Part shown: positions 1 through 64,000 of the stretch, in pieces
How the letters are laid out: each line of letters starts with the position of its first letter
How positions within the stretch are numbered: the first letter of the stretch is position 1
NCBI RefSeq assembly: GCF_030464365.1
Contig: NZ_VCYI01000014.1
Span: 1-64,000, forward strand
Direction of reading: 5' to 3'
From: Methanoculleus methanifontis
Lineage (GTDB): Archaea; Halobacteriota; Methanomicrobia; Methanomicrobiales; Methanoculleaceae
DNA length: 64,000 nt
The notes under the pieces: model-generated
What the model was told of the DNA's origin: nothing
Seen by the model: the letters and a program-made list of their open reading frames with translations, nothing else
Database searches by the model: none
Translations under genes and position numbers: made by a program

Positions 1-22
1 AGCCATTCGTCGACACTAACTC

Positions 23-61
23 TGCTCCTTGTTGTTGGTTTCGTCATTAACACAAGGAGCA
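23..61. other. 10-bp inverted repeat (hairpin)
   Basis: TGCTCCTTGT at 23-32 is exactly complementary to ACAAGGAGCA at 52-61 with a 19-base loop, followed by a short T-rich stretch (65-71). It lies about 80 bases before the first ORF. It may be the terminator of a gene left of the window or an operator; nothing in the sequence decides between them. Confidence 0.45.
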
Positions 62-140
62 ACGGTTTTATAGATCTTTCCCCTCAGATGGAGCCGACCC
101 TCGACTAGAGGGTTTCAACAGAGCCGATTTTTCCTTCTAT

Positions 141-815
141 TTGAGGATGCTTTTAGATAATCTGAAGCCTATTGTACTCTCTGTCTGTGTCATATACGTT
201 ATTACCATTGCCCTACTGTTTCTGGTCGAAACCGGGCTAATCATAACAGCAAATCCATACTCTATTGCGATTCCTGTAATTGCCGCTCTAATATTTATTA
301 TCCCTGCACTCTCGTTTAATTCCCTGATAAAAAACTTCGAGCAAATGGCGTTATTTGGCTTTAGGTTTTTAGCTCACTATGCTGACAGGGATCAGGACTC
401 ACATGAACGGAGTACGGGGGTTTCTTCGGTCACCTCTCTTGTATTGATGTTTCTTTACCTCCCTTTCTTGGGCATCCTCCCCTTATGCGCATTTTTTATT
501 ACGGTCGGCTCAAAGATTAACATTTATTTGGTATTTGTTCTATTCCTGCAAATTATTACGATTGCAATCCTTACTAGCTATTTCAGCTCCGTATTTGTAA
601 AAAGAGAATTAACAAATGCTTTAACAAATTATGCAGGCCTTATCGGATTAATTAACGGTATGATCATTAATAACGAATATGATGAGGAAACCGCGAAAAG
701 ACTTTCAAAGATATATTTAACGTCAAAAAATTACGATTTCATGATAGTTGATACATTAAAGTTCGTTAACTGGTATTTACTCATTCCTAATAGGGCGAAT
801 CTAAAGTGGAGGTGA
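141..815 (+). CDS. AT-rich four-helix membrane protein, unknown function
   Basis: I do not recognise this 224-residue protein. It shows four hydrophobic segments at roughly residues 10-33, 39-60, 100-122 and 127-150, with a hydrophilic loop between helices 2 and 3 and a soluble C-terminal tail of about 70 residues, so it is probably an integral membrane protein with a cytoplasmic tail. The start is TTG at 141 or ATG at 147; neither has a strong ribosome-binding site. Base composition is far more AT-rich than the rest of the window, as in the following intergenic region, which suggests recent acquisition together with the adjacent restriction operon. Confidence 0.6.
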   Translation: MRMLLDNLKPIVLSVCVIYVITIALLFLVETGLIITANPYSIAIPVIAALIFIIPALSFNSLIKNFEQMALFGFRFLAHYADRDQDSHERSTGVSSVTSLVLMFLYLPFLGILPLCAFFITVGSKINIYLVFVLFLQIITIAILTSYFSSVFVKRELTNALTNYAGLIGLINGMIINNEYDEETAKRLSKIYLTSKNYDFMIVDTLKFVNWYLLIPNRANLKWR

Positions 816-1029
816 GCCCCTTTGACGACTATTAATACTCTCCTTTCATTTTTACTCAAAATTACGAGAATTTCGTGGTGAGATAACTCTCGAAAATAAT
901 TCTCCTCGGTCATAATAGAGAGAAAAGAATTCTCCTACTCATTTCAAAAGCCTTATTTACCCTCCTGTTTTGACTAACTAATGAATAGGATGTGTTATTC
1001 TCCTATTCTCCCCGGCGTGGAGAAATCGT
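816..1029 (+). promoter_or_regulatory. hsdR upstream region with four ATTCTCC copies
   Basis: This AT-rich gap holds four copies of ATTCTCC on the plus strand, at 899, 929, 997 and 1005, the last two abutting each other about 20-30 bases before the hsdR start. Copies 1 and 2 are 30 bases apart, close to three helical turns. The arrangement is what one would expect of repeated operator sites for the restriction operon, but no regulator is encoded next to it and the function is inference. Confidence 0.3.
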
Positions 1030-3873
1030 ATGGACTTAACCGAATTACAGACGCGGAAGAGTAAAATCGACGTCTACCTTGCCGAGCAGGGCTGGGACGT
1101 CGCCAACCGCGCATCTGTCATTCCTGAAGTTGATACCAAACAGTCAGACTTTCTTGCACACTCTTATAAGACCGTCTCCGAGACGCTCAAGAACGATCTG
1201 GAGAGCAAGTACGTCGACTACCTCCTGCTTGACAGCCTGGGCGCTCCGCTCGCGATCGTCGAGGCCAAACGCACCTCAAAAGACCCGCTCATCGGACAGA
1301 AGCAGGCGGAGCAGTACGCCGACGATATCAAGCGGCAGACGGGGAGAGACGTCTTCATCTTCCTCTCCAACGGCTACGAAATCTGGTTCTGGGACCGGGA
1401 GCGCTATCCGCTCAGGCTGCTGAAGGGCTTCTATGCGCAGAAAGATCTGGAGCGACTCCGTTTCCAGATTCAGAAGATCGATCTCACCCGACCGATCGAG
1501 ATCAATACCCGCATTGTCGACCGTTCAAAGAGCATCGAGAACGTCAAGCGCGTGCTGGAGCATATCCGTAAAGGCCATCGTAAAGGGCTGATCGTCATGG
1601 CGACCGGGACCGGCAAGACCCGCGTGGCGATGGCGATCATCGACGCCCTCCTCAAGGAGAACCGTGCGCAGAAAGTGCTCTTTCTCGCCGACCGGAAAGC
1701 GCTCCGTGATCAGGCGTGGAATAAGGGCTTCCTGGAGTTCTTCCCCCATGAGGCCAAGGACAAGATCCTGCATGGTGTCTACAATAAAGAAAAACGGCTG
1801 TACGTCTCCACCATTCAGACATTTCAGGAGATATACACCCAGAAGGATGAGCGTGGGCAGTACCGCATCTCCCCCGGCGAGTTCGACCTGATCATCTCTG
1901 ATGAGGCGCACCGGAGCATCTACAACAAGTGGCGGGACGTCTTCACCTACCTGGACGCGATGCAGATCGGGCTGACGGCAACACCGGCGGAGCTGGTCGA
2001 TCGGGACACCTTCCGGTTCTTCCACTGCGACGACCACATGCCGACCGCGCTCTACTCGTATGATGAGGCGGTGAAGGATGGCGTCCTGGTCGACTTCCGC
2101 AAAAGCATCATCGGAGCGCAGACCCACTTCCAGATCGAGGGCCTTCGACCTTCCGACCTGACGGAGAGCGAGCGCAACCGGCTGATCGAGCAGGGGATCG
2201 ACCCGGATGAGATTAACTTCGAGGGCACAGAGCTGGAGAAGAAGGTCGCCGTCAAAGGGACGTCTGAGGCGATCGTGCGGGAGTTCATGGAGGGCTGCCA
2301 GATGGATCAGGCAGGGACGCTTCCGGCAAAGTCGATCTTCTTTGCCATCTCGAAGAAGCACGCTCGAAGGCTGCATGAGGCATTCGACGACCTGTATCCC
2401 GAGTACAAAGGACGGTTGGCGCGGATCATCGTCTCGGACGATCCCCGCGCCGAGGCCCTCATCCACGACTTCGAACACGAGTCCTTCCCTCGCGTGGCAA
2501 TCTCGGTCGATATGCTCGATACCGGCATCGACGTACCGGAGGTCTGCAACCTGGTTTTTGCGAAACCGGTCTTCTCAAAGATCAAGTTCTGGCAGATGTT
2601 GGGGCGCGGGACACGGTCGGATGGTGCGTGCAAACACCGGGAATGGCTGCCGGACGGGCATAAAGAGTATTTCAAGGTCTTCGACTTCTGGAATAACTTC
2701 GAGTACTGGAATATGAATCCCGAAGGGGTGAAGAATGAGCCGACCGAAGCCATCACGAGCCGGATCTTCTTCCTCCGGCTGAAGCAACTTGAGCGGCTCC
2801 TGGAGCAGGGCGACGACGAGCGGGCGGCGGTCGTCCGACAGAGGCTCGAAGAGGATATCCGCTCGCTTCCGATGGACTCTGTAACCGTCCGGGAGCACGA
2901 GCGGGAGATCGCGAAAGCCCTCTCCCCGAAACTCTGGGACAATGTCGGGCTTGACCCGCTGGAGTACCTGAAGAGCACAATCATGCCCCTGATGCGCTTC
3001 CAGACCGGCGTGAACCTCAAAGAGGCGTCCTTTACCGTCAAGGCGGAGCGGCTCGCGCTCGCGGTGCTGGAGGGCAACGAGAAGGAGATCGAGCGGTTGG
3101 CCCCGGAGATCGGGGAGATGGTCGATCACCTCCCCCGGACGCTCGATATCGTGAAGGAGAAGGAAGAGCGGCTGGACGAGGTGCTGACCCATGCCTTCTG
3201 GAAGGGTCTGTCGTTTGAGGACGCTACCGGGCTTGTCGGGGATATCGCTCCGCTCATGAAGTACATGTCGAAGGAGGCACACGAGCCGATCGTCATCGAC
3301 ATGGGAGATATCATCGCGCAGCGCACGCTCTGGACGCTCAACGAGGAAGCACCCGAGTATGTGACGGCATTCAGGGAGAAGGTCGAGAAGCGGGTTACAG
3401 AGCTGGCCGATCACAACCCGGTCATCCAGAAGATCCTCCACGACGACCCGATAACCGAAGCCGACCTTCACGATCTCGAAGAGGCGCTGGCGGAGGCCGG
3501 GGTGAACGTCACCGAAGAGATGTTGCAGACCTCGCCGCGTCACCCGTATGGCTCGCTCGTGGCGTTTATCCGGTCGCTCTTCGGTCTCTATGAAGCGCCT
3601 GATCCGAAGGAGAAGATAGCAGAGGCGTTTCAGACCTACATGATCGAGAATAACAAGAGTTATACCGCCGACCAGCTCCACTTCATCCGGACGATTCAGA
3701 CCGTTTTTATGCGTAAGAGGCGTATAGAAATGGACGATCTCTTCCTTGCTCCGTTCACGAATTTTGGGAGTACTGCACCGATGCCGATGTTCGATGAGGG
3801 CGATCTGAAGGCGTTTATCGGCATCTGTCGGGGGCTGGAGCGGGAGTTGTTTGCGGTGGAGGGTGAAGCTTAG
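1030..3873 (+). CDS. hsdR: Type I restriction enzyme, R (translocase/nuclease) subunit
   Basis: This is the motor and nuclease subunit of a type I restriction-modification complex; with HsdM and HsdS it translocates and cuts unmodified foreign DNA. The 947-residue protein has the N-terminal PD-(D/E)XK nuclease (Asp63 and the E78-A-K80 motif), then a superfamily 2 helicase with Walker A GTGKT at 193-197, DEAH at 291-294 and a following GLTATP motif III, then helicase domain 2 and a helical C-terminal region that binds the methylase core. Its stop TAG shares one base with the GTG start of hsdS, so the operon is translationally tight. Length and motif order look intact. Confidence 0.95.
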   Translation: MDLTELQTRKSKIDVYLAEQGWDVANRASVIPEVDTKQSDFLAHSYKTVSETLKNDLESKYVDYLLLDSLGAPLAIVEAKRTSKDPLIGQKQAEQYADDIKRQTGRDVFIFLSNGYEIWFWDRERYPLRLLKGFYAQKDLERLRFQIQKIDLTRPIEINTRIVDRSKSIENVKRVLEHIRKGHRKGLIVMATGTGKTRVAMAIIDALLKENRAQKVLFLADRKALRDQAWNKGFLEFFPHEAKDKILHGVYNKEKRLYVSTIQTFQEIYTQKDERGQYRISPGEFDLIISDEAHRSIYNKWRDVFTYLDAMQIGLTATPAELVDRDTFRFFHCDDHMPTALYSYDEAVKDGVLVDFRKSIIGAQTHFQIEGLRPSDLTESERNRLIEQGIDPDEINFEGTELEKKVAVKGTSEAIVREFMEGCQMDQAGTLPAKSIFFAISKKHARRLHEAFDDLYPEYKGRLARIIVSDDPRAEALIHDFEHESFPRVAISVDMLDTGIDVPEVCNLVFAKPVFSKIKFWQMLGRGTRSDGACKHREWLPDGHKEYFKVFDFWNNFEYWNMNPEGVKNEPTEAITSRIFFLRLKQLERLLEQGDDERAAVVRQRLEEDIRSLPMDSVTVREHEREIAKALSPKLWDNVGLDPLEYLKSTIMPLMRFQTGVNLKEASFTVKAERLALAVLEGNEKEIERLAPEIGEMVDHLPRTLDIVKEKEERLDEVLTHAFWKGLSFEDATGLVGDIAPLMKYMSKEAHEPIVIDMGDIIAQRTLWTLNEEAPEYVTAFREKVEKRVTELADHNPVIQKILHDDPITEADLHDLEEALAEAGVNVTEEMLQTSPRHPYGSLVAFIRSLFGLYEAPDPKEKIAEAFQTYMIENNKSYTADQLHFIRTIQTVFMRKRRIEMDDLFLAPFTNFGSTAPMPMFDEGDLKAFIGICRGLERELFAVEGEA

Positions 3874-5018
3874 TGAATACAAAGAGGCTGCCTGAGGGAT
3901 GGGAATGGCGGCAACTTGGCGATATAATTGAGTTAAAGTATGGTAAAGGGTTGAGAGAAGCAGAGAGAAATCAGGAGGGGGAAATCCCTGTTTACGGGTC
4001 AAATGGTCTCGTCGGACGGCATGACAAACCTATGTCAGATACTGCCGGGATTATTGTAGGGAGAAAAGGATCGGTCGGAGCAATTCACAAGTCGGATGGG
4101 CCTTTTTGGGCGATAGATACCACTTACTACATCGAGCCGATAGAGTGTCTTGATCTCTCCTACCTCTACTATTTACTAAAAACACTTAATTTGAGCTCAC
4201 TCGATAAATCTACCTCGATCCCAGGTTTAAATCGTAACGATGTGTATCGAAAAGTTATCCCAATACCTCCTCTCGACACCCAGCGCAAAATCGTCGCCAT
4301 TCTTGAGAAAGCAGAGGCAACGCAGCGCCTGCGGGCAGAGGCGGATGCGTTGATGCAAGACCTTTTACAGAGCGTTTTTCTGGAGATGTTTGGCGATCCG
4401 TCAATAAAATCGACGAATTGGCCTTATGAAAGGTTAGGAAACGTTATCGGCGTGACATCAGGGCATGGGTTTAAGCTTGAAGAGTACAGTGACGATGGAA
4501 TTCGACTATTAAGAATAAATAACGTGAGTTTTGGTGATATTATCTGGGAGCAGGTAGCTTACCTCCCCTTCGAGTATGGCGATAAATTCCCGCACTTGGT
4601 GTTAAAAAAAGATGACATATTAATGGCCTTAAATCGTCCGATTTTAGGGAATAAATTAAAAGTTGGAATGATGGATGAGGAAGACGCCCCTGCAATATTG
4701 TATCAAAGGGTTGGACGGATTGACATTTTGGATGAAGAGAGAGTAAACCGGCTGTATTTGTTTCACTTACTACGGACTCGGTACTTCTTGAGTGAATTAT
4801 CAGCAAGGCTTTCAGGGTCTGATCAGCCTTATATAAACCCTACGGCAATGGTCAAAATCAAGATCCCTCTCCCTCCGATTGCAATTCAAAAAAGGTTTGC
4901 ACAAATCGCTGCAAATATTCAACTCACTTATGATACTGGACAGAGTTCCAGAAACCAGCTACAGACTCTCTTTCAGGTGATTATCGATAGAGCATTTACA
5001 GGAGACCTGATACCATGA
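3873..5018 (+). CDS. hsdS: Type I restriction enzyme, specificity (S) subunit
   Basis: HsdS chooses the bipartite DNA target of the type I complex. The 381-residue protein has two target-recognition domains (about residues 5-135 and 190-340), each followed by a conserved helical spacer; the first spacer contains TQRKIVAILEKAEATQRLRA and the second IQKRFAQIAANIQ. The gene starts with GTG overlapping the hsdR stop and ends in an ATGA overlap with hsdM. Codon use in the recognition domains is more AT-rich than in hsdR and hsdM, as is common where specificity domains are exchanged. Gene order R-S-M is less usual than M-S-R. The target sequence cannot be read from the protein. Confidence 0.92.
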   Translation: MNTKRLPEGWEWRQLGDIIELKYGKGLREAERNQEGEIPVYGSNGLVGRHDKPMSDTAGIIVGRKGSVGAIHKSDGPFWAIDTTYYIEPIECLDLSYLYYLLKTLNLSSLDKSTSIPGLNRNDVYRKVIPIPPLDTQRKIVAILEKAEATQRLRAEADALMQDLLQSVFLEMFGDPSIKSTNWPYERLGNVIGVTSGHGFKLEEYSDDGIRLLRINNVSFGDIIWEQVAYLPFEYGDKFPHLVLKKDDILMALNRPILGNKLKVGMMDEEDAPAILYQRVGRIDILDEERVNRLYLFHLLRTRYFLSELSARLSGSDQPYINPTAMVKIKIPLPPIAIQKRFAQIAANIQLTYDTGQSSRNQLQTLFQVIIDRAFTGDLIP

Positions 5019-6532
5019 AACTCGCCCCTGACCTCAAATCAAAGATCGACACCCTCTGGGATCGGTTCTGGAGTGGTGGCATGTCAAACCCGCTCCAGTC
5101 CATCGAGCAGATGTCCTACCTCATCTTCATGAAGCGGCTGGAGGATATGGATGTCGTCGAGCAGAACCGGGCGCGAGCGCGGGGAGTGCTGTATACGTCA
5201 GTCTTCGAGGGGCATGAGGAGTGCCGGTGGTCGAGCTGGAAGCACTACCCTGCCGAGCAGATGCTGGAGCATGTCCGCGACAAGGTCTTCCCCTTCATCA
5301 AGTCCCTCCATAACGGTGAGAAGACCCTCTTCGCCCGACAGATGCGTGATGCCGTCTTCATGATCCCGAAACCGTCTCTCCTTCAGGAAGCGGTCGCTCT
5401 CATCGACGAGATGAATATTACGGCGCAGAACCGCGACACGCAGGGCGACATTTACGAATACCTGCTCTCTCAACTTTCCACCGCCGGGAAGAACGGGCAA
5501 TTCCGCACCCCGCGTCACATCATCCGGATGATCGTCGAACTGGTCGATCCTGACATCACCGACCGTATCTGCGATCCTGCGTGTGGTACGGCTGGCTTCC
5601 TCATCAACTCGTATGAGCATATCATCCGGAAGTATACGAGTCCTGACATGCTTGAGGTCGACCAGGAGGGAGAATACCATAACCTCATCGGCGACAACAT
5701 CACCGATCAGAAGCATTGGGAGAAGCTCTGGAGCGATACATTCTACGGATTCGACTTTGACTCGACGATGACCCGGATATCGCTCATGAACCTGATGCTG
5801 CACGGCATCAAAGCCCCTCACATCGAGCTCAAGGATACCCTCTCCAAGCGCTACAACGAAGAGGAGCGCTATACGGTCGTGCTCGCCAATCCTCCCTTCA
5901 AGGGGAGCATCGATAAGAGCGATATTAACGACAGCCTCTCGCTCGGCACGACGAAGACCGAGCTGCTCTTAGTCGAGCGGATGATACAGCTCCTGACGAT
6001 AGGTGGGAAGTGCGGCGTTATCGTGCCTGACGGCGTACTCTTCGGGAGCTCCAGGGCGCATAAGGAGCTTCGACGGATGCTCCTTGAGGAGAATCAACTG
6101 GAGGGTATCGTCTCTATGCCCTCCGGGATCTTCAAACCCTATGCGGGAGTCTCGACCGCCGTGCTGATCTTCGTGAAGGGCGGAAAAACCGGCAAGGTCT
6201 GGTTCTACGACATGGAGGCGGACGGTTACTCGCTCGACGACAAGCGGACATTCATCGACGGCAAAGGAGATATTCCGGACATTATCGAGCAATTCAGGCA
6301 GCGGAGAGACACAAACCCGATAGACAGGAAGGCGAAGTGCTTCTATGTGCCGGTCGAGGAGATCCAGGCGAATAACTATGACCTCTCGATCTCTCGCTAC
6401 AAGGAGATAGAATACGAAGAGGTCGAGTATGAGCCTCCGGAAGTTATCATCGGGAAAATCCAGGCGCTTGAGAGCCAGATTCAGCAAAATCTTGAGGAAT
6501 TGAAGAAGATGCTCAAAGAGACTGAAAAATAA
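5015..6532 (+). CDS. hsdM: Type I restriction enzyme, adenine methylase (M) subunit
   Basis: HsdM is the N6-adenine DNA methyltransferase of the type I system. In 505 residues it shows an N-terminal helical domain, the SAM-binding motif DPACGTAGF at 187-195 and the catalytic NPPF at 292-295, and a C-terminal helical tail that contacts HsdS. It starts in a 4-base ATGA overlap with the hsdS stop, so M and S should be made in linked amounts. All motifs are present, so the system should be able to modify its own genome. It is followed by a 150-base gap and a convergent gene. Confidence 0.95.
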   Translation: MKLAPDLKSKIDTLWDRFWSGGMSNPLQSIEQMSYLIFMKRLEDMDVVEQNRARARGVLYTSVFEGHEECRWSSWKHYPAEQMLEHVRDKVFPFIKSLHNGEKTLFARQMRDAVFMIPKPSLLQEAVALIDEMNITAQNRDTQGDIYEYLLSQLSTAGKNGQFRTPRHIIRMIVELVDPDITDRICDPACGTAGFLINSYEHIIRKYTSPDMLEVDQEGEYHNLIGDNITDQKHWEKLWSDTFYGFDFDSTMTRISLMNLMLHGIKAPHIELKDTLSKRYNEEERYTVVLANPPFKGSIDKSDINDSLSLGTTKTELLLVERMIQLLTIGGKCGVIVPDGVLFGSSRAHKELRRMLLEENQLEGIVSMPSGIFKPYAGVSTAVLIFVKGGKTGKVWFYDMEADGYSLDDKRTFIDGKGDIPDIIEQFRQRRDTNPIDRKAKCFYVPVEEIQANNYDLSISRYKEIEYEEVEYEPPEVIIGKIQALESQIQQNLEELKKMLKETEK

Positions 6533-6682
6533 GGATGGAAGGGGCTATCTTAGTACTCTTTAGTTACAATAGTCCGTGCTGGATGAGGAGTCATACGAAG
6601 GGTTTCTGTTCCATCAGGAATGAAGATAGTCTGATTGGCATAAGGTCTCACTTATGGGATGTGAAAAAGGCTTAATAGTCAG

Positions 6683-7849
6683 TCAGGAATCTGATCCCTC
6701 TCTTTCAACGGAGATATCATCTTTTTTGGGAAATTGGGACAGCGTGGATTGATTCCTCATGGCATTCTTCTGGTAGTCCTCAAGCGCGAGTTTCTCTCCC
6801 TCCGCGCTGGCTTTCTCATCGACCCACCTATCAATAAATTTTGCATCGATATTCTCAAGAACAGCACGGAGTCTGGATCCCCGGCAGTTGAGCCGGATCG
6901 CATCGGCATCGACTTCATCGAATAGCTGATACTTCTGCCCGTATTCGAGGACAATTCGTAACTTCTCCGTCACCATCTGCTTCTTCTGATCTTCTGAAAC
7001 GCCCAGAGAGATGTTATTCATCAAGGTCGAGAGCACTGCGTTTTTCTGGATGATCTTCGGATCTTCGATACCATCTTCGAACAGGTTCTTTCGGTAGCAT
7101 TCCCCGACAATTGCCAGCTGGATGAGCCGGTAAGGGTTCGTCGAATAACAGTAAGGGAGTTCATACTGCTGATGGAGGTCCTGATCGCCGAAACCCGCCT
7201 GCAGCATCTCATTTAATGCCGAATTCTCATGCGAGCATTCGAGGAGAAGTTGTATCAGTTGAGACCGCGGGGCATAAACCCAGACTTTTATCAGGCCGAT
7301 ATCGTATTTGGGATGCGGCTTCTGACCCTGTGCCTTCATGGACTCGATGATCTTCATCTTGTCCTTCTCGTTGATGCAGAGCACGTACTCGAACCGGTTG
7401 GGATCCAGCTCGATGTCTATGGCATCCGAAAGGTAGTCCGTCTTTTCAAGGACCAGATCACGGGATAATCCGACCTCTTTTAACGTCTTTCTTACATCGG
7501 TGATCGAGGATTTGCACTCGACGAAGATCGCACGGTTTTCGCCTTCGTTGTAGAGGAAGAGATCGAAAGTGTGATTTCCCTTTTTTGCGGAGCCGAACTC
7601 GATCAGGGGCTCTGCAAAATAAAATTCGTATCCGGATCTCTGTGAAAGGTTGGTCTGTGCGAAAGATTTTACGCATTGTTTCACGAGAGTGTGGTGCTTT
7701 TTGTCTTCCTCAAGAGCATCACCGATTCGCTCTCGTGCCGAGGGTATAGAGTATGCTTTATATTTCTCTTTTAATTTATCCAATTCCTCGCGGACTTCAG
7801 GTGGAGAACGCTTGTAGAACGCCTGAAAGTCTTCCTTCTCACGAGGAAT
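6683..7849 (-). CDS. PD-(D/E)XK-superfamily nuclease-like protein, unknown family
   Basis: I do not recognise the family. Numbered from the TTG codon at 7783, residues 52-91 look like a restriction-type nuclease core: Glu58, then Asp74 in HTFDLFLYN, then E89-C-K91 in a beta strand (IFVECKSS). This is the E...D...ExK pattern of PD-(D/E)XK enzymes. The C-terminal half (about 150-340) is helical and may bind DNA or a partner. The reading frame is open back to the stop of the upstream gene but has no ATG, GTG or usable TTG there. A ribosome-binding site GGTGAT (7859-7864) sits 9 bases before an ATT codon (7847-7849), which I take as the start (388 residues); the alternative is TTG at 7783 (366 residues). 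It is coupled to the gene before it and lies beside a restriction operon, so a defence role is plausible. Confidence 0.6.
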   Translation of the reverse strand: MPREKEDFQAFYKRSPPEVREELDKLKEKYKAYSIPSARERIGDALEEDKKHHTLVKQCVKSFAQTNLSQRSGYEFYFAEPLIEFGSAKKGNHTFDLFLYNEGENRAIFVECKSSITDVRKTLKEVGLSRDLVLEKTDYLSDAIDIELDPNRFEYVLCINEKDKMKIIESMKAQGQKPHPKYDIGLIKVWVYAPRSQLIQLLLECSHENSALNEMLQAGFGDQDLHQQYELPYCYSTNPYRLIQLAIVGECYRKNLFEDGIEDPKIIQKNAVLSTLMNNISLGVSEDQKKQMVTEKLRIVLEYGQKYQLFDEVDADAIRLNCRGSRLRAVLENIDAKFIDRWVDEKASAEGEKLALEDYQKNAMRNQSTLSQFPKKDDISVEREGSDS

Positions 7850-7859
7850 ATGGATGATA

Positions 7860-8969
7860 TCACCCTACGGTCGCCATATGATCGATATTCTCGACCACAA
7901 ACTCGAAAAACCTCATGGATGTTCCGATGTCTATTTTCTCTACCGGGTAGACGTCGATCTTCTTGCCGGTAGTCGAGATGTCCAGGAGAGAACCCGTGTG
8001 CTCATCGATCAACCGGGCGGAGAAGAACATTGAACCCGGCAGCAGCACCTGTTCCAGTACAGTGAAGTTCCACTCCTCGCTGCGCACCGCCTTGCAGAAG
8101 CGGGAAACGTCATCGTAGTGCATCTCCACCGGCACATCAATTGACCAGGGGATCTGAATGGCATTCGAGAATTGCCTGCGGGACCCGACCTTGCTGATGG
8201 AATATCCCGACTCTCCGATTGCCTCTCTTACGTTTTCAAGCCGTGAAACGACGTCCTCAATTATCTTGAAGATGCCGGCGAAGTGTCCGTGACGCAGTGT
8301 TATGATTCCCTTATTGTCGATGCGAAATGCGATGCCGTTCGGGAGCTGGACCTCAAGAATCTTTGGTAGCACACCGTAGTAGAATTCCATCTCCTCAAGC
8401 GTGTGTTTTCCGTCGTTCCCCCTGTATTGGATGCCTCTCTCGACATGGGGCCGGAACTCGGAGTGAATATCAGTGTTGGGGCTCCTCTTCGCAGAGAAAT
8501 AGGTTATGATCATGTCCGGGTGCTCCCGGACGAGGTTATCTTTGATCTCCTTCATCACCTTAGGGGCAATCCAGAGATTCGATATCTCCTTTGTACGGTT
8601 GATGTAAGTGAAGAGGATGTCAGGTATCTCATTGGTTTTCTTTGCATCCGTGATGAAGAGCGGGACATTGTTCCTGTCGTCGAAGAACGTATAAATATAA
8701 ATCCGTTTACCCTGGGATTCCTTCGAGAGGAGGAGCAGTTTTCCTGCCCTCTTATCGATGGAGAAATGGAAGTTTTTGAGGGTCTCGACGAACTGGTTGA
8801 TGTTCTGGAACATCGACAGCGTTGCAACTATGTGGAGATTACTGTTGATCTGGTCGTCTCCTCGCTCACATTCAAGGTACTGGATCAGCTCCTGAATGTC
8901 GTCGAAGTCTCTATCAGCTCTGATGAGCGAAGGGAGGTTCAAAGTATCACATCCCCGGTTAATTTCCAT
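7860..8969 (-). CDS. Unknown protein, first gene of a nuclease cassette
   Basis: I do not recognise this 369-residue soluble protein. It has no membrane segment or signal peptide. A region near 110-160 (SNLWIAPKVMKEIKDNLVRE followed by MIITYFSAKR) alternates helix and strand, and a second mixed alpha/beta half follows from about 180. It starts at ATG 8967-8969 and its TGA (7860-7862) overlaps the ribosome-binding site of the downstream nuclease-like gene, so the two are expressed as a unit. Its position at the edge of an island, next to a type I restriction system and a tRNA, suggests a sensor or specificity partner for the nuclease; that is inference from context only. Confidence 0.55.
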   Translation of the reverse strand: MEINRGCDTLNLPSLIRADRDFDDIQELIQYLECERGDDQINSNLHIVATLSMFQNINQFVETLKNFHFSIDKRAGKLLLLSKESQGKRIYIYTFFDDRNNVPLFITDAKKTNEIPDILFTYINRTKEISNLWIAPKVMKEIKDNLVREHPDMIITYFSAKRSPNTDIHSEFRPHVERGIQYRGNDGKHTLEEMEFYYGVLPKILEVQLPNGIAFRIDNKGIITLRHGHFAGIFKIIEDVVSRLENVREAIGESGYSISKVGSRRQFSNAIQIPWSIDVPVEMHYDDVSRFCKAVRSEEWNFTVLEQVLLPGSMFFSARLIDEHTGSLLDISTTGKKIDVYPVEKIDIGTSMRFFEFVVENIDHMATVG

Positions 8970-9075
8970 TAAGTTTCATGTAGATTTAGATGTTTCTTAT
9001 TTGAACCTGATGATATAGGCGGAACATGAAGGTATCTTGAGGATTGCCATATATCAAGTCAATCTGAAAATAAGA

Positions 9076-9147
9076 TGGACCGAGCGGGAATTGAACCCGC
9101 GGCCTCTACCATGCCAAGGTAGCGATCTCCCCCTGATCTATCGGCCC
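9076..9147 (-). tRNA. tRNA-Ala (GGC)
   Basis: Read on the minus strand the gene begins with acceptor strand GGGCCGA and ends with TCGGTCC plus discriminator A at 9076. The anticodon arm is CTACC-TTGGCAT-GGTAG, giving anticodon GGC (alanine), and the T loop is GGTTCAATTCC. CCA is not encoded. The 3' end faces the accessory block at 1-9070, the usual geometry for island integration at a tRNA gene. Confidence 0.95.
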
Positions 9148-9205
9148 CTGTTACCCTACAATGTTGATCGTGATCACATAATAAGGATTGGGGCAGGCCG
9201 GCCCC

Positions 9206-10336
9206 CTATCCCTCCCCGGCAAGGGTCGAAAGCCGCGAGAGCACCCGTTCCCGCGCATCCTCCATCTTCGGGCGGACGAGGGCGGTGCCGTTCTTGATGC
9301 AGGGGGCGAGGAGCGGCACCGCACCCTTCGGCGCCGGGGTGCGGGCGGGGAGGGTGAGGCGCCGGCCGCCGAGATCGTAGACCTGCTTTGCGCTGCTCCG
9401 CTTCCCGCGCTTCGCGAAGGGCCGGCCCTTCATCTCCACGATGTCCAACGCGAAGTCGATCACCGGGGCGTTCGCGATCGCGCCCCCGACGCCGAAGGCG
9501 TCGCCGATATCGCGGTAGGCGGCGACCTCTGCGCGCGACAGCCCGCCCGAGAGGAAGATCTTCACGTCCGGGTAGCCGTTGACGTCGAGCTCCCAGCGCA
9601 CCTCCTCGGCGATCGCCCGCATGTCGCCCCGCCGGGACCGCGGGGTGTCCAGCCGGACAGCCGTCGCCCCGCAGGCCGCCGCCCGGACCGCCTCGACCTT
9701 CTCGTCCGAGAAGGTGTCCGCGAGCATGACCCGGGGCACCTCCGGGCCCGCATCGCGCGCAAACGCGCACCAGGCGTCCTCCTGCCCCGGGTAACACATG
9801 ATGAACGCGTGCGGCATCGTCCCCGCGAGCGGGATTCCCTCCGGCGCACAGATGTTGCTCGCCCCGTCCACCCCGCCGATCCAGGCCGCCCGCTCGATCA
9901 TCGCCGCGATCGCCGGGTGCTGGCGGCGCGACCCGAAGGAGTAGACCGGCCGGCCACCCGCGGCCAGTTTCATGTGGGCGGCCGCCGACGCCACCCCCGA
10001 GGCGTGGCAGAGGAACCCGAGGATGGCCGTCTCGTAGACCGCGAAGTCCCGGTAGCGCCCGGATACCCGGAGGACCGGCTCCTTCGGGTGAAAGATCGAG
10101 CCCTCCGGCATCGCGTCCACGTCCACCGGGAGGCCTTCGAGCAGGTTGATGACGTCGTCGAGCCCGCAGAAGACCCCCCACGGGTCCGGGAGCGCCGCCC
10201 CCGTCACCTCCATCGTGACGTGCGGATTGATGCCGTCCCGCTCCATCACCTCCACAACCCGCCGGAAGTAGATGTCCGTACACTCACCGTTCTTGATGGC
10301 ATCCTCGCCGACCATCAGAAACCGTCCCATGATCAT
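9206..10336 (-). CDS. pncB: Nicotinate phosphoribosyltransferase
   Basis: This enzyme makes nicotinate mononucleotide from nicotinate and PRPP, the salvage route into NAD. The 376-residue protein carries the family's features: an N-terminal domain with a YRDFAVYETAILGFLCHASG segment, the phosphate-binding FGSRRQHPAI stretch, LDTPRSRRGD, and the FLSGGLSR strand near the C-terminus of the barrel. Start is ATG at 10336 or the in-frame ATG at 10330. It is divergent from the phosphorylase-deaminase pair, with about 140 bases between. Confidence 0.85.
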   Translation of the reverse strand: MIMGRFLMVGEDAIKNGECTDIYFRRVVEVMERDGINPHVTMEVTGAALPDPWGVFCGLDDVINLLEGLPVDVDAMPEGSIFHPKEPVLRVSGRYRDFAVYETAILGFLCHASGVASAAAHMKLAAGGRPVYSFGSRRQHPAIAAMIERAAWIGGVDGASNICAPEGIPLAGTMPHAFIMCYPGQEDAWCAFARDAGPEVPRVMLADTFSDEKVEAVRAAACGATAVRLDTPRSRRGDMRAIAEEVRWELDVNGYPDVKIFLSGGLSRAEVAAYRDIGDAFGVGGAIANAPVIDFALDIVEMKGRPFAKRGKRSSAKQVYDLGGRRLTLPARTPAPKGAVPLLAPCIKNGTALVRPKMEDARERVLSRLSTLAGEG

Positions 10337-10475
10337 TGCGGTTGTCGCGATGGCGTAAATCCTTATTGAACCGATCCGGCGGCACCGGAACGGTGATCCT
10401 TTTTTGCTGGGACATCAAAGCAGTAAGGAGAATGTCATACGGAGAAGCGTATGCCGCTGTAGTGGAGAGGATCTA

Positions 10476-11147
10476 GTGCTCGGAATCATCGGGGGCACCA
10501 GCCTCCTCTTCGCCGACCTGCCGGCGCTCGAGAAGACCATCGTGCCCACCCCCTACGGGAAGGCTGAGGTGCATGCCGGAGAGTTCGCGCTCCTCCTGCG
10601 CCACCAGCACAACCTCCCCCCGCACCGGATCAACTACCGTGCGTGCCTCGCCGCGCTCGCCGTCCTCGGGGTGGACGAAATCGTCGCGTTCGGCTCCGCC
10701 GGCTCCCTGAAACACGAGATCCCGCCGGGCTCGATCGTCATCCCCACCGACTACTTGAGCGTCACCGACATCCCGTCCATCCACGAGTGCACCATCGACC
10801 ACATCCGGCCGGAACTGGACGCCGATCTCGTCCGCACTCTCTCCGGACTGGTGCCGGACGCACGGACGGGCGGGGTCTACGCCCAGACCCGCGGGCCGCG
10901 GATCGAGACGGTCGCCGAGGTCAAAGCGCTTGCAAAGGTCGCCGACATCGTCGGGATGACGGTCGCGAGCGAAGCGACGCTCGCCCTCGAACTCGGGATG
11001 CGGTTTGCCGCCGTCTGCACCGTGGACAACTACGCCAACGGCCTCGGGGAAGAGACCCTGACCTACGAGCATATCCTCGCGACCTCGCGGGCGAACTGCC
11101 GCAGAACCGAGACCATCCTTGAAAAAATTGTGGAGCGACTTGCATGA
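10476..11147 (+). CDS. Purine nucleoside phosphorylase, probable S-methyl-5'-thioinosine phosphorylase
   Basis: Member of the MTAP/PNP phosphorylase family, releasing hypoxanthine from inosine-type nucleosides. The GTG at 10476 is preceded by GGAGAGG at a good distance and the protein then begins LGIIGGTS, the family's phosphate-binding N-terminus (223 residues). Further motifs are FGSAGSLK, the GMTVASEA segment and VDNYANG; Asn rather than Asp in the purine-binding position favours a 6-oxopurine such as thioinosine over adenine (known for the family; applied here by inference). It overlaps the following deaminase gene by ATGA. In Methanocaldococcus the deaminase and this phosphorylase act in sequence on methylthioadenosine and related SAM by-products. 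Confidence 0.8.
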   Translation: MLGIIGGTSLLFADLPALEKTIVPTPYGKAEVHAGEFALLLRHQHNLPPHRINYRACLAALAVLGVDEIVAFGSAGSLKHEIPPGSIVIPTDYLSVTDIPSIHECTIDHIRPELDADLVRTLSGLVPDARTGGVYAQTRGPRIETVAEVKALAKVADIVGMTVASEATLALELGMRFAAVCTVDNYANGLGEETLTYEHILATSRANCRRTETILEKIVERLA

Positions 11148-12451
11148 ACGAGATATTCACCGCCCGGGGATCCGTCCTGATCGCCGGGGTCACCATCGAC
11201 GGATCGACTGTCGACATCGCGCTCGACGAGACCGGTACCATCGCCGCGATCGGGAAGGACGCCAGAAAGACCATCGATGCCGATATCGTCATCGACGGCT
11301 CCGACCGGATCGCCGTCCCCGGCCTCGTGAACACCCATACCCACGCCGCGATGAGCCTCCTGCGCGGGTATGCCGACGACATGATCCTGCAGGACTGGCT
11401 CTCGCAGAAGATCTGGCCGCTCGAGGCCCACCTCACCGGCGACGACGTCTACGCCGGCACCAGACTCGCGTGCCTCGAGATGATCAAGAGCGGCACCGTC
11501 GCGTTCAACGACATGTACTTCTTCATGGACCGGGCGGCCGCCGCGGTCGATGAGATGGGCATGCGGGCGACGTTCGCCTACGGCTTCATCGACCTCGGGA
11601 TGGAGGAGAAACGCGAGGCCGAGATCAAGGCGACGGAAACCCTGATCGCCCACATAAAATCGCTCAACAACCCGCGGATCCAGGCGGCCGTCGGCCCCCA
11701 CTCCGTCTACACCGTCTCCCCCGAGGCTCTCTCCTGGTGCGGCGACTTTGCAAAAGAGCAGAATATCGGCATCCACGTCCACCTCTCCGAAACCGAGAAG
11801 GAGGTCGTCGACTGCGTCGCACAGTTCGGCAAACGCCCGGCAGTCCTCCTCGACGAATATGGCTGCCTCACCCCCCGGACGGTCGCCGCGCACTGCTGCT
11901 GGCTCGACGAGGCCGAGTGCCGGCTCCTCGGCGAACGGGGCGTTACCGCCTCCCACAACCCCGCAAGCAACATGAAACTCGCCGTCAACCGGGCCATGCC
12001 CTACCACTGGCTGAAACAGTACGGGGCGAACATCGCCCTCGGGACCGACGGCTGCTCCTCGAACAACAACCTGGATCTCATGGAGGAGATGAAGTTCGCA
12101 GCGCTCCTGCAGAAGTTCGCCTGGAACTCGCCGACCCTCCTCCCCGCGAACGAGGCTCTCACGATGGCGACCGCCGCAGGCGCCCGGGCGCTCGGCACCG
12201 GCCCCGGCACCCTGACCGTGGGCGCACCGGCCGACATTGTCCTCCTCGACACCCGGGCGGTCTGCAACACCCCGCTCTTCCACGCCGACTCGAACGCCGT
12301 CTACGCCTGTAACGGCAGCGCGGTCATGACCGTCCTCTGCCAGGGGAGGATCCTGATGCACGAGCGGGAGGTGCCGGGAGAAGAGGAGATCGTCCGGGAA
12401 GCCGGCGACGCCGCCCTGTCGCTGGCTGATCGGGCAGAAGAATCCTCCTGA
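11144..12451 (+). CDS. dadD: 5'-deoxyadenosine / SAH / MTA deaminase
   Basis: Amidohydrolase-superfamily deaminase that converts 5'-deoxyadenosine, S-adenosylhomocysteine and methylthioadenosine into their inosine forms. In 435 residues it shows the metal-binding NTHTHAAMSLLRGYADD motif, GPHSVYT, VHLSETEKE (third metal/substrate His), AHCCWLDEAE and the GTDGCSSNNNLDL loop with the catalytic Asp. It starts within the stop of the phosphorylase gene. The product is the substrate of the phosphorylase, so the pair forms a short salvage pathway for radical-SAM and methyltransferase by-products. Confidence 0.88.
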   Translation: MNEIFTARGSVLIAGVTIDGSTVDIALDETGTIAAIGKDARKTIDADIVIDGSDRIAVPGLVNTHTHAAMSLLRGYADDMILQDWLSQKIWPLEAHLTGDDVYAGTRLACLEMIKSGTVAFNDMYFFMDRAAAAVDEMGMRATFAYGFIDLGMEEKREAEIKATETLIAHIKSLNNPRIQAAVGPHSVYTVSPEALSWCGDFAKEQNIGIHVHLSETEKEVVDCVAQFGKRPAVLLDEYGCLTPRTVAAHCCWLDEAECRLLGERGVTASHNPASNMKLAVNRAMPYHWLKQYGANIALGTDGCSSNNNLDLMEEMKFAALLQKFAWNSPTLLPANEALTMATAAGARALGTGPGTLTVGAPADIVLLDTRAVCNTPLFHADSNAVYACNGSAVMTVLCQGRILMHEREVPGEEEIVREAGDAALSLADRAEESS

Positions 12452-12453
12452 AC

Positions 12454-12461
12454 TTTTTTTT
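12454..12461 (+). terminator. Poly-T terminator after dadD
   Basis: Eight T residues begin 3 bases after the dadD stop codon. Archaeal transcription ends at such runs without needing a hairpin. Confidence 0.5.
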
Positions 12462-12484
12462 GCGGAAAATACGGTGCCGAGGAA

Positions 12485-13003
12485 CTAACAGAGTTCCACG
12501 ACGCCGGAGACACCGTCGAGAGCGCCCGGCACCAGTTCGCAGACCATGATATGCCCGACCAGCTCGTCAGGGATATCAATCGAAGACCGGATACCATAGC
12601 AGATTGTCGGCACGAACCCGAACCTGCAGTAATACCCCGGGTCTCCGGCCAGGAAGACCGCTTTGAACCCCATGCCGCCCGCCTGCTTCAGGGCCGTCGA
12701 TATCAGCTCCGTCCCGATACCCCGGCCGCGGTACTCGAGCATCACTGCAATGGGAACGAGGAGAAGCCCCTCAAACCGGGGGCCGCCGTTCGTCACGTAA
12801 GTCCGGGTCAGCATGATCTGCCCGACGACCTTCCCGTCCTCCTCGGCCACCAGCGCGAGCTCCGGAACGTATCTCTCGCTCTTCCGAAGATGCTCCACCA
12901 GGTTCTGCTCGCTGTCGTCTCCACCCCCGGCCGTCCCGAAGGCGGTTGTTACCAGGTGATAGATAGAATCGTAGTCGTCCCTGCTCTCCTGTCTGACGAT
13001 CAT
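12485..13003 (-). CDS. GNAT-family N-acetyltransferase
   Basis: A 172-residue acetyl-CoA-dependent acetyltransferase. The acetyl-CoA site is visible as VAEEDGKVVGQIML followed by VMLEYRGRGIGTELISTALK (the Q/RxxGxG/A motif) near residues 88-107, then the FLAGDPGYYCRFGF segment typical of YhbS-like members. The chosen ATG is preceded by GGAGG; the frame remains open further upstream into the acyl-CoA synthetase region but that is a shadow. Substrate unknown. Confidence 0.85.
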   Translation of the reverse strand: MIVRQESRDDYDSIYHLVTTAFGTAGGGDDSEQNLVEHLRKSERYVPELALVAEEDGKVVGQIMLTRTYVTNGGPRFEGLLLVPIAVMLEYRGRGIGTELISTALKQAGGMGFKAVFLAGDPGYYCRFGFVPTICYGIRSSIDIPDELVGHIMVCELVPGALDGVSGVVELC

Positions 13004-13098
13004 GGTGCGCCCTCCTGCGCGGTTGGGCCTGCAGAATTGCCGTCCGGCTAGAAAAATAGTGTGCTTCCCCAGGGTCGAACCCGGGGCGGCGGGGCAGG

Positions 13099-14799
13099 TT
13101 ACGCCGTCTCGATATGCGACTCGTCCTCGAGCCCGAGCTCCTCGATGGCCATCTCGCGCATCTTGAACTTCATGATCTTGCCCGAGACCGTCATCGGGAA
13201 GTCGTCGACGAGCTTGACGTAGCGCGGTATCTTGAAGTGCGCGATCCGGCCGCGACAGAACTTCTTCACCTCGGCCTCCGTCAGAACCGCGCCGTTGTCG
13301 GGCTTGATCCAGGCCATCAGTTCCTCGCCGTACTTCTGGTCCGGCACCCCGATCACGTAGGCGTCGGCAATCTGCGGGTGGTTGTGGAGGAACTCCTCGA
13401 TCTCGCGCGGGTAGATGTTCTCCCCGCCGCGGATCACCATGTCCTTCAGGCGGCCGACGATCTTGACGTAGTCCTCCTCGTCCATCGTCCCGAGGTCGCC
13501 GGTATGGTTCCAGCCGTGCTCGTCGATCGTCGCCCGGGTGGCGTTCGGGTTGTTGTAGTAGCACCGCATCACGCAGTAGCCCCGGGCGCAGATCTCGCCG
13601 GTCTCCCCGCGGGGGAGGATCTTCTTCGTGTAGGGGTCGATGATCTTGATCTCGGTGTGGGGGAAGGGCTTGCCTACCGTCGAGACGCGCCGTTCCAGGG
13701 GGTCGGCGGTCGTCGTCATCGTGACGCCGGGCGAGGTCTCCGTCTGCCCGTAGACGATCACGATCTCGGACATATTCATCTCCTTGTTGACCTCCCGCAT
13801 CACCTCGGTCGGGCAGGGCGACCCGGCCATGATCCCGGTGCGGAGCGTATCGAGCCGGTACTTCGGGAAGTCCGGGTGGGAGAGCTCGGCGATGAACATC
13901 GTCGGCACGCCGTGGAGCGCCGTGCACTTCTCGTCCTGCACGGCCTTGAGAACCGCCTCGGGGTTGAAGACCGGCGCGGGGAGCACCATCGCGGCGCCGT
14001 GGGTGGCGCAGGCCATGTTCGAGAGCACCATCCCGAAACAGTGGTAGAACGGCACCGGGATGCAGAGCCGGTCCTCGTGGGTGAACTTCATCCCCTCGCC
14101 GATGATGAAACCGTTATTCAAGATGTTATGATGCGTCAGGACGACGCCTTTCGGGAACCCGGTCGTCCCGCTGGTGTACTGGATGTTGACCGCATCGTCG
14201 AAGTCAAGCGACTCCTCCCGCTCCCGGAGTTCGTCGGGGCTGATGAGCGCGGACTTCTCGAGCAGTTCGTCCCAGGTGTACATCCCGTTGTAGGGGATAT
14301 CGCCGAGGAAGACGACGTTCTTTAAGAACGGGAACTTGTCGCTGTTGATCCGGCCGGGCTTCGCCTCGAACGCCTCCGGGCAGGTCTCGTAGAACATCCC
14401 GACGTAGTCGGAGGTCTTGAACCGCCCCTGGATGAGGAGGGTCTGCACCTCCGACTGCTTCATGGCGTACTCGAACTCGTAGGTCCGGTATGCCGGGTTG
14501 ATGTTCACCATGATGGCGCCAATCTTTGCCGTGGCGAACTGGGTGAGCACCCATTCCGCGTAGTTCAGCGCCCATATGGCGACCCGGTCCCCGCGCTCCA
14601 CGTCGAGCGCCATGAGGGCGCGCGCAAGGGTATCGACGTGTTCGAGAAACTCCGCGTACGTCCACCGGATACCCTGGTGGACGGAGACGAGTGCGTCGCT
14701 GTCCGGGTGCGCCGCTGCGATTCGATTCAGCATTTCACCGATGGTGATGCCGAGTAGGGGTATCTGCGAGTTCCCACACGCGTAACTGCCCTCAACCAT
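13099..14799 (-). CDS. AMP-dependent acyl-CoA synthetase
   Basis: ANL-superfamily enzyme that activates a carboxylic acid as acyl-adenylate and transfers it to CoA. The 566-residue protein has the P-loop-like YTSGTTGFPKGV, the YGQTETSPG adenylate motif, the TGDLGTMDEEDYVKIVGRLK hinge and the C-terminal PMTVSGKIMKFKM with the catalytic lysine. The N-terminus SYACGNSQIPLLGITIGEML is typical of medium-chain acyl-CoA synthetases and supports the upstream ATG. A second, different ANL protein lies at 57956. Substrate cannot be read; short or medium fatty acids or aromatic acids are possible. Confidence 0.85.
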   Translation of the reverse strand: MVEGSYACGNSQIPLLGITIGEMLNRIAAAHPDSDALVSVHQGIRWTYAEFLEHVDTLARALMALDVERGDRVAIWALNYAEWVLTQFATAKIGAIMVNINPAYRTYEFEYAMKQSEVQTLLIQGRFKTSDYVGMFYETCPEAFEAKPGRINSDKFPFLKNVVFLGDIPYNGMYTWDELLEKSALISPDELREREESLDFDDAVNIQYTSGTTGFPKGVVLTHHNILNNGFIIGEGMKFTHEDRLCIPVPFYHCFGMVLSNMACATHGAAMVLPAPVFNPEAVLKAVQDEKCTALHGVPTMFIAELSHPDFPKYRLDTLRTGIMAGSPCPTEVMREVNKEMNMSEIVIVYGQTETSPGVTMTTTADPLERRVSTVGKPFPHTEIKIIDPYTKKILPRGETGEICARGYCVMRCYYNNPNATRATIDEHGWNHTGDLGTMDEEDYVKIVGRLKDMVIRGGENIYPREIEEFLHNHPQIADAYVIGVPDQKYGEELMAWIKPDNGAVLTEAEVKKFCRGRIAHFKIPRYVKLVDDFPMTVSGKIMKFKMREMAIEELGLEDESHIETA

Positions 14800-14893
14800 T
14801 CTATATAAATGGGTTCCACGACGGTTATATGATTACTGGTTTTTTCCGAGCGCAATCCTTATACTGCATGGCTGTCAAAGATATAGAGGACAA

Positions 14894-15047
14894 GGGGTCG
14901 TGGCCTAGTCCGGAATGGCGACGGGCTCCAGCGGTCTTTGCACGTGATGAACAATGGGTCTCCTGACTAACGAATGATGACCCGTTGGAGCACTGATGCA
15001 TGTTCGGAGAGACCCGTCGATCGTGAGTTCAAATCTCACCGACCCCA
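14894..15047 (+). tRNA. tRNA-Trp (CCA) with 80-base intron
   Basis: Acceptor strands GGGGTCG (14894-14900) and CGACCCC (15040-15046) plus discriminator A enclose a tRNA whose anticodon arm is split. Stem ACGGG pairs with CCCGT (15013-15017) and the spliced loop is CTCCAGA, anticodon CCA (tryptophan). The intron runs 14932-15011, between positions 37 and 38. A bulge-helix-bulge is visible: helix CTCC/GGAG with three-base bulges AGC and AGA, each cut after the second base. CCA is not encoded. Confidence 0.93.
14932..15011 (+). ncRNA. tRNA-Trp intron acting as box C/D methylation guide
   Basis: The intron carries box C GTGATGA (14944-14950), box D' CTGA (14963-14966), box C' ATGATGA (14974-14980) and box D CTGA (14993-14996). 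The guide before box D (GGAGCA) pairs with exon GCTCC so that the fifth base upstream of D faces C34 of the anticodon. The guide before D' (GGGTCTC) pairs with the 3' splice region GAGACCC so that its fifth base faces C39. This matches the known haloarchaeal pre-tRNA-Trp intron, which directs 2'-O-methylation at positions 34 and 39. Confidence 0.85.
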
Positions 15048-15088
15048 CATTCTTGTAACTCTTATCCGATACCGCAGGGTATCGACGT

Positions 15089-15662
15089 TCATTCCGTTTT
15101 CTTCTCCTCCCCTGCGGCCGCGGCCGCCCGGCGCTGACGGTTCTCCTTATAGGTGAGCACCGATATGTCGCCGTTGCTCTCGATGTAGGCGACGCGCACC
15201 CCTTCGATGCCGTCGATGCCCCGGGCACGAAGTGCGATGGACGGGACGTCCGGAGCTCGAGCACTCGAAGAGTGCGAGCCGTTCGATGAGGTCGTCATGG
15301 GTCATCAGTTCCCGCCTGAGGCTTCTTTCGATCACGTGGCCGTTCTCGCTCACCTTGAGCGCCTCCGGCGAGACGATACTGCGAAACCGCTTGCTCTTGT
15401 ACTGCCCGATCGAGACGAGCATCGAGAGACCGAGGAGCGTCGACGCGCTGACGAGCCCTGCAAGGAGCGAGCCGTCGCCCGCGGTGAACGCCTCCGCGGT
15501 ACTCTCGGATATGATGAGGGGGAGGATCAGGTCGAAGGGCGTCAGCTGCCCGAACTCGTGCCTGCCGATGATCCGCATGACGAGCAGGAGGAAGAAGTAG
15601 ATCGCCGTCGCCTGGAGGATGAGTTCGACGATCGGTGTCTGGAGGGCGAAACGTTCCGACAT
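15089..15662 (-). pseudogene. DUF421 (YetF-like) membrane protein, broken by a 40-bp insertion
   Basis: The first part (from ATG 15662) reads as a DUF421 protein: two or three membrane helices with MRIIGRHEFGQLTPFDLILP and ISESTAEAF, then the cytoplasmic domain up to MTHDDLIERLAL. The conserved end, ARGIDGIEGVRVAYIESNGD, continues only in another frame (stop at 15089). On the plus strand AGTGCGA occurs at 15231-15237 and 15271-15277; deleting the 40 bases of one repeat period joins the halves exactly as ERLALRARGIDGIEG. So an otherwise normal gene has been interrupted; the frameshifted product lacks the conserved C-terminal domain. Confidence 0.85.
15231..15277. repeat. Small palindromic insertion with 7-bp direct repeats
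   Basis: Between two AGTGCGA copies lies a 33-base unit containing the perfect hairpin GCACTC-GAA-GAGTGC (15261-15275). The 10-mer GCACTCGAAG (15261-15270) recurs exactly inside the HepT insertion at 35702, and the GCACY...GTGCGA layout resembles the hairpins of the intergenic arrays at 21.8, 38.2 and 56.9 kb. The flanking repeat looks like a target-site duplication; 40 bases is not a multiple of three, so it shifts the frame of DUF421. Confidence 0.7.
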
Positions 15663-15826
15663 GCGCGTGAGTGAACCGTGGCCGGATTATACCCTCCCCA
15701 GCCCTGCGGGAGACGTCCTCATCCGGCCTTCTGAGCCGGATTTCCCGGACATAACCGTATCGCCCCGACCGGGAGGTCTTTAATACCTGCCTCCCCAATA
15801 TTTCAGCACTATCTGAGGGTATCCAT

Positions 15827-17008
15827 ATGTATCTCATCGGTGAAGCATTGGTTGGAGACGGCGCAGAACTTGCGCACATAGATCTGATAATGGGAAACAA
15901 AGAGGGCGCGGTAGGACAGGCGTTTGCGAACTCCATCTCGCAGCTCTCGAAGGGGCACACGCCGCTTCTCGCGGTCGTCAGGCCGAACCTGCCGACGAAA
16001 CCCTCGACACTCATCATCCCGAAGGTCACGTTAAAGAAAGAGTACCAGGTGAACCAGATGTTCGGGCCCGTCCAGGCCGCGGTGGCGAAAGCCGTCGCCG
16101 ACTCGGTCGAGGAGGGCGTCTTTGAGGGGGTCGACATCGAGGACACCGTCATCATGGCGAGCGTCTTCGTTCACCCGACCGCAGAGGACTACAACAAGAT
16201 CTACCGGTTCAACTACGGCGCGATGAAACTCGCGCTCCGCCGGGCGCTCGACCGGTTCCCCGACGTCGAGACGCTCCTGCACGAGAAGGACCGGGCGGCC
16301 CACGCGGTCATGGGATTCAAGGTCCAGCGGCTCTGGGATCCGCCGTACCTCCAGGTCGCCATGGACCTCGTCGACAAAAACCACATGAACAGGGTTCTCG
16401 ACGAACTGCCCCAAAACGACCACCTGATCATCGAGGCGGGCACGCCGCTGATCAAGAAGTTCGGGCTCTCGATCATCTCCGAGATCCGCGAGCGCCGCCC
16501 GAACGCGTTCATCGTCGCGGACCTCAAAACCCTCGACACCGGCAACCTCGAGGCCCGGATGACGGCCGATGCCGGCGCCGATGCCGTCGTGATCTCCGGT
16601 CTCGCGCCCATCTCGACGATCGAGAAGGCGATCGAAGACACCCGGAAGACCGGCATCTACACGGTCGTCGACATGCTCAACGTCGAGAACCCCGTTGCCG
16701 TCGTCGAGCAGCTGAAGGTGAAGCCGGACGTCGTCGAACTCCACCGCGGCATCGACGTCGAGGATACCGCCTACGCCTGGGGAGACATCCCGGCGATCAA
16801 GAAGGCGGGCGGCGAGCGGCTCCTGGTCGCGACCGCGGGCGGCGTCAGGCAGCATGTCGTGAAGGACGCGCTCAAGGCGGGCGCCGACATTCTGGTCGTC
16901 GGCCGCGCCATCACCGCGAGCAAGAACATCCAGAACGCAGCGGAAGAGTTCCTCAAGGAACTGAGCACCGAAGAGATTGATCAATTCAGAATCATGACCG
17001 ACTTCTAA
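15827..17008 (+). CDS. fae-hps: Bifunctional formaldehyde-activating enzyme / 3-hexulose-6-phosphate synthase
   Basis: Fusion of Fae (residues about 1-160, condensing formaldehyde with tetrahydromethanopterin; conserved GEALVGDGAELAHIDLIMG, HPTAEDYNKIYRFNYGA) and Hps (about 165-390, an orotate-decarboxylase-fold aldolase; EAGTPLIKKFG, FIVADLKTLDTG, VVGRAITAS). In methanogens lacking the oxidative pentose phosphate pathway the Hps half is thought to run in reverse to make ribulose 5-phosphate, with Fae trapping the formaldehyde. The gene stands alone and is followed by a hairpin and T-run. Length 393 is normal for the fusion. Confidence 0.95.
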   Translation: MYLIGEALVGDGAELAHIDLIMGNKEGAVGQAFANSISQLSKGHTPLLAVVRPNLPTKPSTLIIPKVTLKKEYQVNQMFGPVQAAVAKAVADSVEEGVFEGVDIEDTVIMASVFVHPTAEDYNKIYRFNYGAMKLALRRALDRFPDVETLLHEKDRAAHAVMGFKVQRLWDPPYLQVAMDLVDKNHMNRVLDELPQNDHLIIEAGTPLIKKFGLSIISEIRERRPNAFIVADLKTLDTGNLEARMTADAGADAVVISGLAPISTIEKAIEDTRKTGIYTVVDMLNVENPVAVVEQLKVKPDVVELHRGIDVEDTAYAWGDIPAIKKAGGERLLVATAGGVRQHVVKDALKAGADILVVGRAITASKNIQNAAEEFLKELSTEEIDQFRIMTDF

Positions 17009-17027
17009 GTCGGCCGATATCTTTTTT
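16998..17027 (+). terminator. Hairpin plus T-run after fae-hps
   Basis: CCGACTT and AAGTCGG (16998-17013) form a 7-bp stem over the stop codon, followed by six T residues at 17022-17027. Confidence 0.5.
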
Positions 17028-17122
17028 CCGCCGGAAGATTTCCGGTAAAATCTGCCCGGCGCTCCGGAGACACAGGCCGCCCCGGACATAGGTTAAAGTG
17101 AGCAGAACGGCAATGGATAACC

Positions 17123-17710
17123 ATGTCATTTCCCGGCCCGGTGAGCGGGCAGACCCCGGCCGACGGGGGATCGCCGGAACCCGGGGCGGGTGCGGGCGGT
17201 TACCGGCGGCTGAACCGGAAGTGCATGCTCTCGATGTACATCGACTACGCCGTATGGTATGCGGTTCTGCTCGTGGCCTACATCCTCACAAAAACCTACG
17301 CAGAGGGATTCCTGGGGTCCTACTACGATCTTATCAGGTACGGCTTCTTGCTCGTCCTGGGGGTTGCCCTGGTTTACATTGCCGTGGCTCCACCGGTCTT
17401 CTACGCCCGGTACCGCTACCGGATCACCGAAGACAGGGTGGACGTGCGCTGCGGGGTCCTCTTCATCCGCCACACCCTGGTGCCGATCGAGCGGGTGCAC
17501 CAGGTGGAGATCACGCGAGGCCCGATAAACAACATCCTCGGCCTCGCGGACGTCACCATAACCACTGCAGGGGGCGAGGCGGACATCAGGTACCTCGAGA
17601 TTGACGAGGCGGAGACGGTGGCCGACCGGCTCAACAACCTGATCGGGAGGATGCTCCGGGAGAGGATGCCGGCGGCCCCCACCCCCCGGCCGGGGGCTGC
17701 AGACGAATGA
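17123..17710 (+). CDS. PH domain (bPH2, YdbS-like) membrane protein
   Basis: A 195-residue protein with two membrane helices (about residues 38-58 and 68-90) followed by a bacterial-type PH domain (bPH2) of about 80 residues: RYRITEDRVDVRCGVLFIRHTLVPIERVHQVEI and the NILGLADVTITTAGGEADIRYL strand pair. It overlaps the next gene by ATGA and forms with it the YdbS-YdbT pair seen in many bacteria and archaea. Function of the pair is not established; membrane stress or lipid-related roles are proposed. Confidence 0.8.
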   Translation: MSFPGPVSGQTPADGGSPEPGAGAGGYRRLNRKCMLSMYIDYAVWYAVLLVAYILTKTYAEGFLGSYYDLIRYGFLLVLGVALVYIAVAPPVFYARYRYRITEDRVDVRCGVLFIRHTLVPIERVHQVEITRGPINNILGLADVTITTAGGEADIRYLEIDEAETVADRLNNLIGRMLRERMPAAPTPRPGAADE

Positions 17711-19263
17711 CCAGACCCGACCTCGAGGCAGAGGGCTGCACCACCGATGCGGGTATGGATGCAGCCGGCACCGGGACGGCTGCGGATACCCCAACTCGCC
17801 ATGGCGAGAGGATCCGGTGCCACCCGAGCATCATCGTGGAGCGTTCGCTCTCGGCGATCGTGGTGCTGGCCGTCCTCACCACGCAACTCGGCAGGGGTGC
17901 TCTACCGGCCGTACTCGCGATCCTCTTCATTGGACTGGCGCTCTTCAACTACCGGCAGTGGAGCCGGACGACTATCCAGTTCAACGAACGAGATGTGGTG
18001 GTGGAGAGGAACACCCTCTTCAAGATGAAGAAGACGCTCCCCTACGCGAAAGTCGCGTCGGTGAACGTAAACCGGGGTATCCTGAACAGGGTCTTCGGGA
18101 CGTCGAGGCTGCTCGTCAACATCAACTCGGGCAGCGGCGCCACGGTGCCGGAAGCCGTCCTGACATTCCGGCAGGACGTGGCGGAGGGGATACGGGCCGG
18201 GATGGCAGAGCGGCTGTACGGCCACGAGACCGCCCCGGAAGAAGAGCCGGCCGAACCCCCGGTCTCGTTCTCCCCGGTGGACGTGATCGTCCACGGTCTC
18301 TTCAGTGTCTCGACCTACCAGACGGTATTCGGTTTTGCGTTTTTGGCCTATTCCGTCGTTCAGTTGTACGTCTCCACGGTAACGGGAGCGGGAGCGGACG
18401 GTAAGGCGCTGGTCTCCCTGCTGATGTTCTTTTCCATCCAGCTGGCACCGTCGGTCTCGCTGATATTCCATTACTACAACTACCGGGTATACCGCCGGGG
18501 CGACACGATATACCTGGAGCACGGCCTGGTACGGACGTATAAGACGTCGTTTGCTGTCTCACGGATCAATGCCGTCCGGGTAAAGCGAACTCTCGCGGCC
18601 CGGCTCCTCCACCGGTCGTGCATCGAGGCGGAGGTGGTGGGTCTCGCGTCCGGGAGCGGGGAGAGCCTCCGCCCCGTCCTCTGCCTCCTGAAGGACGATG
18701 CGACGCAGCAGAGGCTCCTCGAAGAACTGGTGCCGGAGTTCGTGGACGAGCACGCCCGGGAGCGGCAGCCCGCAGGCGCAAGGAGCGTTCTCCTGATCCG
18801 GGCCGCGTTAGCCTCTCTCGCGCTCGTTCTGGCGACGGCCTACCCGTCGATCTACCTCTACCACGAGACGGCGGCCCTGACAGGGGCAGCCGGCACGGTG
18901 CTGCCCTACGCGCTGCCGCTCGCGACGACAGCAGCCATCCTCGCGATCTTCTACGCGACGCGGGTCTCTTACCGGATCACGGAGTTCGGCACCGGCACTG
19001 ACCTCTTCACGTTCGTGAACGGCGCCGTCGACCGCGAGACCGTCGTGATGAACTACGACAAGGTGCAGATGGTCCGGATCACGAGAGGCCCGGTCGCCCG
19101 GGTCTTCGGCGTCGCCCGGGGGAAAGTATACCTGCTCTCGGCGATCGGGGGGGCGAACGTCTCGTCGGGATATTTCGCCGGGAGCCGTCTTGCCGCCGTC
19201 GGCGAGACCGTGATGGGGCGGATCGCGAGCGGGGAGTACGATTACCGGAAGAATAGTATCTGA
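17707..19263 (+). CDS. PH domain (bPH2, YdbT-like) membrane protein
   Basis: The larger partner of the preceding gene (518 residues). It has three bPH2-like modules, near residues 75-140, 260-330 and 410-490, separated by pairs of membrane helices (about 45-75, 195-250 and 360-405). Repeated signatures such as VARVFGVARGKVYL and LNRVFGTSRLLVNI mark the modules. The start overlaps the stop of the YdbS-like gene. It is followed by a short T-run (19299-19304). Cellular role unknown. Confidence 0.78.
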   Translation: MTRPDLEAEGCTTDAGMDAAGTGTAADTPTRHGERIRCHPSIIVERSLSAIVVLAVLTTQLGRGALPAVLAILFIGLALFNYRQWSRTTIQFNERDVVVERNTLFKMKKTLPYAKVASVNVNRGILNRVFGTSRLLVNINSGSGATVPEAVLTFRQDVAEGIRAGMAERLYGHETAPEEEPAEPPVSFSPVDVIVHGLFSVSTYQTVFGFAFLAYSVVQLYVSTVTGAGADGKALVSLLMFFSIQLAPSVSLIFHYYNYRVYRRGDTIYLEHGLVRTYKTSFAVSRINAVRVKRTLAARLLHRSCIEAEVVGLASGSGESLRPVLCLLKDDATQQRLLEELVPEFVDEHARERQPAGARSVLLIRAALASLALVLATAYPSIYLYHETAALTGAAGTVLPYALPLATTAAILAIFYATRVSYRITEFGTGTDLFTFVNGAVDRETVVMNYDKVQMVRITRGPVARVFGVARGKVYLLSAIGGANVSSGYFAGSRLAAVGETVMGRIASGEYDYRKNSI

Positions 19264-19333
19264 GCACCGGCAGGATTCACAAGGAGTTCCACGGGGCGTT
19301 TTTTAATGAGGCTTTTGGGCGGGGCCCCGCCCC

Positions 19334-20416
19334 TCACGCCCGCTCTTCCAGGTGAACCTTCAACCCCTCGTTATCGACCGTCGTGGCGATCGCGACCCGG
19401 AGGCCGGCCTTTTCCAAAATCGCCGTAACTTCCTCCTCCGGCCGGCCCGTAATGACCGCGATCGACGGGCCGACAGAACTCATCCCGACGAACTCGAGGC
19501 CGGCGTCCCGGAGCGCCGCCATGTAGCGGTAGATCTCGAACCCGTGATGCTCCACCTCGGCGCGTTTCGAGCCGCGGAACTCGATCTCCCAGATGACGTC
19601 GCCGGCTTTCCGGAGATCGCCGCGCTCCAGCGCAGGGATGAGGTCCATCAGGACGAGGTAGGACTTCAGTTCGCGGTCACGGTAATCGAGCGTCCGGGCC
19701 TTGTTCATCAGGAGGTCGAACTCCTTCTCCCCCGCCGACGAGATATCGGAGGACGGGATGGCGATATAGACGTTCTTGCCCATCCCGAAGGCGTGCCGGT
19801 AGATGAGCGCCAGTTCGTCGCCCATCACCACCATGCCGCCGTGGCTGCTCGCGGCAGGCCCGACGCCGGTCTCGAACCCGAACGCGACGTTCCCGGCCTC
19901 CGTCTCCTCGACGAAGTTGCAGCCGAGGAGGAGGCGGAGCTCATCCGAGGTCAGCGGCGAGCCCACGGCGACGTTGAGGGCGTTCGCGGCCGCGATCAGG
20001 ATGGTGCTCGTCGACCCGAGCCCGACGTGCTCGTACTGGTGGTCGCGGGCACGGATCTTGAAACCGCCTTCGTACCCGACGACCTGCCGGAACGCCTCCG
20101 CGAAGTGCCGGAGGAGCGGTTCGCGGGTGTAGTCGATCTCGAGCCCTGAATCCGTGCACTCGACCTCGGCGGTGCAGTAGACCCCGATGGCGAACCCGAT
20201 CCCGCCTCCCCCGGGGTGATCTGGGGAGAACCGGTTCATGTCGAGCACGGTGAGGTGGATCCTCGCCGGGGCGCGGGCGACGACCGTTCCGGATACGGGG
20301 GTGAGCCGGTAGTCCTTTTTGAGGCCGCACGGGCGGATATTCTCGCCGGGGGAGAAGGAGGTGAACTCGTACTCGACGAGGTCGAGGTCTCCGCCCCGGA
20401 TCTTCATGACAGCCAT
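19334..20416 (-). CDS. GHMP-superfamily protein, possible beta-RFAP synthase-like
   Basis: A 360-residue protein with GHMP-fold features: N-terminal APARIHLTVLDMNRF, the phosphate-binding GLGSTSTILIAAANAL near residue 132, and a C-terminal GMSSVGPSIAVIT motif. The start of the domain resembles beta-ribofuranosylaminobenzene 5'-phosphate synthase of methanopterin synthesis, but the long N-terminal extension (about 45 residues) and the lack of that enzyme's GRGGTSGIG stretch make the assignment unsure. A GHMP kinase of unknown substrate is the safe call. It reads towards the PH-domain genes and follows the DUF2148 gene closely (14 bases). Confidence 0.65.
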   Translation of the reverse strand: MAVMKIRGGDLDLVEYEFTSFSPGENIRPCGLKKDYRLTPVSGTVVARAPARIHLTVLDMNRFSPDHPGGGGIGFAIGVYCTAEVECTDSGLEIDYTREPLLRHFAEAFRQVVGYEGGFKIRARDHQYEHVGLGSTSTILIAAANALNVAVGSPLTSDELRLLLGCNFVEETEAGNVAFGFETGVGPAASSHGGMVVMGDELALIYRHAFGMGKNVYIAIPSSDISSAGEKEFDLLMNKARTLDYRDRELKSYLVLMDLIPALERGDLRKAGDVIWEIEFRGSKRAEVEHHGFEIYRYMAALRDAGLEFVGMSSVGPSIAVITGRPEEEVTAILEKAGLRVAIATTVDNEGLKVHLEERA

Positions 20417-20430
20417 TTCGTCACTTCGTT

Positions 20431-20982
20431 TCAGCGTGTACGGTCAAAGAAGATATCCTTTCCCGCTGCCCGGAGCGGGATGCCGTAGGCTACCCCGCAG
20501 CCTTCCAGCCATCCGAGCGAGAGCGCCCCGACGCCGGCGGAGTACATCACCCGATTGTCGACGTTGTGGAGGCTCGCGGTCTTCGCCGCGGAACCGACGG
20601 CGATCCCGAGATCCGCCATCCGGACGATGCAGTTCGGGCCCCGGAACGGGGTGGACGGCGGGGTTAGCTCGCGCTGGGCGTCGAGCATCTCCGCACAGGT
20701 GGCGTAGCCGCACCCGCCGCAGTCGAGCCCCACGGCATCGGCGTAGAGCGACCCGACGAGGAAGCAGGCGTCGCTTGCCGCGACGTTGCCCGCGTCCCTG
20801 ATGAAGAACCCCACGTCGTGCTTCTCGCCGTACTCCCGCATCGCCCCGGCGAGCTGCTCCAACTCAGTGCCCGTGACGATCATCGTCTTGATGACGTCGC
20901 TGCCCTTCGCCTTCGGGGCGGTGCGGGCAGAGAGCGCCATCAGCCGGGCGACCATCTCTACGGCGTCTGATTCAAAGAACAT
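20431..20982 (-). CDS. DUF2148 ferredoxin-like protein
   Basis: A 183-residue protein of the DUF2148 family. It contains [14 protein letters not shown], a cysteine cluster typical of a 4Fe-4S centre, near residues 96-109, and further conserved stretches [19 protein letters not shown] and [20 protein letters not shown]. The ATG at 20982 opens the family's usual N-terminus; the frame continues upstream only as shadow. It sits directly upstream of the GHMP gene on the same strand and may be cotranscribed. Biochemical role unknown. Confidence 0.75.
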
Positions 20983-21069
20983 GAGAGTACGTGGCCCCGA
21001 CCCAAGATAAGGGTATGCCCGGGGGGGTCGATACCTTTTTCCACGAACCCGCAAAAGAGCCGGACCGTC

Positions 21070-21564
21070 ATGGCACCGGAGAAGAGTCTCGAAACCGCCA
21101 CCTTCGGCGCAGGGTGTTTCTGGGGCGTCGAGGAGGCGTTCCGGCGCGTGCCGGGCGTCGTGGATACCGCGGTGGGGTTCATGGGCGGCACCGCCGAGAA
21201 CCCGACCTATGAGGGCGTCTGCACGGGAAGGACCGGGCACGCCGAGGTCGTGCAGGTGACCTACGACCCGGAGAAGGTCTCGTACAGCAAACTCCTCGAA
21301 ACGTTCTGGGACGCCCACGACCCGACCACCCCGAACCGGCAGGGGCCCGATATCGGGACGCAGTACCGGTCGGTGATATTCTTCCACACCCACGAGCAGG
21401 AGGCGGAGGCCCGGGCGTCGAAGGAGGAGATGGATCAATCGGGAAAGTTCCGCCGCCCCATCGTCACCGCGATCGAGCCCGCGGGAACGTTCTGGCGGGC
21501 GGAGGAGTACCACCAGCAGTACTTCGCGAAGCGCGGCGGCGGGCAGTGCCGGACGGTGTGGTAG
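21070..21564 (+). CDS. msrA: Peptide methionine sulfoxide reductase A
   Basis: Repairs oxidised methionine (S-epimer). The 164-residue protein has the catalytic [10 protein letters not shown] motif (Cys17), the [17 protein letters not shown] stretch and the [22 protein letters not shown] and EEYHQQYF motifs; a second cysteine near the C-terminus (GGGQCRTVW) can act as resolving cysteine. The length is typical of a minimal MsrA without a fused MsrB. It lies divergent from the DUF2148 gene. Confidence 0.93.
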
Positions 21565-21708
21565 GAGAAAAGAGCGGGGGGTACGTTAGGGCTGCGGTTG
21601 GCGATTTTGAACATCTCACTCTCCGTTCTTATGAGGCTTCGGGCCCTGCAACAATTGTCATTAGAAATCCGTCCGCTTAGATTCTTGCGACCCCGCACAC
21701 GGCTTTCC

Positions 21709-22006
21709 AGTGGATATCGCACCTTCGGTGCTCCAGCTCCGTTCCTGCCGGAACGTCGCTTATCGCCACGCACTGCCTCCGCCCCTCTGGGGCGGGGTGC
21801 GGCGGGTCGTAGAGCCGGAGCATGAGCACCGAAGGTGCGGGGAACGACTGTTGGAACGGCAGGAGTTTGAGCACCGCAGGTGCGAATGAGGAGGCCGGAG
21901 GCCGGGTGAGGTGGGGGTTACGCCTCCTTAGGGAGAGAGACAGGGGAGGGGGCATGCCCCCTCCCCGTCAGCCCCTCCCCCAGACACGATATCCCCACGG
22001 TCCACT
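21709..22006. repeat. Long palindromic repeat element, copy 1 (inverted relative to 56.7 kb)
   Basis: No gene is supported between MsrA and 22150. The stretch from about 21759 to 22006 matches, in reverse orientation, the element at 56705-57057. Shared parts are the CGATATCCCCACGGTCCAC end (21987-22005), a 24-base perfect palindrome of G and C runs around GCATGC (21943-21966), and hairpins GCACC-GAA-GGTGC (21826-21838) and GCACC-GCA-GGTGC (21871-21883). A further half-end (AGTGGATATCGC at 21709) precedes it. This copy is shorter than copy 2 because one inner direct repeat is missing. Confidence 0.75.
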
Positions 22007-22149
22007 TTCTTGGGCTTGCTCTCGCTCATCCAGTTCCAATAATCGTGGATAACAACGGCAGAGGGACAAATGGTCAAGAACCCCTCAGATTTCAAACAAC
22101 AGAATCGCGGAAAAAAGAGCCGCCGCCTCTCCGGGCGCAAAAACCCCCC

Positions 22150-22575
22150 TCACTCCCGGTTCGCCGTTCCCCCGATCTTGAACCCGACGCCCTCGAACGA
22201 GGCCACCAGCCGCTCGCCCGAGTAGACCTCGACGGCGTAGACCGACGTCCTCGCCGTCTCCGAGATCATGTGCGCGACCGCCTCGACCGTCTCCCCCGCC
22301 GGGACGGTGAAGTAGCGGATGTTCGCGGAGATCGCGATCTCGTCGACCCCCTCCAGGTTCGCGGCGATCCCGAAGGCGTGGTCGGCGACGGCGAAGATCG
22401 CGCCCCCGTGGGTCGTGCCGTGCGCGTTCCTCATCCCCGCCGCCGGCATCGCCACCTTAACACGGCCGTCCTCGATCGCCGTGACCGCCATCCCGAGGAG
22501 GCGTGCGAACTCGCAGGTATCGGATCGCTGCACTGCCGCAGAATAGGCTTTCGGGATGGGCACGATCTCCTTCAT
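22150..22575 (-). CDS. PaaI-family hot-dog thioesterase
   Basis: A 141-residue hot-dog-fold acyl-CoA thioesterase. The active-site region GMRNAHGTTHGGAIFAVADHAFG (Asn/His and the helix start) and the strand pair AISANIRYFTVPAGETVEAVA are typical of PaaI/YdiI proteins. It starts 4 bases after the stop of the glycosyltransferase gene on the same strand. Natural substrate unknown. Confidence 0.85.
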   Translation of the reverse strand: MKEIVPIPKAYSAAVQRSDTCEFARLLGMAVTAIEDGRVKVAMPAAGMRNAHGTTHGGAIFAVADHAFGIAANLEGVDEIAISANIRYFTVPAGETVEAVAHMISETARTSVYAVEVYSGERLVASFEGVGFKIGGTANRE

Positions 22576-22579
22576 GGAA

Positions 22580-23278
22580 CTACTTGTACTCCCGCTGCGT
22601 GTAGGTGGCGCCGTTGGCCTCGCCGCCGCGAAGAACGATGTAGAACCACTCCCAGAGCGACTTGAGCGTCCCGAACTGCTGGTAGCGCCGCATCGAGAAC
22701 CCGACTTTCAGGCGGGGGTCGAGACGGACCTTCCCGAGCTTGCGCATCCGCTGCGCGATCTCGAGATCGTCCCCGGCATCGATGCAGCGGTACATCCCCG
22801 CCCGGATGAACGCCTCCCGGTCGAAGGCCGTGTTGCACCCGAGCGTGAAGTAGATCGTCCGGGTGTAGTAGCCCAGGCGCGAGAAGATGTTTGCTCCGAG
22901 AAGAGAGAGCCGGTTCCGGAAACTGTCCTCGATCGGGTAGACCGTGCCGTAGAGCTGCACGATATCCTTCTCCGCGAAGTCCTTCCCGATCCGCTCCACC
23001 CAGTCGCGGGGGAGGATGCAGTCGGCATCCGTCGTGGCGATGATATCGCCCGAGGCAGCCATCGCCCCGTCGTTCCGGGCTCCGCCCACCCGCTTGCTCG
23101 TCTGGATGAAGACCCTGTCCGCAAGGGGCTCGGCCAGTTCCCGGGTCCTGTCCTTCGAGTCTCCGTCGACGACGATGATCTCGTAGGTATCCCGCGGCAC
23201 CGTCTGGTCTGCGAGCGACGCAAGGCAGCGCTCGATGTTCTGCTCTTCGTTATAGGTCGGCACGACTACGGAGATCAT
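22580..23278 (-). CDS. Family 2 glycosyltransferase
   Basis: A 232-residue GT-A fold transferase. The start codon chosen opens the canonical MISVVVPTYNEEQNIERCL; further motifs are IIVVDGDSKD, GGARNDGA, the metal-binding TTDADCILP (DxD-like) and an AGDDLEIAQRMRKLGKV stretch. No clear membrane helix is present, unlike dolichyl-phosphate mannose synthases with C-terminal helices. It is the third gene of a leftward cluster with a sugar-mutase-like oxidoreductase and a GT4 enzyme, so surface glycan or glycolipid synthesis is likely. Confidence 0.88.
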   Translation of the reverse strand: MISVVVPTYNEEQNIERCLASLADQTVPRDTYEIIVVDGDSKDRTRELAEPLADRVFIQTSKRVGGARNDGAMAASGDIIATTDADCILPRDWVERIGKDFAEKDIVQLYGTVYPIEDSFRNRLSLLGANIFSRLGYYTRTIYFTLGCNTAFDREAFIRAGMYRCIDAGDDLEIAQRMRKLGKVRLDPRLKVGFSMRRYQQFGTLKSLWEWFYIVLRGGEANGATYTQREYK

Positions 23279-23430
23279 CCCTCGATCAACTCCCGGTATA
23301 GTTGTTGATGCCGGTTTGCTATAAGCGTGATGCCGCAACCCCCGCCGGCGTCATAAGAGAAGAGAATCGGCCTCCCGGCAGCGCCGCGAGATCCGAGGGA
23401 TGCAGACCGCCCGCCGGGGCGAACCCGCCG

Positions 23431-24408
23431 CTACCCGGCCAGCTTCTCGTACAGGTCGATGTGGCGGTTTGCAATCGTCCGGATATCATACTCCTCCGTG
23501 AGCAGCCGGGAGAGCGCCGCATGCCGCCCGAGCAGGCTCCGGTCCTCGAGCAGCATCCCGGCCTCCTCGGTGTCGTCGAAGTACAGGGCGGTATCCCTGA
23601 AATTCCCGGTGAACTCCGGGATCCTCCGGGCGACGACCGGCAGGCCGGTCGCGAACGCCTCCAGGACGACCATCGGGAGCCCCTCCGCGAAGGAGGGGAT
23701 GAAGAAGGCGTCGGCGCTGCAGTAGGCGGCAGTGATATCGTCGACAAACCCGGTGAAGAGAACGTTCTTCCCGGAACGGCTCTTCTGCTCCTCGATCATG
23801 CTGTAGTCCTGGGAGAGCCGCCCGTAGGGGAACCCGCCGACCCAGACAAACCTGATATCCGGGTGTTCGTGCGCGAGAGCGAGGAAGTCGTAGATGCCCT
23901 TCCTCGGCGTCTGCTGGGCGACGGTGAGCACCACCCACTCGTCCTCCCCGATGCCGTACTTCTCCCTGAACGCCGCCCGTTTCTCCGGGTTCGGCTGGAA
24001 CTTCTCCCTGTCCACGCCGTTCGGGATGAGGGTGGTCGAGACGTCCGGGGCGATCTCGTGAACCTCCTTATCGCAGAGGGGCGAGATGGTGATGATATGG
24101 TCGAAACTCCCGTAGATATTCGGGTAGAAATGGTTGACCGTCTCGGAGAAGGCAAGGTTGCCGGTGTTGAGGCGGGGGGTCGAGTGGGCCGTGAGCACCT
24201 TGACGCCGAGACTGTACTTCTTGTTCGTCAGGGCAAGGGGGCCGAAGGTGTGGTAGTGGACGAGATCGAAGTCCCGACCACGGGCGTTCCAGGCCAGCTT
24301 CGGGCAGGACTCTTCCCTGATGAGCGCACCATAAAGCATCTTTGCCAGGGTGGCGCACCCGATGTACTTGAAGAAGAGCATGTCTTCGACGAAGAAGTTG
24401 ACTTTCAT
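23431..24408 (-). CDS. Family 4 (GT-B) glycosyltransferase
   Basis: A 325-residue glycosyltransferase group 1 protein. The C-terminal donor domain has IPNGVDREKFQPN, VGGFPYGRLSQDY and FIPSFAEGLPMVVLEAFATG with the conserved E-x7-E pair. The N-terminal acceptor domain is short and begins MKVNFFVEDMLFFKYIGCATL. It starts in an ATGA overlap with the FAD enzyme upstream, so both are translated together. Probable role: sugar addition to a lipid or surface glycan. Confidence 0.88.
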   Translation of the reverse strand: MKVNFFVEDMLFFKYIGCATLAKMLYGALIREESCPKLAWNARGRDFDLVHYHTFGPLALTNKKYSLGVKVLTAHSTPRLNTGNLAFSETVNHFYPNIYGSFDHIITISPLCDKEVHEIAPDVSTTLIPNGVDREKFQPNPEKRAAFREKYGIGEDEWVVLTVAQQTPRKGIYDFLALAHEHPDIRFVWVGGFPYGRLSQDYSMIEEQKSRSGKNVLFTGFVDDITAAYCSADAFFIPSFAEGLPMVVLEAFATGLPVVARRIPEFTGNFRDTALYFDDTEEAGMLLEDRSLLGRHAALSRLLTEEYDIRTIANRHIDLYEKLAG

Positions 24409-25718
24409 GGATATCCCCTCACGAAATCGATCGCGCTCCTGATGCAGCCGTCCATATTGAGGTACTCGAACTGTGAGAACCGGCCGACGAGGTCGATGCC
24501 GCGTTCCCGGCAGAACTCGCGGACGATCGCGATGTTCTTCTGGTATTCGGTGTCGTAGACGACATACGCGAACTTCTCCCGCGCAAGGCCGGTGTAGACG
24601 ACGTCGTCCCGTGACGGGATGAACCCGGCGGCGGCGAGCGACGCGACGGTATGCTCGATCACCTCGGCGTCCGACATCCGGGAGACCGCGTCCCCGTCGT
24701 TGTAGGTTATCTCGGCGAGGATCGAGGAGTGGCCGGGAGGGGCGACCTCGCTGCTGTAGTTCGAGGGGAACGATATCCGGTTGAAGAGGCCGGTCTTCTC
24801 GTCGGGGACGTAGAGCCAGGATATATCGGGAACCTCCCCGGCAAGGCCGATGAAGACCGAGCAGAGCGAGTTGTAGCGGAGGGCGTCGCAGGCCGCCTGT
24901 ACGTCGGCCGGGACGTCGGAGAGGCAGGGGAGCAGGTTCTGGAGCGGGATCGTCGAGATCAGCCGGTCGGCATGGACGGTCTCGCGGCCGTCGCTGACGG
25001 CGAACCCGCCGTCCTCCTCGCGGATGGAAGTGACCGAGAACCCTGTCCGGACGGCAGGGATGACCGGTTCCGCGATCGCCTCGACAAGCGCCTCGATTCC
25101 GCCCGTCACCGGGTAGGAGAAGACCGCCTGGTGGACGTAGCCCTCGGTCTCGATCCCGATCGCCGACTTGATGATATCCTCGACCGGCGGGCGGGGGATG
25201 CGCCCCTCCACCCAGTGGTGCGACATCCGGTCGGCCGGGTAGTTCCAGATCTTCTCGTTGTAGGGGAGCATGTAGCACTCGGCGATGCCGCGGCCGAAGG
25301 TGTAGGTGATCCACTCGGCAAAGTTCGTCGGCGGTAAAACCTCGCCTTTCTCGACGGCGATGAGGTTCTTGACGAACTCGTTGATGCAGAAGAACCGGTC
25401 TTCGTCAGGGAGTTGATACAGGCCGTTCTCGAAGGGATATTTGACGTAGCGGCCTTTATAGAGGATCTTCGTATTCCGCGTCCGCCGGTCGGCGTTCTCG
25501 CCGAGAACCGAGAGCATGAAGGAGAGGACTTCCGTATCGCGGGAGAAGATGATGTGCGAGCCCCCGGCATCGAACGTAAACCCCGCTTCCGTCCGCGAGC
25601 GGCAGAGCCCCCCGATCGTCTCGTTCCGTTCGAGAACGGTCACGTCGTCGTCCCGTTCGTGGAGCAGGCGCGCCAGCGTAATCCCGGTGAGACCGCCACC
25701 CAGTACCGCCGATTTCAC
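24405..25718 (-). CDS. FAD-dependent oxidoreductase, UDP-galactopyranose mutase / protoporphyrinogen oxidase-like
   Basis: The GTG at 25718 opens VKSAVLGGGLTGITLARLL, an FAD-binding Rossmann motif, followed by VLERNETIGGLCRS. The GGSHIIFSRD segment, the YKGRYVKYPFENGLY region and the MLPYNEKIWNYP motif are characteristic of UDP-galactopyranose-mutase-related proteins that act in glycan clusters. Product length about 437 residues. Its neighbours are two glycosyltransferases on the same strand, the first overlapping by 4 bases. An earlier TTG/ATG start up to 25781 is open but breaks the Rossmann N-terminus. Confidence 0.8.
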   Translation of the reverse strand: MKSAVLGGGLTGITLARLLHERDDDVTVLERNETIGGLCRSRTEAGFTFDAGGSHIIFSRDTEVLSFMLSVLGENADRRTRNTKILYKGRYVKYPFENGLYQLPDEDRFFCINEFVKNLIAVEKGEVLPPTNFAEWITYTFGRGIAECYMLPYNEKIWNYPADRMSHHWVEGRIPRPPVEDIIKSAIGIETEGYVHQAVFSYPVTGGIEALVEAIAEPVIPAVRTGFSVTSIREEDGGFAVSDGRETVHADRLISTIPLQNLLPCLSDVPADVQAACDALRYNSLCSVFIGLAGEVPDISWLYVPDEKTGLFNRISFPSNYSSEVAPPGHSSILAEITYNDGDAVSRMSDAEVIEHTVASLAAAGFIPSRDDVVYTGLAREKFAYVVYDTEYQKNIAIVREFCRERGIDLVGRFSQFEYLNMDGCIRSAIDFVRGYP

Positions 25719-25855
25719 GAGTGTACTGTTTATGCCAAAGCCATATATGGTTGACCATCTGTTTCCCTGTGGTTGCTGCATCCCTGGGTAAATATCAGGG
25801 ATTATCCAACCAGGAGGGCGCGGAGTCCGGTGTTCTCCCGCACCGCCCGGGAGGC

Positions 25856-26971
25856 CTACGGGCCGCGCAGTTCCCCGATGAACTCCCGCACATCCGTTGC
25901 GTAGAGTTCGGGCTCCTCCCAGGCCGCAAAGTGCCCGCCGTGGGGGAATTCGGTGAAGCGTTTAAGGTTCACCCTGCGCTCCGCCCACTCACGCGGTAGC
26001 GGGGCGTCGCGGGGAGGGTGGGCTACGGCTGCCGGAACCGGGGTGCGCCGCCAGGGGCCGGTGGCCGCGCGGGTGTCGAGGTAGTACCGGCGGATGGACG
26101 AGCCGATCGTCTGCGTGACCCAGTAGATCGTGATGTTCGTGAGCAGTTCGTCCCGGGAAAGACGTTTCTCGACCTCCTCGCCGGTCGTGCCCGAAGCCAT
26201 GAAACTCATGATCCAGGCCGCGAGGCCTGCGGGCGAATCGGACAGGCCGTAGGCGAGGCTCTGCGGTTTGGTCGACTGGACGATATTGAAGGCACCTTCG
26301 TTCATCCACCACTCCCGGATGTAGTTCGCGAACGCAATCTCGGGCTCTGTGAGGGTCGAGAAATCCGTCGTCGGGTCCGGGTAACCGACATCGGTCAGGT
26401 GGAGGGCAAGCAGGGCGTCGGGGTGGCGCTCCGCGAGGAATTGGGCGACGAGCGCCCCGGCATCGCCGCCGGCCGCGACGAACTTCCCGTACCCCAGTTC
26501 TTCCGTCATCAGTTCGGCGAAGAGGTCCGCGGTATCGCCGGTGGTCATGGGCACGGGGTCGGAGAACCCCTGTCCGGGGAAGGACGGGACGACCACATCG
26601 AACGAGAGATCGGAGTCGATCAGCATCGGGATGACCCTGTGGTAGCGGTAGAAGGAGTCGGGCCAGCCGTGGAGCAGGAGGACCGGCACCGGGTTCGGTT
26701 CCCCGGAGCGCTCGTGGACGAAGTGAATTCCCACCCCATTGACCTCTGCCCTGAACTGGGTAAAGCGGTTCAGGTACGCCTCGTGCCTGCGCCAGTCGTA
26801 CCGGTGCTCCCAGTACCCGACAAGGTCTTTCATGTACGCGAGGTTCGTGCCGTACTCCCAGCCGCCGCCATCCGGCCAGCGGGTGCGGGCGAGGCGTTGT
26901 CGCAGGTCGTCGAGGACGCCCTCCGGAACGGCGATGGTGAAGGGTTGCATGCCCGGATGGACGGCCTCCAC
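25856..26971 (-). CDS. Epoxide hydrolase (EHN domain, alpha/beta hydrolase)
   Basis: A 371-residue protein with the N-terminal epoxide hydrolase domain (PFTIAVPEGVLDDLRQRL, TRWPD) and an alpha/beta-hydrolase core: oxyanion motif HGWPDSFYRYH, FPGQGFSDP and nucleophile elbow GGDAGALVAQ with catalytic Asp. The C-terminal LKRFTEFPHGGHFAAWEEPE supplies the catalytic His. All triad elements appear present. The gene is monocistronic and is uncommon in methanogens, so horizontal origin from bacteria is possible. Confidence 0.88.
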   Translation of the reverse strand: MEAVHPGMQPFTIAVPEGVLDDLRQRLARTRWPDGGGWEYGTNLAYMKDLVGYWEHRYDWRRHEAYLNRFTQFRAEVNGVGIHFVHERSGEPNPVPVLLLHGWPDSFYRYHRVIPMLIDSDLSFDVVVPSFPGQGFSDPVPMTTGDTADLFAELMTEELGYGKFVAAGGDAGALVAQFLAERHPDALLALHLTDVGYPDPTTDFSTLTEPEIAFANYIREWWMNEGAFNIVQSTKPQSLAYGLSDSPAGLAAWIMSFMASGTTGEEVEKRLSRDELLTNITIYWVTQTIGSSIRRYYLDTRAATGPWRRTPVPAAVAHPPRDAPLPREWAERRVNLKRFTEFPHGGHFAAWEEPELYATDVREFIGELRGP

Positions 26972-27028
26972 CCGGTTATATATTTTCCGTACGTGACTGC
27001 TTGCCGCCGTCGAGAGTGCCGGGGTGCG

Positions 27029-27823
27029 CTAACGTTGCGCCTCCATATCCGCAACCGTGAGGTCCGGGTGGCGGTACCGTCCCCGCCCTTTCGTTCCCCG
27101 CATCACGTGGAGCTGGATCGCCTCGGTCGGGCAGAAGTGAAGGCAGGCGCAGCAGAGTTCACACCGCTGGTTCCAGACCGGCCGGTCGTCGGGCATCTCG
27201 ATGTTGCCCGTCGGGCAGACCCTCGCGCAGGTGCCGCAGCCGGTGCAGGCGTCCGATATGGAGAAGGCGGCGGACGCATCATGAGTGCCTTTTGCGAACG
27301 GCCCATAAGTCAGCGCCTTCACGAGCCCGGAGATGGGTGCAAACCCCGGGGAGACCGAACGGCCGCTCCCGATCGTCTCCGCGATCTCGGCAAACCGTTT
27401 GTCCGCCTTGCTGAGGATCTTCTCGCACTTCTCGCCTTCCGGCGGCCGCGCGAGCGGCGGGAAGTTGCCGGGCATGGTGACGGCGAACGCGGCGTCGAGC
27501 CCCCGGCCCTGCCGTTCCCGGAGGATCCTGTTCAACTGGTGGAGGGCAGAGACCCCCATGCCGCCCATCGTGACGACCGCGAAGGTGTACTTTGTTCCCG
27601 AGAGGTCGAGCCGTTCCGCAAACCTGGCTACCATGACCGGCACCCCGCAGTCGTAGACCGGGCAGACGATCCCGACCCGGTCGGCATCCGGGGTGATCGT
27701 ACCCGGGGTGATCGCAAGCGATGCAATCGGGACAAGTTCGGTCTCCCCGAGAGCTGCGGCAACCTTCCTCGCCGCGGCAAGGGAGTTTCCGGTGCCGGTA
27801 AAATAGTAGATGACGGTCTTCAT
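27029..27823 (-). CDS. EFR1-type flavodoxin-ferredoxin protein (second of a tandem pair)
   Basis: A 264-residue protein joining an N-terminal flavodoxin domain (YYFTGTGNSLAAARKVA, FMN phosphate loop) to a C-terminal pair of 4Fe-4S motifs (CTGCGTCARVCPTGNIE and CELCCACLHFCPTEAIQ). It can pass electrons between FMN and iron-sulfur clusters; partner unknown. It starts inside the stop of its upstream paralogue (ATGA overlap), which it resembles along the whole length, so the two arose by tandem duplication. Confidence 0.88.
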   Translation of the reverse strand: MKTVIYYFTGTGNSLAAARKVAAALGETELVPIASLAITPGTITPDADRVGIVCPVYDCGVPVMVARFAERLDLSGTKYTFAVVTMGGMGVSALHQLNRILRERQGRGLDAAFAVTMPGNFPPLARPPEGEKCEKILSKADKRFAEIAETIGSGRSVSPGFAPISGLVKALTYGPFAKGTHDASAAFSISDACTGCGTCARVCPTGNIEMPDDRPVWNQRCELCCACLHFCPTEAIQLHVMRGTKGRGRYRHPDLTVADMEAQR

Positions 27824-28611
27824 GGTCGGCGCTCCAGTTCGGCGATGCCGACCGACGGGTTCCGGTAGCGTTGCCTCCCTTCGGTAGCCTTTCCGGCCTG
27901 GATCGCCTCGACCGGGCAGAGGTGGATGCACCCGCAGCAGAGTTCGCACCGGTGGTTCCAGACCGGCCGGCCGTCGACCATCTCGATGTTCTCCGCCGGG
28001 CAGACCCTCGCGCAGATGCCGCACGACGTGCATTCTTCGCTAACCGTGAATATGCGTTCGTCCCCGTGAATCCGGGAGAGGAACCGAGGGTACATGACGG
28101 CCCTGATAAGGTGCGTCAGAGGCGCACGCGGGAGTTTTGTCCTCTTTCCATCCCGGATCTGGCCCGCGATCCTAGCAAGTTCCGCGTCTGCCGTAGCAAG
28201 CAACCGGTCCCGCTTCTCTCCCGCGGGCGAGCCGTACATCAGGATGTAGTTGCCCGGCATATGCACGCCGAATCCTGCATCGAGCCCCTTTCCAGTCCGT
28301 TCTCCCAGGATTCCGTCGAGCTGCCGGAGAGCCGCAGAACCTCCGCCCCCTCCGTGCGTGACGATCGAGAAGACGTAGTCTGCCGCGGTGAGGTCGAGAC
28401 GCTCCGCAAACGATGCTACCATCGCCGGGAGACCAGAGAAGTAGACCGGGCAGGCGATCCCGACCCGGTCGGTATCGGGGTAGATTTTGCCCGTGGTGTC
28501 TCGAAACGCCGCTATCGAGACAATCTCGGTATCCCCAAGGGTTTCGGCAACCTTCTTTGCAGCGGCAAGGGAGTTGCCGGTCCCGGTAAAATAGTAGATA
28601 GTGGTCTTCAT
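27820..28611 (-). CDS. EFR1-type flavodoxin-ferredoxin protein (first of a tandem pair)
   Basis: Paralogue of the following gene, 263 residues: flavodoxin domain (YYFTGTGNSLAAAKKVAETL, CPVYFSGLPAMVASFAERL) and two 4Fe-4S motifs (CTSCGICARVCPAENIE, CELCCGCIHLCPVEAIQ). The two proteins keep identical cysteine spacing but differ through the middle of the flavodoxin domain, suggesting retained but separate electron partners. The ATG at 28611 is preferred because the flavodoxin motif follows at once. Confidence 0.88.
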   Translation of the reverse strand: MKTTIYYFTGTGNSLAAAKKVAETLGDTEIVSIAAFRDTTGKIYPDTDRVGIACPVYFSGLPAMVASFAERLDLTAADYVFSIVTHGGGGGSAALRQLDGILGERTGKGLDAGFGVHMPGNYILMYGSPAGEKRDRLLATADAELARIAGQIRDGKRTKLPRAPLTHLIRAVMYPRFLSRIHGDERIFTVSEECTSCGICARVCPAENIEMVDGRPVWNHRCELCCGCIHLCPVEAIQAGKATEGRQRYRNPSVGIAELERRP

Positions 28612-28796
28612 AGCAACCTCAAGCGATCCGGTTCGGTTCTGCTCTCCACCAGGTGTCGGCAACCTAAGTGTTCGCTCATAGGGATATGGATTTTGCGAAG
28701 ACGATCGAGTGGGTGGACCAGGATCATTGCGTGGCGCACCATCATAGCGGCACGGTCTCACGCAGAGGCGAAAAAAAGTGCAGGATTGCTCCGGCA

Positions 28797-30383
28797 TCAC
28801 TGCTGGCGGGGCGAATCCTGATCAGCGAGCCGGGTCGCCCCCGGTGTCCTCGGCTGCGGAGCGCTCCCGGGTGACTGGATGAACCAGCCAGTCCGGGTGC
28901 CGTCAAGCGTAGCGGTGGAGTTCCCGGCTGTGAGGAGGCTTACAACAACCATGGAAAGGGCTGAGAGCACGAGTGCGTAGAGGCTGAAGTGCACCGGGAG
29001 CGATCCCACGAACTGGTGCCAGTAGCCGAAGCCCGCGGCCGCGACGAGCCCGACCGCCATGCTCGCGATCGCTCCCTGTCCCGTCGCGCCGCGCCAGTAG
29101 AGCCCGGCGAGCAGCGGAACCGCGAACGTCGCGAGCATCACCCCGATACCCATCCAGATCAGCCAGGCAAGCATCGGCGGTGGGTTGATGGCGAGGAGGA
29201 GCGTGCCGCCGGCCCCGAGAACGACCGCGACCTTCGAGACGAGGAGCACCTCCTTATCGGGCGCCGCAGGGCGGAAGATGTTCTTGTAGATATCCCACGC
29301 GAACGAGGTGCCGACCGTGAGCATCAGCCGGTCGGTCGTCGACATCACCGCCGCAAGGACGATCACCGCAAAGAGCGCCCAGAGCGCCACGTTCGGTATC
29401 GCATGTTCGACACCGACGATGAAGGCGAAGTCCTGGGCGTTCACGGCGTCCGGGAGCACCAGTTTTCCTTCCTCGACGAGCGAGCGGACGGCAAACCCGG
29501 TGAACTTGACGAAGAACATCACGACCGCGTAGATGGTGAACGCGATGAGCGGCGCCCACTTGAAGTAGCGAGCCTCTTTTACGGCGAGGACGTTGTTGAC
29601 GACGTGCGGCGCGCAGGCGAGGCCGACCATCAGGAGGATGCCGAACGAGACCAGGAACTCCGGCGTCGCGTAAGCGTACGAGGCGTAGGCCGGGCTCGGG
29701 AACCAGGGCTCGACGAAGTTCGGGTCAATCCCGGCAATGACCGTGTTGATATGTTCGAGCCCGCCGGCGCTTGCGATGACGAACGGCGCCATCAGGAGCA
29801 CGCCGAAGATCAGGATCCCGCCCTGGAAGAGGGTCGTCCAGGAGACGGCGTAGAGCCCGCCGACGACCGTGTAGGCGGTGATGATGACCCCGGCGATGAG
29901 GAGCGCCTGCCAGTGCGGGATGCCGAAGAGCCAGACGAGCACGATGCTGATCGCGGCATACTGCCCGACGAGGTAGATCAACGATACAGTGATCCCCGCA
30001 GCGGCCGAGAGTGCCCGGAGCGCCCGCGGGCTCTCGAACCGGTCAGCGAGGTAGTCCTGGACGGTCAGGTAGCCCCGTTCATTCCCGATAGCCTGGAGTT
30101 TCACGCCGAAGAAGATGATACAGAACGCAGCGGCAAGCGGGACGAAGATCTGCTCCCAGATCCCCGGCCAGCCGGATGTATAGCCGAATCCGCTCACGCC
30201 GAGCAGGGTCATCCCGCTGCAGATCGAGCAGACGACCAGGATCGTGAAGACCCAGAACCCGAGCGATCTGCCCGCGAGGATGTAATCCTCGGTGTTATGG
30301 ATCTTCTTCGAGGCCCAGTTCCCGATGCCGATGAGCACAAAGAAGTAGAGCCCGATCAGGACGAACGTCGCAAGGTCCGCCAT
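28797..30383 (-). CDS. Sodium/solute symporter (SSS family)
   Basis: A 528-residue integral membrane transporter of the SSS family with about 13 hydrophobic helices. Family marks include NTEDYILAGRSLGFWVF at residues 30-46, SGFGYTSGWPGIW, the TVVGGLYAVSWTT stretch of helix 5-6 and ALFAVIVLAAVMSTTDRLML in helix 8, whose small and polar residues form the sodium site. Substrate unknown (proline-, pantothenate- or acetate-like solutes are family possibilities). The start codon directly abuts the stop of a 35-residue membrane ORF. Confidence 0.9.
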   Translation of the reverse strand: MADLATFVLIGLYFFVLIGIGNWASKKIHNTEDYILAGRSLGFWVFTILVVCSICSGMTLLGVSGFGYTSGWPGIWEQIFVPLAAAFCIIFFGVKLQAIGNERGYLTVQDYLADRFESPRALRALSAAAGITVSLIYLVGQYAAISIVLVWLFGIPHWQALLIAGVIITAYTVVGGLYAVSWTTLFQGGILIFGVLLMAPFVIASAGGLEHINTVIAGIDPNFVEPWFPSPAYASYAYATPEFLVSFGILLMVGLACAPHVVNNVLAVKEARYFKWAPLIAFTIYAVVMFFVKFTGFAVRSLVEEGKLVLPDAVNAQDFAFIVGVEHAIPNVALWALFAVIVLAAVMSTTDRLMLTVGTSFAWDIYKNIFRPAAPDKEVLLVSKVAVVLGAGGTLLLAINPPPMLAWLIWMGIGVMLATFAVPLLAGLYWRGATGQGAIASMAVGLVAAAGFGYWHQFVGSLPVHFSLYALVLSALSMVVVSLLTAGNSTATLDGTRTGWFIQSPGSAPQPRTPGATRLADQDSPRQQ

Positions 30384-30491
30384 TCAAGCGGCCTCCCTGA
30401 ACCCGAGGCCCCAGAGAGCGAGCAGGACGACGACCAGGGCGACGGCGCCGCCCACGATGATTCCCGTATGGAGAGGTAGCCCGAAGAACAT
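30384..30491 (-). CDS. Small single-helix membrane protein upstream of the symporter
   Basis: A 35-residue ORF: MFFGLPLHTGIIVGGAVALV then a continued hydrophobic run (VVLLALWGLG) and a short FREAA tail. One membrane helix is clear at about residues 9-30. Its TGA is followed without a gap by the ATG of the SSS transporter, so the two are translationally coupled. SSS transporters often have a small companion membrane protein; that this one is a subunit is inference. Minus-strand TGTTATATG at about 30512-30520 could be its TATA box. Confidence 0.65.
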   Translation of the reverse strand: MFFGLPLHTGIIVGGAVALVVVLLALWGLGFREAA

Positions 30492-30821
30492 GCTGTGTCA
30501 TTGTGTGGCATGCTAACATATAACACGATCGATCGGGACGGCGAGATCCCCTCGATGAAAAGTCAGGCACATGATAACTGGAGAATGATATTTCGAACTC
30601 TCCGCGGCTTTGCGTGAGTCGCTGAGGTATGGATGATCCGGAGAGATCTATCGATAACCGGGCGCTATCCCTTCTGAATCGAGAATGTGCATGAGATAAA
30701 GCCGGGCATCCTTTACAGTGGCACGGCATCCTGGAGGGATGCGGTCCCTGGTGTACCCGTGCAGTCCCCCCCGGTCACCACATCGACCTTGCGGTCGAAC
30801 AGGTCTTTTTGATCCCGGGCC
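30492..30821. other. 330-base gap without a supported gene
   Basis: The region holds the probable promoter of the symporter operon at its left end (TATA-like element near 30512-30520, minus strand). The remaining bases contain only short overlapping reading frames with no recognisable protein and no strong repeat. I see nothing else in it. Confidence 0.4.
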
Positions 30822-31349
30822 CTACTCCCGCCACCTCGGCAGCGTCGAGAGGTACTGGCCGACCATCTCCTTCGCCTTCTCGGAGGGCATCCCGAGTTTC
30901 GCGGCCATCATCGGCGTGTACCTCCCGATCGCCTGCTCTCGCGTCAGATCGGGCTCGACGAACCCTCCGTCCCGGTAACAGTAGGTGCAGTATCGCGTGC
31001 TCCGCGATCCGTCCCCCTCCGTTCCGGCGTCTTCGTCGCGGGCAAGAGGCATCCCGCAACTCTCGCAGAGCGTGATCTTCCGCCCGGCCCACCGCTTCAG
31101 GCACGAAAGTTGCTCCTTTGTGAACTCCTCCGCCTTGTCAAGAGGAATCGCATACATCTGCGACATCATCCCTCCGCCGATCTTCGCCATCTCGTCGATG
31201 GTGATCCCCGGGTTCGTGAAGGCTCCGTCCCGGTAGCAGTAGGTGCAGTAGTCCTCCGAGAGCGTGCCGTCCGCCTCTGTCCCGAACTGCTCCTCCGCGT
31301 TCATCGGCATCCCGCAGCTCTGGCATGCACGTATTCTATCTGTCTTCAT
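30822..31349 (-). CDS. Duplicated zinc-ribbon protein
   Basis: A 175-residue protein made of two tandem copies of one module of about 80 residues. Each copy has CQSCGMPM / CESCGMPL, then a GTExDGxxSxxYCTYCYRDGxF segment, giving two CxxC pairs for one zinc, followed by a helical tail (DEMAKIGGGMMSQ; REQAIGRYTPMMA). This is the putative zinc-ribbon family found in many archaea and bacteria. Function unknown. The ATG at 31349 begins MKTDRIRACQSC. Confidence 0.82.
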   Translation of the reverse strand: MKTDRIRACQSCGMPMNAEEQFGTEADGTLSEDYCTYCYRDGAFTNPGITIDEMAKIGGGMMSQMYAIPLDKAEEFTKEQLSCLKRWAGRKITLCESCGMPLARDEDAGTEGDGSRSTRYCTYCYRDGGFVEPDLTREQAIGRYTPMMAAKLGMPSEKAKEMVGQYLSTLPRWRE

Positions 31350-31492
31350 ATACACTCCTGTAGCGACTACACGCTGCAAATAAGGAAACCGTCGTACGAG
31401 GGAAAATATTTCCAAAAACGCTTGTAAAAAGGTGCGACCGCACCCGTACTTCTGCCGGAGACCCGGCCGGGACATGAAGACTGAGCCGTCGT

Positions 31493-31945
31493 CTATTCGT
31501 TTCTGGGCGGGAACCGGATTGTCATCCTGCCGCCTGCGCCGTGCTCGAGCATCGCATCGCGCTGGAGCGCCCGGGCGTAGCCCGCGAGGTAGGGCTCGGC
31601 CACCCGGATGTCCGCGAAGGTCTCCCGAACCGCCTTTGCCGCGCCGTCGATAACGATAGCCACGCCCCCGCCGGCGACGTCCGAGGACTCGCAGGGGATC
31701 CCCCACGTCAGGAGGAGCCCCTCCATCAGGGTCGGGGGATCGAACTGTTCCTCGGTGCGGGTGAGGAGTTCTGTCCCGTTCTCTTCGCCGAGTCGCCTGG
31801 CAATGGCGGTGATCCCCTCTATGAGACCGGGAGGGGCGTCCGCAAGAAGTCTTCGCACAAGGGGTCCGGCGACATCGTGTCGCTGCAGGGATCGGGCTAC
31901 CTTGATCAACTGCCAGTCCCGGGCAAACGAAGTACCGGTGCGCAT
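31493..31945 (-). CDS. Unknown soluble protein, third gene of the Lrp operon
   Basis: I do not recognise this 150-residue protein. It is rich in helix and has a compact alpha/beta C-terminal half (GIPCESSDVAGGGVAIVIDG, AVRETFADIRVAEPYLAGYA). It has no membrane segment or cysteine cluster. It starts one base after the stop of the small membrane protein gene and is therefore part of the same operon as the Lrp-type regulator. A sensory or regulatory role is possible but not shown. Confidence 0.6.
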   Translation of the reverse strand: MRTGTSFARDWQLIKVARSLQRHDVAGPLVRRLLADAPPGLIEGITAIARRLGEENGTELLTRTEEQFDPPTLMEGLLLTWGIPCESSDVAGGGVAIVIDGAAKAVRETFADIRVAEPYLAGYARALQRDAMLEHGAGGRMTIRFPPRNE

Positions 31946-31946
31946 A

Positions 31947-32234
31947 TTATCCTCTCATGATGCCGTAAGCCATCACGCAGAGGCCGAGGATCACCACGAT
32001 GTGAGAGAAGATCCCCGACCAGATAATGATGAATTCGTCGGGCGTAAACACGCTGATGAGATCGGCGAACGTGATTCCCACGATCAGCGTAAACAGCCCG
32101 TAGATGAAGAGGAGCAGGGTCGGCTGCTTCACGATCCGGTAGGCATTGAAGATGATGCCGAGGAGGAGCGCCCCTAAAAAGAGCGTCACGATCGCAAGCA
32201 TCTGTTGTATGGTCTCAATTTCCATTCCGTTCAT
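31947..32234 (-). CDS. Small three-helix membrane protein
   Basis: A 95-residue protein with three hydrophobic segments, near residues 10-30, 38-60 and 70-92, the last ending VILGLCVMAYGIMRG. Family not recognised with certainty; small proteins of this type are common beside archaeal regulators. The start overlaps the Lrp-type gene by ATGA and the next gene begins one base after its stop. Confidence 0.7.
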   Translation of the reverse strand: MNGMEIETIQQMLAIVTLFLGALLLGIIFNAYRIVKQPTLLLFIYGLFTLIVGITFADLISVFTPDEFIIIWSGIFSHIVVILGLCVMAYGIMRG

Positions 32235-32662
32235 GTCTGTTCCTTGACCTTCCTCACCGAGATGATCGTCTGGATATCCCTCACCGCCGGAAGGCCGGAG
32301 AGGGGAACGAGCACGTTCCGTTTCAACTCGGATATGTTCTGCACCCGGACCTTGACGAAGAAGTCTCCGGGCTCAAGAACCTCGTAGAGTTCAAGGATGC
32401 TCGGGAGACCCTGCATGAACTCCTCGACATCCGATTTCCCGTCTGGGTGAACCCTGACATTCAGAAAAGCGACCAGAGTATGCTCGAAACACTTCTGGTT
32501 GATGACGATCGTGAACCGCTCGAGGATACCGGCGTTCTTCAGTTTCTCGATCCGTTTAAAGACTGTCGACGGTGCGATACCCAGCATTGAGCCGAGTTCT
32601 GCCATAGACATTCGCCCGTCTCTCTGCAGTTCCCGAAGGATCGCATCGTCGATCTCGTCCAT
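32231..32662 (-). CDS. Lrp/AsnC-family transcriptional regulator
   Basis: Product of 143 residues starting at the ATG that opens MDEIDDAILRELQRDGRMSM, the usual Lrp N-terminus; the frame upstream is open but not family-like. The helix-turn-helix is MAELGSMLGIAPSTVFKRIEKLKNAG, with the C-terminal ligand-binding (RAM) domain after residue 65 (FLNVRVHPDGKSDVEEFMQG). It is first gene of a three-gene operon with a membrane protein and an unknown protein and may autoregulate it. Confidence 0.9.
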   Translation of the reverse strand: MDEIDDAILRELQRDGRMSMAELGSMLGIAPSTVFKRIEKLKNAGILERFTIVINQKCFEHTLVAFLNVRVHPDGKSDVEEFMQGLPSILELYEVLEPGDFFVKVRVQNISELKRNVLVPLSGLPAVRDIQTIISVRKVKEQT

Positions 32663-32861
32663 TCGTACAATAGTTACAAGTTTTTGGTTATAATAATTCC
32701 GCATTCGGTTTATAAATTGAATGGATTTTTTTTCGTTTCTGTCGGATAATGAGGAGGATAAGGGGGTTTAGCCATGGTTTCGCCCGGTGATTAAATGTAA
32801 GTTTTTCCGGGAGCAACGGGAAAGAAAACTCTGTTTTTCACAACAATGTGGAATTATCGTT

Positions 32862-33662
32862 TCACAGCCTGTGGATGATTGTTCCTCCCGGGTTGACGAT
32901 CCTGATCGGCCCGGGACCTCCTGCTGCATCGCGGATGGCCGTGTCGATGAACCCTCTTGCCGCGCGGAACCCCTCACGTATGGGCATCCTCCGGGCGAGG
33001 CATGCAGTGAGTGCCGCCGAGAAGCAGCATCCCGACCCGTGCACCGAGTAGGGGTAGCGCTCCCCGGAGAGCCGTATCTCGCCGTCCCGGTCGACCAGGA
33101 GGTCGATCGCCGCCCCGCCGGGGAGGTGTCCACCCTTCACTACCACGGCACGGGCACCGAGGTCGAGGATCCGCCGCCCGGCCTCGGCCATCTCCTCGAC
33201 GGTCATGACTCGCATCCGGCTGAGCACCTCAGCCTCCGGGATGTTCGGGGTGACAACCGCCGCCCGGGGGATGAGGAGTTCCATGAGATCGGCAACCGCA
33301 TCCTCCGCGAGCAGCCGGTGGCCCGACGTTGATATCATCACCGGGTCGATCACGAGTGCGCCCCCTTCCGGCAGGCTCTCCGCGACCGCACGGACGTTTG
33401 CGGCGTTCCCGAGCATCCCGGTCTTCCATGCCCCGATCGAAAAGCCGTCCGCGACCGTTTCCATCTGCGCCCGGACCGCCTCAGGAGGGAGCATCCAGGT
33501 TCCCCGCACCTCGCGGGTGTTCTGGGCCGTCACCGCCGTAATGACCGTCAGCCCATAGATCCCGAGCGCCGTGAACGTCTTCAAGTCTGCCTGGATACCC
33601 GCTCCGCCTCCCGAGTCGGAACCGGCGACGGAACAGGCGGCAATCATCTCTCCATCCCTCAT
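32862..33662 (-). CDS. thiD: Hydroxymethylpyrimidine (phosphate) kinase
   Basis: Thiamine biosynthesis kinase of the ribokinase fold, phosphorylating HMP and HMP-P. The 266-residue protein begins with the family's AGSDSGGGAGIQADLKTF, then YGLTVITAVTAQNT, GMLGNA, VIDPVMISTSGHRLL, VTPNIPEAE and the catalytic GSGCCFSAAL near the C-terminus (usually GTGCTLSAA). The Gly-Ser-Gly-Cys variant keeps the anion hole. No ThiE or ThiN domain is fused. Confidence 0.93.
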   Translation of the reverse strand: MRDGEMIAACSVAGSDSGGGAGIQADLKTFTALGIYGLTVITAVTAQNTREVRGTWMLPPEAVRAQMETVADGFSIGAWKTGMLGNAANVRAVAESLPEGGALVIDPVMISTSGHRLLAEDAVADLMELLIPRAAVVTPNIPEAEVLSRMRVMTVEEMAEAGRRILDLGARAVVVKGGHLPGGAAIDLLVDRDGEIRLSGERYPYSVHGSGCCFSAALTACLARRMPIREGFRAARGFIDTAIRDAAGGPGPIRIVNPGGTIIHRL

Positions 33663-33748
33663 CCATCAGGTGTTGCCCGGTATCTGCTTGAATCTTTGCC
33701 TCTCCTGCGCCATTCCCTTTATCACGTTCTGCACCGACCACTCTTACA

Positions 33749-35077
33749 ATGGATGTAGAAGAGATCAGCCGCCGGCACCTCGCCGCCGGCACCCCTGACG
33801 ACGAGATCGTGCGCCTTCTCTCCCGGGATATCCTCTCGATCAAGCACCACCGCGTAACCCCCGCCTACGCCGAGGCGTTTGCCCGGGCGGTCCTCACCGA
33901 GGCGAAGAACTCGACCGGGCTGTCCGGCGACCTCTTCGCCTTCGAGTCCTCCGGTTCGACGATGGGCGAGTTCGGCGTCGGTTCGCGAGGGTCGGGCGAC
34001 TTCTTCGCCCACCGGCAGCTCGCCCGGATCATCGGCCGGACGGAAGCCACGGTCGGTGTCGACGAGATGGACGACGCCGGCGCCGTCTGTGCCGGCGGGG
34101 ACTATATCATCACCACCGTCGACGGCATGCACTCGCGCCTCTCGGACTTCCCCTTCCTTGCCGGGTTCCACGTCACCCGGGCGACGCTCCGTGACGTCTA
34201 CGTTATGGGGGCAAAACCCGTCGCGCTCCTCTCCGACATCCACGTCGCCGACGACGGCGACGTCGCCAAGATCTTCGACTACACGGCGGGCGTCTCCGCC
34301 GTCGGCGAGGCCATGGACATCCCGCTCGTTACCGGCTCCACCCTCCGCATCGGCGGGGACATGGTGCTCGGTTCCCGGATGACCGGGTGCGTCGGCGCCG
34401 TCGGGGTCGCCCGGCACCTCACCGCCAGGAAATCGATCAGCCCCGGCGACGTCCTCCTCATGACCGAGGGGGCAGGCGGCGGGACGATCGCCACCGCCGC
34501 GATCTACTCCGGGTTCCCCGAGGTCGTCGAGGAGACGATCAACCTCCACTTCCTCAAGGCCTGCGAGGCGCTGCTTGCAAGCGACGTCCTCGCGAGCATC
34601 CACGCCATGACCGACGTCACGAACGGCGGGCTCCGGGGCGACGCCTACGAGATGGCCGAGACCGCCGGCTGCCGGATCGTCGTCGTCGAGGACGACCTCC
34701 GCACCCTCGTCCAGCCCAGAGTCCTCGAGATGCTCGACGCGCTCGAGATCGATTACCTCGGCGTATCGCTCGACGCCCTCCTGGTCGTCGCACCACCGGA
34801 GGCTGCGCCCGAGATCCGGCGGGTCGTCGAGTCCGCGGGCGTCGCGATGAAAGAGGTCGGCTATGTCGAGGAAGGAGCGCCCGAGTCGGTACTCTCGGTC
34901 GGCGGCGAGATCCGCGATTTCACCCCCCGGTTCCGGGAGTCGGCCTACACCCCGGTCAAGAAGGTCGTGGACGAGGACAAGAGGGACTTTGAGGAGATGA
35001 AGGCCGGGGTCGAGCGGGCGGCGGAAGCGGCGCTTGAAAAGAAGCTCCGGATCCTTTCCCGGCTCCGGTCTTCGTGA
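33749..35077 (+). CDS. AIR synthase-related (PurM-like) protein
   Basis: A 442-residue member of the PurM/HypE/SelD superfamily. The ATP-binding region shows VDEMDDAGAVCAGGDYIITTVDGMHSR and the loop around VTRATLRDVYVMGAKPVALL (the NDI-like segment of AIR synthases), then LRIGGDMVLGSRMTG and MTEGAGGGTIATAAIY and, in the C-terminal domain, IHAMTDVTNGGLRGDAYEMAE. It is longer than AIR synthase and HypE because of an extra N-terminal helical part (1-60) and a C-terminal tail. It probably phosphorylates a small molecule, but the substrate is unknown. Confidence 0.8.
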   Translation: MDVEEISRRHLAAGTPDDEIVRLLSRDILSIKHHRVTPAYAEAFARAVLTEAKNSTGLSGDLFAFESSGSTMGEFGVGSRGSGDFFAHRQLARIIGRTEATVGVDEMDDAGAVCAGGDYIITTVDGMHSRLSDFPFLAGFHVTRATLRDVYVMGAKPVALLSDIHVADDGDVAKIFDYTAGVSAVGEAMDIPLVTGSTLRIGGDMVLGSRMTGCVGAVGVARHLTARKSISPGDVLLMTEGAGGGTIATAAIYSGFPEVVEETINLHFLKACEALLASDVLASIHAMTDVTNGGLRGDAYEMAETAGCRIVVVEDDLRTLVQPRVLEMLDALEIDYLGVSLDALLVVAPPEAAPEIRRVVESAGVAMKEVGYVEEGAPESVLSVGGEIRDFTPRFRESAYTPVKKVVDEDKRDFEEMKAGVERAAEAALEKKLRILSRLRSS

Positions 35078-35257
35078 GTGGATAGATCGTTGTAACTCTT
35101 GCTAACGGCCTTTGTCGAACCCCCCGTGATCCGGCCGGTTGAGAGGGTATCTGCCCGAAGCTCCGGGGAGGGCAGGACGGCCGTTCCCATATTATGGCGA
35201 CGCGGTTATCGGGGGCAAATTTATATCGCCACTCCCGATAGAAGATATTGAACAGCA

Positions 35258-35551
35258 ATGCCCGTCACACAGGATCTGATCCGGAAGAAGCGGTCCAGGA
35301 TTCTCACAATAGCCGGGCGGCACGGTGCCAGAAACCTGCGGGTCTTCGGCTCGGTCGCCCGGGGCGAGGCAGGCCCGGAGAGCGACCTCGACCTTCTGGT
35401 GGAGTTGGAGCCGGGCAGAAGCCTCCTTGATCACATTGCACTCATCCAGGATCTGGAGGAGGCACTGGGGTGCCGGGTGGATGTCGTGACGGAAGCGGCG
35501 CTCAAGGAGCGCTACAAAAAGCGGATCCTCAAAGAGGCAGTGCCGTTATGA
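35258..35551 (+). CDS. mntA: MntA-type minimal nucleotidyltransferase (antitoxin)
   Basis: A 97-residue protein with the nucleotidyltransferase motif GSVARGEAGPESDLDLLVEL near residues 31-50. MntA proteins neutralise HepT toxins by adding AMP to a tyrosine. It overlaps the hepT gene by ATGA in the usual antitoxin-toxin order. All catalytic residues are present although its partner is broken, so it may be an orphan antitoxin. Confidence 0.88.
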   Translation: MPVTQDLIRKKRSRILTIAGRHGARNLRVFGSVARGEAGPESDLDLLVELEPGRSLLDHIALIQDLEEALGCRVDVVTEAALKERYKKRILKEAVPL

Positions 35552-35953
35552 GGGATGGGATCGATCGGCTCCTCGACATCCTGGAAGCGATCAAGGAGAT
35601 TGAGCGGTATGCGATCCGGGGCAGAGACGCTTTTTTGCAGGACGAACTGGTGCAGGTCTGGATGATACACCATCTCCTGAACATCGGGGAAGCAGCCTCC
35701 CGCACTCGAAGACCGGAGGTCTTCTCACGCTCCGCTCCTTGAGGGAGCGTCGCGTCTTCCTCCTGATCTTCGAAGCGCTTCTCCCGACGTTCCCTGGAAG
35801 CAGGTGATCGGCCTTCGGAACATCCTGGTTCATGCATACTTCCGCGTGGATCCTCTGGAGGTCTGGGCGGTCGTGGATCACGATATCCCCGCACTCGGGG
35901 AAGAGGTCGCGGCGCTCCTCTCTTTGCTCGGCGGCACAGGAGGCGCCGGGTAG
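35548..35953 (+). pseudogene. hepT: HepT (DUF86) toxin gene broken by a hairpin insertion
   Basis: The 5' part reads as HepT: MRDGIDRLLDILEAIKEIER and on to MIHHLLNIGEAASR. It then runs into unrelated sequence and a stop at 35740-35742. From about 35756 a shifted frame resumes the family exactly: LPPDLRSASPDVPWKQVIGL, then RNILVHAYFRVDPLEVW (the RNxLVHxY-like toxin motif, R-N and H-A-Y) to a stop at 35953. Removing about 52 bases (35704-35755) rejoins the halves in frame. The toxin is therefore inactivated while mntA stays intact. Confidence 0.85.
35702..35755. repeat. Hairpin insertion inside hepT
   Basis: The inserted stretch contains two hairpins: GAAGACC-GGA-GGTCTTC (35709-35725) and ACGCTCC...GGAGCGT (about 35727-35750). 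It shares GCACTCGAAG exactly with the DUF421 insertion, and its CTTCTCACGCTCC (35721-35733) is the exact complement of GGAGCGTGAGAAG at 38244-38256 in the intergenic array. No clean target duplication is visible here. Confidence 0.7.
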
Positions 35954-36014
35954 AGTACCGTCTCCTTCCACCCCGGAAATCCGTTGCCAGCGGAAGGGGA
36001 GAGAACAGCCCCCT

Positions 36015-37265
36015 TCACGTGCCTTCGGGGTCGACGACCCTTCCCATGAAGAGGATCGTGCCGGAGTCCTTCTCAGTGATGAGGAAGACGAACGGGTGGT
36101 CCGCACGGAATACGGGCGCGGCACCTCCCCCCACCACAACGCCGGTCGCTGCCGCGGCCTCGGTACCCTCTTCGTTCACGTCGATGAACGCCTTGTGGAA
36201 GACCCCGGTGACGAAGAGGTCTCTCGTGCCGTCCATCCCCGAGAGATCGGCGGCATCATTGGCAAACGCCGTGGGCATCCCCATCGCCGCAAGCACCCCC
36301 GGAAGAGGATACCCCGTCTCCAGCGTGAACTTCGGGAAGAAGACCCTGACGTTCTGCGAGACCAGGGACGCCCGCAGGCCGGCAAGCCTCTCCGCGTCCA
36401 GGGCCTCCTCCGCAGCCGCCAGGGTGTCGTCCTTCGGCAGGAGGACGAGCATCGCGAGTTCGGTCTCGTTCCCGTGCGCGTACGGCATCTCGAGCACCCG
36501 GAGGGTATCGGTCTCCGCGTACGGGTAGACGGCGTTCCCGTGCATCATCGCGACAGTCACCGTCTCGTCCGGTCCGACCCGGAACTCCTCTTTTGTCGTC
36601 TCGTTCGCGTCGAACGGCTCGGTCCAGGTGCCCTTGAAGTAGATCGCGTTCGTGATCACGAGCCGGGTCAGCGGGTCGATCGAGCCGGGCGGCAGGAGGT
36701 CGCGGATCTTCTCTTCGGTCTCTCCCTCCACCCACCGGTTGATCGTCTCCCGCGACCCCCCGGGGTCATTGATGAAGTCGAGGTTCGTGACGTTCGCCCC
36801 GTACCAGCGGGTGGCCGTGTCGATGTACTCCGGGAGGAACGTATATGTCTTCTCTGCCCAGAGGGCGTTTGCGGTGCGGAGCGTGTAACTGGCGTCCCTG
36901 CTATTCAGGCCGGCATCAAGCCCGGCAATGCCCTCCCGCCGGAGGGTAGCATTCGCCGGAAGGTGCAGCACCGATTCGATCTCGTCGGCGGTCGTGCCGC
37001 GAGCGCCCTCGCAGGTGATCGCGAGGGCCGAGGTGATGCTGTAGGGCGAGAAGAAGAGGTTGTCTCCCGCATGCGCCGGCTCGGCCGCGAGGCGCCGGTA
37101 GAGGTCGAACGCAAACCGGTTGTTCCCGGTTGCCACGCTATCGTCGGCTACGGATTCACCGGAGACTGAAGTCGTGCTCAGAGGTACGGTCCCGCAGACA
37201 GCCAGTCCTGCAACAATGAGCGCCAGAACCAGGATGCCTATTCCGGAGATCAATAGTCTTTTCAT
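36015..37265 (-). CDS. Serpin (serine protease inhibitor), membrane-anchored or secreted
   Basis: A full-length serpin of 416 residues. It begins with a signal segment (MKRLLISGIGILVLALIVAG) followed by LAVCGT, which could be a lipid-attached cysteine or a cleavage site. Serpin landmarks are NLFFSPYSITSALA, NAIYFKGTWTEPFD, the hinge DVNEEGTEAAAATG and the C-terminal HPFVFLITEKDSGTILFMGR. The hinge with small residues marks an inhibitory serpin. Counting from it, the P1 position falls in GGG-AAPVF, so the bait is Gly or Ala, pointing to an elastase- or subtilisin-like protease. Serpins are rare in archaea; the next gene upstream is a likely regulator. Confidence 0.92.
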   Translation of the reverse strand: MKRLLISGIGILVLALIVAGLAVCGTVPLSTTSVSGESVADDSVATGNNRFAFDLYRRLAAEPAHAGDNLFFSPYSITSALAITCEGARGTTADEIESVLHLPANATLRREGIAGLDAGLNSRDASYTLRTANALWAEKTYTFLPEYIDTATRWYGANVTNLDFINDPGGSRETINRWVEGETEEKIRDLLPPGSIDPLTRLVITNAIYFKGTWTEPFDANETTKEEFRVGPDETVTVAMMHGNAVYPYAETDTLRVLEMPYAHGNETELAMLVLLPKDDTLAAAEEALDAERLAGLRASLVSQNVRVFFPKFTLETGYPLPGVLAAMGMPTAFANDAADLSGMDGTRDLFVTGVFHKAFIDVNEEGTEAAAATGVVVGGGAAPVFRADHPFVFLITEKDSGTILFMGRVVDPEGT

Positions 37266-37412
37266 CGTTCTCTCCCGTGGATGGCTTCGAGGTGGCCGGT
37301 GATCCGCGAACCGGGTAGCTTCCGGACATCCACACGGAGTCTTTCTGCAGGAAGACGATAATACCGGCGAAAGCGTTCGATCCCGGTCGAACGGGTTCAA
37401 AAATTATATCAG

Positions 37413-38012
37413 TCACGTAACTTCCCCACTTGCAGGACCGGGGGGCTGCGTCGCCGCACGCCTCTTCCGCCACCGGGCGCAGGCATACGCCACCAGGACT
37501 CCCCCGATCACCGCGAGCGCGATCCCGGCAACGAGCAGTTCCACGGGAGGCCCCTCCGGGACCGGGAGACCGCCCCCTCCCGCAAGCGGGGGCACCGGCA
37601 CTTCCCGGATCGGCGCGGTCAGGAAGGCCGCGAGGGCACAGACGCCTCCGGCGAGGCTCGCCAATCCCGCAGCCAGGAGGATCCGGATCCGGGTGCTGCC
37701 GTGCGGCTGCAGGAGGGCCTGCCCCTCCGGCGTGAGCGCGTAGTACACCCAGGCGTGCCCGTCGTCCCCGGCGGCAACGAAACCGGCGTCGGCAAGCCTC
37801 TGCAGGTGGTGATGAACCGTGGACTTTGCCAGGCCGAGGTCGGCCGCGAGCTCCGTAATCGTCATCCTGCGTGTATGCAGGGTCTTTAACATATCAAGCC
37901 GGGTCCCTGATGCGAGCACCTCGAATGTCTCCTTTGTCAGGACGATATCGACCGGCTCCATAGGGGAGTAGTTCGGAAAGACGGGATATAACGATTCCGT
38001 TATCGTCCACAT
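37413..38012 (-). CDS. ArsR-like helix-turn-helix regulator with C-terminal membrane helices
   Basis: A 199-residue protein (start 38012, or more likely ATG 37961 opening MEPVDIVLTKETFEVLASGT). The winged helix is TRLDMLKTLHTRRMTITELA and DLGLAKSTVHHHLQRLADAG, with a wing ending YYALTPEGQALL. After it come two membrane helices (about 130-155 and 165-190) and a basic tail. Membrane-bound one-component regulators of this type occur in archaea. It lies directly upstream of the serpin on the same strand and probably controls it; that is inference from position. Confidence 0.82.
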   Translation of the reverse strand: MWTITESLYPVFPNYSPMEPVDIVLTKETFEVLASGTRLDMLKTLHTRRMTITELAADLGLAKSTVHHHLQRLADAGFVAAGDDGHAWVYYALTPEGQALLQPHGSTRIRILLAAGLASLAGGVCALAAFLTAPIREVPVPPLAGGGGLPVPEGPPVELLVAGIALAVIGGVLVAYACARWRKRRAATQPPGPASGEVT

Positions 38013-38611
38013 CGTAAAAAAGAAGCCTCCTCATGCGGCCGGGTCGAGTGAGAGCAGGGGACGGCCCGTGCGTCCCCCTTACAGAGGTTTACCTAGTACT
38101 TGTTGTCATCTAAACCTAAAATCCGACATCACCTTCGCAGTTTCGCGTGAGACTGTACCGCCTCTATACCAAAACCTCACGCGAAGTGCGAGCGTAGCGA
38201 GCTTGAGCACCGCTAGGTGCGAGCCGCGACTGTCCACAGGACGGGAGCGTGAGAAGCCGTAGGCTTCGAGCCGCGAAGGACGCGAATACTGAGCGATACC
38301 TGCCGGCAACTTCACTTCGCGGCTTCGCGCTCTTCGCGTGAGACCATGGTTGCCGTCCTGGTACATGCAAGAAATTTCTATAATAAGATGACACGGTGCA
38401 CTAGTGCAATGATTCCAAACTAACCGGCCAACCCGACCTTCATCGTATCTCCCACGGGACGCTCCTATCCACCCCCACCCAGAGGGCGGGGGCAGTCGTG
38501 GCGATACCCTACGGGAAGCCGTGCCAGGGCATCTCCGAACTATAACCTTCCGAAGAGTGCGAAATCTAGTCGGCACCCCTCTGATTGTACTGCTGATTGA
38601 GAATCGATGCA
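38013..38611. repeat. 600-base hairpin-rich gap (third repeat array)
   Basis: No gene is supported here. The stretch holds TTCGCGTGAG (38142-38151) and its exact complement CTCACGCGAA (38176-38185), another TTCGCGTGAG at 38333-38342, a GAGCACC-GCTA-GGTGCGAG hairpin near 38203-38222, and GGAGCGTGAGAAG...CTTCGAG (38244-38270), which matches the hepT insertion. Its right part, GTGGCGATACCCTACG at 38499-38514 after a GC-rich run, resembles the end of the elements at 21.8 and 56.7 kb. Reading frames across it are by-products of the repeats. Confidence 0.65.
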
Positions 38612-39328
38612 CTAGTCTTCCGGTTTCTTCCCGGCCGCACAGACATTATACGCCAGGTACGGCAGTTTCTCCTCGATGATCGGCTCCACCTTCCTTGCGA
38701 GGTTGAAGACCGGGTTGGCGAGGTTTAAGTGCGCAAACGAGCAGCGGCCGACTGATATATCCGTAAATCCGGCCTCGCGGAAGAGCCCCGTGATCTCGGT
38801 GTTGGTGTAGTAATGTTCGTCGAAGTATCCGACGCCCACCTTTTTCAAGCCGACTTTCTCCCCCATCTGGTAGACAAGCGGCACGATGCTCGTAAAGACC
38901 GTCCTTGATAAGGTGCAGACCGCGATCCTGCCGCCGGGCTTTAAGACCCGGTAGCACTCCCGGAGCATCCCCTCCGGGTCGGGGACGTAGCTGAAAGCGA
39001 GCAGGCTCGCGAGGGCGTCGAAGGTGCCGTCCTTGAACGGGAGGACGTCGGCTGTACCGACGCAGAACCCGCTCTCCGGGCACCGCTGCCGCCCGTGCCT
39101 GACCATTCCCGGGCTGATATCGAGCCCGAAGGCCCGGCCCCCTTCCTCGACGTAGCGCTGCACGAAAAGCCCGGTCCCGCACCCGACGTCGAGGAGGAAC
39201 CCGCCCTTCGGGAGTTCGTTCATCACGTGTTCGGAGATGTGCCCGTGGTAATACTTCCCGCGGCTGCCGTCGTAGCGCTCGTCGTAGATATCCGCGACCT
39301 CGTCATAATGCTGCTGTACTTTCTTCAC
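38612..39328 (-). CDS. SAM-dependent methyltransferase (class I)
   Basis: A 238-residue methyltransferase. The GTG at 39328 has a strong ribosome-binding site GGGAGGTG and opens VKKVQQHYDEVADIYDERYD, the usual N-terminus of UbiE/Methyltransf_11 proteins. SAM motif I is FLLDVGCGTGLF, post-I AFGLDISPGM, and motif III RVLKPGGRIAVCTL. It overlaps the RFC gene by 26 bases and is last of the long leftward operon. Substrate unknown (quinone-like, lipid or small molecule). Confidence 0.88.
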   Translation of the reverse strand: MKKVQQHYDEVADIYDERYDGSRGKYYHGHISEHVMNELPKGGFLLDVGCGTGLFVQRYVEEGGRAFGLDISPGMVRHGRQRCPESGFCVGTADVLPFKDGTFDALASLLAFSYVPDPEGMLRECYRVLKPGGRIAVCTLSRTVFTSIVPLVYQMGEKVGLKKVGVGYFDEHYYTNTEITGLFREAGFTDISVGRCSFAHLNLANPVFNLARKVEPIIEEKLPYLAYNVCAAGKKPED

Positions 39329-40313
39329 TGAACACCTCCCGGGCGATCCGGGCAAGGAGTGCATTGATCTGCACAAAATCGTTTGCGTTGTGGGAGAGCC
39401 GGAGATCCGCGTCGGCGAGCGCAACGGCAAGGGCCGGGTGGTTGTACTCGCGCCTGACCACCTCCCGGAGTTCGCCGACGACCTCCCGCGCCGAGAGCCC
39501 GTACTCGATCATCAGCGACTCGGCGATCCGGCGGGCGGCGTTGAAGTTGCCGTCCCGGAGGGCGACGAACGCGGACGTAGCGACGTTTGCGGTCTCGGAA
39601 CGCGAGATCTCCGCAAGATCGAAGTCCTTCTCCGCTCTCGCGGCTATCTGCAGGTACATGATCGCACGCCGCAGGTCTCCCTGCGCGGCATACACGATCA
39701 GGTCGAGATCGTCGGCCGGAACCGCGGCACCTTCCGCGGCGAGGATCTCCTCGAGCCGGGCGCGGACGAGCCCGCTCTCGATCGGGGCGAAGAAGAGCGG
39801 CAGGCAGCGCGACGCGATGGCCGGAATGATGGCCGAGGGCCGGACGGTGACGAAGACAAACCGGCAGGTGGCGCTGTATCGCTCCATCGTCCGGCGCAGG
39901 GCCTGCTGCGCCTCGAACGTCAGGCCGTGCGCGTCCTCAAAGACCATCAGTTTGAAGTCGGCGTCGAGCGGCCGCATCGAGGCGTACCACTTCACGATCT
40001 GTTTGAAGTTGACGATCAGGCTCCGGTCCTTGCGGTAGATCATGCTGAACCGCTCATCCGTCTCGAGCGCGCTCCTCCCCCTTCCGAGAAGGTCGGTCGC
40101 GCTGAAGACGGTCGTGTTCGCCTTCCAGTTCTCGCCGTAGAGCCTTTTTGCGAGACACTCGACGGCCGCGGTCTTCCCGGTGCCGTGCGGGCCGGAGATG
40201 AGCATGTGGGGCACGCTCCCGGAATCTGCAAACGCCGTTACGTGGCGAACGACCTCGTCCTGTCCGATGATATCGTCGCACCGCCTCGGGCGGTAGACCT
40301 CACTCCAGAGCAT
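39303..40313 (-). CDS. rfcS2: Replication factor C small subunit 2 (divergent paralogue)
   Basis: AAA+ clamp-loader subunit that loads the PCNA ring. The 336-residue protein has RFC box II-like YRPRRCDDIIGQDEVV, Walker A GPHGTGKTAA, the ALRRTMERYSATCRFVFVT segment, and the SRC arginine-finger motif. It differs from the other small subunit in the window (51269-52243) by FEDAHG in place of DEADAL in Walker B and by a degenerate sensor region. Some euryarchaea have two small subunits of this kind plus a large one. It sits in the CoA operon rather than beside PCNA genes. Confidence 0.85.
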   Translation of the reverse strand: MLWSEVYRPRRCDDIIGQDEVVRHVTAFADSGSVPHMLISGPHGTGKTAAVECLAKRLYGENWKANTTVFSATDLLGRGRSALETDERFSMIYRKDRSLIVNFKQIVKWYASMRPLDADFKLMVFEDAHGLTFEAQQALRRTMERYSATCRFVFVTVRPSAIIPAIASRCLPLFFAPIESGLVRARLEEILAAEGAAVPADDLDLIVYAAQGDLRRAIMYLQIAARAEKDFDLAEISRSETANVATSAFVALRDGNFNAARRIAESLMIEYGLSAREVVGELREVVRREYNHPALAVALADADLRLSHNANDFVQINALLARIAREVFSEESTAAL

Positions 40314-41031
40314 GGGCCAGTCTCTCTCTCATCTCATCTATTGCCGCCCGGAGAAGATAGGTATTGTCAAGCGAGGCGATCAGATGTTCAGCCTCGCCGG
40401 CCTCAAGGGAGGCACACGCCGCGGCGATCGCCGGAATGGCGCGCGTCACCTCGTCGACGATCGCCAGCGTCGCGGTGCGGGCGGTCCGGGAGAGCGGGTT
40501 TAGGTCGACGGTGATGACCGCCTTACCCATCTCCCGGAGCGCGGCGCACCGGTCCCCGTCCTCGAGCGGCACCAGCACCACGTCGGCGTCCCCGATCCCC
40601 TCGCGAAGGCAGAGCGCCCGGTCGTGGGAGAGCGGGACGATCCGCTCCGGCGTACCCGTGAGGACACGGACGCCGTGCTCCGTAAGGAGCCGGTTGATCC
40701 GCTCGATTCGTTCCTCCGTCCGGTGAAAGAGGTTTACTTCGACGTCGGCGCCGCTCGCCCGCTGGAGCGCCGCGATCTCCGCCGCCGCAAGCGCCGCCGT
40801 GTTGCCGTTCACCGATATCACCGCGTGCCGTGCGGCGAGAAGCATCGCGGCGGCCGTCCGCTCGGCGAGGGCGGCGCTTTCGGTCGTCTTCTCGCTGAGC
40901 AGGTAATCGAACGCCTCCCCGCGCCCGTGGGCGGCGAGCCCTTCCGGTGCGACGATACCCTCGCGGGCGCACCGGGCAATTCGTTCACGGGCGACAAGGG
41001 AGCGGTAGCGTGGATGGTCTTTTGGAATCAT
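40300..41031 (-). CDS. 4-phosphopantoate--beta-alanine ligase (phosphopantothenate synthetase)
   Basis: Archaeal enzyme (formerly DUF137) that joins 4-phosphopantoate and beta-alanine using ATP, replacing bacterial PanC. The 243-residue protein shows IPKDHPRYRSLVARERI at the N-terminus, VISVNGNTAALA (nucleotide loop), GIGDADVVLVPLEDGDR and VITVDLNPLSRTARTA. Its gene overlaps pantoate kinase by 4 bases and RFC small subunit 2 by 14 bases. Together with the kinase and CoaBC it gives three consecutive steps to phosphopantetheine. Confidence 0.92.
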   Translation of the reverse strand: MIPKDHPRYRSLVARERIARCAREGIVAPEGLAAHGRGEAFDYLLSEKTTESAALAERTAAAMLLAARHAVISVNGNTAALAAAEIAALQRASGADVEVNLFHRTEERIERINRLLTEHGVRVLTGTPERIVPLSHDRALCLREGIGDADVVLVPLEDGDRCAALREMGKAVITVDLNPLSRTARTATLAIVDEVTRAIPAIAAACASLEAGEAEHLIASLDNTYLLRAAIDEMRERLAHALE

Positions 41032-41870
41032 GGTTTCACCTCGATCAGGTATGCGCCGCGGCGTGCGACGTGGAGGGTGTAGACCTCTCCGAACCGGGAG
41101 AGCACCTCCTCCGCAGCCCCGCCTGTGGCAAAGACGCCGTTTCCAAGCATCGTCATACTCGCCGGGACTCTCTCGGCGTCGCAGGCTTCGAGCACCCGCC
41201 GCACCCCCGGCGCGACGAGCCTGCTCTTCTCGGCGAACCCCCGCGAGAGCCAGCAGAAGTCAGCGAGGTCACGGGGGCAGCGGTCCGGGAACGCGGCGGC
41301 GATCCGTGCCATCGTCCCTGAGGACGAGAGAACCGAGGCGGTCGGGAGCGCCCCGAGGCTCACGGCGTAGAGGGGCTCTTCCGGATAGATGCGGGTGATA
41401 TCCGCGTGAATCCCCGCTCCCTTCCGGCAGACGACCCCGCCGGAGATGCTCGCGGCGACATCCCCGAGCCCGGTGCGGTGGAGTACCTCGGCCTCGTGTG
41501 CTCGTGCGGCCACCTCGTCCGCGGAAAGATCGAGATCGAAGAGACGATTTGCCGCCGTGAGCGTCGCAAGCAACGCCGCCGCCGAGAGCCCGAACCCGGC
41601 GCCGATGGGAAGCCGGCACTCCGTCGTGACGCAGGCGGCGACACCCAGCCGTTCGAGGGCGTACTCGACCGGCGGCGATCCGGTGCTCGCGTGACCCTGC
41701 CGGACGACCTGGACGCTCGTTTCGCGGGCCTTCTCGACCGTCGAGCGCACCCCTTCACTGATGACCACGCCGGCCCCGACGCTCCCGGTCTCCTCCGGGC
41801 CGATTCCTTCGACGCGCCTGAAGTAGCCGGATATATGCCCGGGAGAGAAGGCTACAGCAGTTCTGACCAT
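41028..41870 (-). CDS. Pantoate kinase (archaeal, GHMP family)
   Basis: Phosphorylates pantoate, the archaeal first step replacing the bacterial route through pantothenate. The 280-residue GHMP kinase begins VAFSPGHISGYF, has the phosphate loop LPIGAGFGLSAAALLATLTA near residue 86, the acidic HRTGLGDVAASISGG motif, and a C-terminal MLGNGVFATGG. It overlaps CoaBC by 19 bases and the ligase by 4. Confidence 0.93.
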   Translation of the reverse strand: MVRTAVAFSPGHISGYFRRVEGIGPEETGSVGAGVVISEGVRSTVEKARETSVQVVRQGHASTGSPPVEYALERLGVAACVTTECRLPIGAGFGLSAAALLATLTAANRLFDLDLSADEVAARAHEAEVLHRTGLGDVAASISGGVVCRKGAGIHADITRIYPEEPLYAVSLGALPTASVLSSSGTMARIAAAFPDRCPRDLADFCWLSRGFAEKSRLVAPGVRRVLEACDAERVPASMTMLGNGVFATGGAAEEVLSRFGEVYTLHVARRGAYLIEVKP

Positions 41871-42982
41871 ATCGCTCTGGCGGCCTCCTCTTTGTTCCCG
41901 GAGACGTCCCGCGTCCCGCCGGCGCTCATAATACGAAACGATCCCTCCGCCGCGCCCATCGTCGGGGGAGCGTTCACGACGACGACGCTCGCGCCGGCGT
42001 CAAGCATCGCTCTCGCCTGCTTCTCCTCGTCCCAGCCCAGTTTGAACGCCACCGTCACGGGGTTGCACGCCGCCGCCACCTCGTCGATGACCTTCGGGAG
42101 GGGGTCGAGCCGGACGGTCCGGGGCGACCCGCTCGGGATCTTCCCCTCGTGCCGTTCGGGGGCAAAGTCCGATATCGCGGCCGCGCTGACGTAGATGTCG
42201 ACCCCTTCGTCGCGGCAGACCGAGAGAACCGCGTCCCGCATCCCGGCCGCGGTCGTGGCGCAGATGTTTCGGACGCAGGGGAACGACCCGCTGTGTACCA
42301 CCGTCACGTCCGCCCCGAGCCGGAAGGCCTCGAGCGCGAGCGCCCTCCCCATCCGTCCGGTCGACCGGGTGGTGAGGACCCGGATGTCGTCGAGGGGTTC
42401 TGCGCACGCCCCGCTCGTGATCAGCACCCGTTTCCCCGCGAGGGGCCGGCCCGAGACCGCCCGTTCGGCGTGGAGGACGATCGTATCGGTATCGGTAATC
42501 TTCGCCTTCTCCTCCTCGATCCGGGGATCGACGACGTCGATGCCCCAGGAGCAGAGCCGCCGGAGATTCTCCACGACCCCCGGGTGGCGGTACATGCTCT
42601 CGTGCATCGCCGGGACGACCACCACCGGCATCCCCCGGCCGAGCGCCGTCGTCGCGAAGGTCGTGACCGTTGTATCGTCGATCCCGCAGGCGATCTTACC
42701 GACGGTATTGGCCGTGCAGGGTGCGACGAGCAGGAGGTCGGCCTCCCCGCCCTCCCCGCAGTAGAGGACGTGCTCCACCAGGCCGGTGATCCGGGTGATT
42801 ACCGGGCGCCCCGTCGCGTAGGTCAGGGCGTCGGGGTGGACGATCCCGGCTGCTGCCTCCGTCATCACCGCCTGCACCGTCGCCCCCCTGCGGCGCAGGG
42901 CGTGAGCGAGTTTCACCGTCTCGACGGCCGCGATGCTCCCCGTCACGGCAAGCACCACTGTTTTTCCCGAAAACGTCTTCAC
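41852..42982 (-). CDS. coaBC: Bifunctional CoaBC: phosphopantothenoylcysteine decarboxylase / synthase
   Basis: CoaC half (about 1-180): flavoprotein with VVLAVTGSIAAVET, LLLVAPCTANTVGKIACGI and the catalytic AMHESMYRHP. CoaB half (about 190-376): VLITSGACAEPLDDIRVLTTRSTGRMG, YVSAAAISDFAPE and AFKLGWDEE. The GTG at 42982, overlapping the Taw2-like gene by 4 bases, fits the CoaC N-terminus. With the next two genes it forms the CoA biosynthetic core of this operon. Confidence 0.93.
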   Translation of the reverse strand: MKTFSGKTVVLAVTGSIAAVETVKLAHALRRRGATVQAVMTEAAAGIVHPDALTYATGRPVITRITGLVEHVLYCGEGGEADLLLVAPCTANTVGKIACGIDDTTVTTFATTALGRGMPVVVVPAMHESMYRHPGVVENLRRLCSWGIDVVDPRIEEEKAKITDTDTIVLHAERAVSGRPLAGKRVLITSGACAEPLDDIRVLTTRSTGRMGRALALEAFRLGADVTVVHSGSFPCVRNICATTAAGMRDAVLSVCRDEGVDIYVSAAAISDFAPERHEGKIPSGSPRTVRLDPLPKVIDEVAAACNPVTVAFKLGWDEEKQARAMLDAGASVVVVNAPPTMGAAEGSFRIMSAGGTRDVSGNKEEAARAIWSELL

Positions 42983-43860
42983 GATATCGTCACATCCTGG
43001 ACCATGTGCCACGCGTGCGGGCCGTATTTCTTCACCCGGCGGGAGGTCACCGCCGCCGAAAACCCGGCCTCATCCACCCGTTCCCGGATCGTCTCGTTCA
43101 CGTCCCCGATGCTATGGATGTGGAGCACGCTCCCCTCCCGGACATGGGCGAGGACGTCACCGAGCATCGATGGCGCGTCGAAATGTCCCATCAGGATCCG
43201 ATCGTAGACCCCGGAGAGGAGTTCCCGGCAGTCGCCGAGTTCTCCTGTGACCCGGCCTCGAACGCGGTTTGCCATAATGTTTCGTTGCAGGTATTCAAAG
43301 GCTATTGGGTTGATCTCCATTGCGTGAACCCGTGCACCGCTCATGGCCGCCGGTATGGTGAAGTAGCCGATTCCGGCGAACATGTCGGCGACCCGCTCGC
43401 CGGGCCGGACAAGAGAGGCAATCCTCGCCTTTTCGTTGCGGTTGCCCTGCGAAAACATCACCTTTGTCGGATCGAGGAAGAAGGTGTAGCCCTGCTCGCG
43501 GTGCCGCACCTCACCGGCGGTGCCGTAGAGGACCTCAATGTCCGGGATGCGCATCTCGCTCAAAAACCCCTTCACCTGGACGACGCCCCGGGGACGGCAG
43601 TGCTCCACGATTGCGGTAAGTTCCTCCTTCGTCGGCGCGTCGCCGTGGACGACCGCAACGTCGCCGAGGAGGTGGTAGCCGCGGCCCCGGTAGGTCTCCC
43701 GCTCGGGGAGGTCCGTATCGGCAAAATAGCCCTCCCTGACCGGAACCCAGGCGACGCCGCCCTCGACATACGGCCGGCGGGAGGGATCCACCCACTCCGC
43801 GTCCGCGATATCGGCGAGAGCAGCCGCCGGCACCTTCCGCGCACGCATGACAGAACTCAC
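42979..43860 (-). CDS. taw2: Trm5/Tyw2-family tRNA-modifying enzyme, probably Taw2
   Basis: A 293-residue Rossmann-fold SAM enzyme of the Trm5/TYW2 family that works on tRNA-Phe position 37. SAM motif VADMFAGIGYFTIPAAMSGA, then AMEINPIAFEYLQRNI. Trm5 methyltransferases need an NLP/NPP motif; here the place is taken by GHFDAPSM followed by SVLHIHSIGD, which is closer to the aminocarboxypropyl transferase TYW2/Taw2 (GLIPSS...LHIH). So wyosine side-chain synthesis is more likely than G37 methylation. It overlaps NMD3 and CoaBC by 4 bases each. Confidence 0.75.
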   Translation of the reverse strand: MSSVMRARKVPAAALADIADAEWVDPSRRPYVEGGVAWVPVREGYFADTDLPERETYRGRGYHLLGDVAVVHGDAPTKEELTAIVEHCRPRGVVQVKGFLSEMRIPDIEVLYGTAGEVRHREQGYTFFLDPTKVMFSQGNRNEKARIASLVRPGERVADMFAGIGYFTIPAAMSGARVHAMEINPIAFEYLQRNIMANRVRGRVTGELGDCRELLSGVYDRILMGHFDAPSMLGDVLAHVREGSVLHIHSIGDVNETIRERVDEAGFSAAVTSRRVKKYGPHAWHMVQDVTIS

Positions 43861-44900
43861 CCGACGATGACCAGGCGATCCTGCTCCTCGTCGCGGAGCA
43901 CCCGGATCGGCTGCCCCTCCACGGGGAATGTCCAGGGCACCGGGTTGACCTCACGCGTCCGGTAGGTCTTTGGATCCATCAGCCCTACGATGCCCGGCTG
44001 CGTGAAGACGACGAGCGCGGACTCGGCCTCGCGGATGTTCCCGATGAGGCGCTCGACCTCGGCCTCGGTGAGCGTCCGGCCGCTGCCGGTCGCGAGATCG
44101 AAGACCCGGAGGCGCTGGCCGTCGATCTCGCGCACCTCGAAGTAGTTGCCTTTCGAGACCACCACGTCGCCTTTCTGGTAGAACGGTAACCGAATGGAGT
44201 AGGTGACCCGGTAGAGCGCTTTCCCGTCCTTCTCCCCGACCAGCTTCGGGTGGGTCGTGAACCGCCCGCCGAGCGCCCCCGTGATCGTCCTTGCGATCTC
44301 CTGACCGAGGTGCTGCGTCCCGACGGTGACATCGACGCCGTCCTTTGTGTCCTCGAGTTCCGATATGAACGAGAACCGGTCGCCCGACTGCTGGAGCGAC
44401 TCTTCGGCCTGCTGTGCAATATTCGCGGAGACCTCGCGCTCGTAGGTGTTGATCTTCCGGCCGGTCCCCCGCACCTGGACGATCCCCTCGTAGTAGCCCC
44501 CGGAGATGCGGCTGCACCGGTCGCAGGCCTCCTTCTGCCAGCGGATCTCGGTACTGCAGGCTTCCTGAACCGGGACGCCGTAAAGGGCCGCCTCCACCTC
44601 GATGGTGCAGGCCGTCCTGTTCGATGCGATATCTTCGGCGCGGACGGTGACCCGGATATCTTTCGCATCCTCGTGGATGCTGACCGCCGAGACCGCCAGC
44701 TCGGCGATGAGGTCTTCGCGCGGCATCTGCAGGTCCGACCAGGTCTTGCCGCGTTTCTGCGACTCGCAGACCGGGCAGTAGACGGCGGTCACGAACGGCT
44801 CGCAGGTCAGCAGCCGCACATCCGCGGCCCGGCACTCCGGGCAGAGCCCTTCCTCGCTCGGCTTTCCGCAGCGGGGACAGATGCTCGTCTGGATGGTCAT
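43857..44900 (-). CDS. nmd3: NMD3-family ribosome-associated protein
   Basis: Archaeal homologue of NMD3, the eukaryotic 60S export adaptor, here probably acting in large-subunit maturation. The 347-residue protein starts with two zinc CxxC pairs (CPRCGKPSEEGLCPEC) and has two more (YCPVCESQ; CDRC). The middle OB/SH3-like domain includes KGNYFEVREIDGQRLRVFDL. It is conserved next to DUF424 in archaea and overlaps the Taw2-like gene by 4 bases. Confidence 0.9.
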   Translation of the reverse strand: MTIQTSICPRCGKPSEEGLCPECRAADVRLLTCEPFVTAVYCPVCESQKRGKTWSDLQMPREDLIAELAVSAVSIHEDAKDIRVTVRAEDIASNRTACTIEVEAALYGVPVQEACSTEIRWQKEACDRCSRISGGYYEGIVQVRGTGRKINTYEREVSANIAQQAEESLQQSGDRFSFISELEDTKDGVDVTVGTQHLGQEIARTITGALGGRFTTHPKLVGEKDGKALYRVTYSIRLPFYQKGDVVVSKGNYFEVREIDGQRLRVFDLATGSGRTLTEAEVERLIGNIREAESALVVFTQPGIVGLMDPKTYRTREVNPVPWTFPVEGQPIRVLRDEEQDRLVIVG

Positions 44901-44903
44901 GGA

Positions 44904-45197
44904 TCAGATCCTGAATATCTGGGCGTGCGGCACGTCGCCGATCATGATACAGTCGTTCTCGGAAACCAACCCCATGGCGACGGCGAGGGCTACGACGCGC
45001 CTGCCGATGATATTGACGTTCTCCGCGCACGCGAGCGCTCCCCGGACGTCCTCTTCGTCGGCACACTCCGTGCCGTAAAACCCTCCGGAGATGCAGACCT
45101 CGACGTCTCCGTGCATCAGGGTGGCGTCCATGAGCTCGGCGTCGCAGGCAGCCACCACTTCACCGGCGCCCGGTATGCGGTGCACTTTCAGGTACAT
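44904..45197 (-). CDS. DUF424 protein
   Basis: Small archaeal protein of the DUF424 family, often linked to translation genes. From ATG 45197 it is 97 residues: MYLKVHRIPGAGEVVAACDA, then ISGGFYGTE and NVNIIGRRVVALAVAMGLVS. A GTG at 45200 and a TTG at 45224 are also in frame. It is separated from NMD3 by 3 bases. The biochemical function is unknown. Confidence 0.82.
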   Translation of the reverse strand: MYLKVHRIPGAGEVVAACDAELMDATLMHGDVEVCISGGFYGTECADEEDVRGALACAENVNIIGRRVVALAVAMGLVSENDCIMIGDVPHAQIFRI

Positions 45198-45239
45198 CAC
45201 ATACCGTTTGACGGGAGTCGTCAAAAAGGTGCGCAGTTC

Positions 45240-46070
45240 CTAAGGAAGCGCGATATCTACGCCGTAGGTGCGCGACGGTGTCTCTGCATGGATGCGCCAT
45301 GCGTCCTCTTCGGTGATGAGCCCCTCCTCGAAGTACCGGCGCGTGAACCGCGGCACAGACTTCGGCCCGATGACCGCGCCGGGCCTCGCGTTCTCGTCCA
45401 TGTAGTCGCTCTCCATCGTGAACCGCCGGCCCGACCGGGCGAGCGCGGGGATCTCCTCGTGCCGCGCGATGAACGAGGGCATGAGGGGCGTATCGGGCGT
45501 CGCGAAGTGTTTGACGACCTTCTCGACCGGGATACCGGCCCGCCGTGCCATATCGACGACGTCGGCGCACGGTCCGCTCTCGGCGTGGAGCTGGACGGCG
45601 CAGCCGCAGTCGGCCCCGAGTTCGAGCGAATGAAGGAGAACCGCGTTCGAGGCGCTGAGCACCTCCGGCGCGACCTCGTAGTGGGGCCGCCCGCTCTTGA
45701 GGGCGACGGCCCGCCCATCCTCGACGTAGCGGGCGGCGAGGTCGAGCCCGGCCATCATCACGCCGGCGGCCTCGTCCAGAGTCATCCGTTCCGCGAGCCG
45801 GCCTATCTCTGCGGGGTGGACGCCGAGGACCGGATAGACGACGACCCCGGTCTCGCGGACCATCTCCGCCACCCGGAGCGTGGCGTCGAAGACCTCGCGG
45901 TAGTCCTCGCCCGACGAGGGTTCGACTCCAAACGACCAGGAGGGTTTTGAGACCAGGAAGATGTGCGTTCCCCCGCTGCGGCGGAAGTCCTTCGCGGCCT
46001 CGACGCCCCGGCCGTTTTGCGGGTCGATGTGGATATGGTCGTCAGTGATCGGTATCGCGGGGAGTTTCAT
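45240..46070 (-). CDS. TatD-related metal-dependent hydrolase
   Basis: A 276-residue TIM-barrel hydrolase. N-terminal metal motif TDDHIHIDP (HxH), then VLGVHPAEI, LQLHAESGP-like VQLHAESG with metal His, VVKHFATP and ESDYMDENARPGAV with the final Asp. This archaeal TatD branch differs from bacterial TatD nuclease and is often found with methanogen cofactor genes. It begins 29 bases inside the MptD gene. Confidence 0.85.
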   Translation of the reverse strand: MKLPAIPITDDHIHIDPQNGRGVEAAKDFRRSGGTHIFLVSKPSWSFGVEPSSGEDYREVFDATLRVAEMVRETGVVVYPVLGVHPAEIGRLAERMTLDEAAGVMMAGLDLAARYVEDGRAVALKSGRPHYEVAPEVLSASNAVLLHSLELGADCGCAVQLHAESGPCADVVDMARRAGIPVEKVVKHFATPDTPLMPSFIARHEEIPALARSGRRFTMESDYMDENARPGAVIGPKSVPRFTRRYFEEGLITEEDAWRIHAETPSRTYGVDIALP

Positions 46071-46395
46071 GGAACTCGACGATCTCCATCATGGGGTAGT
46101 CGTCCTCGAGACGCAGCCGGGCGCGGCAGACGGTCGTCCCGACCCCGGTCGTGATAGCGGCATCGAACATCTTCCCGGCAAGCTCCGAGTAGCCGAACCG
46201 GTTCGAGACCATCATATCGCGGTTCAGCCGGACGGTGATACTCGTCACGTAGGGCTGCAGCCCGACGGCCTGCTCGATGGCGGCCTCGACGGCCGCGGCC
46301 GTCTCGCGGGCGATGGGCGTCCCGACGAACTGATGGTAGAGGGCGCCGAGTTTGATCCCGGCTTCGAAGGCCGCTTTCTCGCGGTCGGTGATCAT
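46042..46395 (-). CDS. mptD: Dihydroneopterin aldolase, MptD family
   Basis: Methanopterin biosynthesis enzyme that cleaves 7,8-dihydroneopterin to 6-hydroxymethyl-dihydropterin. The 117-residue protein shows AAFEAGIKLGALYHQFVGTP and AAIEQAVGLQPYV, closely like the archaeal MptD (DUF372) pattern, plus FGYSELAGKMFDAAI and DYPMMEIVEF. First gene of the ten-gene leftward run; it overlaps the TatD-like gene by 29 bases. Confidence 0.9.
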   Translation of the reverse strand: MITDREKAAFEAGIKLGALYHQFVGTPIARETAAAVEAAIEQAVGLQPYVTSITVRLNRDMMVSNRFGYSELAGKMFDAAITTGVGTTVCRARLRLEDDYPMMEIVEFHETPRDTDH

Positions 46396-46466
46396 GGTTA
46401 GTAGGTTTGTGGGTACGGGAGTAAGAAGGTGCGCCCCGGAGGGGGTGAGAAAGAAGGGGTTCTGTT

Positions 46467-46703
46467 TTACACGCGCTCATAAACACGCAAGAACTCTTCT
46501 CGAGAGATACCTGCCTGCGTGCAGATGGTTCGGAGGGTCGGGCCTTTGATTTTGGGGTGATTCGGCATCGTGAGCGGCGTCGTTGTGCCGTCCGGATTGC
46601 TGCGGATAAGCGCGATATGGTTGCCCGTCCTGACGATCTGAAAACCGAGCGCCTCCAGCGTTTTCAGCACCTTCCGCTGGGGCGCATCGTGCGGGAACTT
46701 CAT
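46467..46703 (-). CDS. hicA: HicA-type toxin (module 1)
   Basis: A 78-residue mRNA interferase-like HicA: double-stranded-RNA-binding-like fold with catalytic His in IVRTGNHIALIRSN, then NHPKIKGPTLRTICTQAGIS. The usual GSH is GNH here. It begins directly after the hicB stop, in the less common antitoxin-first order. Confidence 0.88.
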   Translation of the reverse strand: MKFPHDAPQRKVLKTLEALGFQIVRTGNHIALIRSNPDGTTTPLTMPNHPKIKGPTLRTICTQAGISREEFLRVYERV

Positions 46704-46925
46704 CTATACAGCGACTTCGGCGACGAAGGTCTCCATGATGTCGTTGTTCTCGAACGCATCGTTCCCGAAGGTCTCTATGTGAAACTGTATGGCGGATTTC
46801 ACCTCGGCAAGCGCCTCTTCGTAGGTATCCCCCTCTGCAACGACGACACCCTTCAGACCCAGGGGGTAGGCGACATAGCCGTCGGGATGCTTCTCGACGA
46901 TGATTTTCAAGGTTTTCATGGACAC
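46704..46925 (-). CDS. hicB: HicB-type antitoxin (module 1)
   Basis: A 73-residue partial RNase-H-fold HicB: KIIVEKHPDGYVAYPLGLKG and EGDTYEEALAEVKSAIQFHI. No C-terminal DNA-binding domain is present, so it is the short form. Start is GTG 46925 or ATG 46919. Confidence 0.85.
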   Translation of the reverse strand: MSMKTLKIIVEKHPDGYVAYPLGLKGVVVAEGDTYEEALAEVKSAIQFHIETFGNDAFENNDIMETFVAEVAV

Positions 46926-47075
46926 TTATCTCTCCTGCATGTAATCAGAGTAGAGGCGATCAGTGTGATATTCAACTCGTTTGGCGATATACTTTAGCCC
47001 GGCTTCTCCACCGGCGAAGGTTGTTGATTCATCTTTCGTTTTCGGTATTGATGGTGCTTCTTCCTGTTGCCGGGT

Positions 47076-47426
47076 TCACGCTCCCCGGTTCCAGGTTTTC
47101 CAGAAGAACACTCCGAGAATCAGCATGACGGCGTAGCCCCCGGCGACGTAATAGGGATACTCTACGGCAACCCCCAGAACCTCCAGAGCCGCCAGCACCG
47201 CGAGCCAGAGGAGGAAACCCGAGGCTGAGGCCGCAAGCCCCGCCCTGCCCAAAAGGCGTTCCGCTTCAGGCATCGTATCGCGGGCAAACAGGTGGTAGCC
47301 GAGGATGATGAAGACCGGCAGCATTCCGGCGTTGAGCCAGACCTGTACCCTCTGCGGGAATTTGACTATGAATGCTCCCATGGCGTTCGGTTCCGCGAAG
47401 AACGTGAAGAGGATCGCCATGAGCAC
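47076..47426 (-). CDS. Membrane protein of unknown function, possibly 5'-truncated
   Basis: A 116-residue protein with hydrophobic segments near 1-12, 32-45, 62-82 and 90-110. I do not recognise the family. The first helix continues upstream of the assumed GTG/ATG start (Y-L-W-V-A-V-L-M-A-I-L-F) until a TGA only a few codons earlier, so the N-terminus looks cut; the gene may be a remnant. It lies between two HicAB modules that point away from each other. Confidence 0.5.
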   Translation of the reverse strand: MLMAILFTFFAEPNAMGAFIVKFPQRVQVWLNAGMLPVFIILGYHLFARDTMPEAERLLGRAGLAASASGFLLWLAVLAALEVLGVAVEYPYYVAGGYAVMLILGVFFWKTWNRGA

Positions 47427-47529
47427 GGCGACCCAGAGGTAGTTTGATCAGATCCGGCGGATTCAATCAATGCCGCGGAATGTCGTACGGTATTACAATT
47501 AAGTATACGCCTGCTGGATAGGTTAAGAT

Positions 47530-47733
47530 ATGAAACTGCGTGTAGTGCTCGAACCCAGTGAGGAAGGGGGATATACGGTCTATGTACCAAGCCTGCCTGG
47601 CTGTATCAGCGAAGGCGATACGAGGGACAAAGCATTGGAAAACATCAGGGAAGCCATTGAGCTGTACCTTGAAACCGTTGAGGATGATCTCGTTTGTAGC
47701 GAAACAGCCGAACAGGTTGAGATTGCCGTATGA
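47530..47733 (+). CDS. hicB: HicB-type antitoxin (module 2)
   Basis: A 67-residue short HicB: LEPSEEGGYTVYVPSLPGCI, SEGDTRDKALENIREAIELY. It overlaps hicA by ATGA. Sequence is clearly different from module 1, so the two modules are not a recent duplication. Confidence 0.9.
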   Translation: MKLRVVLEPSEEGGYTVYVPSLPGCISEGDTRDKALENIREAIELYLETVEDDLVCSETAEQVEIAV

Positions 47734-47957
47734 GCAAGGTGCCTGTTCTTGATTACGACAGGATCGTCATCGCTCTTCAAAGAGACGGGTGGGTTGTCGT
47801 CCGCACGCGCGGCAGCCACATTCGACTGCATAAGCATCTGCCGGCTAAAACACTGAAACTGACAGTCCCTATGCACAAACCGCTTAAGCGCTCAACACTT
47901 TCGCACATTTTAAAACAGGCCGATATGACGGTAGAAGATCTAAACGATCTCCTCTGA
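47730..47957 (+). CDS. hicA: HicA-type toxin (module 2)
   Basis: A 75-residue HicA with canonical VVVRTRGSHIRLHKHL (catalytic His in GSH) and TVPMHKPLKRSTLSHILKQA. Complete and in frame, following its antitoxin by a 4-base overlap. Confidence 0.92.
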   Translation: MSKVPVLDYDRIVIALQRDGWVVVRTRGSHIRLHKHLPAKTLKLTVPMHKPLKRSTLSHILKQADMTVEDLNDLL

Positions 47958-48078
47958 GCCAGTGCATGTGAGTGACAACTCCGGCGGGCTACGTTGACCG
48001 ACATTCGATCTCCATGAGACCCGGTCTCCCTCCTGGGGAATCTGGGCTGCCCTTCGCGAAAAAGGGTACCTCCTCCCC

Positions 48079-51000
48079 CTACCCGATCAGCTTCACCAGC
48101 CCGTGCCGGGGCTCGAGCACCTCGCCGCCCCGCTTGAGCTGCTCGAGGGTGTGCTCGACCTTGTCGCGGGGGAATCCCTGCTGCACCAGGATCTCGATTA
48201 CCTCGTCGACCCGTGCCTGGCCGCCGGAGTCGCCCGAGACGTTCCGGATAGCCTCCTTCACCGACCGGATGATGTCGCGCTGCGACTTCGTGACCCCGGT
48301 CACGAGTTTGTCGATGTCGAAACTCCCGCTCTCGGCGTCGTAGGCGACCTGCCGGAGACAGCCGTCCACAATCTTGAGGATCCGGTCGGTATCCTCCGTA
48401 TCGACGGTGCTCGAGAGCCGCATCCTGGCGCTCGCCTCCGCAAGCCGGACCAGCGCCTCGAGTTGCCGGGCCGTGACCGGCACGGGCTTGTTTCCGCTCG
48501 CGAGGTTTCTGAGGCGCATGTAGTAGGCGATCAACGCCTCCTTCGCCCCGTCGGAGAGGATGGGGAAGCACGTCCGTTTCGCGTAGGCGATGTACTTCCG
48601 CAGAAGCGTCGGGTCGATGTCGGGGATGACCGGCGCAAGCGCCCGCTCGATGTATTTGTCGTCGACGTCGGGCAGCGGTTCATACTCGTGCTGCTTGATC
48701 AACTCGCCCACACTGTGGGTCTTGATGATGTGCTGGGCAATCGCCCCGTCGCGCTCGGCCTCCGGCTGATCGGTCATCACGAAGATGAGGTCGAACCGGG
48801 AGAGGAGCGACGGCGGCATGTTGATCTGCTCACCGATCGGGACGAACTGGTCGAACCGCCCGAGTTTCGGGTTCGCCGCGCCGAGGAGGGCGCACCGGGA
48901 CTTCAGGGTCGCGGTGATCCCGGCTTTTGCGACCGAGATCGAGTTGCCGCACCAGACCGGGATGCCGCTTCGCCGGACGTAGAGGGTGTGGTTTGGGACC
49001 TCGATGCAGTAGATCGTGCCCTTATACGGCCGCTTCTCGATATGCTGCTTTCCGTTTGTGTTGATGTTCGGCTCGTTCTGACCGTCGCGGATGAAGGTCA
49101 CCTGGAAGGTGTCGTGGGTCGCCGTCGAGGTCCCGCCCTGGGGGTTGGATATGACCTCCCCGGCCTCCCGCAATCGATAGGTGTTCCCCGACCAGCCCTT
49201 CTTCAGCAGGAGCTCGGTGACGTCGTCGGCCAGTCTCCTCGACGAGGTGGTGTATATTGAGACCTCGGTCGTCTTGTTGGTGTAGCCGTCCCCGAGCATG
49301 AGCGCATCGAGGAGTATCTCGATCTGCTCAGGGGAAAGGCACTTCGCGTAGTCGGGGACGTACTTCTCGTGGCATTTCCCGAACGGCGCGAGGTGTTCGG
49401 CAAGCTGCTTTGCGTTGATCGCGAAGTTCTTGCCGTCGTAGGAGAACCGGAACGCCAGTCGTTCAAGGCACTGCCGAATCGTTTCGGCAGACTCCGGGTT
49501 CGTCTGCGATATGATCACGCGATAAGGAACCCCGGTCTGGTGGTGTCGCTGAACCGACCCCTCGGAGAGGAAGTAGCCCAGGAACTCAAGCCAGTCGTCC
49601 ATCCCAACCGTGATGGGCTCGGTGAGTTTCCCTTCGGCGTTCTGGTTCGCGAACTTGACGACGGGCGGTATCCAATGGGTCTCGTGTCGCTCCCCTGTCC
49701 ATGCGGCGTTCTTCTTGAACCGCATCTGCTTGTGGATGGGAAGTTCGTCCATGCGGATGAGCCGGAACCCTTCCCACTCGTCGGCACGCCGATTCAGGTT
49801 GACGTACATCCGGTGGTTCGGCGTGACCGCGAGGTCGACCTGCCGCGACTTGACGTAGTACATCTCTCCGTCATACTCCGATGCCACGAAGTTGGACGGG
49901 GGTGCGTACTCGAGCCTGCCATCGGCAGAGAGTGTCGCGACACGGTCATCCGCGGTCACGTCGCGGAAGAGCTTCCACCCGCTCTCCGTAAGAACCTCGG
50001 TCTCGTCGTCGTAGCACTGCTGCTCCATCGCCTCGTGCAGCGCGCTCCGGTCGTCTTTCGCCATCTTGTCCATCTCGTCGACGGCGGCGATCCCCATATC
50101 CGCGAGGACCAGCGCACCGGCCTCGAGCGTCCACCGCCCGTCGCCGAACTCGTCCTTGACGGCCGTCGCCGTCAACCCGGCGGAGGTCGACGACTTGCCG
50201 CTCGTGTAGATCCCGCGGGGCGAGAGTTTCACGACATACCGCAGGATCTGACTCTTTGCGATACCCGGGTCGCCGACCAGGAGGACGTGGACGTCGCCGC
50301 GGAGGCGGGAGCCGTCCGGCATATCCTTCGCGATGCCGCCGAAGAGCTGGAGCGCGATCGCCTCCTTCACATCGTCAGTGCCGTAGATCGTCGGCGCAAT
50401 CGACCGGGCGATCTTCTTGTAGACCATGGGGTCGCGGGCGAGCGCCATGATATTCGCCTCGTCCTCCTCGGTGATCGAGACCTCCTCGAACTCCTTCTCG
50501 GCGACCTCGATGGAGTTGCACTCCAGGTAGATGTCAAAGAGCGTGCTCTTCTGGCCGTAGTTGACCCTCTGCACCGACCGGAGGATGCCGTTCACCACCA
50601 CCCGGTCGCCCGGCGAGACCATGCCGGTCAGGTCGTCGGTGACGTCGATATCGAGCGTCTGGGGCTGTTCACCGCCCCGGAGGCCTTCCGGGGACTCCTG
50701 GATCCGGAGTTTCTGGGCGTCGACGAACCGGCACCGGTTCATCACCAGGTCGAGACGGGTCTTGCGCTCGCAGTTCGGGCAGAAATCAGGCTCGTCGAAC
50801 CGCCCGTAGCCCTGTGGAACCGGGTCGGTGTTCTTGCCGCAGGTGCGGCAACGGAAGACCGCGGTGACGATCCGGGGACGGACCTCCGTGGTCTTTCGGA
50901 GGATCCCCTCGAGGGCGACGAAGGTGTTGATCTGGTCCGCCCGGATGTCGCGGACGTTCGTCTTCTGCGGCAGGTTCGTGAACCGGACGTTGATCAGGTC

Positions 51001-51258
51001 GGGGTCCTGGCCGTCCTTCAGTTTGAGGAGTTTGTTCTGGATGATCGCGTCCCGGATATCCCCGATGACCTTGCCCGGGCTCCGCAGGAGCTCGAACGCC
51101 AGTTTGTTGTTCAGGATCTTGCGGTAATCGATGATGAGCGAACGGTTGTGCGGGTACTCGCGGGAGAGTTCGGCAAGTTCCCGCCTGTACTGCTTCTTCA
51201 GGAACTTCGTCCACTCACCGACGTTGTCGGTGACCTCGACGGTAATCTCTTCGGTCAA
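48079..51258 (-). CDS. mcm: MCM replicative helicase with an in-frame intein
   Basis: Replicative DNA helicase. The TTG at 51258 is preceded by a GAGGATT ribosome-binding site and opens MTEEITVEVTDNVGEWTKFL; the listed longer frame runs into the RFC gene. The extein has the N-terminal DNA-binding domain with a C4 zinc finger (CRTCGK...CPNCER), the AAA+ domain with Walker A GDPGIAKSQIL and Walker B AAVDEMDKM, the arginine-finger LSRFDLIF, and a C-terminal winged helix ending GEVLEPRHGLVKLIG. A 358-residue intein interrupts EAMEQQ/SISVAKAG after the Walker B motif. The spliced protein would be about 701 residues, the normal length. Confidence 0.95.
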   Translation of the reverse strand: MTEEITVEVTDNVGEWTKFLKKQYRRELAELSREYPHNRSLIIDYRKILNNKLAFELLRSPGKVIGDIRDAIIQNKLLKLKDGQDPDLINVRFTNLPQKTNVRDIRADQINTFVALEGILRKTTEVRPRIVTAVFRCRTCGKNTDPVPQGYGRFDEPDFCPNCERKTRLDLVMNRCRFVDAQKLRIQESPEGLRGGEQPQTLDIDVTDDLTGMVSPGDRVVVNGILRSVQRVNYGQKSTLFDIYLECNSIEVAEKEFEEVSITEEDEANIMALARDPMVYKKIARSIAPTIYGTDDVKEAIALQLFGGIAKDMPDGSRLRGDVHVLLVGDPGIAKSQILRYVVKLSPRGIYTSGKSSTSAGLTATAVKDEFGDGRWTLEAGALVLADMGIAAVDEMDKMAKDDRSALHEAMEQQCYDDETEVLTESGWKLFRDVTADDRVATLSADGRLEYAPPSNFVASEYDGEMYYVKSRQVDLAVTPNHRMYVNLNRRADEWEGFRLIRMDELPIHKQMRFKKNAAWTGERHETHWIPPVVKFANQNAEGKLTEPITVGMDDWLEFLGYFLSEGSVQRHHQTGVPYRVIISQTNPESAETIRQCLERLAFRFSYDGKNFAINAKQLAEHLAPFGKCHEKYVPDYAKCLSPEQIEILLDALMLGDGYTNKTTEVSIYTTSSRRLADDVTELLLKKGWSGNTYRLREAGEVISNPQGGTSTATHDTFQVTFIRDGQNEPNINTNGKQHIEKRPYKGTIYCIEVPNHTLYVRRSGIPVWCGNSISVAKAGITATLKSRCALLGAANPKLGRFDQFVPIGEQINMPPSLLSRFDLIFVMTDQPEAERDGAIAQHIIKTHSVGELIKQHEYEPLPDVDDKYIERALAPVIPDIDPTLLRKYIAYAKRTCFPILSDGAKEALIAYYMRLRNLASGNKPVPVTARQLEALVRLAEASARMRLSSTVDTEDTDRILKIVDGCLRQVAYDAESGSFDIDKLVTGVTKSQRDIIRSVKEAIRNVSGDSGGQARVDEVIEILVQQGFPRDKVEHTLEQLKRGGEVLEPRHGLVKLIG
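48943..50016 (-). other. MCM intein with LAGLIDADG homing endonuclease
   Basis: The 358-residue intein starts at Cys in CYDDETEVLTESGWKLF and ends WCGN before extein Ser. Splicing blocks: A (CYDDETEVL), B (LAVTPNHRMYV), F (TIYCIEVPNHTLYVRRSG) and G (PVWCGN/S). The endonuclease has two dodecapeptide motifs, LGYFLSEGSV and DALMLGDGYT, both with an acidic residue, so it may still cut. The penultimate His of block G is Gly. Without splicing MCM would be interrupted between Walker B and sensor 1. Confidence 0.92.
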
Positions 51259-51268
51259 GACAGAATCC

Positions 51269-52243
51269 TCAGCGGTGCTGCTCTGCGGCGAGGACGAACC
51301 GTGCGAGCAGCGCCTCCATCTGGATATCGCTGCTCGCCCCTTCCGAGAGGCGGAAGTCGGTCTCGCCAAGGGCGTCGATCAGCTTCACTTTGAGCGTCCG
51401 GTCGATATCGCGCTGGACCAGCGCCCGGTAACACTGGTTGATCAGCTCGTTCGGGGCGATGCCCCGGCCGCGGGTCAGGTCGGAGAGCGCCTGCTCCGCC
51501 TCGTCAAACCTCCCCGCTATCGAGAGGTCGAGGAGTTCGTCGATCTCCTCAGGGCGGGCGGTCGCGGTGATCGCGTAGACCGTCTCCTCGTCGATATCCG
51601 TCCGGAGGATGGCGGCGCCCTGCAGGGCGTTGATTGCTTTCCTCATATCCCCCGAGGCGACGTAGACGATGGCGTCGAGCGCCCCCTCCGTGACCGTGAG
51701 GCCTTCGGCCGCGGCAATCCGCCTGACCTCCTCGATGACCGCTTCCCGGTCAAGCGGCCTGAACCGGTATATAGCGCACCGGCTCTGGATGGGGTCGATG
51801 ATCTTCGAGGAGTAGTTGCAGGAGAGGATGAACCGGCAGGTGCGGGCGTAGGTCTCCATCGTCCGGCGGAGAGCCGCCTGCGCATCCGTTGTGAGTGCGT
51901 CCGCTTCGTCGAGGAAGAGGATCTTGAACGTCGCCCCGCCAAGTGGCGATGTCCGGGCGAACTCTTTGATCTGGTTTCTGACGACGTCGATGCCCCGCTC
52001 GTCGGAGGCGTTCATCTCGCGGAAGTTCGTCTGCCAGGTGTCGCCGAAGAACTCCCGGGCGAGCGCCACGGCGGCGGTGGTCTTCCCGATCCCCGCGCTG
52101 CCCGTGAAGAGGAGGTGCGGCAGGTTGCCGGTCTTCACGTAGGACTGGAGGCGCACCACGATATCCTTCTGTCCGACCATCTCGTCGAGTCTTCTGGGCC
52201 GATACTTCTCTATCCAGATGGTGTGGTTGCCGTCCATTTGCAT
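51269..52243 (-). CDS. rfcS: Replication factor C small subunit (canonical)
   Basis: Clamp-loader small subunit, 324 residues: [19 protein letters not shown] (RFC box II), Walker [10 protein letters not shown], Walker B FLDEADAL, sensor [11 protein letters not shown], and SRC arginine finger. It is cotranscribed with mcm, whose TTG start lies 10 bases beyond its stop. Together with the paralogue at 39303 the window has two small subunits; the large subunit is not in the window. Confidence 0.95.
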
Positions 52244-52422
52244 AGGTGTTGGTGCTCGTCCATCGTAAAAGGATCGTCATCCGTTCCGGTGATCCTTTTT
52301 AGAGGATTGAGGGTGAACAGATACGTACGGATACGTATGGAAATACCGGGAGTTCGCGTGGAGATCCGGCCGGGTCTCCCGCCCCGGCATATCCGCACCC
52401 CCTTCCTCGAACGGACGGATTT
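52244..52422. promoter_or_regulatory. Divergent replication-gene control region
   Basis: Between the leftward rfcS-mcm and rightward RPA-associated genes lie a 9-bp perfect inverted repeat (AAAAGGATC 52267-52275 and GATCCTTTT 52291-52299) and a direct repeat ATACGTA at 52321 and 52331, exactly ten bases apart. Either could be a shared operator; the T-run after the repeat could also stop transcription. Confidence 0.4.
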
Positions 52423-53181
52423 ATGGAACCTGCAGAACGGGTATTTGCGCAGGACTTTGCCGCCGCGCGGCACACGGCGGACGCCGGCGACGGCCGGAAC
52501 GGCTCGTACGTGGTGACGCCGGGAGCCGCCTGGTGCCGCCGCCTCTTCATCGTCGGCGCCCTCACCGAGAAGAGGGGGAGCGGCGACGTCATGCAGGCCC
52601 GGCTTGCCGATCCCACCGGCGCGTTCCAGGTCTCGGTCAACTGGCAGAGCCCGGACGCGGTCGAGACGCTGGGCTACATCGAACCGCCCGCGTTCGTCGC
52701 TGTCACCGGCCGGGCGGCGCTGACCGGATCCGGCGATCGAGCGTGCGCGACGGTGGAGGCCGAGGCGCTCAGTGTGGTGAACCGCACCGCCCGCGACCTC
52801 TGGGTGCTCTCGACCGCCGGCGCGACCCTCGACCGGCTCGAAGCGCTCCGGGACGGCGGCGACGAACGGATCGAAGCCGCCCGCCGCCTCTACGGGATCA
52901 CGGACGAGGATATCCGCGGGATGGCCGCGATGGTGGGTACAGCGCTTGCGACCGTCCGCCCGGATATCGCCGTCGGCGCGATCGCGCCCCTTGTCGCCCG
53001 CGACCTCCTTCTCGATGCCCTTGAGGGAGAAGGCGGCGCCCGGGGCATCGAATTCGAAGACGCCGTCGCCATCGGGGTGCGCTCGGGCCTCTCCGCCCGG
53101 GAGGCACGCGCCGCGCTCGAGGAACTCCTCGCCGCAGGGGAATGCTACCAGCCCGCATCGGGCATGATAAAACCGATCTGA
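52423..53181 (+). CDS. RPA-associated OB-fold protein (COG3390)
   Basis: A 252-residue protein with an OB fold at about residues 35-125 (RRLFIVGALTEKRGSGDVMQ, ADPTGAFQVSVNWQSPDAVE) and helical and winged-helix segments after it (GLSAREARAALEELLAAGEC). It matches the euryarchaeal RPA-associated family that binds the single-strand-binding protein RPA. The next gene is a COG1407 phosphoesterase, its usual partner. RPA itself is not in the window. Confidence 0.8.
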   Translation: MEPAERVFAQDFAAARHTADAGDGRNGSYVVTPGAAWCRRLFIVGALTEKRGSGDVMQARLADPTGAFQVSVNWQSPDAVETLGYIEPPAFVAVTGRAALTGSGDRACATVEAEALSVVNRTARDLWVLSTAGATLDRLEALRDGGDERIEAARRLYGITDEDIRGMAAMVGTALATVRPDIAVGAIAPLVARDLLLDALEGEGGARGIEFEDAVAIGVRSGLSAREARAALEELLAAGECYQPASGMIKPI

Positions 53182-53188
53182 CACGATA

Positions 53189-53923
53189 ATGCACCTTCAC
53201 TTCATCGAGAACGGCCCCGCCCTCCTGGTCGAGAGCGACCGGCGGGTGCTGGTCGTCGCCGACCTGCACATGGGCATCGAATCGGGCCTCGAACGTCACG
53301 GCGTCCACATCGCGAGCCGGAGCGCCGCCCGGGCCGACCGGGTGATCGCCTGCATCGAAGAGACGCAGCCCGACCTCCTCCTCCTCCTCGGGGACGTCAA
53401 GCACAATGTCCCGGTAACGAGCAGGCAGGAGTACCGGGAACTCCCCGGCGTACTCCGGTCGTTTAGGGACCGGGTGCCGATAGCCGTCGCCCCGGGCAAC
53501 CACGACGGCGGCATCGGACGTTTCCTCGAGCCCGGCGAACTCCTCCCCGCCGAGGGCACGCTCATCGACGGCGTCGGCTACCTGCACGGCCACACGCATC
53601 CCGTCCCCGAACTCCCCGGCCACCTCGTCGTCGTCGGCCACCACCATCCGGTCGTCTCGCTCGTGGACACCGTCGGGTGCGCCGCACGCGCCCGGCCGGC
53701 CTACCTATACTCGGTGGTCGAGGAGCCGTCCGGGGAGCGCACCCGGCTCCTCTTCGTCCCGGCCTTCAACGAGTTCGCGGGCGGGATCGACGTCGGGCGG
53801 CTGCAACAGAGCGGGCTCGGCCCCCTCTCCCGGCGCATAGACAAAAATTCCGCGGAGGTGTACCTCGCAGATGGCACGTACGTCGGCTCCCCGGCCACGC
53901 TCTGCCCCGCAGACGACCGCTGA
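53189..53923 (+). CDS. Metallophosphoesterase, COG1407 (RPA-operon type)
   Basis: Calcineurin-like phosphoesterase of 244 residues: VVADLHMGIE (D-x-H), LLLLGDVKHN (GD-x-x), VAPGNHDGG (GNHD) and LHGHTHPVP (GHxH), with a last HHHPVVS. This archaeal family is repeatedly encoded next to RPA-associated proteins, so a DNA repair or nucleotide-phosphatase role is likely. It lies 7 bases after the previous stop and overlaps the helicase gene start. Confidence 0.85.
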   Translation: MHLHFIENGPALLVESDRRVLVVADLHMGIESGLERHGVHIASRSAARADRVIACIEETQPDLLLLLGDVKHNVPVTSRQEYRELPGVLRSFRDRVPIAVAPGNHDGGIGRFLEPGELLPAEGTLIDGVGYLHGHTHPVPELPGHLVVVGHHHPVVSLVDTVGCAARARPAYLYSVVEEPSGERTRLLFVPAFNEFAGGIDVGRLQQSGLGPLSRRIDKNSAEVYLADGTYVGSPATLCPADDR

Positions 53924-56600
53924 CCTCCTCGACCCGCGGGTGCGGGAGGTCGTCGGGAGGCGCGGGTTCACCGGGTTCTCGGCAGCGCAGGAGCAGGCCA
54001 TCCCGCGGCTCCTTGCGGGGGAGAACCTTGTCCTGGTGGCGCCGACCGGCACGGGGAAGACCGAGAGCGCGATGCTCCCGGTCTTCGACCGGCTTCTTGA
54101 GACCGTCGGCGCAGGGTTCAAGGCGCTCTACATCACGCCCCTCCGGGCCCTGAACCGGGATATCCTCGCGCGGATGGAGTGGTGGTGCCGCGAACTCGGC
54201 CTCTCGGTCGGCGTCCGGCACGGGGACACCCCGCAGAACGAGCGGCGGAAGCAGGCGCTCAACCCCCCCGACCTCCTCATCACCACCCCGGAGTCGCTGC
54301 AGGCGCTCCTCATGGGCAAACGCCTCCGCGAGCACCTCAAGAACGTGAAGTACGTCATCATCGACGAGATCCACGAACTCGCCGACAGCAAACGGGGAGC
54401 GCAACTCGCGGTAGCACTCGAACGCCTGGCCGAATACGCGGGGGAATTCCAGCGGATCGGCCTCTCGGCGACCGTCGGGAACCCGGACGATATCGGCCGG
54501 TTCCTCACCGGACCCCGGCCGTTCTCGCTCGTCGAGGTGCCGGTCGCGAGCAGCCTCGATATCAGCGTCCGGTTCGCCGGGGAAGACTTCGGCGCCCAGG
54601 CGCGCGCCGTCGGGAAATGCCTGGACTCCCCCGGTTCCACCCTCGTCTTCGTCAACACCCGGGTTACGGCGGAGGCGCTCGGCCACCGCCTCTACTCCCG
54701 CGGCGACGTCGAGGTCCACCACGGCTCGCTCTCGCGGGACGTCAGGGTCGATGCCGAGGAGCGGTTCAGGAAGGGCGAGGTCCGGACGCTGATCGCCACA
54801 TCCTCGATGGAACTCGGGATCGATATCGGGCACATCGAGCACGTCGTCCAGTTCGGCTCCCCCCGGCAGGTCTCGCGCCTGGTGCAGCGGATCGGCCGGG
54901 CTGGCCACCGCCTCGACGCCGTCTCGCGCGGGACCGTCCTCGCCACGGGGTTTGACGACCTCCTCGAGTCGCTCGTGATCGCACGGAGGGCAAGGGCGAA
55001 CGAGTGTGAGCGGATCGTCCCGCCCGCCGGCGCCGCCGACGTCCTCGCGAACCAGGTGGCGGCGATCGCGGTCGAGTACGGCGAGATCGAGGTCTCCCGC
55101 GTCCGGGAGATGATCGAGCGGTCGAACGTCTTTGGCGGATGCGGGCCGCTCCTCGACGACGTCTGCCGCCAGATGGCCGAGCACCGGCTGATCCGGCTTG
55201 ACGGGACCCGGATCGTCCGGACGGGCCGGGCGCGGCGCTACCTCATCGAGAACCTCTCGATGATCCACGACGAGAAGAAGATGGAGATCTTCGACATGGT
55301 CTCGCGCCGCACGGTCGGGACGCTCGACGAGTCGTTCGTCCTCGGGTGGATGCACACCGGCGCGGTCTTCATCACCAAGGGCCAGCTCTGGCGGGTGCTC
55401 GAGATCGAGGGCACGCGGATCACGGTCGAGCCGGCCACGAAGGCGAAAGGAGAGGTTCCGTCGTGGGAAGGAGAGCAGATCCCGGTGCCGTTCGCCGTCG
55501 CCCGGGAGGTCGGGGCGCTCCGGCGGACCCGGAAGTTCGACCGCTACTCAAACGTCCCCGGTGCGATCGCCTACGCGGAGCGGTTCATCTCCGGGATGGA
55601 CAGGGGGAACTACCCGGTCCCCTCGGACACCCTCGTCACCCTCGAGAATGCGGACGAGGGCGTGGTCTGCAACGTCTGCGGCGGGCACAAGGCGAACGAA
55701 GCGCTGGCCCGGGCGCTCTCGGTCCTCCTCTCCGCCCGCTACGGGACGAGCGTCGGGATCGAGGTCGGGGCCTACCGGTTCCTCCTCCGCCTGCCCGACA
55801 ACGTCCGCTCACTCGAGGTGCAGGAGACCCTCGCGGCGCTCGAACCCGACCACCTCCCCGGGATCCTGAAGCTCGCCCTGAAACGAACGGCGCTTTTCAA
55901 GTGGAAACTCGTGCAGGTGGCGAAGAAGTTCGGCGCCATCGACGCGGACGCCGACTACGAGCGGTTCAGCATCCACCGGCTCATCGACCTCTTCGACGGA
56001 ACGGTCATCGCGGCCGAGGCCTACCGCGAGCTCTTCACCACCTCCATGGACGTGGACGCGGCGCAGGAGATCCTCTCGTCGGTCCGCGACGGCCGCATCG
56101 CCGTCGCCACAGGACGGCTGAGCCCGCTCGGGAGCGAAGGGCTCTCGTCCTCGCGGGACATGATCCCGCCGCCGATGGTCGACCAGGCGGTGATCGGAAC
56201 GCTCGAGCGCCGCCTCGAGAAGGAGGACGTCGTTCTCTTCTGCATGAACTGCCGGAAGTGGAAGAGCCGGACGGTTGTCGAGCGCGTCCCCGATAAGCCG
56301 CAGTGCCCCCTCTGCAACGCCCGCCTCATCGCGGCGTTGAAACCCTGGGACGAAGACCTCATACCGGCGGTGCGAAAAAAGAACAAATCCGAGGAGGAGC
56401 GGGCGATCGAGGTCCGGTTCCTCAGGAACGCAAACATCGTTCTCTCCAGCGGAAAGAAAGCGGTGACCGCCCTCGCAGCAAAGGGCGTCGGCCCGGAGGT
56501 CGCCTCACGGATCCTCGCGACCCTGACCGAAGGGGACGCCTTCTATCGGGAGGTTTTGAAGGCCGAGCGGAACTATGTGAAGACGCATAGGTACTGGTAG
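53871..56600 (+). CDS. lhr: Lhr-type superfamily 2 DNA/RNA helicase
   Basis: A 909-residue helicase of the Lhr/DEAD-box-like group: Q-like RRGFTGFSAAQEQAIPRLLA, Walker A APTGTGKTES, DEIHEL, LSATVGN, IATSSMELGIDIGH and RIGRAGHR. The C-terminal half has the winged-helix/OB extension typical of Lhr, ending with a zinc-binding CMNCRKWK...CPLC pair and a helix-hairpin-helix-like AKGVGPEVASRIL. It starts 53 bases inside the phosphoesterase gene. Lhr helicases act in DNA repair and replication restart; this one is probably expressed with the RPA-associated operon. Confidence 0.9.
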   Translation: MARTSAPRPRSAPQTTADLLDPRVREVVGRRGFTGFSAAQEQAIPRLLAGENLVLVAPTGTGKTESAMLPVFDRLLETVGAGFKALYITPLRALNRDILARMEWWCRELGLSVGVRHGDTPQNERRKQALNPPDLLITTPESLQALLMGKRLREHLKNVKYVIIDEIHELADSKRGAQLAVALERLAEYAGEFQRIGLSATVGNPDDIGRFLTGPRPFSLVEVPVASSLDISVRFAGEDFGAQARAVGKCLDSPGSTLVFVNTRVTAEALGHRLYSRGDVEVHHGSLSRDVRVDAEERFRKGEVRTLIATSSMELGIDIGHIEHVVQFGSPRQVSRLVQRIGRAGHRLDAVSRGTVLATGFDDLLESLVIARRARANECERIVPPAGAADVLANQVAAIAVEYGEIEVSRVREMIERSNVFGGCGPLLDDVCRQMAEHRLIRLDGTRIVRTGRARRYLIENLSMIHDEKKMEIFDMVSRRTVGTLDESFVLGWMHTGAVFITKGQLWRVLEIEGTRITVEPATKAKGEVPSWEGEQIPVPFAVAREVGALRRTRKFDRYSNVPGAIAYAERFISGMDRGNYPVPSDTLVTLENADEGVVCNVCGGHKANEALARALSVLLSARYGTSVGIEVGAYRFLLRLPDNVRSLEVQETLAALEPDHLPGILKLALKRTALFKWKLVQVAKKFGAIDADADYERFSIHRLIDLFDGTVIAAEAYRELFTTSMDVDAAQEILSSVRDGRIAVATGRLSPLGSEGLSSSRDMIPPPMVDQAVIGTLERRLEKEDVVLFCMNCRKWKSRTVVERVPDKPQCPLCNARLIAALKPWDEDLIPAVRKKNKSEEERAIEVRFLRNANIVLSSGKKAVTALAAKGVGPEVASRILATLTEGDAFYREVLKAERNYVKTHRYW

Positions 56601-56704
56601 GGTTTTATTCAGGCGGGGGTTCTGAGAGCGGCACGTTCACGAGGCGATTCTTGGGCGTGGTGGTGTGACAAGGGGATCCCGGGGTTTTAGACAAGCCCGG
56701 TACA

Positions 56705-57057
56705 GTGGACCGTGGGGATATCGCCACTGGGGGAGGGGATGACGGGGAGGGGGCATGCCCCCTCCCCTGTCTCCACTCGTAAGCTGATGTCTACAACCCC
56801 CGCCCGGCCTGCGGCCTCCTCCCCCGCACCTTCGCACCTGCGGTGCTCAAACTCCGTTCCTGATGGAACATCGTTCTTCGGTGCTCAAACTCCTGCCGTC
56901 CGCTACGCTCCCGGCAGTCGTTCCCCGCACCTTCGCACCTGCGGTGCTCAAACTCCGTTCCTGATGGAACATCGTTCTTCGGTGCTCAAACTCCGGCCCT
57001 AGAGCCCGTCGCACCCCGCCCCAGGGGGCGGGGGCAGTGCGTGGCGATATCCCCACG
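56705..57057. repeat. Long palindromic repeat element, copy 2, with 17-bp terminal inverted repeats
   Basis: The element is bounded by CGTGGGGATATCGCCAC (56711-56727) and its exact complement at 57041-57057. Inside are a 24-base perfect palindrome around GCATGC (56744-56767), a perfect 72-base direct repeat (56822-56893 and 56923-56994, period 101) holding GCACC-TGC-GGTGC hairpins, and a GC-rich hairpin near 57011-57031. It is the inverse of the element at 21759-22006. No protein is supported. Size and ends resemble a non-autonomous miniature element. To 57270 I see nothing further. Confidence 0.75.
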
Positions 57058-57272
57058 AAATCCGTGCGTGAGAGTTGTGGTGATTCAAGGGACGACGTTC
57101 CGCACACTCCAAGTATGATTACCCTCAGATGCGGGCACCAACAAGACCCCCTTCGGGCCCGGACACTCCGCCGGCGCATGCAGGCAGGATGTCTTGGAGG
57201 CGAATCGAACCCCGGCCAAAAATCAGGGGGCCCCCGGGCCCCCGGCAAAAAGAACGTAACGGAAAAACAGGG

Positions 57273-57854
57273 TTACATTATAGTTTCGAGCCGCTGCTCC
57301 AGGAAATCAAGCCCTCTCTTGATGTCCTCGACGGTCTTCCCGCCGGTCAGGATGATCTTGCCGGAACTGAAGAGAAGGGCGACGATCTTCGGGTCCTCGA
57401 TGCGGTAGACGAGCCCCGGGAACTGCTCGGGTTCATACTCGATGTTCTCGAGGTTGAGGGTGATGACTACCTTGTTTAAGTTGATGTACTTGCCCATGTC
57501 GTACGAACAGACGATGTTCGTGACCGCGACCTGCGGCTCGTCATACGTGTCGACTCCGGCATCGCGGAGCGACTGCATGATGATACCAAGGCCGTCATGC
57601 AGGTCCTGGTTGTTCCTGATACCGGTGAGCACCACTTTTCCCGAGGAAAATATCAGGGATGCGATTTTTGGTTTCTCGATGCGGTAGACCGCCCCGGGGA
57701 ACCTCTTTGTATTCAACTCGCAGTTTTTTATTTTATCTGATACGTTTTCGAGGTCGATAGCGTCGGCAATTACCCCGGAGGCAACGATGTTCTCAATTTT
57801 CAGTGACTCGTATCCCTTCTCATCCATCGATATGAGTATCATTTTTTGAACCAT
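57273..57854 (-). CDS. tbp: TATA-box-binding protein
   Basis: General transcription factor. Two direct repeats of the saddle fold: SLKIENIVASGVIADAIDLE...FPGAVYRIEKPKIASLIFSS and VAVTNIVCSYDMGKYINLNK...FPGLVYRIEDPKIVALLFSS, each with the GK-V/I-LTG ending. From ATG 57854 it is 193 residues; the in-frame ATG at 57827 gives 184 residues, the usual length, and may be the true start. A TATA-like GCATAAAGATT lies near 57872-57882. The C-terminal acidic tail of some archaeal TBPs is absent. Confidence 0.96.
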   Translation of the reverse strand: MVQKMILISMDEKGYESLKIENIVASGVIADAIDLENVSDKIKNCELNTKRFPGAVYRIEKPKIASLIFSSGKVVLTGIRNNQDLHDGLGIIMQSLRDAGVDTYDEPQVAVTNIVCSYDMGKYINLNKVVITLNLENIEYEPEQFPGLVYRIEDPKIVALLFSSGKIILTGGKTVEDIKRGLDFLEQRLETIM

Positions 57855-57955
57855 AATACTAATGGGTAATCTTTATGCTCAATCCGGATACAGAGCGTGT
57901 TTCAACTTCGTGAATGCTTTAAACCATAAACGCGCAACTTTTAAGGGATCGCGTT

Positions 57956-59659
57956 ATGGCAGATGAAGAGCAAAACCTACCGTCCTACGAAGACCTCTGC
58001 GCCAATTTTACGATAAATGTTCCTGAATACTATAACTTCGGCTTCGACGTGATCGACGCGTGGGCGAAGAAGGACCGGAACAAACTGGCGATGATATGGG
58101 TTGACCAGAAAGGAAACGAGAAGAAATACACCTTCTTTGACCTCATGCGCCTCTCGAATCAGGCGGTCAACATCTGCCTGAAATATGGTATCAAGAAGGG
58201 TGACCGGGTCATGCTGATGCTCCCCCGGACGCCGGAATGGTGGATCTTCACCATCGCCCTGATCAAACTCGGCGCAGTCTACTGCCCCGCGACGACGATG
58301 CTGACCCCCAAAGACCTGAAATACCGCATCCAGGCAGCTGATATCAGGATGATCATCACCATGGCCGAGCACGCGGACAAGGTCGAGGAGATCCGCGAAG
58401 AGTGCCCCACGCTCGCTGTCCGGCTCATGATCGACGGCGTGCGGGACGGATGGGTCAGCTACCCCGTCGAGCTCGACTACCCCGCGCCCTGTTCGCACAA
58501 ACTGGTGAACCTCCCCGGCATGCACCGGACGAAAGCGACCGACCCGCTGCTGATCTTCTTCACCTCCGGCACCACCGGTGAGCCGAAGATGGTGGTCCAC
58601 GCCCACTCCTACCCGCTCGGGCACCTCGTCACCGCGCAGCTGTGGCACGACCTGCGCCCGAACGACCTGCACCTCACGATCTCCGATACCGGTTGGGGAA
58701 AGAGCGCGTGGGGGAAACTCTTCGGTCAGTGGATCGTCGGCGCCTGCATCTTTGTCTATGACATCCGGGGCCGGTTCCACGCCACCGAGATCCTCCCGCT
58801 GCTGGAGCGGTACGGGGTCACGACGTTCTGCTGTCCCCCGACCATCTACCGGATGCTCATCCTCGCCGACCTCGACAAGTTCGATCTCGCCGACCTGCGG
58901 CACTGCTGCAGCGCCGGTGAAGCCCTCAACCCAGAGGTGATCCGGGCATGGGAGGAGGGAACGGGCAGGACGATCTACGAGGGCTACGGCCAGACCGAAA
59001 CGGTGCTCTGCATCGGGACGCTTCCCGGCATGAAGACCAAACCCGGCTCGATGGGAAGGCCGATGCCCGGCTGGCAGATTGAACTTCACGACGACGACGG
59101 CAACCCGGTGGGCATCGGGGATGAAGGGCGCATCGGGATCAGGCTCGATCCCCGGCCCGTCGGGCTCTTCTCCGGTTACCTGGACAACGGCGAAGAGAAC
59201 CACAAGGTCTTCTCGAACGGGTTCTACTACACCGGCGACAAGGCCTACATGGACGAGGACGGCTACTTCTGGTTCATAGGGCGCGACGACGACGTCATCA
59301 AGTCATCTGGTTACCGGATTGGGCCGTTCGAGGTCGAGAGCGCCCTCATGGAGCACCCGGCCGTCCAGGAGGCGGCGGTCGTCGGGTCGCCCGACGTGCT
59401 CCGCGGGCTGGTCGTCAAGGCCTTCATCGTCTTGAAACCCGGGTACCGGCCCACGGAGTCGCTGGTCAAAGACATCCAGAAACAGGTCAAGCAGGTGACG
59501 GCGCCCTACAAATACCCCCGCCTGATCGAGTTCGTGGAGTCGCTTCCGAAGACCATCTCCGGCAAGATCAAGCGGTATGAACTGCGTGAACTGGAGATGA
59601 AGCGGTTCATGGACAACAACTCCCGGGACTCTCCTGCCGTTGGAGAGGGCGGAGAGTAA
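57956..59659 (+). CDS. Acyl-CoA synthetase (ANL family, medium-chain type)
   Basis: A 567-residue AMP-forming synthetase: FFTSGTTGEPKMV, EGYGQTETVLC, the TGDKAYMDEDGYFWFIGRDD hinge and a C-terminal LPKTISGKIKRYEL with the catalytic lysine. It differs from the enzyme at 13099 throughout and matches archaeal acetyl-/acyl-CoA synthetase-like proteins of the medium-chain group. The tail is longer than usual (RDSPAVGEGGE). Single gene divergent from TBP. TATA-like GCTTTAAA near 57917-57924. Confidence 0.88.
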   Translation: MADEEQNLPSYEDLCANFTINVPEYYNFGFDVIDAWAKKDRNKLAMIWVDQKGNEKKYTFFDLMRLSNQAVNICLKYGIKKGDRVMLMLPRTPEWWIFTIALIKLGAVYCPATTMLTPKDLKYRIQAADIRMIITMAEHADKVEEIREECPTLAVRLMIDGVRDGWVSYPVELDYPAPCSHKLVNLPGMHRTKATDPLLIFFTSGTTGEPKMVVHAHSYPLGHLVTAQLWHDLRPNDLHLTISDTGWGKSAWGKLFGQWIVGACIFVYDIRGRFHATEILPLLERYGVTTFCCPPTIYRMLILADLDKFDLADLRHCCSAGEALNPEVIRAWEEGTGRTIYEGYGQTETVLCIGTLPGMKTKPGSMGRPMPGWQIELHDDDGNPVGIGDEGRIGIRLDPRPVGLFSGYLDNGEENHKVFSNGFYYTGDKAYMDEDGYFWFIGRDDDVIKSSGYRIGPFEVESALMEHPAVQEAAVVGSPDVLRGLVVKAFIVLKPGYRPTESLVKDIQKQVKQVTAPYKYPRLIEFVESLPKTISGKIKRYELRELEMKRFMDNNSRDSPAVGEGGE

Positions 59660-59745
59660 TTACATTTATTTTGTTGGAGATGCTACAGTATTAGGCGCGA
59701 GGAACGCCGGGGCACGCCAACGGCGGAGGGTCGCCACACATTCGC

Positions 59746-59830
59746 GCGAGAGTTGCCAAGCCAGGTCAAAGGCGCCAGGTTCAGGGCCTGGTCTCGTAGG
59801 AGTTCGCCGGTTCGAATCCGGCCTCTCGCA
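59746..59830 (+). tRNA. tRNA-Leu (CAG)
   Basis: 85-base class II tRNA: acceptor GCGAGAG / CTCTCGC, anticodon arm CCAGG-TTCAGGG-CCTGG (CAG), a long variable arm and T loop GGTTCGAATCC. Discriminator A at 59830; CCA not encoded. A T-run follows at 59835-59840. Confidence 0.95.
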
Positions 59831-60108
59831 TGCATTTTTTCAGGAGGGGTTCGGCATCTTCTTCTTTATCTTGTCTGCCACATCAGCTACTCCTCCTGTC
59901 CGGGTGTTTCCGTTGGGACATTAAGTGGTTCTTCTTTATAATCTCATGGAAAACCGCCTTATGGCATCTTTCGCTCCCGCTCCGGCCAGCAGAACGGTAC
60001 CGCAACCCTGCCCCGGAGCAGACTCAAGCCCTTTTAGTCCTCCTGTGTCAACCCCTGACCAAGCGGCACGATACCCGTCCGGGATCGTGCCGGGGAAAGG
60101 CCACGATT

Positions 60109-60597
60109 ATGAATACGTGCACATTCACTGTAAAACCGGTCGGCACCGTGCATGCTGACAACGAATCGTTCTCGATCAAGATTTCCAGGCCGTTTCGGCC
60201 CGCGCTTCCGGGACTTGACGGGTTCAGCCACCTCGTCGTGCTCTGGTGGGTAGACCGGGTCGATACGCCGGAGTGCCGGGACGAGACGGTCTGCAAAAAA
60301 CCGTACACGAGGGGGCCCGAGACGGTCGGGATCTTCGCCACCCGGTCACCCGCCCGGCCGAACCCGATCGCGCTCTCGGTGGTTCCGGTCATCGATATCG
60401 ATACCGCGTCAGGCGTCATCTGGGTCGGGTATATCGATGCCGACGACGCGACGCCGGTGCTGGACATCAAGCCCTATCTCCCGGCCACCGAACGGGTTCG
60501 GGAAGTGAGCGTGCCCGCATGGTCGTCTCACTGGCCGCAGTGGTACGAGGACAACCCGGGGTTCGACTGGGCGGCGGAGTTCACCTTCGAGGAATGA
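60109..60597 (+). CDS. trmO: TrmO-like tRNA (t6A37) methyltransferase
   Basis: UPF0066/TsaA family, 162 residues, methylating the N6 of t6A at tRNA position 37 with SAM. Motifs: FTVKPVGTVHADNE, LPGLDGFSHLVVLWWVDR, the GIFATRSPARPNPIALSVV signature and YIDADDATPVLDIKPYLP. The ATG at 60109 is supported by the family N-terminus; longer frames upstream cross the tRNA-Leu. Confidence 0.9.
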   Translation: MNTCTFTVKPVGTVHADNESFSIKISRPFRPALPGLDGFSHLVVLWWVDRVDTPECRDETVCKKPYTRGPETVGIFATRSPARPNPIALSVVPVIDIDTASGVIWVGYIDADDATPVLDIKPYLPATERVREVSVPAWSSHWPQWYEDNPGFDWAAEFTFEE

Positions 60598-60645
60598 GGG
60601 ATACAAAGAATCGCGACTGACCGTACGGTGCAAAAAAATGTAGGG

Positions 60646-60900
60646 TTATTTGATCCTACCGAACTCCTGGCTCACGTCTGCTGCGGACTGGAAACTCTTG
60701 TCCTGGAACATCTCGATGACCTGGATCACCGCGTCGGGTGCGTTGTTCTTCCGTGCGTGGCTGATCAGGTCCTGCTTGCCGGCCGGGTAGTCCATACCGC
60801 TGAGGTACTTCTGGAATGCGGATGCACTCAGCTCCTGGACGGAGGATGCCTGTGCTGCAGAGGCCATTCCGCCTTTAATTGAAGGTCTCTCTTCTGCCAT
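60646..60900 (-). CDS. DUF2795 protein
   Basis: An 84-residue protein: ELSASAFQKYLSGMDYPAGK, QDLISHARKNNAPDAVIQVI, and a C-terminal SAADVSQEFGRIK. Matches the DUF2795 family, small helical proteins also found in actinobacteria and cyanobacteria; function unknown. TATA-like AACATTTTTATTTAATC lies upstream near 60961-60975. Confidence 0.85.
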   Translation of the reverse strand: MAEERPSIKGGMASAAQASSVQELSASAFQKYLSGMDYPAGKQDLISHARKNNAPDAVIQVIEMFQDKSFQSAADVSQEFGRIK

Positions 60901-61273
60901 AGTTCTCACCACCTTTTTTCCTGCATCCCGCATCGCGAGACACACGGCTGCCTCCATAGATCTGATTAAATAAAAATGTTGCTGTAGTGTTTGGAGAAAA
61001 TACCGCCAATCCAGTGAGAGAACGTTTCGGACCCGGGGTGGTGGCGGCTGCGCCGGGCGGACAGGCCACCCATTCTCCCGCACTATCCTGCGGGAGATGG
61101 CCTCCTGATGATAGAGGCGGCGTCTCGGCGCCGGGTTTGGTCGCGTGCGGTGGAACGGCTGCAAAGACAGGAATAACGGAGCTGTCCATACCTGACAATC
61201 AGAGGTGAGGTTCGCATGAACCTCGACTCTTCAAAAATGTGGGATATTCGGAATACTGTTCTCCGGGGTCCGC
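60901..61273. other. 373-base gap with one strong hairpin
   Basis: Holds the DUF2795 promoter at its left end and a perfect 9-bp hairpin, TCTCCCGCA-CTATCC-TGCGGGAGA (61074-61097). Reading frames through it are short and not family-like. The RRM gene ends at 61274, so the hairpin may serve in 3'-end formation. Confidence 0.4.
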
Positions 61274-61534
61274 TTAGAACCGCCGGAAGTCGTTTCTCGG
61301 TCGCGGGGGCCGTGCCTCATCGATCTTCAGGGTACGGCCTTCGAATACGGTGTCGTTCAGGGCTTCCTTTGCCGCCTCAGCCTCTTCAGGGCTGGACATC
61401 TCGACAAACCCGAAGCCTTTGCGCTCGATGACTCTGACGTCGTTTACCGTCCCGTACTGGCTGAATAATTCCTTGAGTTGTTCCTCATTTACCGAGTAGG
61501 TGAGGTTACCGACGTACAGCTTGTTGCTTTCCAT
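61274..61534 (-). CDS. RRM-domain RNA-binding protein
   Basis: An 86-residue single RNA recognition motif: RNP2 LYVGNL at residues 6-11 and RNP1 KGFGFVEM near residue 43, with a short RPPRPRNDFRRF basic tail. Like cyanobacterial cold-inducible RNA-binding proteins; this family is scattered in methanogens and probably came from bacteria. It likely binds single-stranded RNA. Confidence 0.93.
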   Translation of the reverse strand: MESNKLYVGNLTYSVNEEQLKELFSQYGTVNDVRVIERKGFGFVEMSSPEEAEAAKEALNDTVFEGRTLKIDEARPPRPRNDFRRF

Positions 61535-61851
61535 TCAAAGATCCTCTTCACACATGTACGCTCAAACTTTAATTATCCTTCGGAAGAAATACTGGTGAGC
61601 GGTTTGGAGGCAGCTCTCCCGGTAAGGGGTCACACCTGCTGCCGGGGCCGTGCATCCCCGATGCACATAGGCGCCCCCAAGATCGATCCGCGGTGGGATA
61701 CCCCTGAACCAGAAGGCCATCTGCCCTATGGGGTCACAATTGTGCGGATCTTCCCTGGGACAGATACTTTAATGGTGGCTTGGGTCATTTATATATACCT
61801 CTAGTAGATATTCGGGCGGCCCTCACCGCTGCCTATTACGGAGTTGATTAA
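61535..61851 (+). promoter_or_regulatory. Promoter and structured leader region before aIF-1A
   Basis: Contains a clear TATA box TTTATATATACC (61788-61799) about 60 bases before the aIF-1A start, and upstream a GC-rich stretch (61620-61745) with the perfect hairpin GTGCATC-CCC-GATGCAC (61650-61666) and GACCCC-like/GGGGTC pairing near 61695-61736. The latter could be a small RNA or a repeat; nothing identifies it. Confidence 0.5.
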
Positions 61852-62169
61852 CTGGCGAATACACGAGGAAGACAGAACAATAATAGTGGCGAGATCGTAC
61901 GAGTACGATTGCCAAAGAAAAGGAATCGCGAGATCTTCGGCCGGGCCGACCTGATGCTCGGGGCAAACCACATCCGCGTCCGCTGCGAGGACGGCGTCAC
62001 GCGCACGGGAAGGATCAAGGGCAAGATCAAAAAGCGGCTCTGGATACGTGAAGGCGACCTCTTGATTGTCGTTCCCTGGAGTTTCCAGGACGAGAAGTGC
62101 GATATCATCTACCGGTACATCAGGCCCCAGGTAGACTGGCTCAAGAAGCACAACTATCTCAGCCAGTAA
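61852..62169 (+). CDS. eif1A: Translation initiation factor aIF-1A, apparent CTG start
   Basis: OB-fold initiation factor homologous to bacterial IF1. The frame includes RGRQNNNSGEIVRVRLPKKR, REIFGRADLMLGANHIRVRC, GKIKKRLWIREGDLLIVVPW and YRYIRPQVDWLKKHNYL. The family N-terminus lies upstream of the first TTG (61909), in frame back to a stop at 61849. The only candidate start is CTG 61852, giving (M)ANTRGRQNNN, preceded 8 bases earlier by GGAGTTGAT, a good archaeal ribosome-binding site. So 105 residues, the usual length, with a rare start codon. Confidence 0.85.
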   Translation: MANTRGRQNNNSGEIVRVRLPKKRNREIFGRADLMLGANHIRVRCEDGVTRTGRIKGKIKKRLWIREGDLLIVVPWSFQDEKCDIIYRYIRPQVDWLKKHNYLSQ

Positions 62170-62245
62170 TTTCTGCATTTTGCGCGCCGGGGTTGAGGCA
62201 TTGTCGCCTGCCTCCGGCAGGGCCCCGCACCGGATCGGGGTGAAC

Positions 62246-62839
62246 TCAACCTGAGTTTTGTCCGTTTCGGGAGTCTTTAGCGATAGCACTCGAGATATCC
62301 GCCACGATATCGGTATGCACCAGCACGAACGTTCTGCTCACCGACGCCGTTACGCTTGCCGCTATCTGCATGGTGAGCATGATGAGCCGCAGGGCATCCT
62401 GGATCGTTCCCCCTTCCCACATGCCCTGGATGCACTGGTTGGCAACCCTCTTCGTGATCTCGTTTCCCAGCACCACGAAGTTGCTCGCCCTCCCTTTCTG
62501 CATCACCCGCAGCCGCGAATCGGCGGCCTCGGCAATCGCGTAACTTCCTTTTGTAGCGTAAACCCTCTTTCTTGAGGTCTTCGCCCCCTCGGTCTCAGTC
62601 ACCTCGCCGACGAGCACCCCATCCCGTTGCGAGACCTTGGTTTTGTCGTCCCTGACCTGGATCGTCACCCCGATCTCATCCGCCCGTTCTGCGAGTTCTC
62701 TGTCGGAGGCGATTGAACCATCGTAAAGTTCGCGCTCCAGCTCCTCGATGAGGGAATCCTCCCCTCCGAACGCGATCTCCCGCATATCCCCCGCCATTAC
62801 GGCGCCCTGTTTTCCAATGAAAGCAATCACAAGCGTCAT
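62246..62839 (-). CDS. DUF2121 methanogen-conserved protein
   Basis: A 197-residue protein, start at ATG 62839 (MTLVIAFIGKQGAVMAGDMR), the usual DUF2121 N-terminus; a start at 62854 adds five residues. Features: proteasome-like N-terminal strand (GKQGAVMAGD), VLVGEVTETEGAKTSRKRVY, and the C-terminal VLVHTDIVADISSAI. The family is found mainly in methanogens, with an Ntn-hydrolase-like appearance, but no function is known. Confidence 0.85.
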   Translation of the reverse strand: MTLVIAFIGKQGAVMAGDMREIAFGGEDSLIEELERELYDGSIASDRELAERADEIGVTIQVRDDKTKVSQRDGVLVGEVTETEGAKTSRKRVYATKGSYAIAEAADSRLRVMQKGRASNFVVLGNEITKRVANQCIQGMWEGGTIQDALRLIMLTMQIAASVTASVSRTFVLVHTDIVADISSAIAKDSRNGQNSG

Positions 62840-63236
62840 ACTATAAACCCTCAACCCCCGGCACGGAGCAGGAAGTTGTGCTCACCCCAACTCTTCCTTA
62901 CTTGTATCAATCTGTCGATGCCCCCCTGGATAGCCGTTTCACGCCGGGTTTCTGTAGTCCAAAGCTAGCTCCCTCCGGCAAGATGCCGGGCACACCAGAG
63001 CATGAAAAACGTTTACAAATTACAGTGGGCTTAAAAACATTTTTCATGCGTATATATATGCCGAAATTCAAGGACACTGTAATTTTCGGGGATTCTGGAT
63101 ATTATGTTTCATGTTAGATAAAAGTGCTCTAAATCTTATATTGACTTTTTAGATCAGCTAAAATCTGATATTTTGTCTTAAGATCACTTTTTGATAAAGG
63201 ATAATTTCATATATTAAAATAAGAAAATACCCTCTT
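62840..63236. promoter_or_regulatory. 397-base gap: promoters and a 9-bp inverted repeat
   Basis: Contains CATGAAAAA (63001-63009) and its exact complement TTTTTCATG (63040-63048), then TATATATAT (63051-63059), and after 63115 a very AT-rich stretch with TTTCATATATTAAAAT (63205-63220) about 26 bases before the next gene, consistent with a leaderless transcript of the HAMP gene. A frame from 62879 to 63117 is not family-like and I do not support it. Confidence 0.45.
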
Positions 63237-63665
63237 ATGGCTGAAACCTTCTCGCAAGAGATCGGGGTACTCCAGGACGGCCTCACCGTCCAGATCCCGA
63301 TGTTCTACAAACTTATGGCGAGCATGCTCACCGTTGCGGTCATCCCTATCCTCCTGCTGGGGATTGTCTCAGCGGGAGACACCGGGAGCGTCATCGCCAC
63401 GCTCGGCCTGCAGAACAGCGTCATCATCATGACCCTGCTCACGGTTTTTATGGTTCTTATGTGGAGTTTCTTCCTTGCAAAGAGCATCACGACGCCCATC
63501 GAGGAACTCTCAAAGGCCGCGACCAGTGCAAGCCAGGGCGATCTCACAAACGTCGAGATCACGGTGACGAGCAACGACGAGATTGGTGAACTCGCAGTCG
63601 CGTTCAACCGCCTGATCAACTCTTACAGGATCCTGGACACCCTTGCCAAGGACGATGCCGAGTAG
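63237..63665 (+). CDS. HAMP-domain membrane protein
   Basis: A 142-residue protein: two membrane helices (about 27-45 and 58-78) and a HAMP domain (AKSITTPIEELSKAATSASQ, DEIGELAVAFNRLINSYRIL) with no output domain. Such short HAMP proteins in methanogens are thought to work with a partner, possibly the next gene. TATA-like sequence lies about 26 bases before the ATG. Confidence 0.88.
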   Translation: MAETFSQEIGVLQDGLTVQIPMFYKLMASMLTVAVIPILLLGIVSAGDTGSVIATLGLQNSVIIMTLLTVFMVLMWSFFLAKSITTPIEELSKAATSASQGDLTNVEITVTSNDEIGELAVAFNRLINSYRILDTLAKDDAE

Positions 63666-63727
63666 GGGAAACGGGCGGTGAGGACGCTTGTTTTCAAAAC
63701 ATTTGATGCGGTCGGGCAGGGTTACGA

Positions 63728-64000
63728 ATGATGAATAAATTGCCGGAGGGTAAGGCAATCGGAGAGATGCAGGCGCCGCTCCGGTGGATCCTCTCTCACA
63801 CGTCCCACTTTGTCGGGGCGGTGCGGGTCACAATGCAGGATGGCAAGGGGTTTGTGCTGGTGCAGAAGGGAGAACCTCTCGCCGCGCAGTTCATGCACCC
63901 GCTGAAATCCCTGAGCGGGCCGCCGGCGTTGAAGTACTTCGGCAGCCAGCCCATCCTCGACTTCGGCCTCTTCCGATACGAGCCCAGGGAGATGCAGGAG
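63728..64000 (+). CDS. Unknown protein, cut by the window end
   Basis: Open frame from ATG 63728 (or 63731) to the end of the window, at least 90 residues: MNKLPEGKAIGEMQAPLRWI, then LSHTSHFVGAVRVTMQDGKG, FVLVQKGEPLAAQFMHPLKS and GPPALKYFGSQPILDFGLF. The pattern (use of a ligand-like pocket and PLxW, GAVRV, KGxPLAAxF) resembles small signalling modules next to HAMP proteins. It follows the HAMP gene by 62 bases and is probably cotranscribed. Confidence 0.65.
   Translation, partial: MMNKLPEGKAIGEMQAPLRWILSHTSHFVGAVRVTMQDGKGFVLVQKGEPLAAQFMHPLKSLSGPPALKYFGSQPILDFGLFRYEPREMQE

Follow-up and report, generated by a model that had tools for sequence, protein, structure and literature searches.

Two adjacent genes of the methane-producing archaeon Methanoculleus methanifontis, here called A and B, probably form a previously undescribed antiviral system, since they make up an inseparable and mobile pair that turns up repeatedly near antiviral genes and within haloarchaeal viruses. 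They lie on a contig segment of 64,000 nucleotides (hereafter the window), and their features are collected in Table 1. Our full reading, to which we give a probability of roughly 0.6, is that A and B are an obligate anti-virus or anti-plasmid module of Halobacteriota in which A would recognise the invader and B would cut, a membrane effector serving in two lineages. About 15% of the sampled haloarchaeal genomes have the pair, which falls outside the defence library that we used. Apart from CRISPR and restriction, little is known of the antiviral systems of archaea (PMC12988326).

Table 1. Positions in the window of the A–B pair, its predicted domains and its neighbours.
Feature	Position	Strand	Description
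Gene A	7860-8969	minus	369 aa, ATG start, ORF
A residues 262-369	7863-8186	minus	predicted TBP-like/appendage-like alpha-beta domain (AlphaFold2)
A residues 173-187	8409-8453	minus	RPHVERGIQYRGNDG; most conserved motif of family A
Junction	7849-7864	minus	SD-like GGTGAT over the TGA of A; candidate ATC start at 7855-7853, or +1 frameshift at GGG TGA
Gene B	6683 to ~7861	minus	predicted PD-(D/E)XK and winged-helix protein; frame open from the stop of A
B residues 54-222	7196-7702	minus	predicted PD-(D/E)XK nuclease domain (AlphaFold2 model)
B predicted catalytic residues	7511-7612	minus	E84 7612-7610, D100 7564-7562, E115 7519-7517, K117 7513-7511
B residues 240-345	6827-7144	minus	predicted winged-helix domain (AlphaFold2 model)
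hsdR-hsdS-hsdM, type I RM	1030-6532	plus	convergent neighbour, context and not part of the pair; PADLOC models
HsdR	1030-3873	plus	
HsdS	3873-5018	plus	
HsdM	5015-6532	plus	
tRNA-Ala(GGC)	9076-9147	minus	attachment site of a variable island in Methanoculleus

The two genes and their junction

Both reading frames are present as an earlier sequence-only reading of this DNA had given them, A with 369 residues and B, if read from a TTG, with 366 (6683-7783, minus strand), and the flanks are also as it described, a complete HsdRSM system by PADLOC models on one side and tRNA-Ala(ggc) on the other. The overlap that it noted between the end of A and a ribosome-binding site is real as well, the TGA of A overlapping an SD-like GGTGAT (7864-7859, minus strand). 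Its start for B had to be rejected. The frame is open back to the stop of A, with no ATG, GTG or TTG before 7783; relatives in Methanoculleus and Methanofollis conserve the protein sequence encoded upstream of TTG 7783, and this part aligns with the N-termini of those relatives in which a GTG or ATG start lies there; and the TTG is replaced by CTG in one close relative and by CTA in Methanofollis. TTG 7783 is thus probably not the start. The third codon of B is ATC or ATA in the Methanoculleus, Methanofollis and Methanothrix relatives, where it follows GGTGA with no ATG, GTG or TTG nearby. Since no such codon is available, B would begin either at a non-canonical ATC or ATA after GGTGAT, or by +1 frameshifting at GGG-TGA, which would yield an A–B fusion of about 760 residues.

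Two observations concern the neighbouring DNA. A 224-residue multi-helix protein of membrane type is encoded at 141-815, upstream of hsdR and close to the contig end. The window's hsdS (3873-5018) is almost unalignable with the copies in two Methanoculleus genomes (G126 and G711), with matches of only 92-144 bp, and the hsdR and hsdM on either side share 92-95% DNA identity with their counterparts there, which looks like a switch of restriction specificity.

Gene B encodes a predicted nuclease

Neither protein has a meaningful match in sequence searches of Pfam, NCBIfam or PDB, the 17-member family built around B matches no Pfam family, XisH included, and the two proteins match 0 families among the PADLOC 2.0 component models at E up to 1. 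Within these libraries the earlier description of the pair as undescribed is therefore supported. Among viral protein families (PHROGs), A matches phrog_24372 with an E of 1.8e-65, and the B protein of the Haloarcula provirus Harhisp1, described below, is phrog_35712, both families being of unknown function.

Structure prediction for B, which the sequence-only reading had named as a place where its nuclease claim could fail, gave a PD-(D/E)XK fold. The AlphaFold2 model (mean pLDDT 81, pTM 0.73, core strands mostly at pLDDT 76-92) consists of a long N-terminal helix, the nuclease core and a winged helix, in that order. The best structural matches of the nuclease domain are Upx (Z 10.0), AF2093 (9.6) and XisH (8.7), followed by BsmI (8.4), Can2 (8.2) and PaqCI (8.1), and the top matches, at Z 8-10, are nearly all PD-(D/E)XK enzymes; the archaeal repair endonuclease 2vld follows at Z 7.7. 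At the core strands, the acidic D and the (D/E)-x-K of the superfamily are found in the window's B as D100 and E115-C-K117. The residues previously pointed out as E58, D74, E89 and K91 are indeed present, and are E84, D100, E115 and K117 in the 392-residue reading of B (P0001). By modelled fold and core residues together, then, B is a predicted member of the PD-(D/E)XK superfamily. The winged helix matches those of JetB, MukE, Orc, E2F-DP and DpnI at Z of about 7.

Gene A encodes a possible binding partner

The AlphaFold2 model of A is less certain than that of B (mean pLDDT 72, pTM 0.73). Its C-terminal domain matches CENP-N, TBP and RnlA at Z 6-7.7, with the COR domain of Roco (Z 9.2) and the beta-adaptin appendage (Z 8.5) as the top matches, and for the N-terminal two thirds the matches are RdgC, CENP-L and Iml3 (Z 7-7.8), a level reachable by a common arrangement. 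Similarity to TBP, CENP-N/L, Iml3, RdgC and RnlA lies at Z 6-8, and other folds score equally. No TBP or RdgC family is matched by A in Pfam or NCBIfam; a viral library also returns phage RdgC and viral TBP proteins. Similarity of Chl4/Iml3 to both RdgC and TBP has been published (PMC4080450). A TBP/RdgC-like fold is thus weakly suggested for A, Z values of 7-9 being common for chance arrangements. Foldseek matches of A to KICSTOR were set aside (TM about 0.1), and in the sequence searches with A and B a match to IpaD at E 0.098 was taken as chance.

The most conserved part of A is a motif in which, across 17 diverse members, R178, Y182 and D186 are invariant and R173 and P174 nearly so, with conservation continuing past it at Y198-G199. 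In the model this whole stretch occupies a loop and a helix, the loop part being of low confidence (pLDDT below 50 at residues 162-185).

Distribution of the pair

B comes next after A, in the same orientation, in 80/80 fetched loci (72 distinct A sequences, all from Halobacteriota), which argues that the pairing is more than chance. The genes overlap or lie a few bases apart, and in loci of the Methanoculleus type they abut once the upstream frame of B is counted; the single exception is one frameshifted copy (L090). When 295 genomes were searched with a B profile, every full-length B came from a genome in which A is present too, the remainder being decayed fragments and weak matches. One haloarchaeal genome with no detected A, for instance, has B fragments with stop codons (G119:C19:7785-9936).

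The distribution is patchy. A was found in 18/393 Halobacteriota genomes, one of these being a chance match (L046 in G382), and in 57/391 haloarchaeal genomes by profile search, and the pair is present in 5/35 Methanoculleus genomes, every copy at the same tRNA-Ala/NaPRT site. Identity to the window copy ranges from about 20 to 98% for A and from 13 to 96% for B. A scan of genome contigs, restricted to close patterns, returned eight loci, and plasmid and phage collections, which are mostly bacterial, gave haloarchaeal matches only. Restriction of the pair to archaea is provisional, since bacterial sequences were covered only through these plasmid and phage collections. Strict scans of viral contigs found no pair, and say little given that Harhisp1 carries it.

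This patchiness bears on one alternative, that an RdgC-like A and a NucS/Bax1-like nuclease B form a DNA-repair or recombination pair. The matches of A to RdgC and Iml3/CENP-L (Z 7-7.8), the RdgC proteins of phages that the viral library returned and the matches of B to NucS/EndoMS and Bax1 would all suit it. We nevertheless consider it improbable, as the distribution is that of an accessory (5/35 and 57/391), the context is one of mobile elements and defence genes, and the active site of B has been lost repeatedly.

Defence genes and mobile elements around the pair

In Methanoculleus genomes that lack the pair, similarity to the window ends at the 3' end of the tRNA-Ala. The next core gene follows some 200-240 bases after the tRNA in genomes G267 and G362, and 19.5 kb of variable DNA lies there in G126. 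A partial tRNA repeat is found at a distance in three relatives with other cargo (L161, L165, L168); a second att copy was not found within about 60 kb in G126. The tRNA hotspot is a Methanoculleus feature, and a general association with tRNAs was dropped, tRNAs being not clearly commoner near the haloarchaeal copies than in controls. The tRNA-Ala(GGC) beside NaPRT (9069-9147; also L161, L162, L165, L168, L169) is itself an integration hotspot of the genus: some species have nothing inserted there, and others have different cargo, of 12-20 kb.

The hsdRM neighbours are common to the window, G126 and G711, and this shared island might suggest that A and B are accessory subunits of the type I system. 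We regard this as very unlikely: the pair and the hsd genes are convergent and form no single operon, neither A nor B has sequence kinship to Hsd subunits, and most homologues have no type I system nearby. A further genome (G710) has the pair at the tRNA-Ala with other DNA downstream of it, so a link to type I restriction is not obligatory.

What the neighbourhoods do share is their general character. Proteins encoded within 5 kb of the pair (83) matched 215 PADLOC models, compared to 19 for 83 control proteins from arbitrary regions of the same size in the same haloarchaeal genomes. Foremost among the matches were mads_2, DrmMI and type IIG restriction enzymes, with PglX also present; there were no restriction enzymes among the 83 control proteins. 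DISARM-type genes are among the neighbours, as are McrBC, Eco57I, Mrr, UvrD and phage integrases. The defence-type context that had been proposed from the window thus extends to the homologues, which lie in restriction and defence neighbourhoods, on plasmids and in proviruses, and were not seen in housekeeping contexts. It counts against a defence reading that mobile elements carry many non-defence genes.

Mobile elements themselves carry the pair in several cases. Haloarchaeal copies are found on plasmids, and the provirus Harhisp1 of Haloarcula hispanica, a pleolipovirus (MW344767), carries the pair as HarHp1_105/100. It is an active provirus whose excision and integration at tRNA-Ala have been described (PMC7911831). 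A similar picture emerges for one genome (G617), where a pleolipovirus-like element holding the pair is present four times with 99.9% identity (L087-L090), two of the copies being in the main contig and the others on contigs of 17-20 kb, and for four other loci in which a spike or NTPase gene of pleolipoviruses accompanies the pair (L116, L127, L136, L139).

It is conceivable, if rather unlikely, that the pair serves these elements in excision, integration or replication control, in the manner of the cyanobacterial XisH/XisI, and that the defence genes are co-travellers in the islands. In its favour are the closeness of the XisH fold to that of B (Z 8.7, among the best), the tyrosine integrases near 12 loci, and the presence of the pair in pleolipoviruses and on plasmids. 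An integrase is absent from the surroundings of most loci, though, the window pair stands beside a type I system and not replication genes, and a catalytic site that is dispensable in whole clades would be odd for an excision enzyme.

Loss of the active site and membrane-protein genes

The E-x-K of B is kept in 39/72 distinct loci and lost in 33/72. At 20 non-redundant site-less loci a gene for a protein of 163-222 residues, usually with one predicted membrane helix, lies 34-135 bp upstream of the pair on the same strand. Nine site-less loci have a pentapeptide-repeat gene, which in eight is divergently adjacent and encodes two C-terminal membrane helices; the ninth is Harhisp1, which holds the gene of the former kind too. 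Across the two main site-less lineages the membrane-protein genes are 34-250 bp away, and neither kind is found in the intact-site loci (0/39). The divergent pentapeptide-repeat proteins (L045, L048, L126, L127, L130, L132-L134) are 486-511 residues long, and with their C-terminal helices they are possibly a family of membrane effectors.

In a phylogeny of A (IQ-TREE, mixture model) the two membrane-gene groups are widely separated, and the test of topology rejects a single origin for them (p-AU 3e-53). The catalytic site changes state at least five times on this tree, and the active site of B has decayed independently in at least two lineages. An accessory membrane gene accompanies two of the losses, and three others (L125, L031 and L135-137) have neither kind, L125 being sister to the pentapeptide group. 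These independent contrasts are too few to make the association between loss and membrane gene significant. We read the loss of the site beside a membrane gene as replacement of the effector. It could also be that catalysis by B matters little and that the membrane genes have unrelated roles.

Repeated loss also bears on the idea that the pair is a toxin–antitoxin system, with B a toxic nuclease and A its neutraliser. Overlapping genes, obligate adjacency, a distribution among mobile elements and the weak similarity of the C-terminal domain of A to the TBP-like part of RnlA are all in keeping with this. We think it unlikely, given that both proteins are large, that the site of B was lost repeatedly with both genes kept, which is unexpected if toxicity were the sole use, and that two lineages have an additional membrane gene.

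Proposed mechanism

Returning to the antiviral reading, we infer a role in which A acts as the sensor, DNA is the substrate and the effector can be exchanged. A, probably a TBP/RdgC-like partner that binds nucleic acid or protein, would recognise the invader, its replication product or some sign of infection, and would license or direct B to cut DNA, the winged helix of B binding the DNA and the PD-(D/E)XK domain cutting it. In two haloarchaeal lineages the damage step may have moved to a membrane protein, with A and the B scaffold keeping the sensing, since the site of B has decayed there while the pair persists beside a membrane gene. The earlier reading of the pair is on the whole supported, but one protein sensing and the other cutting would be the arrangement only of the window and the other intact-site members, since the nuclease site has been lost in several haloarchaeal clades.

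More tentatively, the pair may belong to a family of archaeal defence systems that pleolipoviruses and islands have spread, and that join a single sensor pair, composed of a TBP/RdgC-like and a winged-helix PD-(D/E)XK protein, to interchangeable outputs. These would be its own nuclease, as in the window, or a single-pass or pentapeptide-repeat membrane protein where the nuclease is a pseudo-enzyme. Repeated decay of a nuclease beside a membrane gene offers a natural experiment on the exchange of defence effectors, and the role of the pair can be tested now, since an active and inducible provirus of Haloarcula hispanica, a haloarchaeon kept in the laboratory, carries it.

Comparison with known systems

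The best structural match of the B nuclease domain, Upx (PDB 9wuf; Z 10.0 over 127 residues, rmsd 3.2), is an antiphage protein. Its chain has 1,212 residues, compared to about 390 for B, which has its own winged helix, an obligate partner and no PADLOC match. XisH, the fdxN element excision controlling factor, has a similar nuclease core (Z 8.7) but is only about 130 residues long with no winged helix, and B does not match the XisH family of Pfam. The type IIS enzymes BsmI and PaqCI and the CRISPR-ancillary Can2 also share the PD-(D/E)XK core (Z 8.1-8.4); unlike these, B shows no CARF or specificity domain and has A as obligate partner. Parts of A weakly match the RdgC, CENP-L-Iml3 and TBP group and the TBP-like domains of RnlA (Z 6-8), though A has no sequence similarity to this group and partners a nuclease.

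The pair HarHp1_105/100 of Harhisp1 is directly homologous, and differs from that of the window in being annotated as hypothetical, in having lost the active site of B and in having a membrane gene (HarHp1_110) upstream. CBASS, Avs and the type III CRISPR ancillaries combine a constant sensor with nuclease or membrane effectors, and the likeness of A and B to them is an analogy of architecture only, with no shared proteins. No description of the pair was found in the freely accessible papers searched. A nuclease with a partner among defence genes is a known kind of module; what is new here is the partner A, the archaeal family and the change from nuclease to membrane protein.

Follow-up and report, generated by a model that had tools for sequence, protein, structure and literature searches.

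The small hairpins strewn over the 64,000-nucleotide stretch of Methanoculleus methanifontis DNA analysed here (the window) belong, with a probability that we put at about 0.5, to a single small mobile element of Methanoculleus DNA, which is non-autonomous and recognised as folded single-stranded DNA. The element inserts as a near-complete unit of ~46–52 nt with similar endpoints, and has landed in genes, in intergenic DNA, in MITEs and in the hairpin-1 loops of copies of itself; it also forms tandem arrays and rides in TIR-bounded MITEs. This double-hairpin unit belongs among the short palindromic mobile repeats.

Architecture of the double-hairpin unit

The preliminary description of this DNA had listed hairpins at 15.26, 21.83, 21.87, 38.2, 56.83 and 56.94 kb, each of which is present, and had pointed out that GGAGCGTGAGAAG at 38244–38256 is the exact complement of 35721–35733 in hepT, which the sequence confirms (the latter is its exact reverse complement). 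It recognised a hairpin family correctly, and missed the pairing of the hairpins with constant connectors, the MITE around the 38.2-kb array and the empty sites. The hairpins are not solitary: along about 40 inspected loci of the M. methanifontis genome they alternate in constant order, with GCGA kept ahead of hairpin 1, GGAGCnYGAG linking the two and CGA behind hairpin 2. The unit, about 41–52 nt long, can be written as (T)GCGA–hairpin 1–GGAGCnYGAG–hairpin 2–CGA. A covariance model found seven units in the window (E 2e-15 to 2e-5), and the features of the window are as follows.

15232–15280, + strand: covariance-model unit, 67.4 bits
15230–15275, + strand: 46-nt insert, a complete unit in a YetF-like gene that lies on the − strand (occupied and empty relatives)
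21714–21761, − strand: covariance-model unit in a composite intergenic repeat, 35.4 bits, E 1e-6
21797–21843, + strand: covariance-model unit in the same composite repeat as 21714–21761, 43 bits, E 9e-9
21864–21886, + strand: hairpin 2 and connector alone (TTTGAGCACCGCAGGTGCGAA), downstream of the 21797–21843 unit (grammar scan, sequence)
35703–35755, − strand: covariance-model unit in hepT, 37.7 bits
35704–35755, − strand: 52-nt insert, a complete unit in hepT (occupied and empty relatives, translation)
38093–38404, + strand: MITE with TIRs, CTAGTxC...TGTCATCT / AGATGACA...GCACTAG (paralogous copies L042, L053, L054)
38187–38270, + strand: 84-nt insert of two units, head to tail, in the MITE (absent from paralogue L053)
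38187–38222, + strand: array unit 1, with a short hairpin 1 (part of the 84-nt insert)
38224–38270, + strand: array unit 2 (covariance match 38224–38272, 67 bits)
56829–56876, − strand: unit, first of a direct pair 101 bp apart, 30.5 bits, E 2e-5 (repeat family D2)
56930–56977, − strand: unit, second of the direct pair, 30.5 bits (repeat family D2)
56703–57057, no strand assigned: GC-rich composite carrier repeat with ends GTGGGGATATCGCCAC / GTGGCGATATCCCCAC, holding the units at 56.8–57.0 kb (repeat mask over own loci)

The model (R1) was built from a seed of nine edited sequences (A2), in which several rows have had a loop base deleted and one is chimeric, made from two units; all unit counts given here are real covariance-model matches, with seed rows left uncounted. 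The stems of the units differ greatly in sequence yet remain paired. In an anchored listing of own and related loci, 55 distinct double units held 26 hairpin-1 arms and eight hairpin-2 arms, and across 131 distinct aligned units 96.1% of cells paired, compared with 69% after shuffling and at most 51% with slid partners, while cells with both sides changed numbered 266 against 78 after shuffling. The covariation score of 0.489 fell to 0.133 on shuffling and to 0.10 or less on sliding. It comes from a structure-fitted alignment, which favours it; that the effect is genuine is supported by both kinds of control and by the anchored listing. By the model-based count, hairpin 2 showed zero one-sided changes.

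On the unit strand, GNA or GNNA loops close 85 of 102 hairpins 2 and 49 of 76 hairpins 1, and the GNNA tetraloops in hairpin 2 mostly read GNYA (22 of 29), i.e., not the RNA-type GNRA. It is known that d(cGNAg) and d(cGNNAg) loops form exceptionally stable DNA mini-hairpins. G·T pairs account for three of 487 pairs in hairpin 2, under a detection rule that disfavours G·T in 4-bp stems. With DNA parameters, folding predictions favoured the unit strand over its complement as the stabler one in 191 of 198 units. The predominance of GNA/GNNA loops on one strand, together with the scarcity of G·T, suggests selection on single-stranded DNA hairpins.

Instead of acting as DNA, the hairpins could act at the RNA level, as terminators, processing or stability signals or regulatory RNA, with spread being secondary. 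RNA parameters also favour the unit strand (187 of 198) and many copies are intergenic, as such a role would have it, but the units occur in both orientations, even inside coding sequence that they break, their GNYA loops and near absence of G·T do not suit RNA, and no Rfam family matches them. We regard an RNA-level role as improbable, and since folding energies prefer the same strand under both parameter sets, the choice of DNA over RNA rests on the loop type and the lack of G·T.

Copy number and distribution

Short hairpins could also resemble one another by chance in GC-rich DNA, and GC-rich coding DNA does yield such matches: they make up two of the ten GAG-hairpin-CGA sites that a grammar scan found in the window. 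The remaining eight are family members, and Markov-simulated sequence gave a mean of 1.9–2.5 sites. Against chance stand covariance-model E values down to the order of 1e-15, the covariation controls, and a taxonomic distribution in which E≤1e-4 was reached in two genera alone of the 107 in a 295-genome sample of the phylum; this distribution and the empty sites described below refute the explanation, which we consider practically negligible.

The segment 38050–38620 gave 79 BLAST matches in the 2.61-Mb, 30-contig genome, the window itself counted. A whole-genome scan with the covariance model, of the kind that the preliminary description had proposed, recovered at least 153 units in M. methanifontis, far in excess of chance, and at the hairpin sites no Rfam family, rRNA or tRNA was matched. 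The same model gave 152 units in 344 kb of retrieved sequence, including all seven of the window, and 208 units in 396 kb of M. methanifontis stretches. Most copies sit within intergenic composite repeats; a carrier related to the repeat at 56703–57057 is found also at 21.7–22.0 kb. A degenerate end of the composite carrier GATATCGCCAC / GGGGGCGGGGGCAG lies at 38430–38520, just 3′ of the MITE.

By BLAST, the 38.2-kb sequence occurs in 19 of 41 genomes, all of the single genus Methanoculleus, and most well-sequenced Methanoculleus genomes hold at least 66–72 covariance-model matches each. A second genus, from another family of the order, has up to at least 41 matches to a divergent form, in which the connectors are unchanged and the stems are different (e.g., TGCGAGCGTTAGCGAGCATGAGAAGACGAAGTCTTCGA), and a third genus (G033) has weak matches with related 50-bp tandem units. 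In a pattern scan of GTDB contigs, the 80 matches listed belonged to Methanoculleus or to Methanomicrobiales/Euryarchaeota bins. A viral vector was considered and rejected: the two pattern matches in 2.9 million viral contigs lie in ordinary-looking coding sequence and are attributed to chance. Plasmids gave no BLAST match to the repeat.

Insertion sites and mobility

Empty orthologous sites for hepT, the YetF-like gene and three more loci demonstrate that the unit is mobile. Orthology was judged by flank similarity and each cited case was inspected individually; automatic listing gave empty sites for 184 of 239 units, a figure that repeats inflate and that cannot serve as a count, and the list retains repeat matches even after filtering. 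In hepT, the 52-nt insert is found in M. methanifontis (G000) and two relatives (G003, G004) and is missing at the same codon in eight others; its translation shows a frameshift and an early stop, so that the unit explains the breakage of this gene, whose intact relative is a HepT-like protein (PF01934, Pfam). An MNT-like nucleotidyltransferase gene at 35258–35551, which precedes the broken hepT (35549–35955) as its upstream partner, reads intact. The 46-nt insert in the YetF-like gene is present in six Methanoculleus genomes and absent from three; it shifts the frame at the C-terminus, and the placement of its end is ambiguous over 3 nt (GAG/AAG at either end). The intact relative carries the Pfam domain DUF421, the YetF C-terminal domain. 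Three further units have orthologous sites that are empty in six (L400), three (L409, filled also in G044) and six (L384) relatives. Filled and empty sites coexist among genomes that are about 80–90% identical at these loci, which places the insertions after the divergence of the species. The empty sites and the covariance model thus establish a dispersed mobile repeat, and the earlier proposal that the family spans coding inserts and intergenic arrays holds.

The inserts end within a few nucleotides of TGCGA and of CGA, and their targets are purine- or G-rich. The unit itself has no TIRs, and the five empty sites show no constant target duplication, with ambiguities of 1–4 nt persisting, which sets it apart from most DDE elements. 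In G044, the L409 unit holds a second complete unit within its hairpin-1 loop, and further self-nesting was seen in the GAA loops of other copies. At the YetF site of G005, hairpin 1 is wholly different and hairpin 2 is identical, suggesting either that stems are exchanged as blocks or that an independent insertion took place at the same site. L390 and L409 are paralogous small-protein genes (KWICR..RMEAQDEEFEARI..), each hit by a unit at neighbouring positions, a possible hotspot.

MITE carriers and tandem arrays

The MITE at 38093–38404 carries CGCGAAG palindromic modules as well as the unit array. Its paralogues in the same genome comprise two copies without the array (L042, L053) and one with another unit elsewhere (L054), and MITE copies L033 and L055 have taken identical arrays to new sites. 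A second MITE family contains the CGCGAAG module with an array, the module alone, or neither (L429); within one MITE family, L429, L045 and L033 represent no module, module, and module plus unit array, respectively. As the MITE family occurs with and without the module, the palindrome is an insert in its own right, and the layers are nested as double-hairpin unit within palindrome within MITE. At L060:2327–2518, a run of 10-bp direct repeats (CCTTATCACCA...) directly behind a CGCGAAG palindrome module is an unrelated minisatellite at the carrier edge. In the 2,478,101-bp genome G019, which we take to be M. marisnigri JR1, an array in the second MITE family has expanded to some 21 copies, each of 47 bp, and other arrays have periods of about 44–49 bp, with one of 97 bp. 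Neighbouring units were co-oriented, head to tail, in 33 cases and opposed in 13.

Most copies lie within other repeats, only nine of 150 units being clear of nearby ones, and passive carriage could explain their spread without a dedicated enzyme. TIR MITEs with DDE transposases would then move the units, and solo copies, nesting and swaps would arise by template switching, microhomology repair and recombination. The transport of identical arrays by MITE copies, the local amplification seen in tandem arrays, with a 47-bp period among others, and the hairpin 1 that differs at one orthologous site all agree with such a course, which is a serious possibility. It sits poorly with the solo inserts in unrelated genes, which end similarly, at TGCGA and a few nucleotides beyond CGA, as would not be predicted from random capture.

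The loop types, the few G·T pairs, the strand preference and the exchange of stems favour a non-autonomous element folded as single-stranded DNA. Its unit may be recognised as one folded strand, the one bearing the GNA/GNNA loops, with the connectors GCGA, GGAGCnYGAG and CGA as the putative recognition or cleavage sequence; the mobilising enzyme would act in trans and would be other than the IS200/RAYT TnpA. Arrays could grow via tandem recombination or slippage, and stems may pass between units by recombination across the common connectors. More tentatively, and with some doubt on our part, the element could be defined by single-stranded DNA shape rather than sequence, consisting of two exceptionally stable DNA mini-hairpins with GNA/GNNA loops, constant connectors and stems exchangeable as wholes; it would be served by an undescribed archaeal enzyme handling single-stranded DNA and would tend to land in its own loops. 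The replication arms of G019 showed no strand bias (34+/38− loci, halves 11/17 vs 23/21, P = 0.34; the origin was placed at the Orc1/Cdc6 gene, and additional origins are possible), which would count against folded single-stranded DNA, as IS200-like transposition of single-stranded DNA predicts such a bias.

Transposase search and relation to known repeats

The preliminary description had likened the hairpins to REP/BIME elements and had suggested looking for an associated RayT/IS200-like transposase. The likeness has some ground: like bacterial REPs and REPINs of the GTAG and CGTC superfamilies (PMC2817692, PMC3733652, PMC3116915), the units are small palindromes, non-autonomous, present in more than 100 copies per genome, mostly intergenic and clustered, with some copies within genes, and GGAGC-hairpin-GCGA recalls certain Pseudomonas REPs (PMC2817692). 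Nevertheless, Y1_Tnp (Pfam), the sole enzyme family searched, had no match over the cut-off in M. methanifontis, where one match reached E 0.3 and the controls were detected. Among 35 Methanoculleus genomes, Y1_Tnp exceeded the cut-off in six; G002, G013, G020, G022 and G023 are repeat-poor, and G009, the sixth, is the exception. G020 has 22 Y1 transposase matches, many of them broken, and no BLAST match to the repeat. The flanks of the units lack the GTAG or CGTC tag, and IS200 is the only subclass reported in Archaea (PMC6006769). REP dimers are mostly HH/TT, whereas the Methanoculleus arrays run mostly head to tail; the Methanoculleus unit, moreover, joins two unlike hairpins as a direct pair through constant connectors, nests in its own loops and belongs to an archaeal genus. 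Membership in the REP/RAYT system was rejected on the transposase search, the repeat-poor relatives, the missing tag and the unit order, so that a canonical REP or REPIN moved by a resident RAYT or IS200/IS605 TnpA is very unlikely and already contradicted.

A non-autonomous IS200/IS605-type element would have subterminal hairpins and no target duplication; hairpins are present in the unit, and a constant duplication is lacking at its five empty sites to within ambiguities of 1–4 nt. Unlike a TIR MITE, the unit has neither TIRs nor a constant duplication, although the carrier at 38.2 kb does bear TIRs. Rickettsia palindromic elements (RPEs), also named in the preliminary description, are likewise palindromic inserts in protein-coding genes. 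RPEs preserve the reading frame, whereas three of the four Methanoculleus coding inserts that were translated shift it (one keeps it), leaving this likeness weak. Paquin, Laforest and Lang reportedly described in 2000 the double-hairpin elements (DHEs) of Allomyces as short, mobile, non-coding elements of two hairpins each. These come closest in working style, likened by name and description, and the Methanoculleus unit belongs to a different domain of life. The DHEs, from Allomyces mitochondrial DNA, are cited in PMC2670323.

The REP/HUH literature (PMC2817692, PMC3733652, PMC6006769) contained no methanogen repeats, and in the open-licence PMC literature we found neither an archaeal REP counterpart with demonstrated insertions nor a published description of the unit family. 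The sole trace in that literature is a table in PMC6749651, which gives 45- and 51-nt tandem repeats of M. marisnigri as satellite families Fam_48_45_4 and Fam_102_51_3, there without structure, mobility or relatives; these probably overlap the unit arrays of G019 with periods of about 44–49 nt. The unit family accounts for gene breakage, as in hepT, and probably for tandem repeats of Methanoculleus that had gone unexplained. Being abundant, active in insertion since the species diverged and devoid of a RAYT, it offers a way to examine directly how palindromic repeats can spread when no dedicated REP transposase is present, an open question also for bacterial CGTC REPs, which likewise lack one (PMC3733652), and its nested layers and stem swaps offer a readable record of the process.

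Other features of the window

A tRNA gene at 14894–15047 (+ strand), presumably tRNA-Trp, has an intron that holds the C/D box RNA sR3 (Rfam RF01133, 14940–14998). A tRNA-Trp intron carrying C/D box sR3 is a familiar euryarchaeal arrangement. The region 27113–28611 contains two direct repeats, one of 135 nt (85% identical) and one of 278 nt (75% identical), spaced by ~786 bp, and resembles a duplicated gene.
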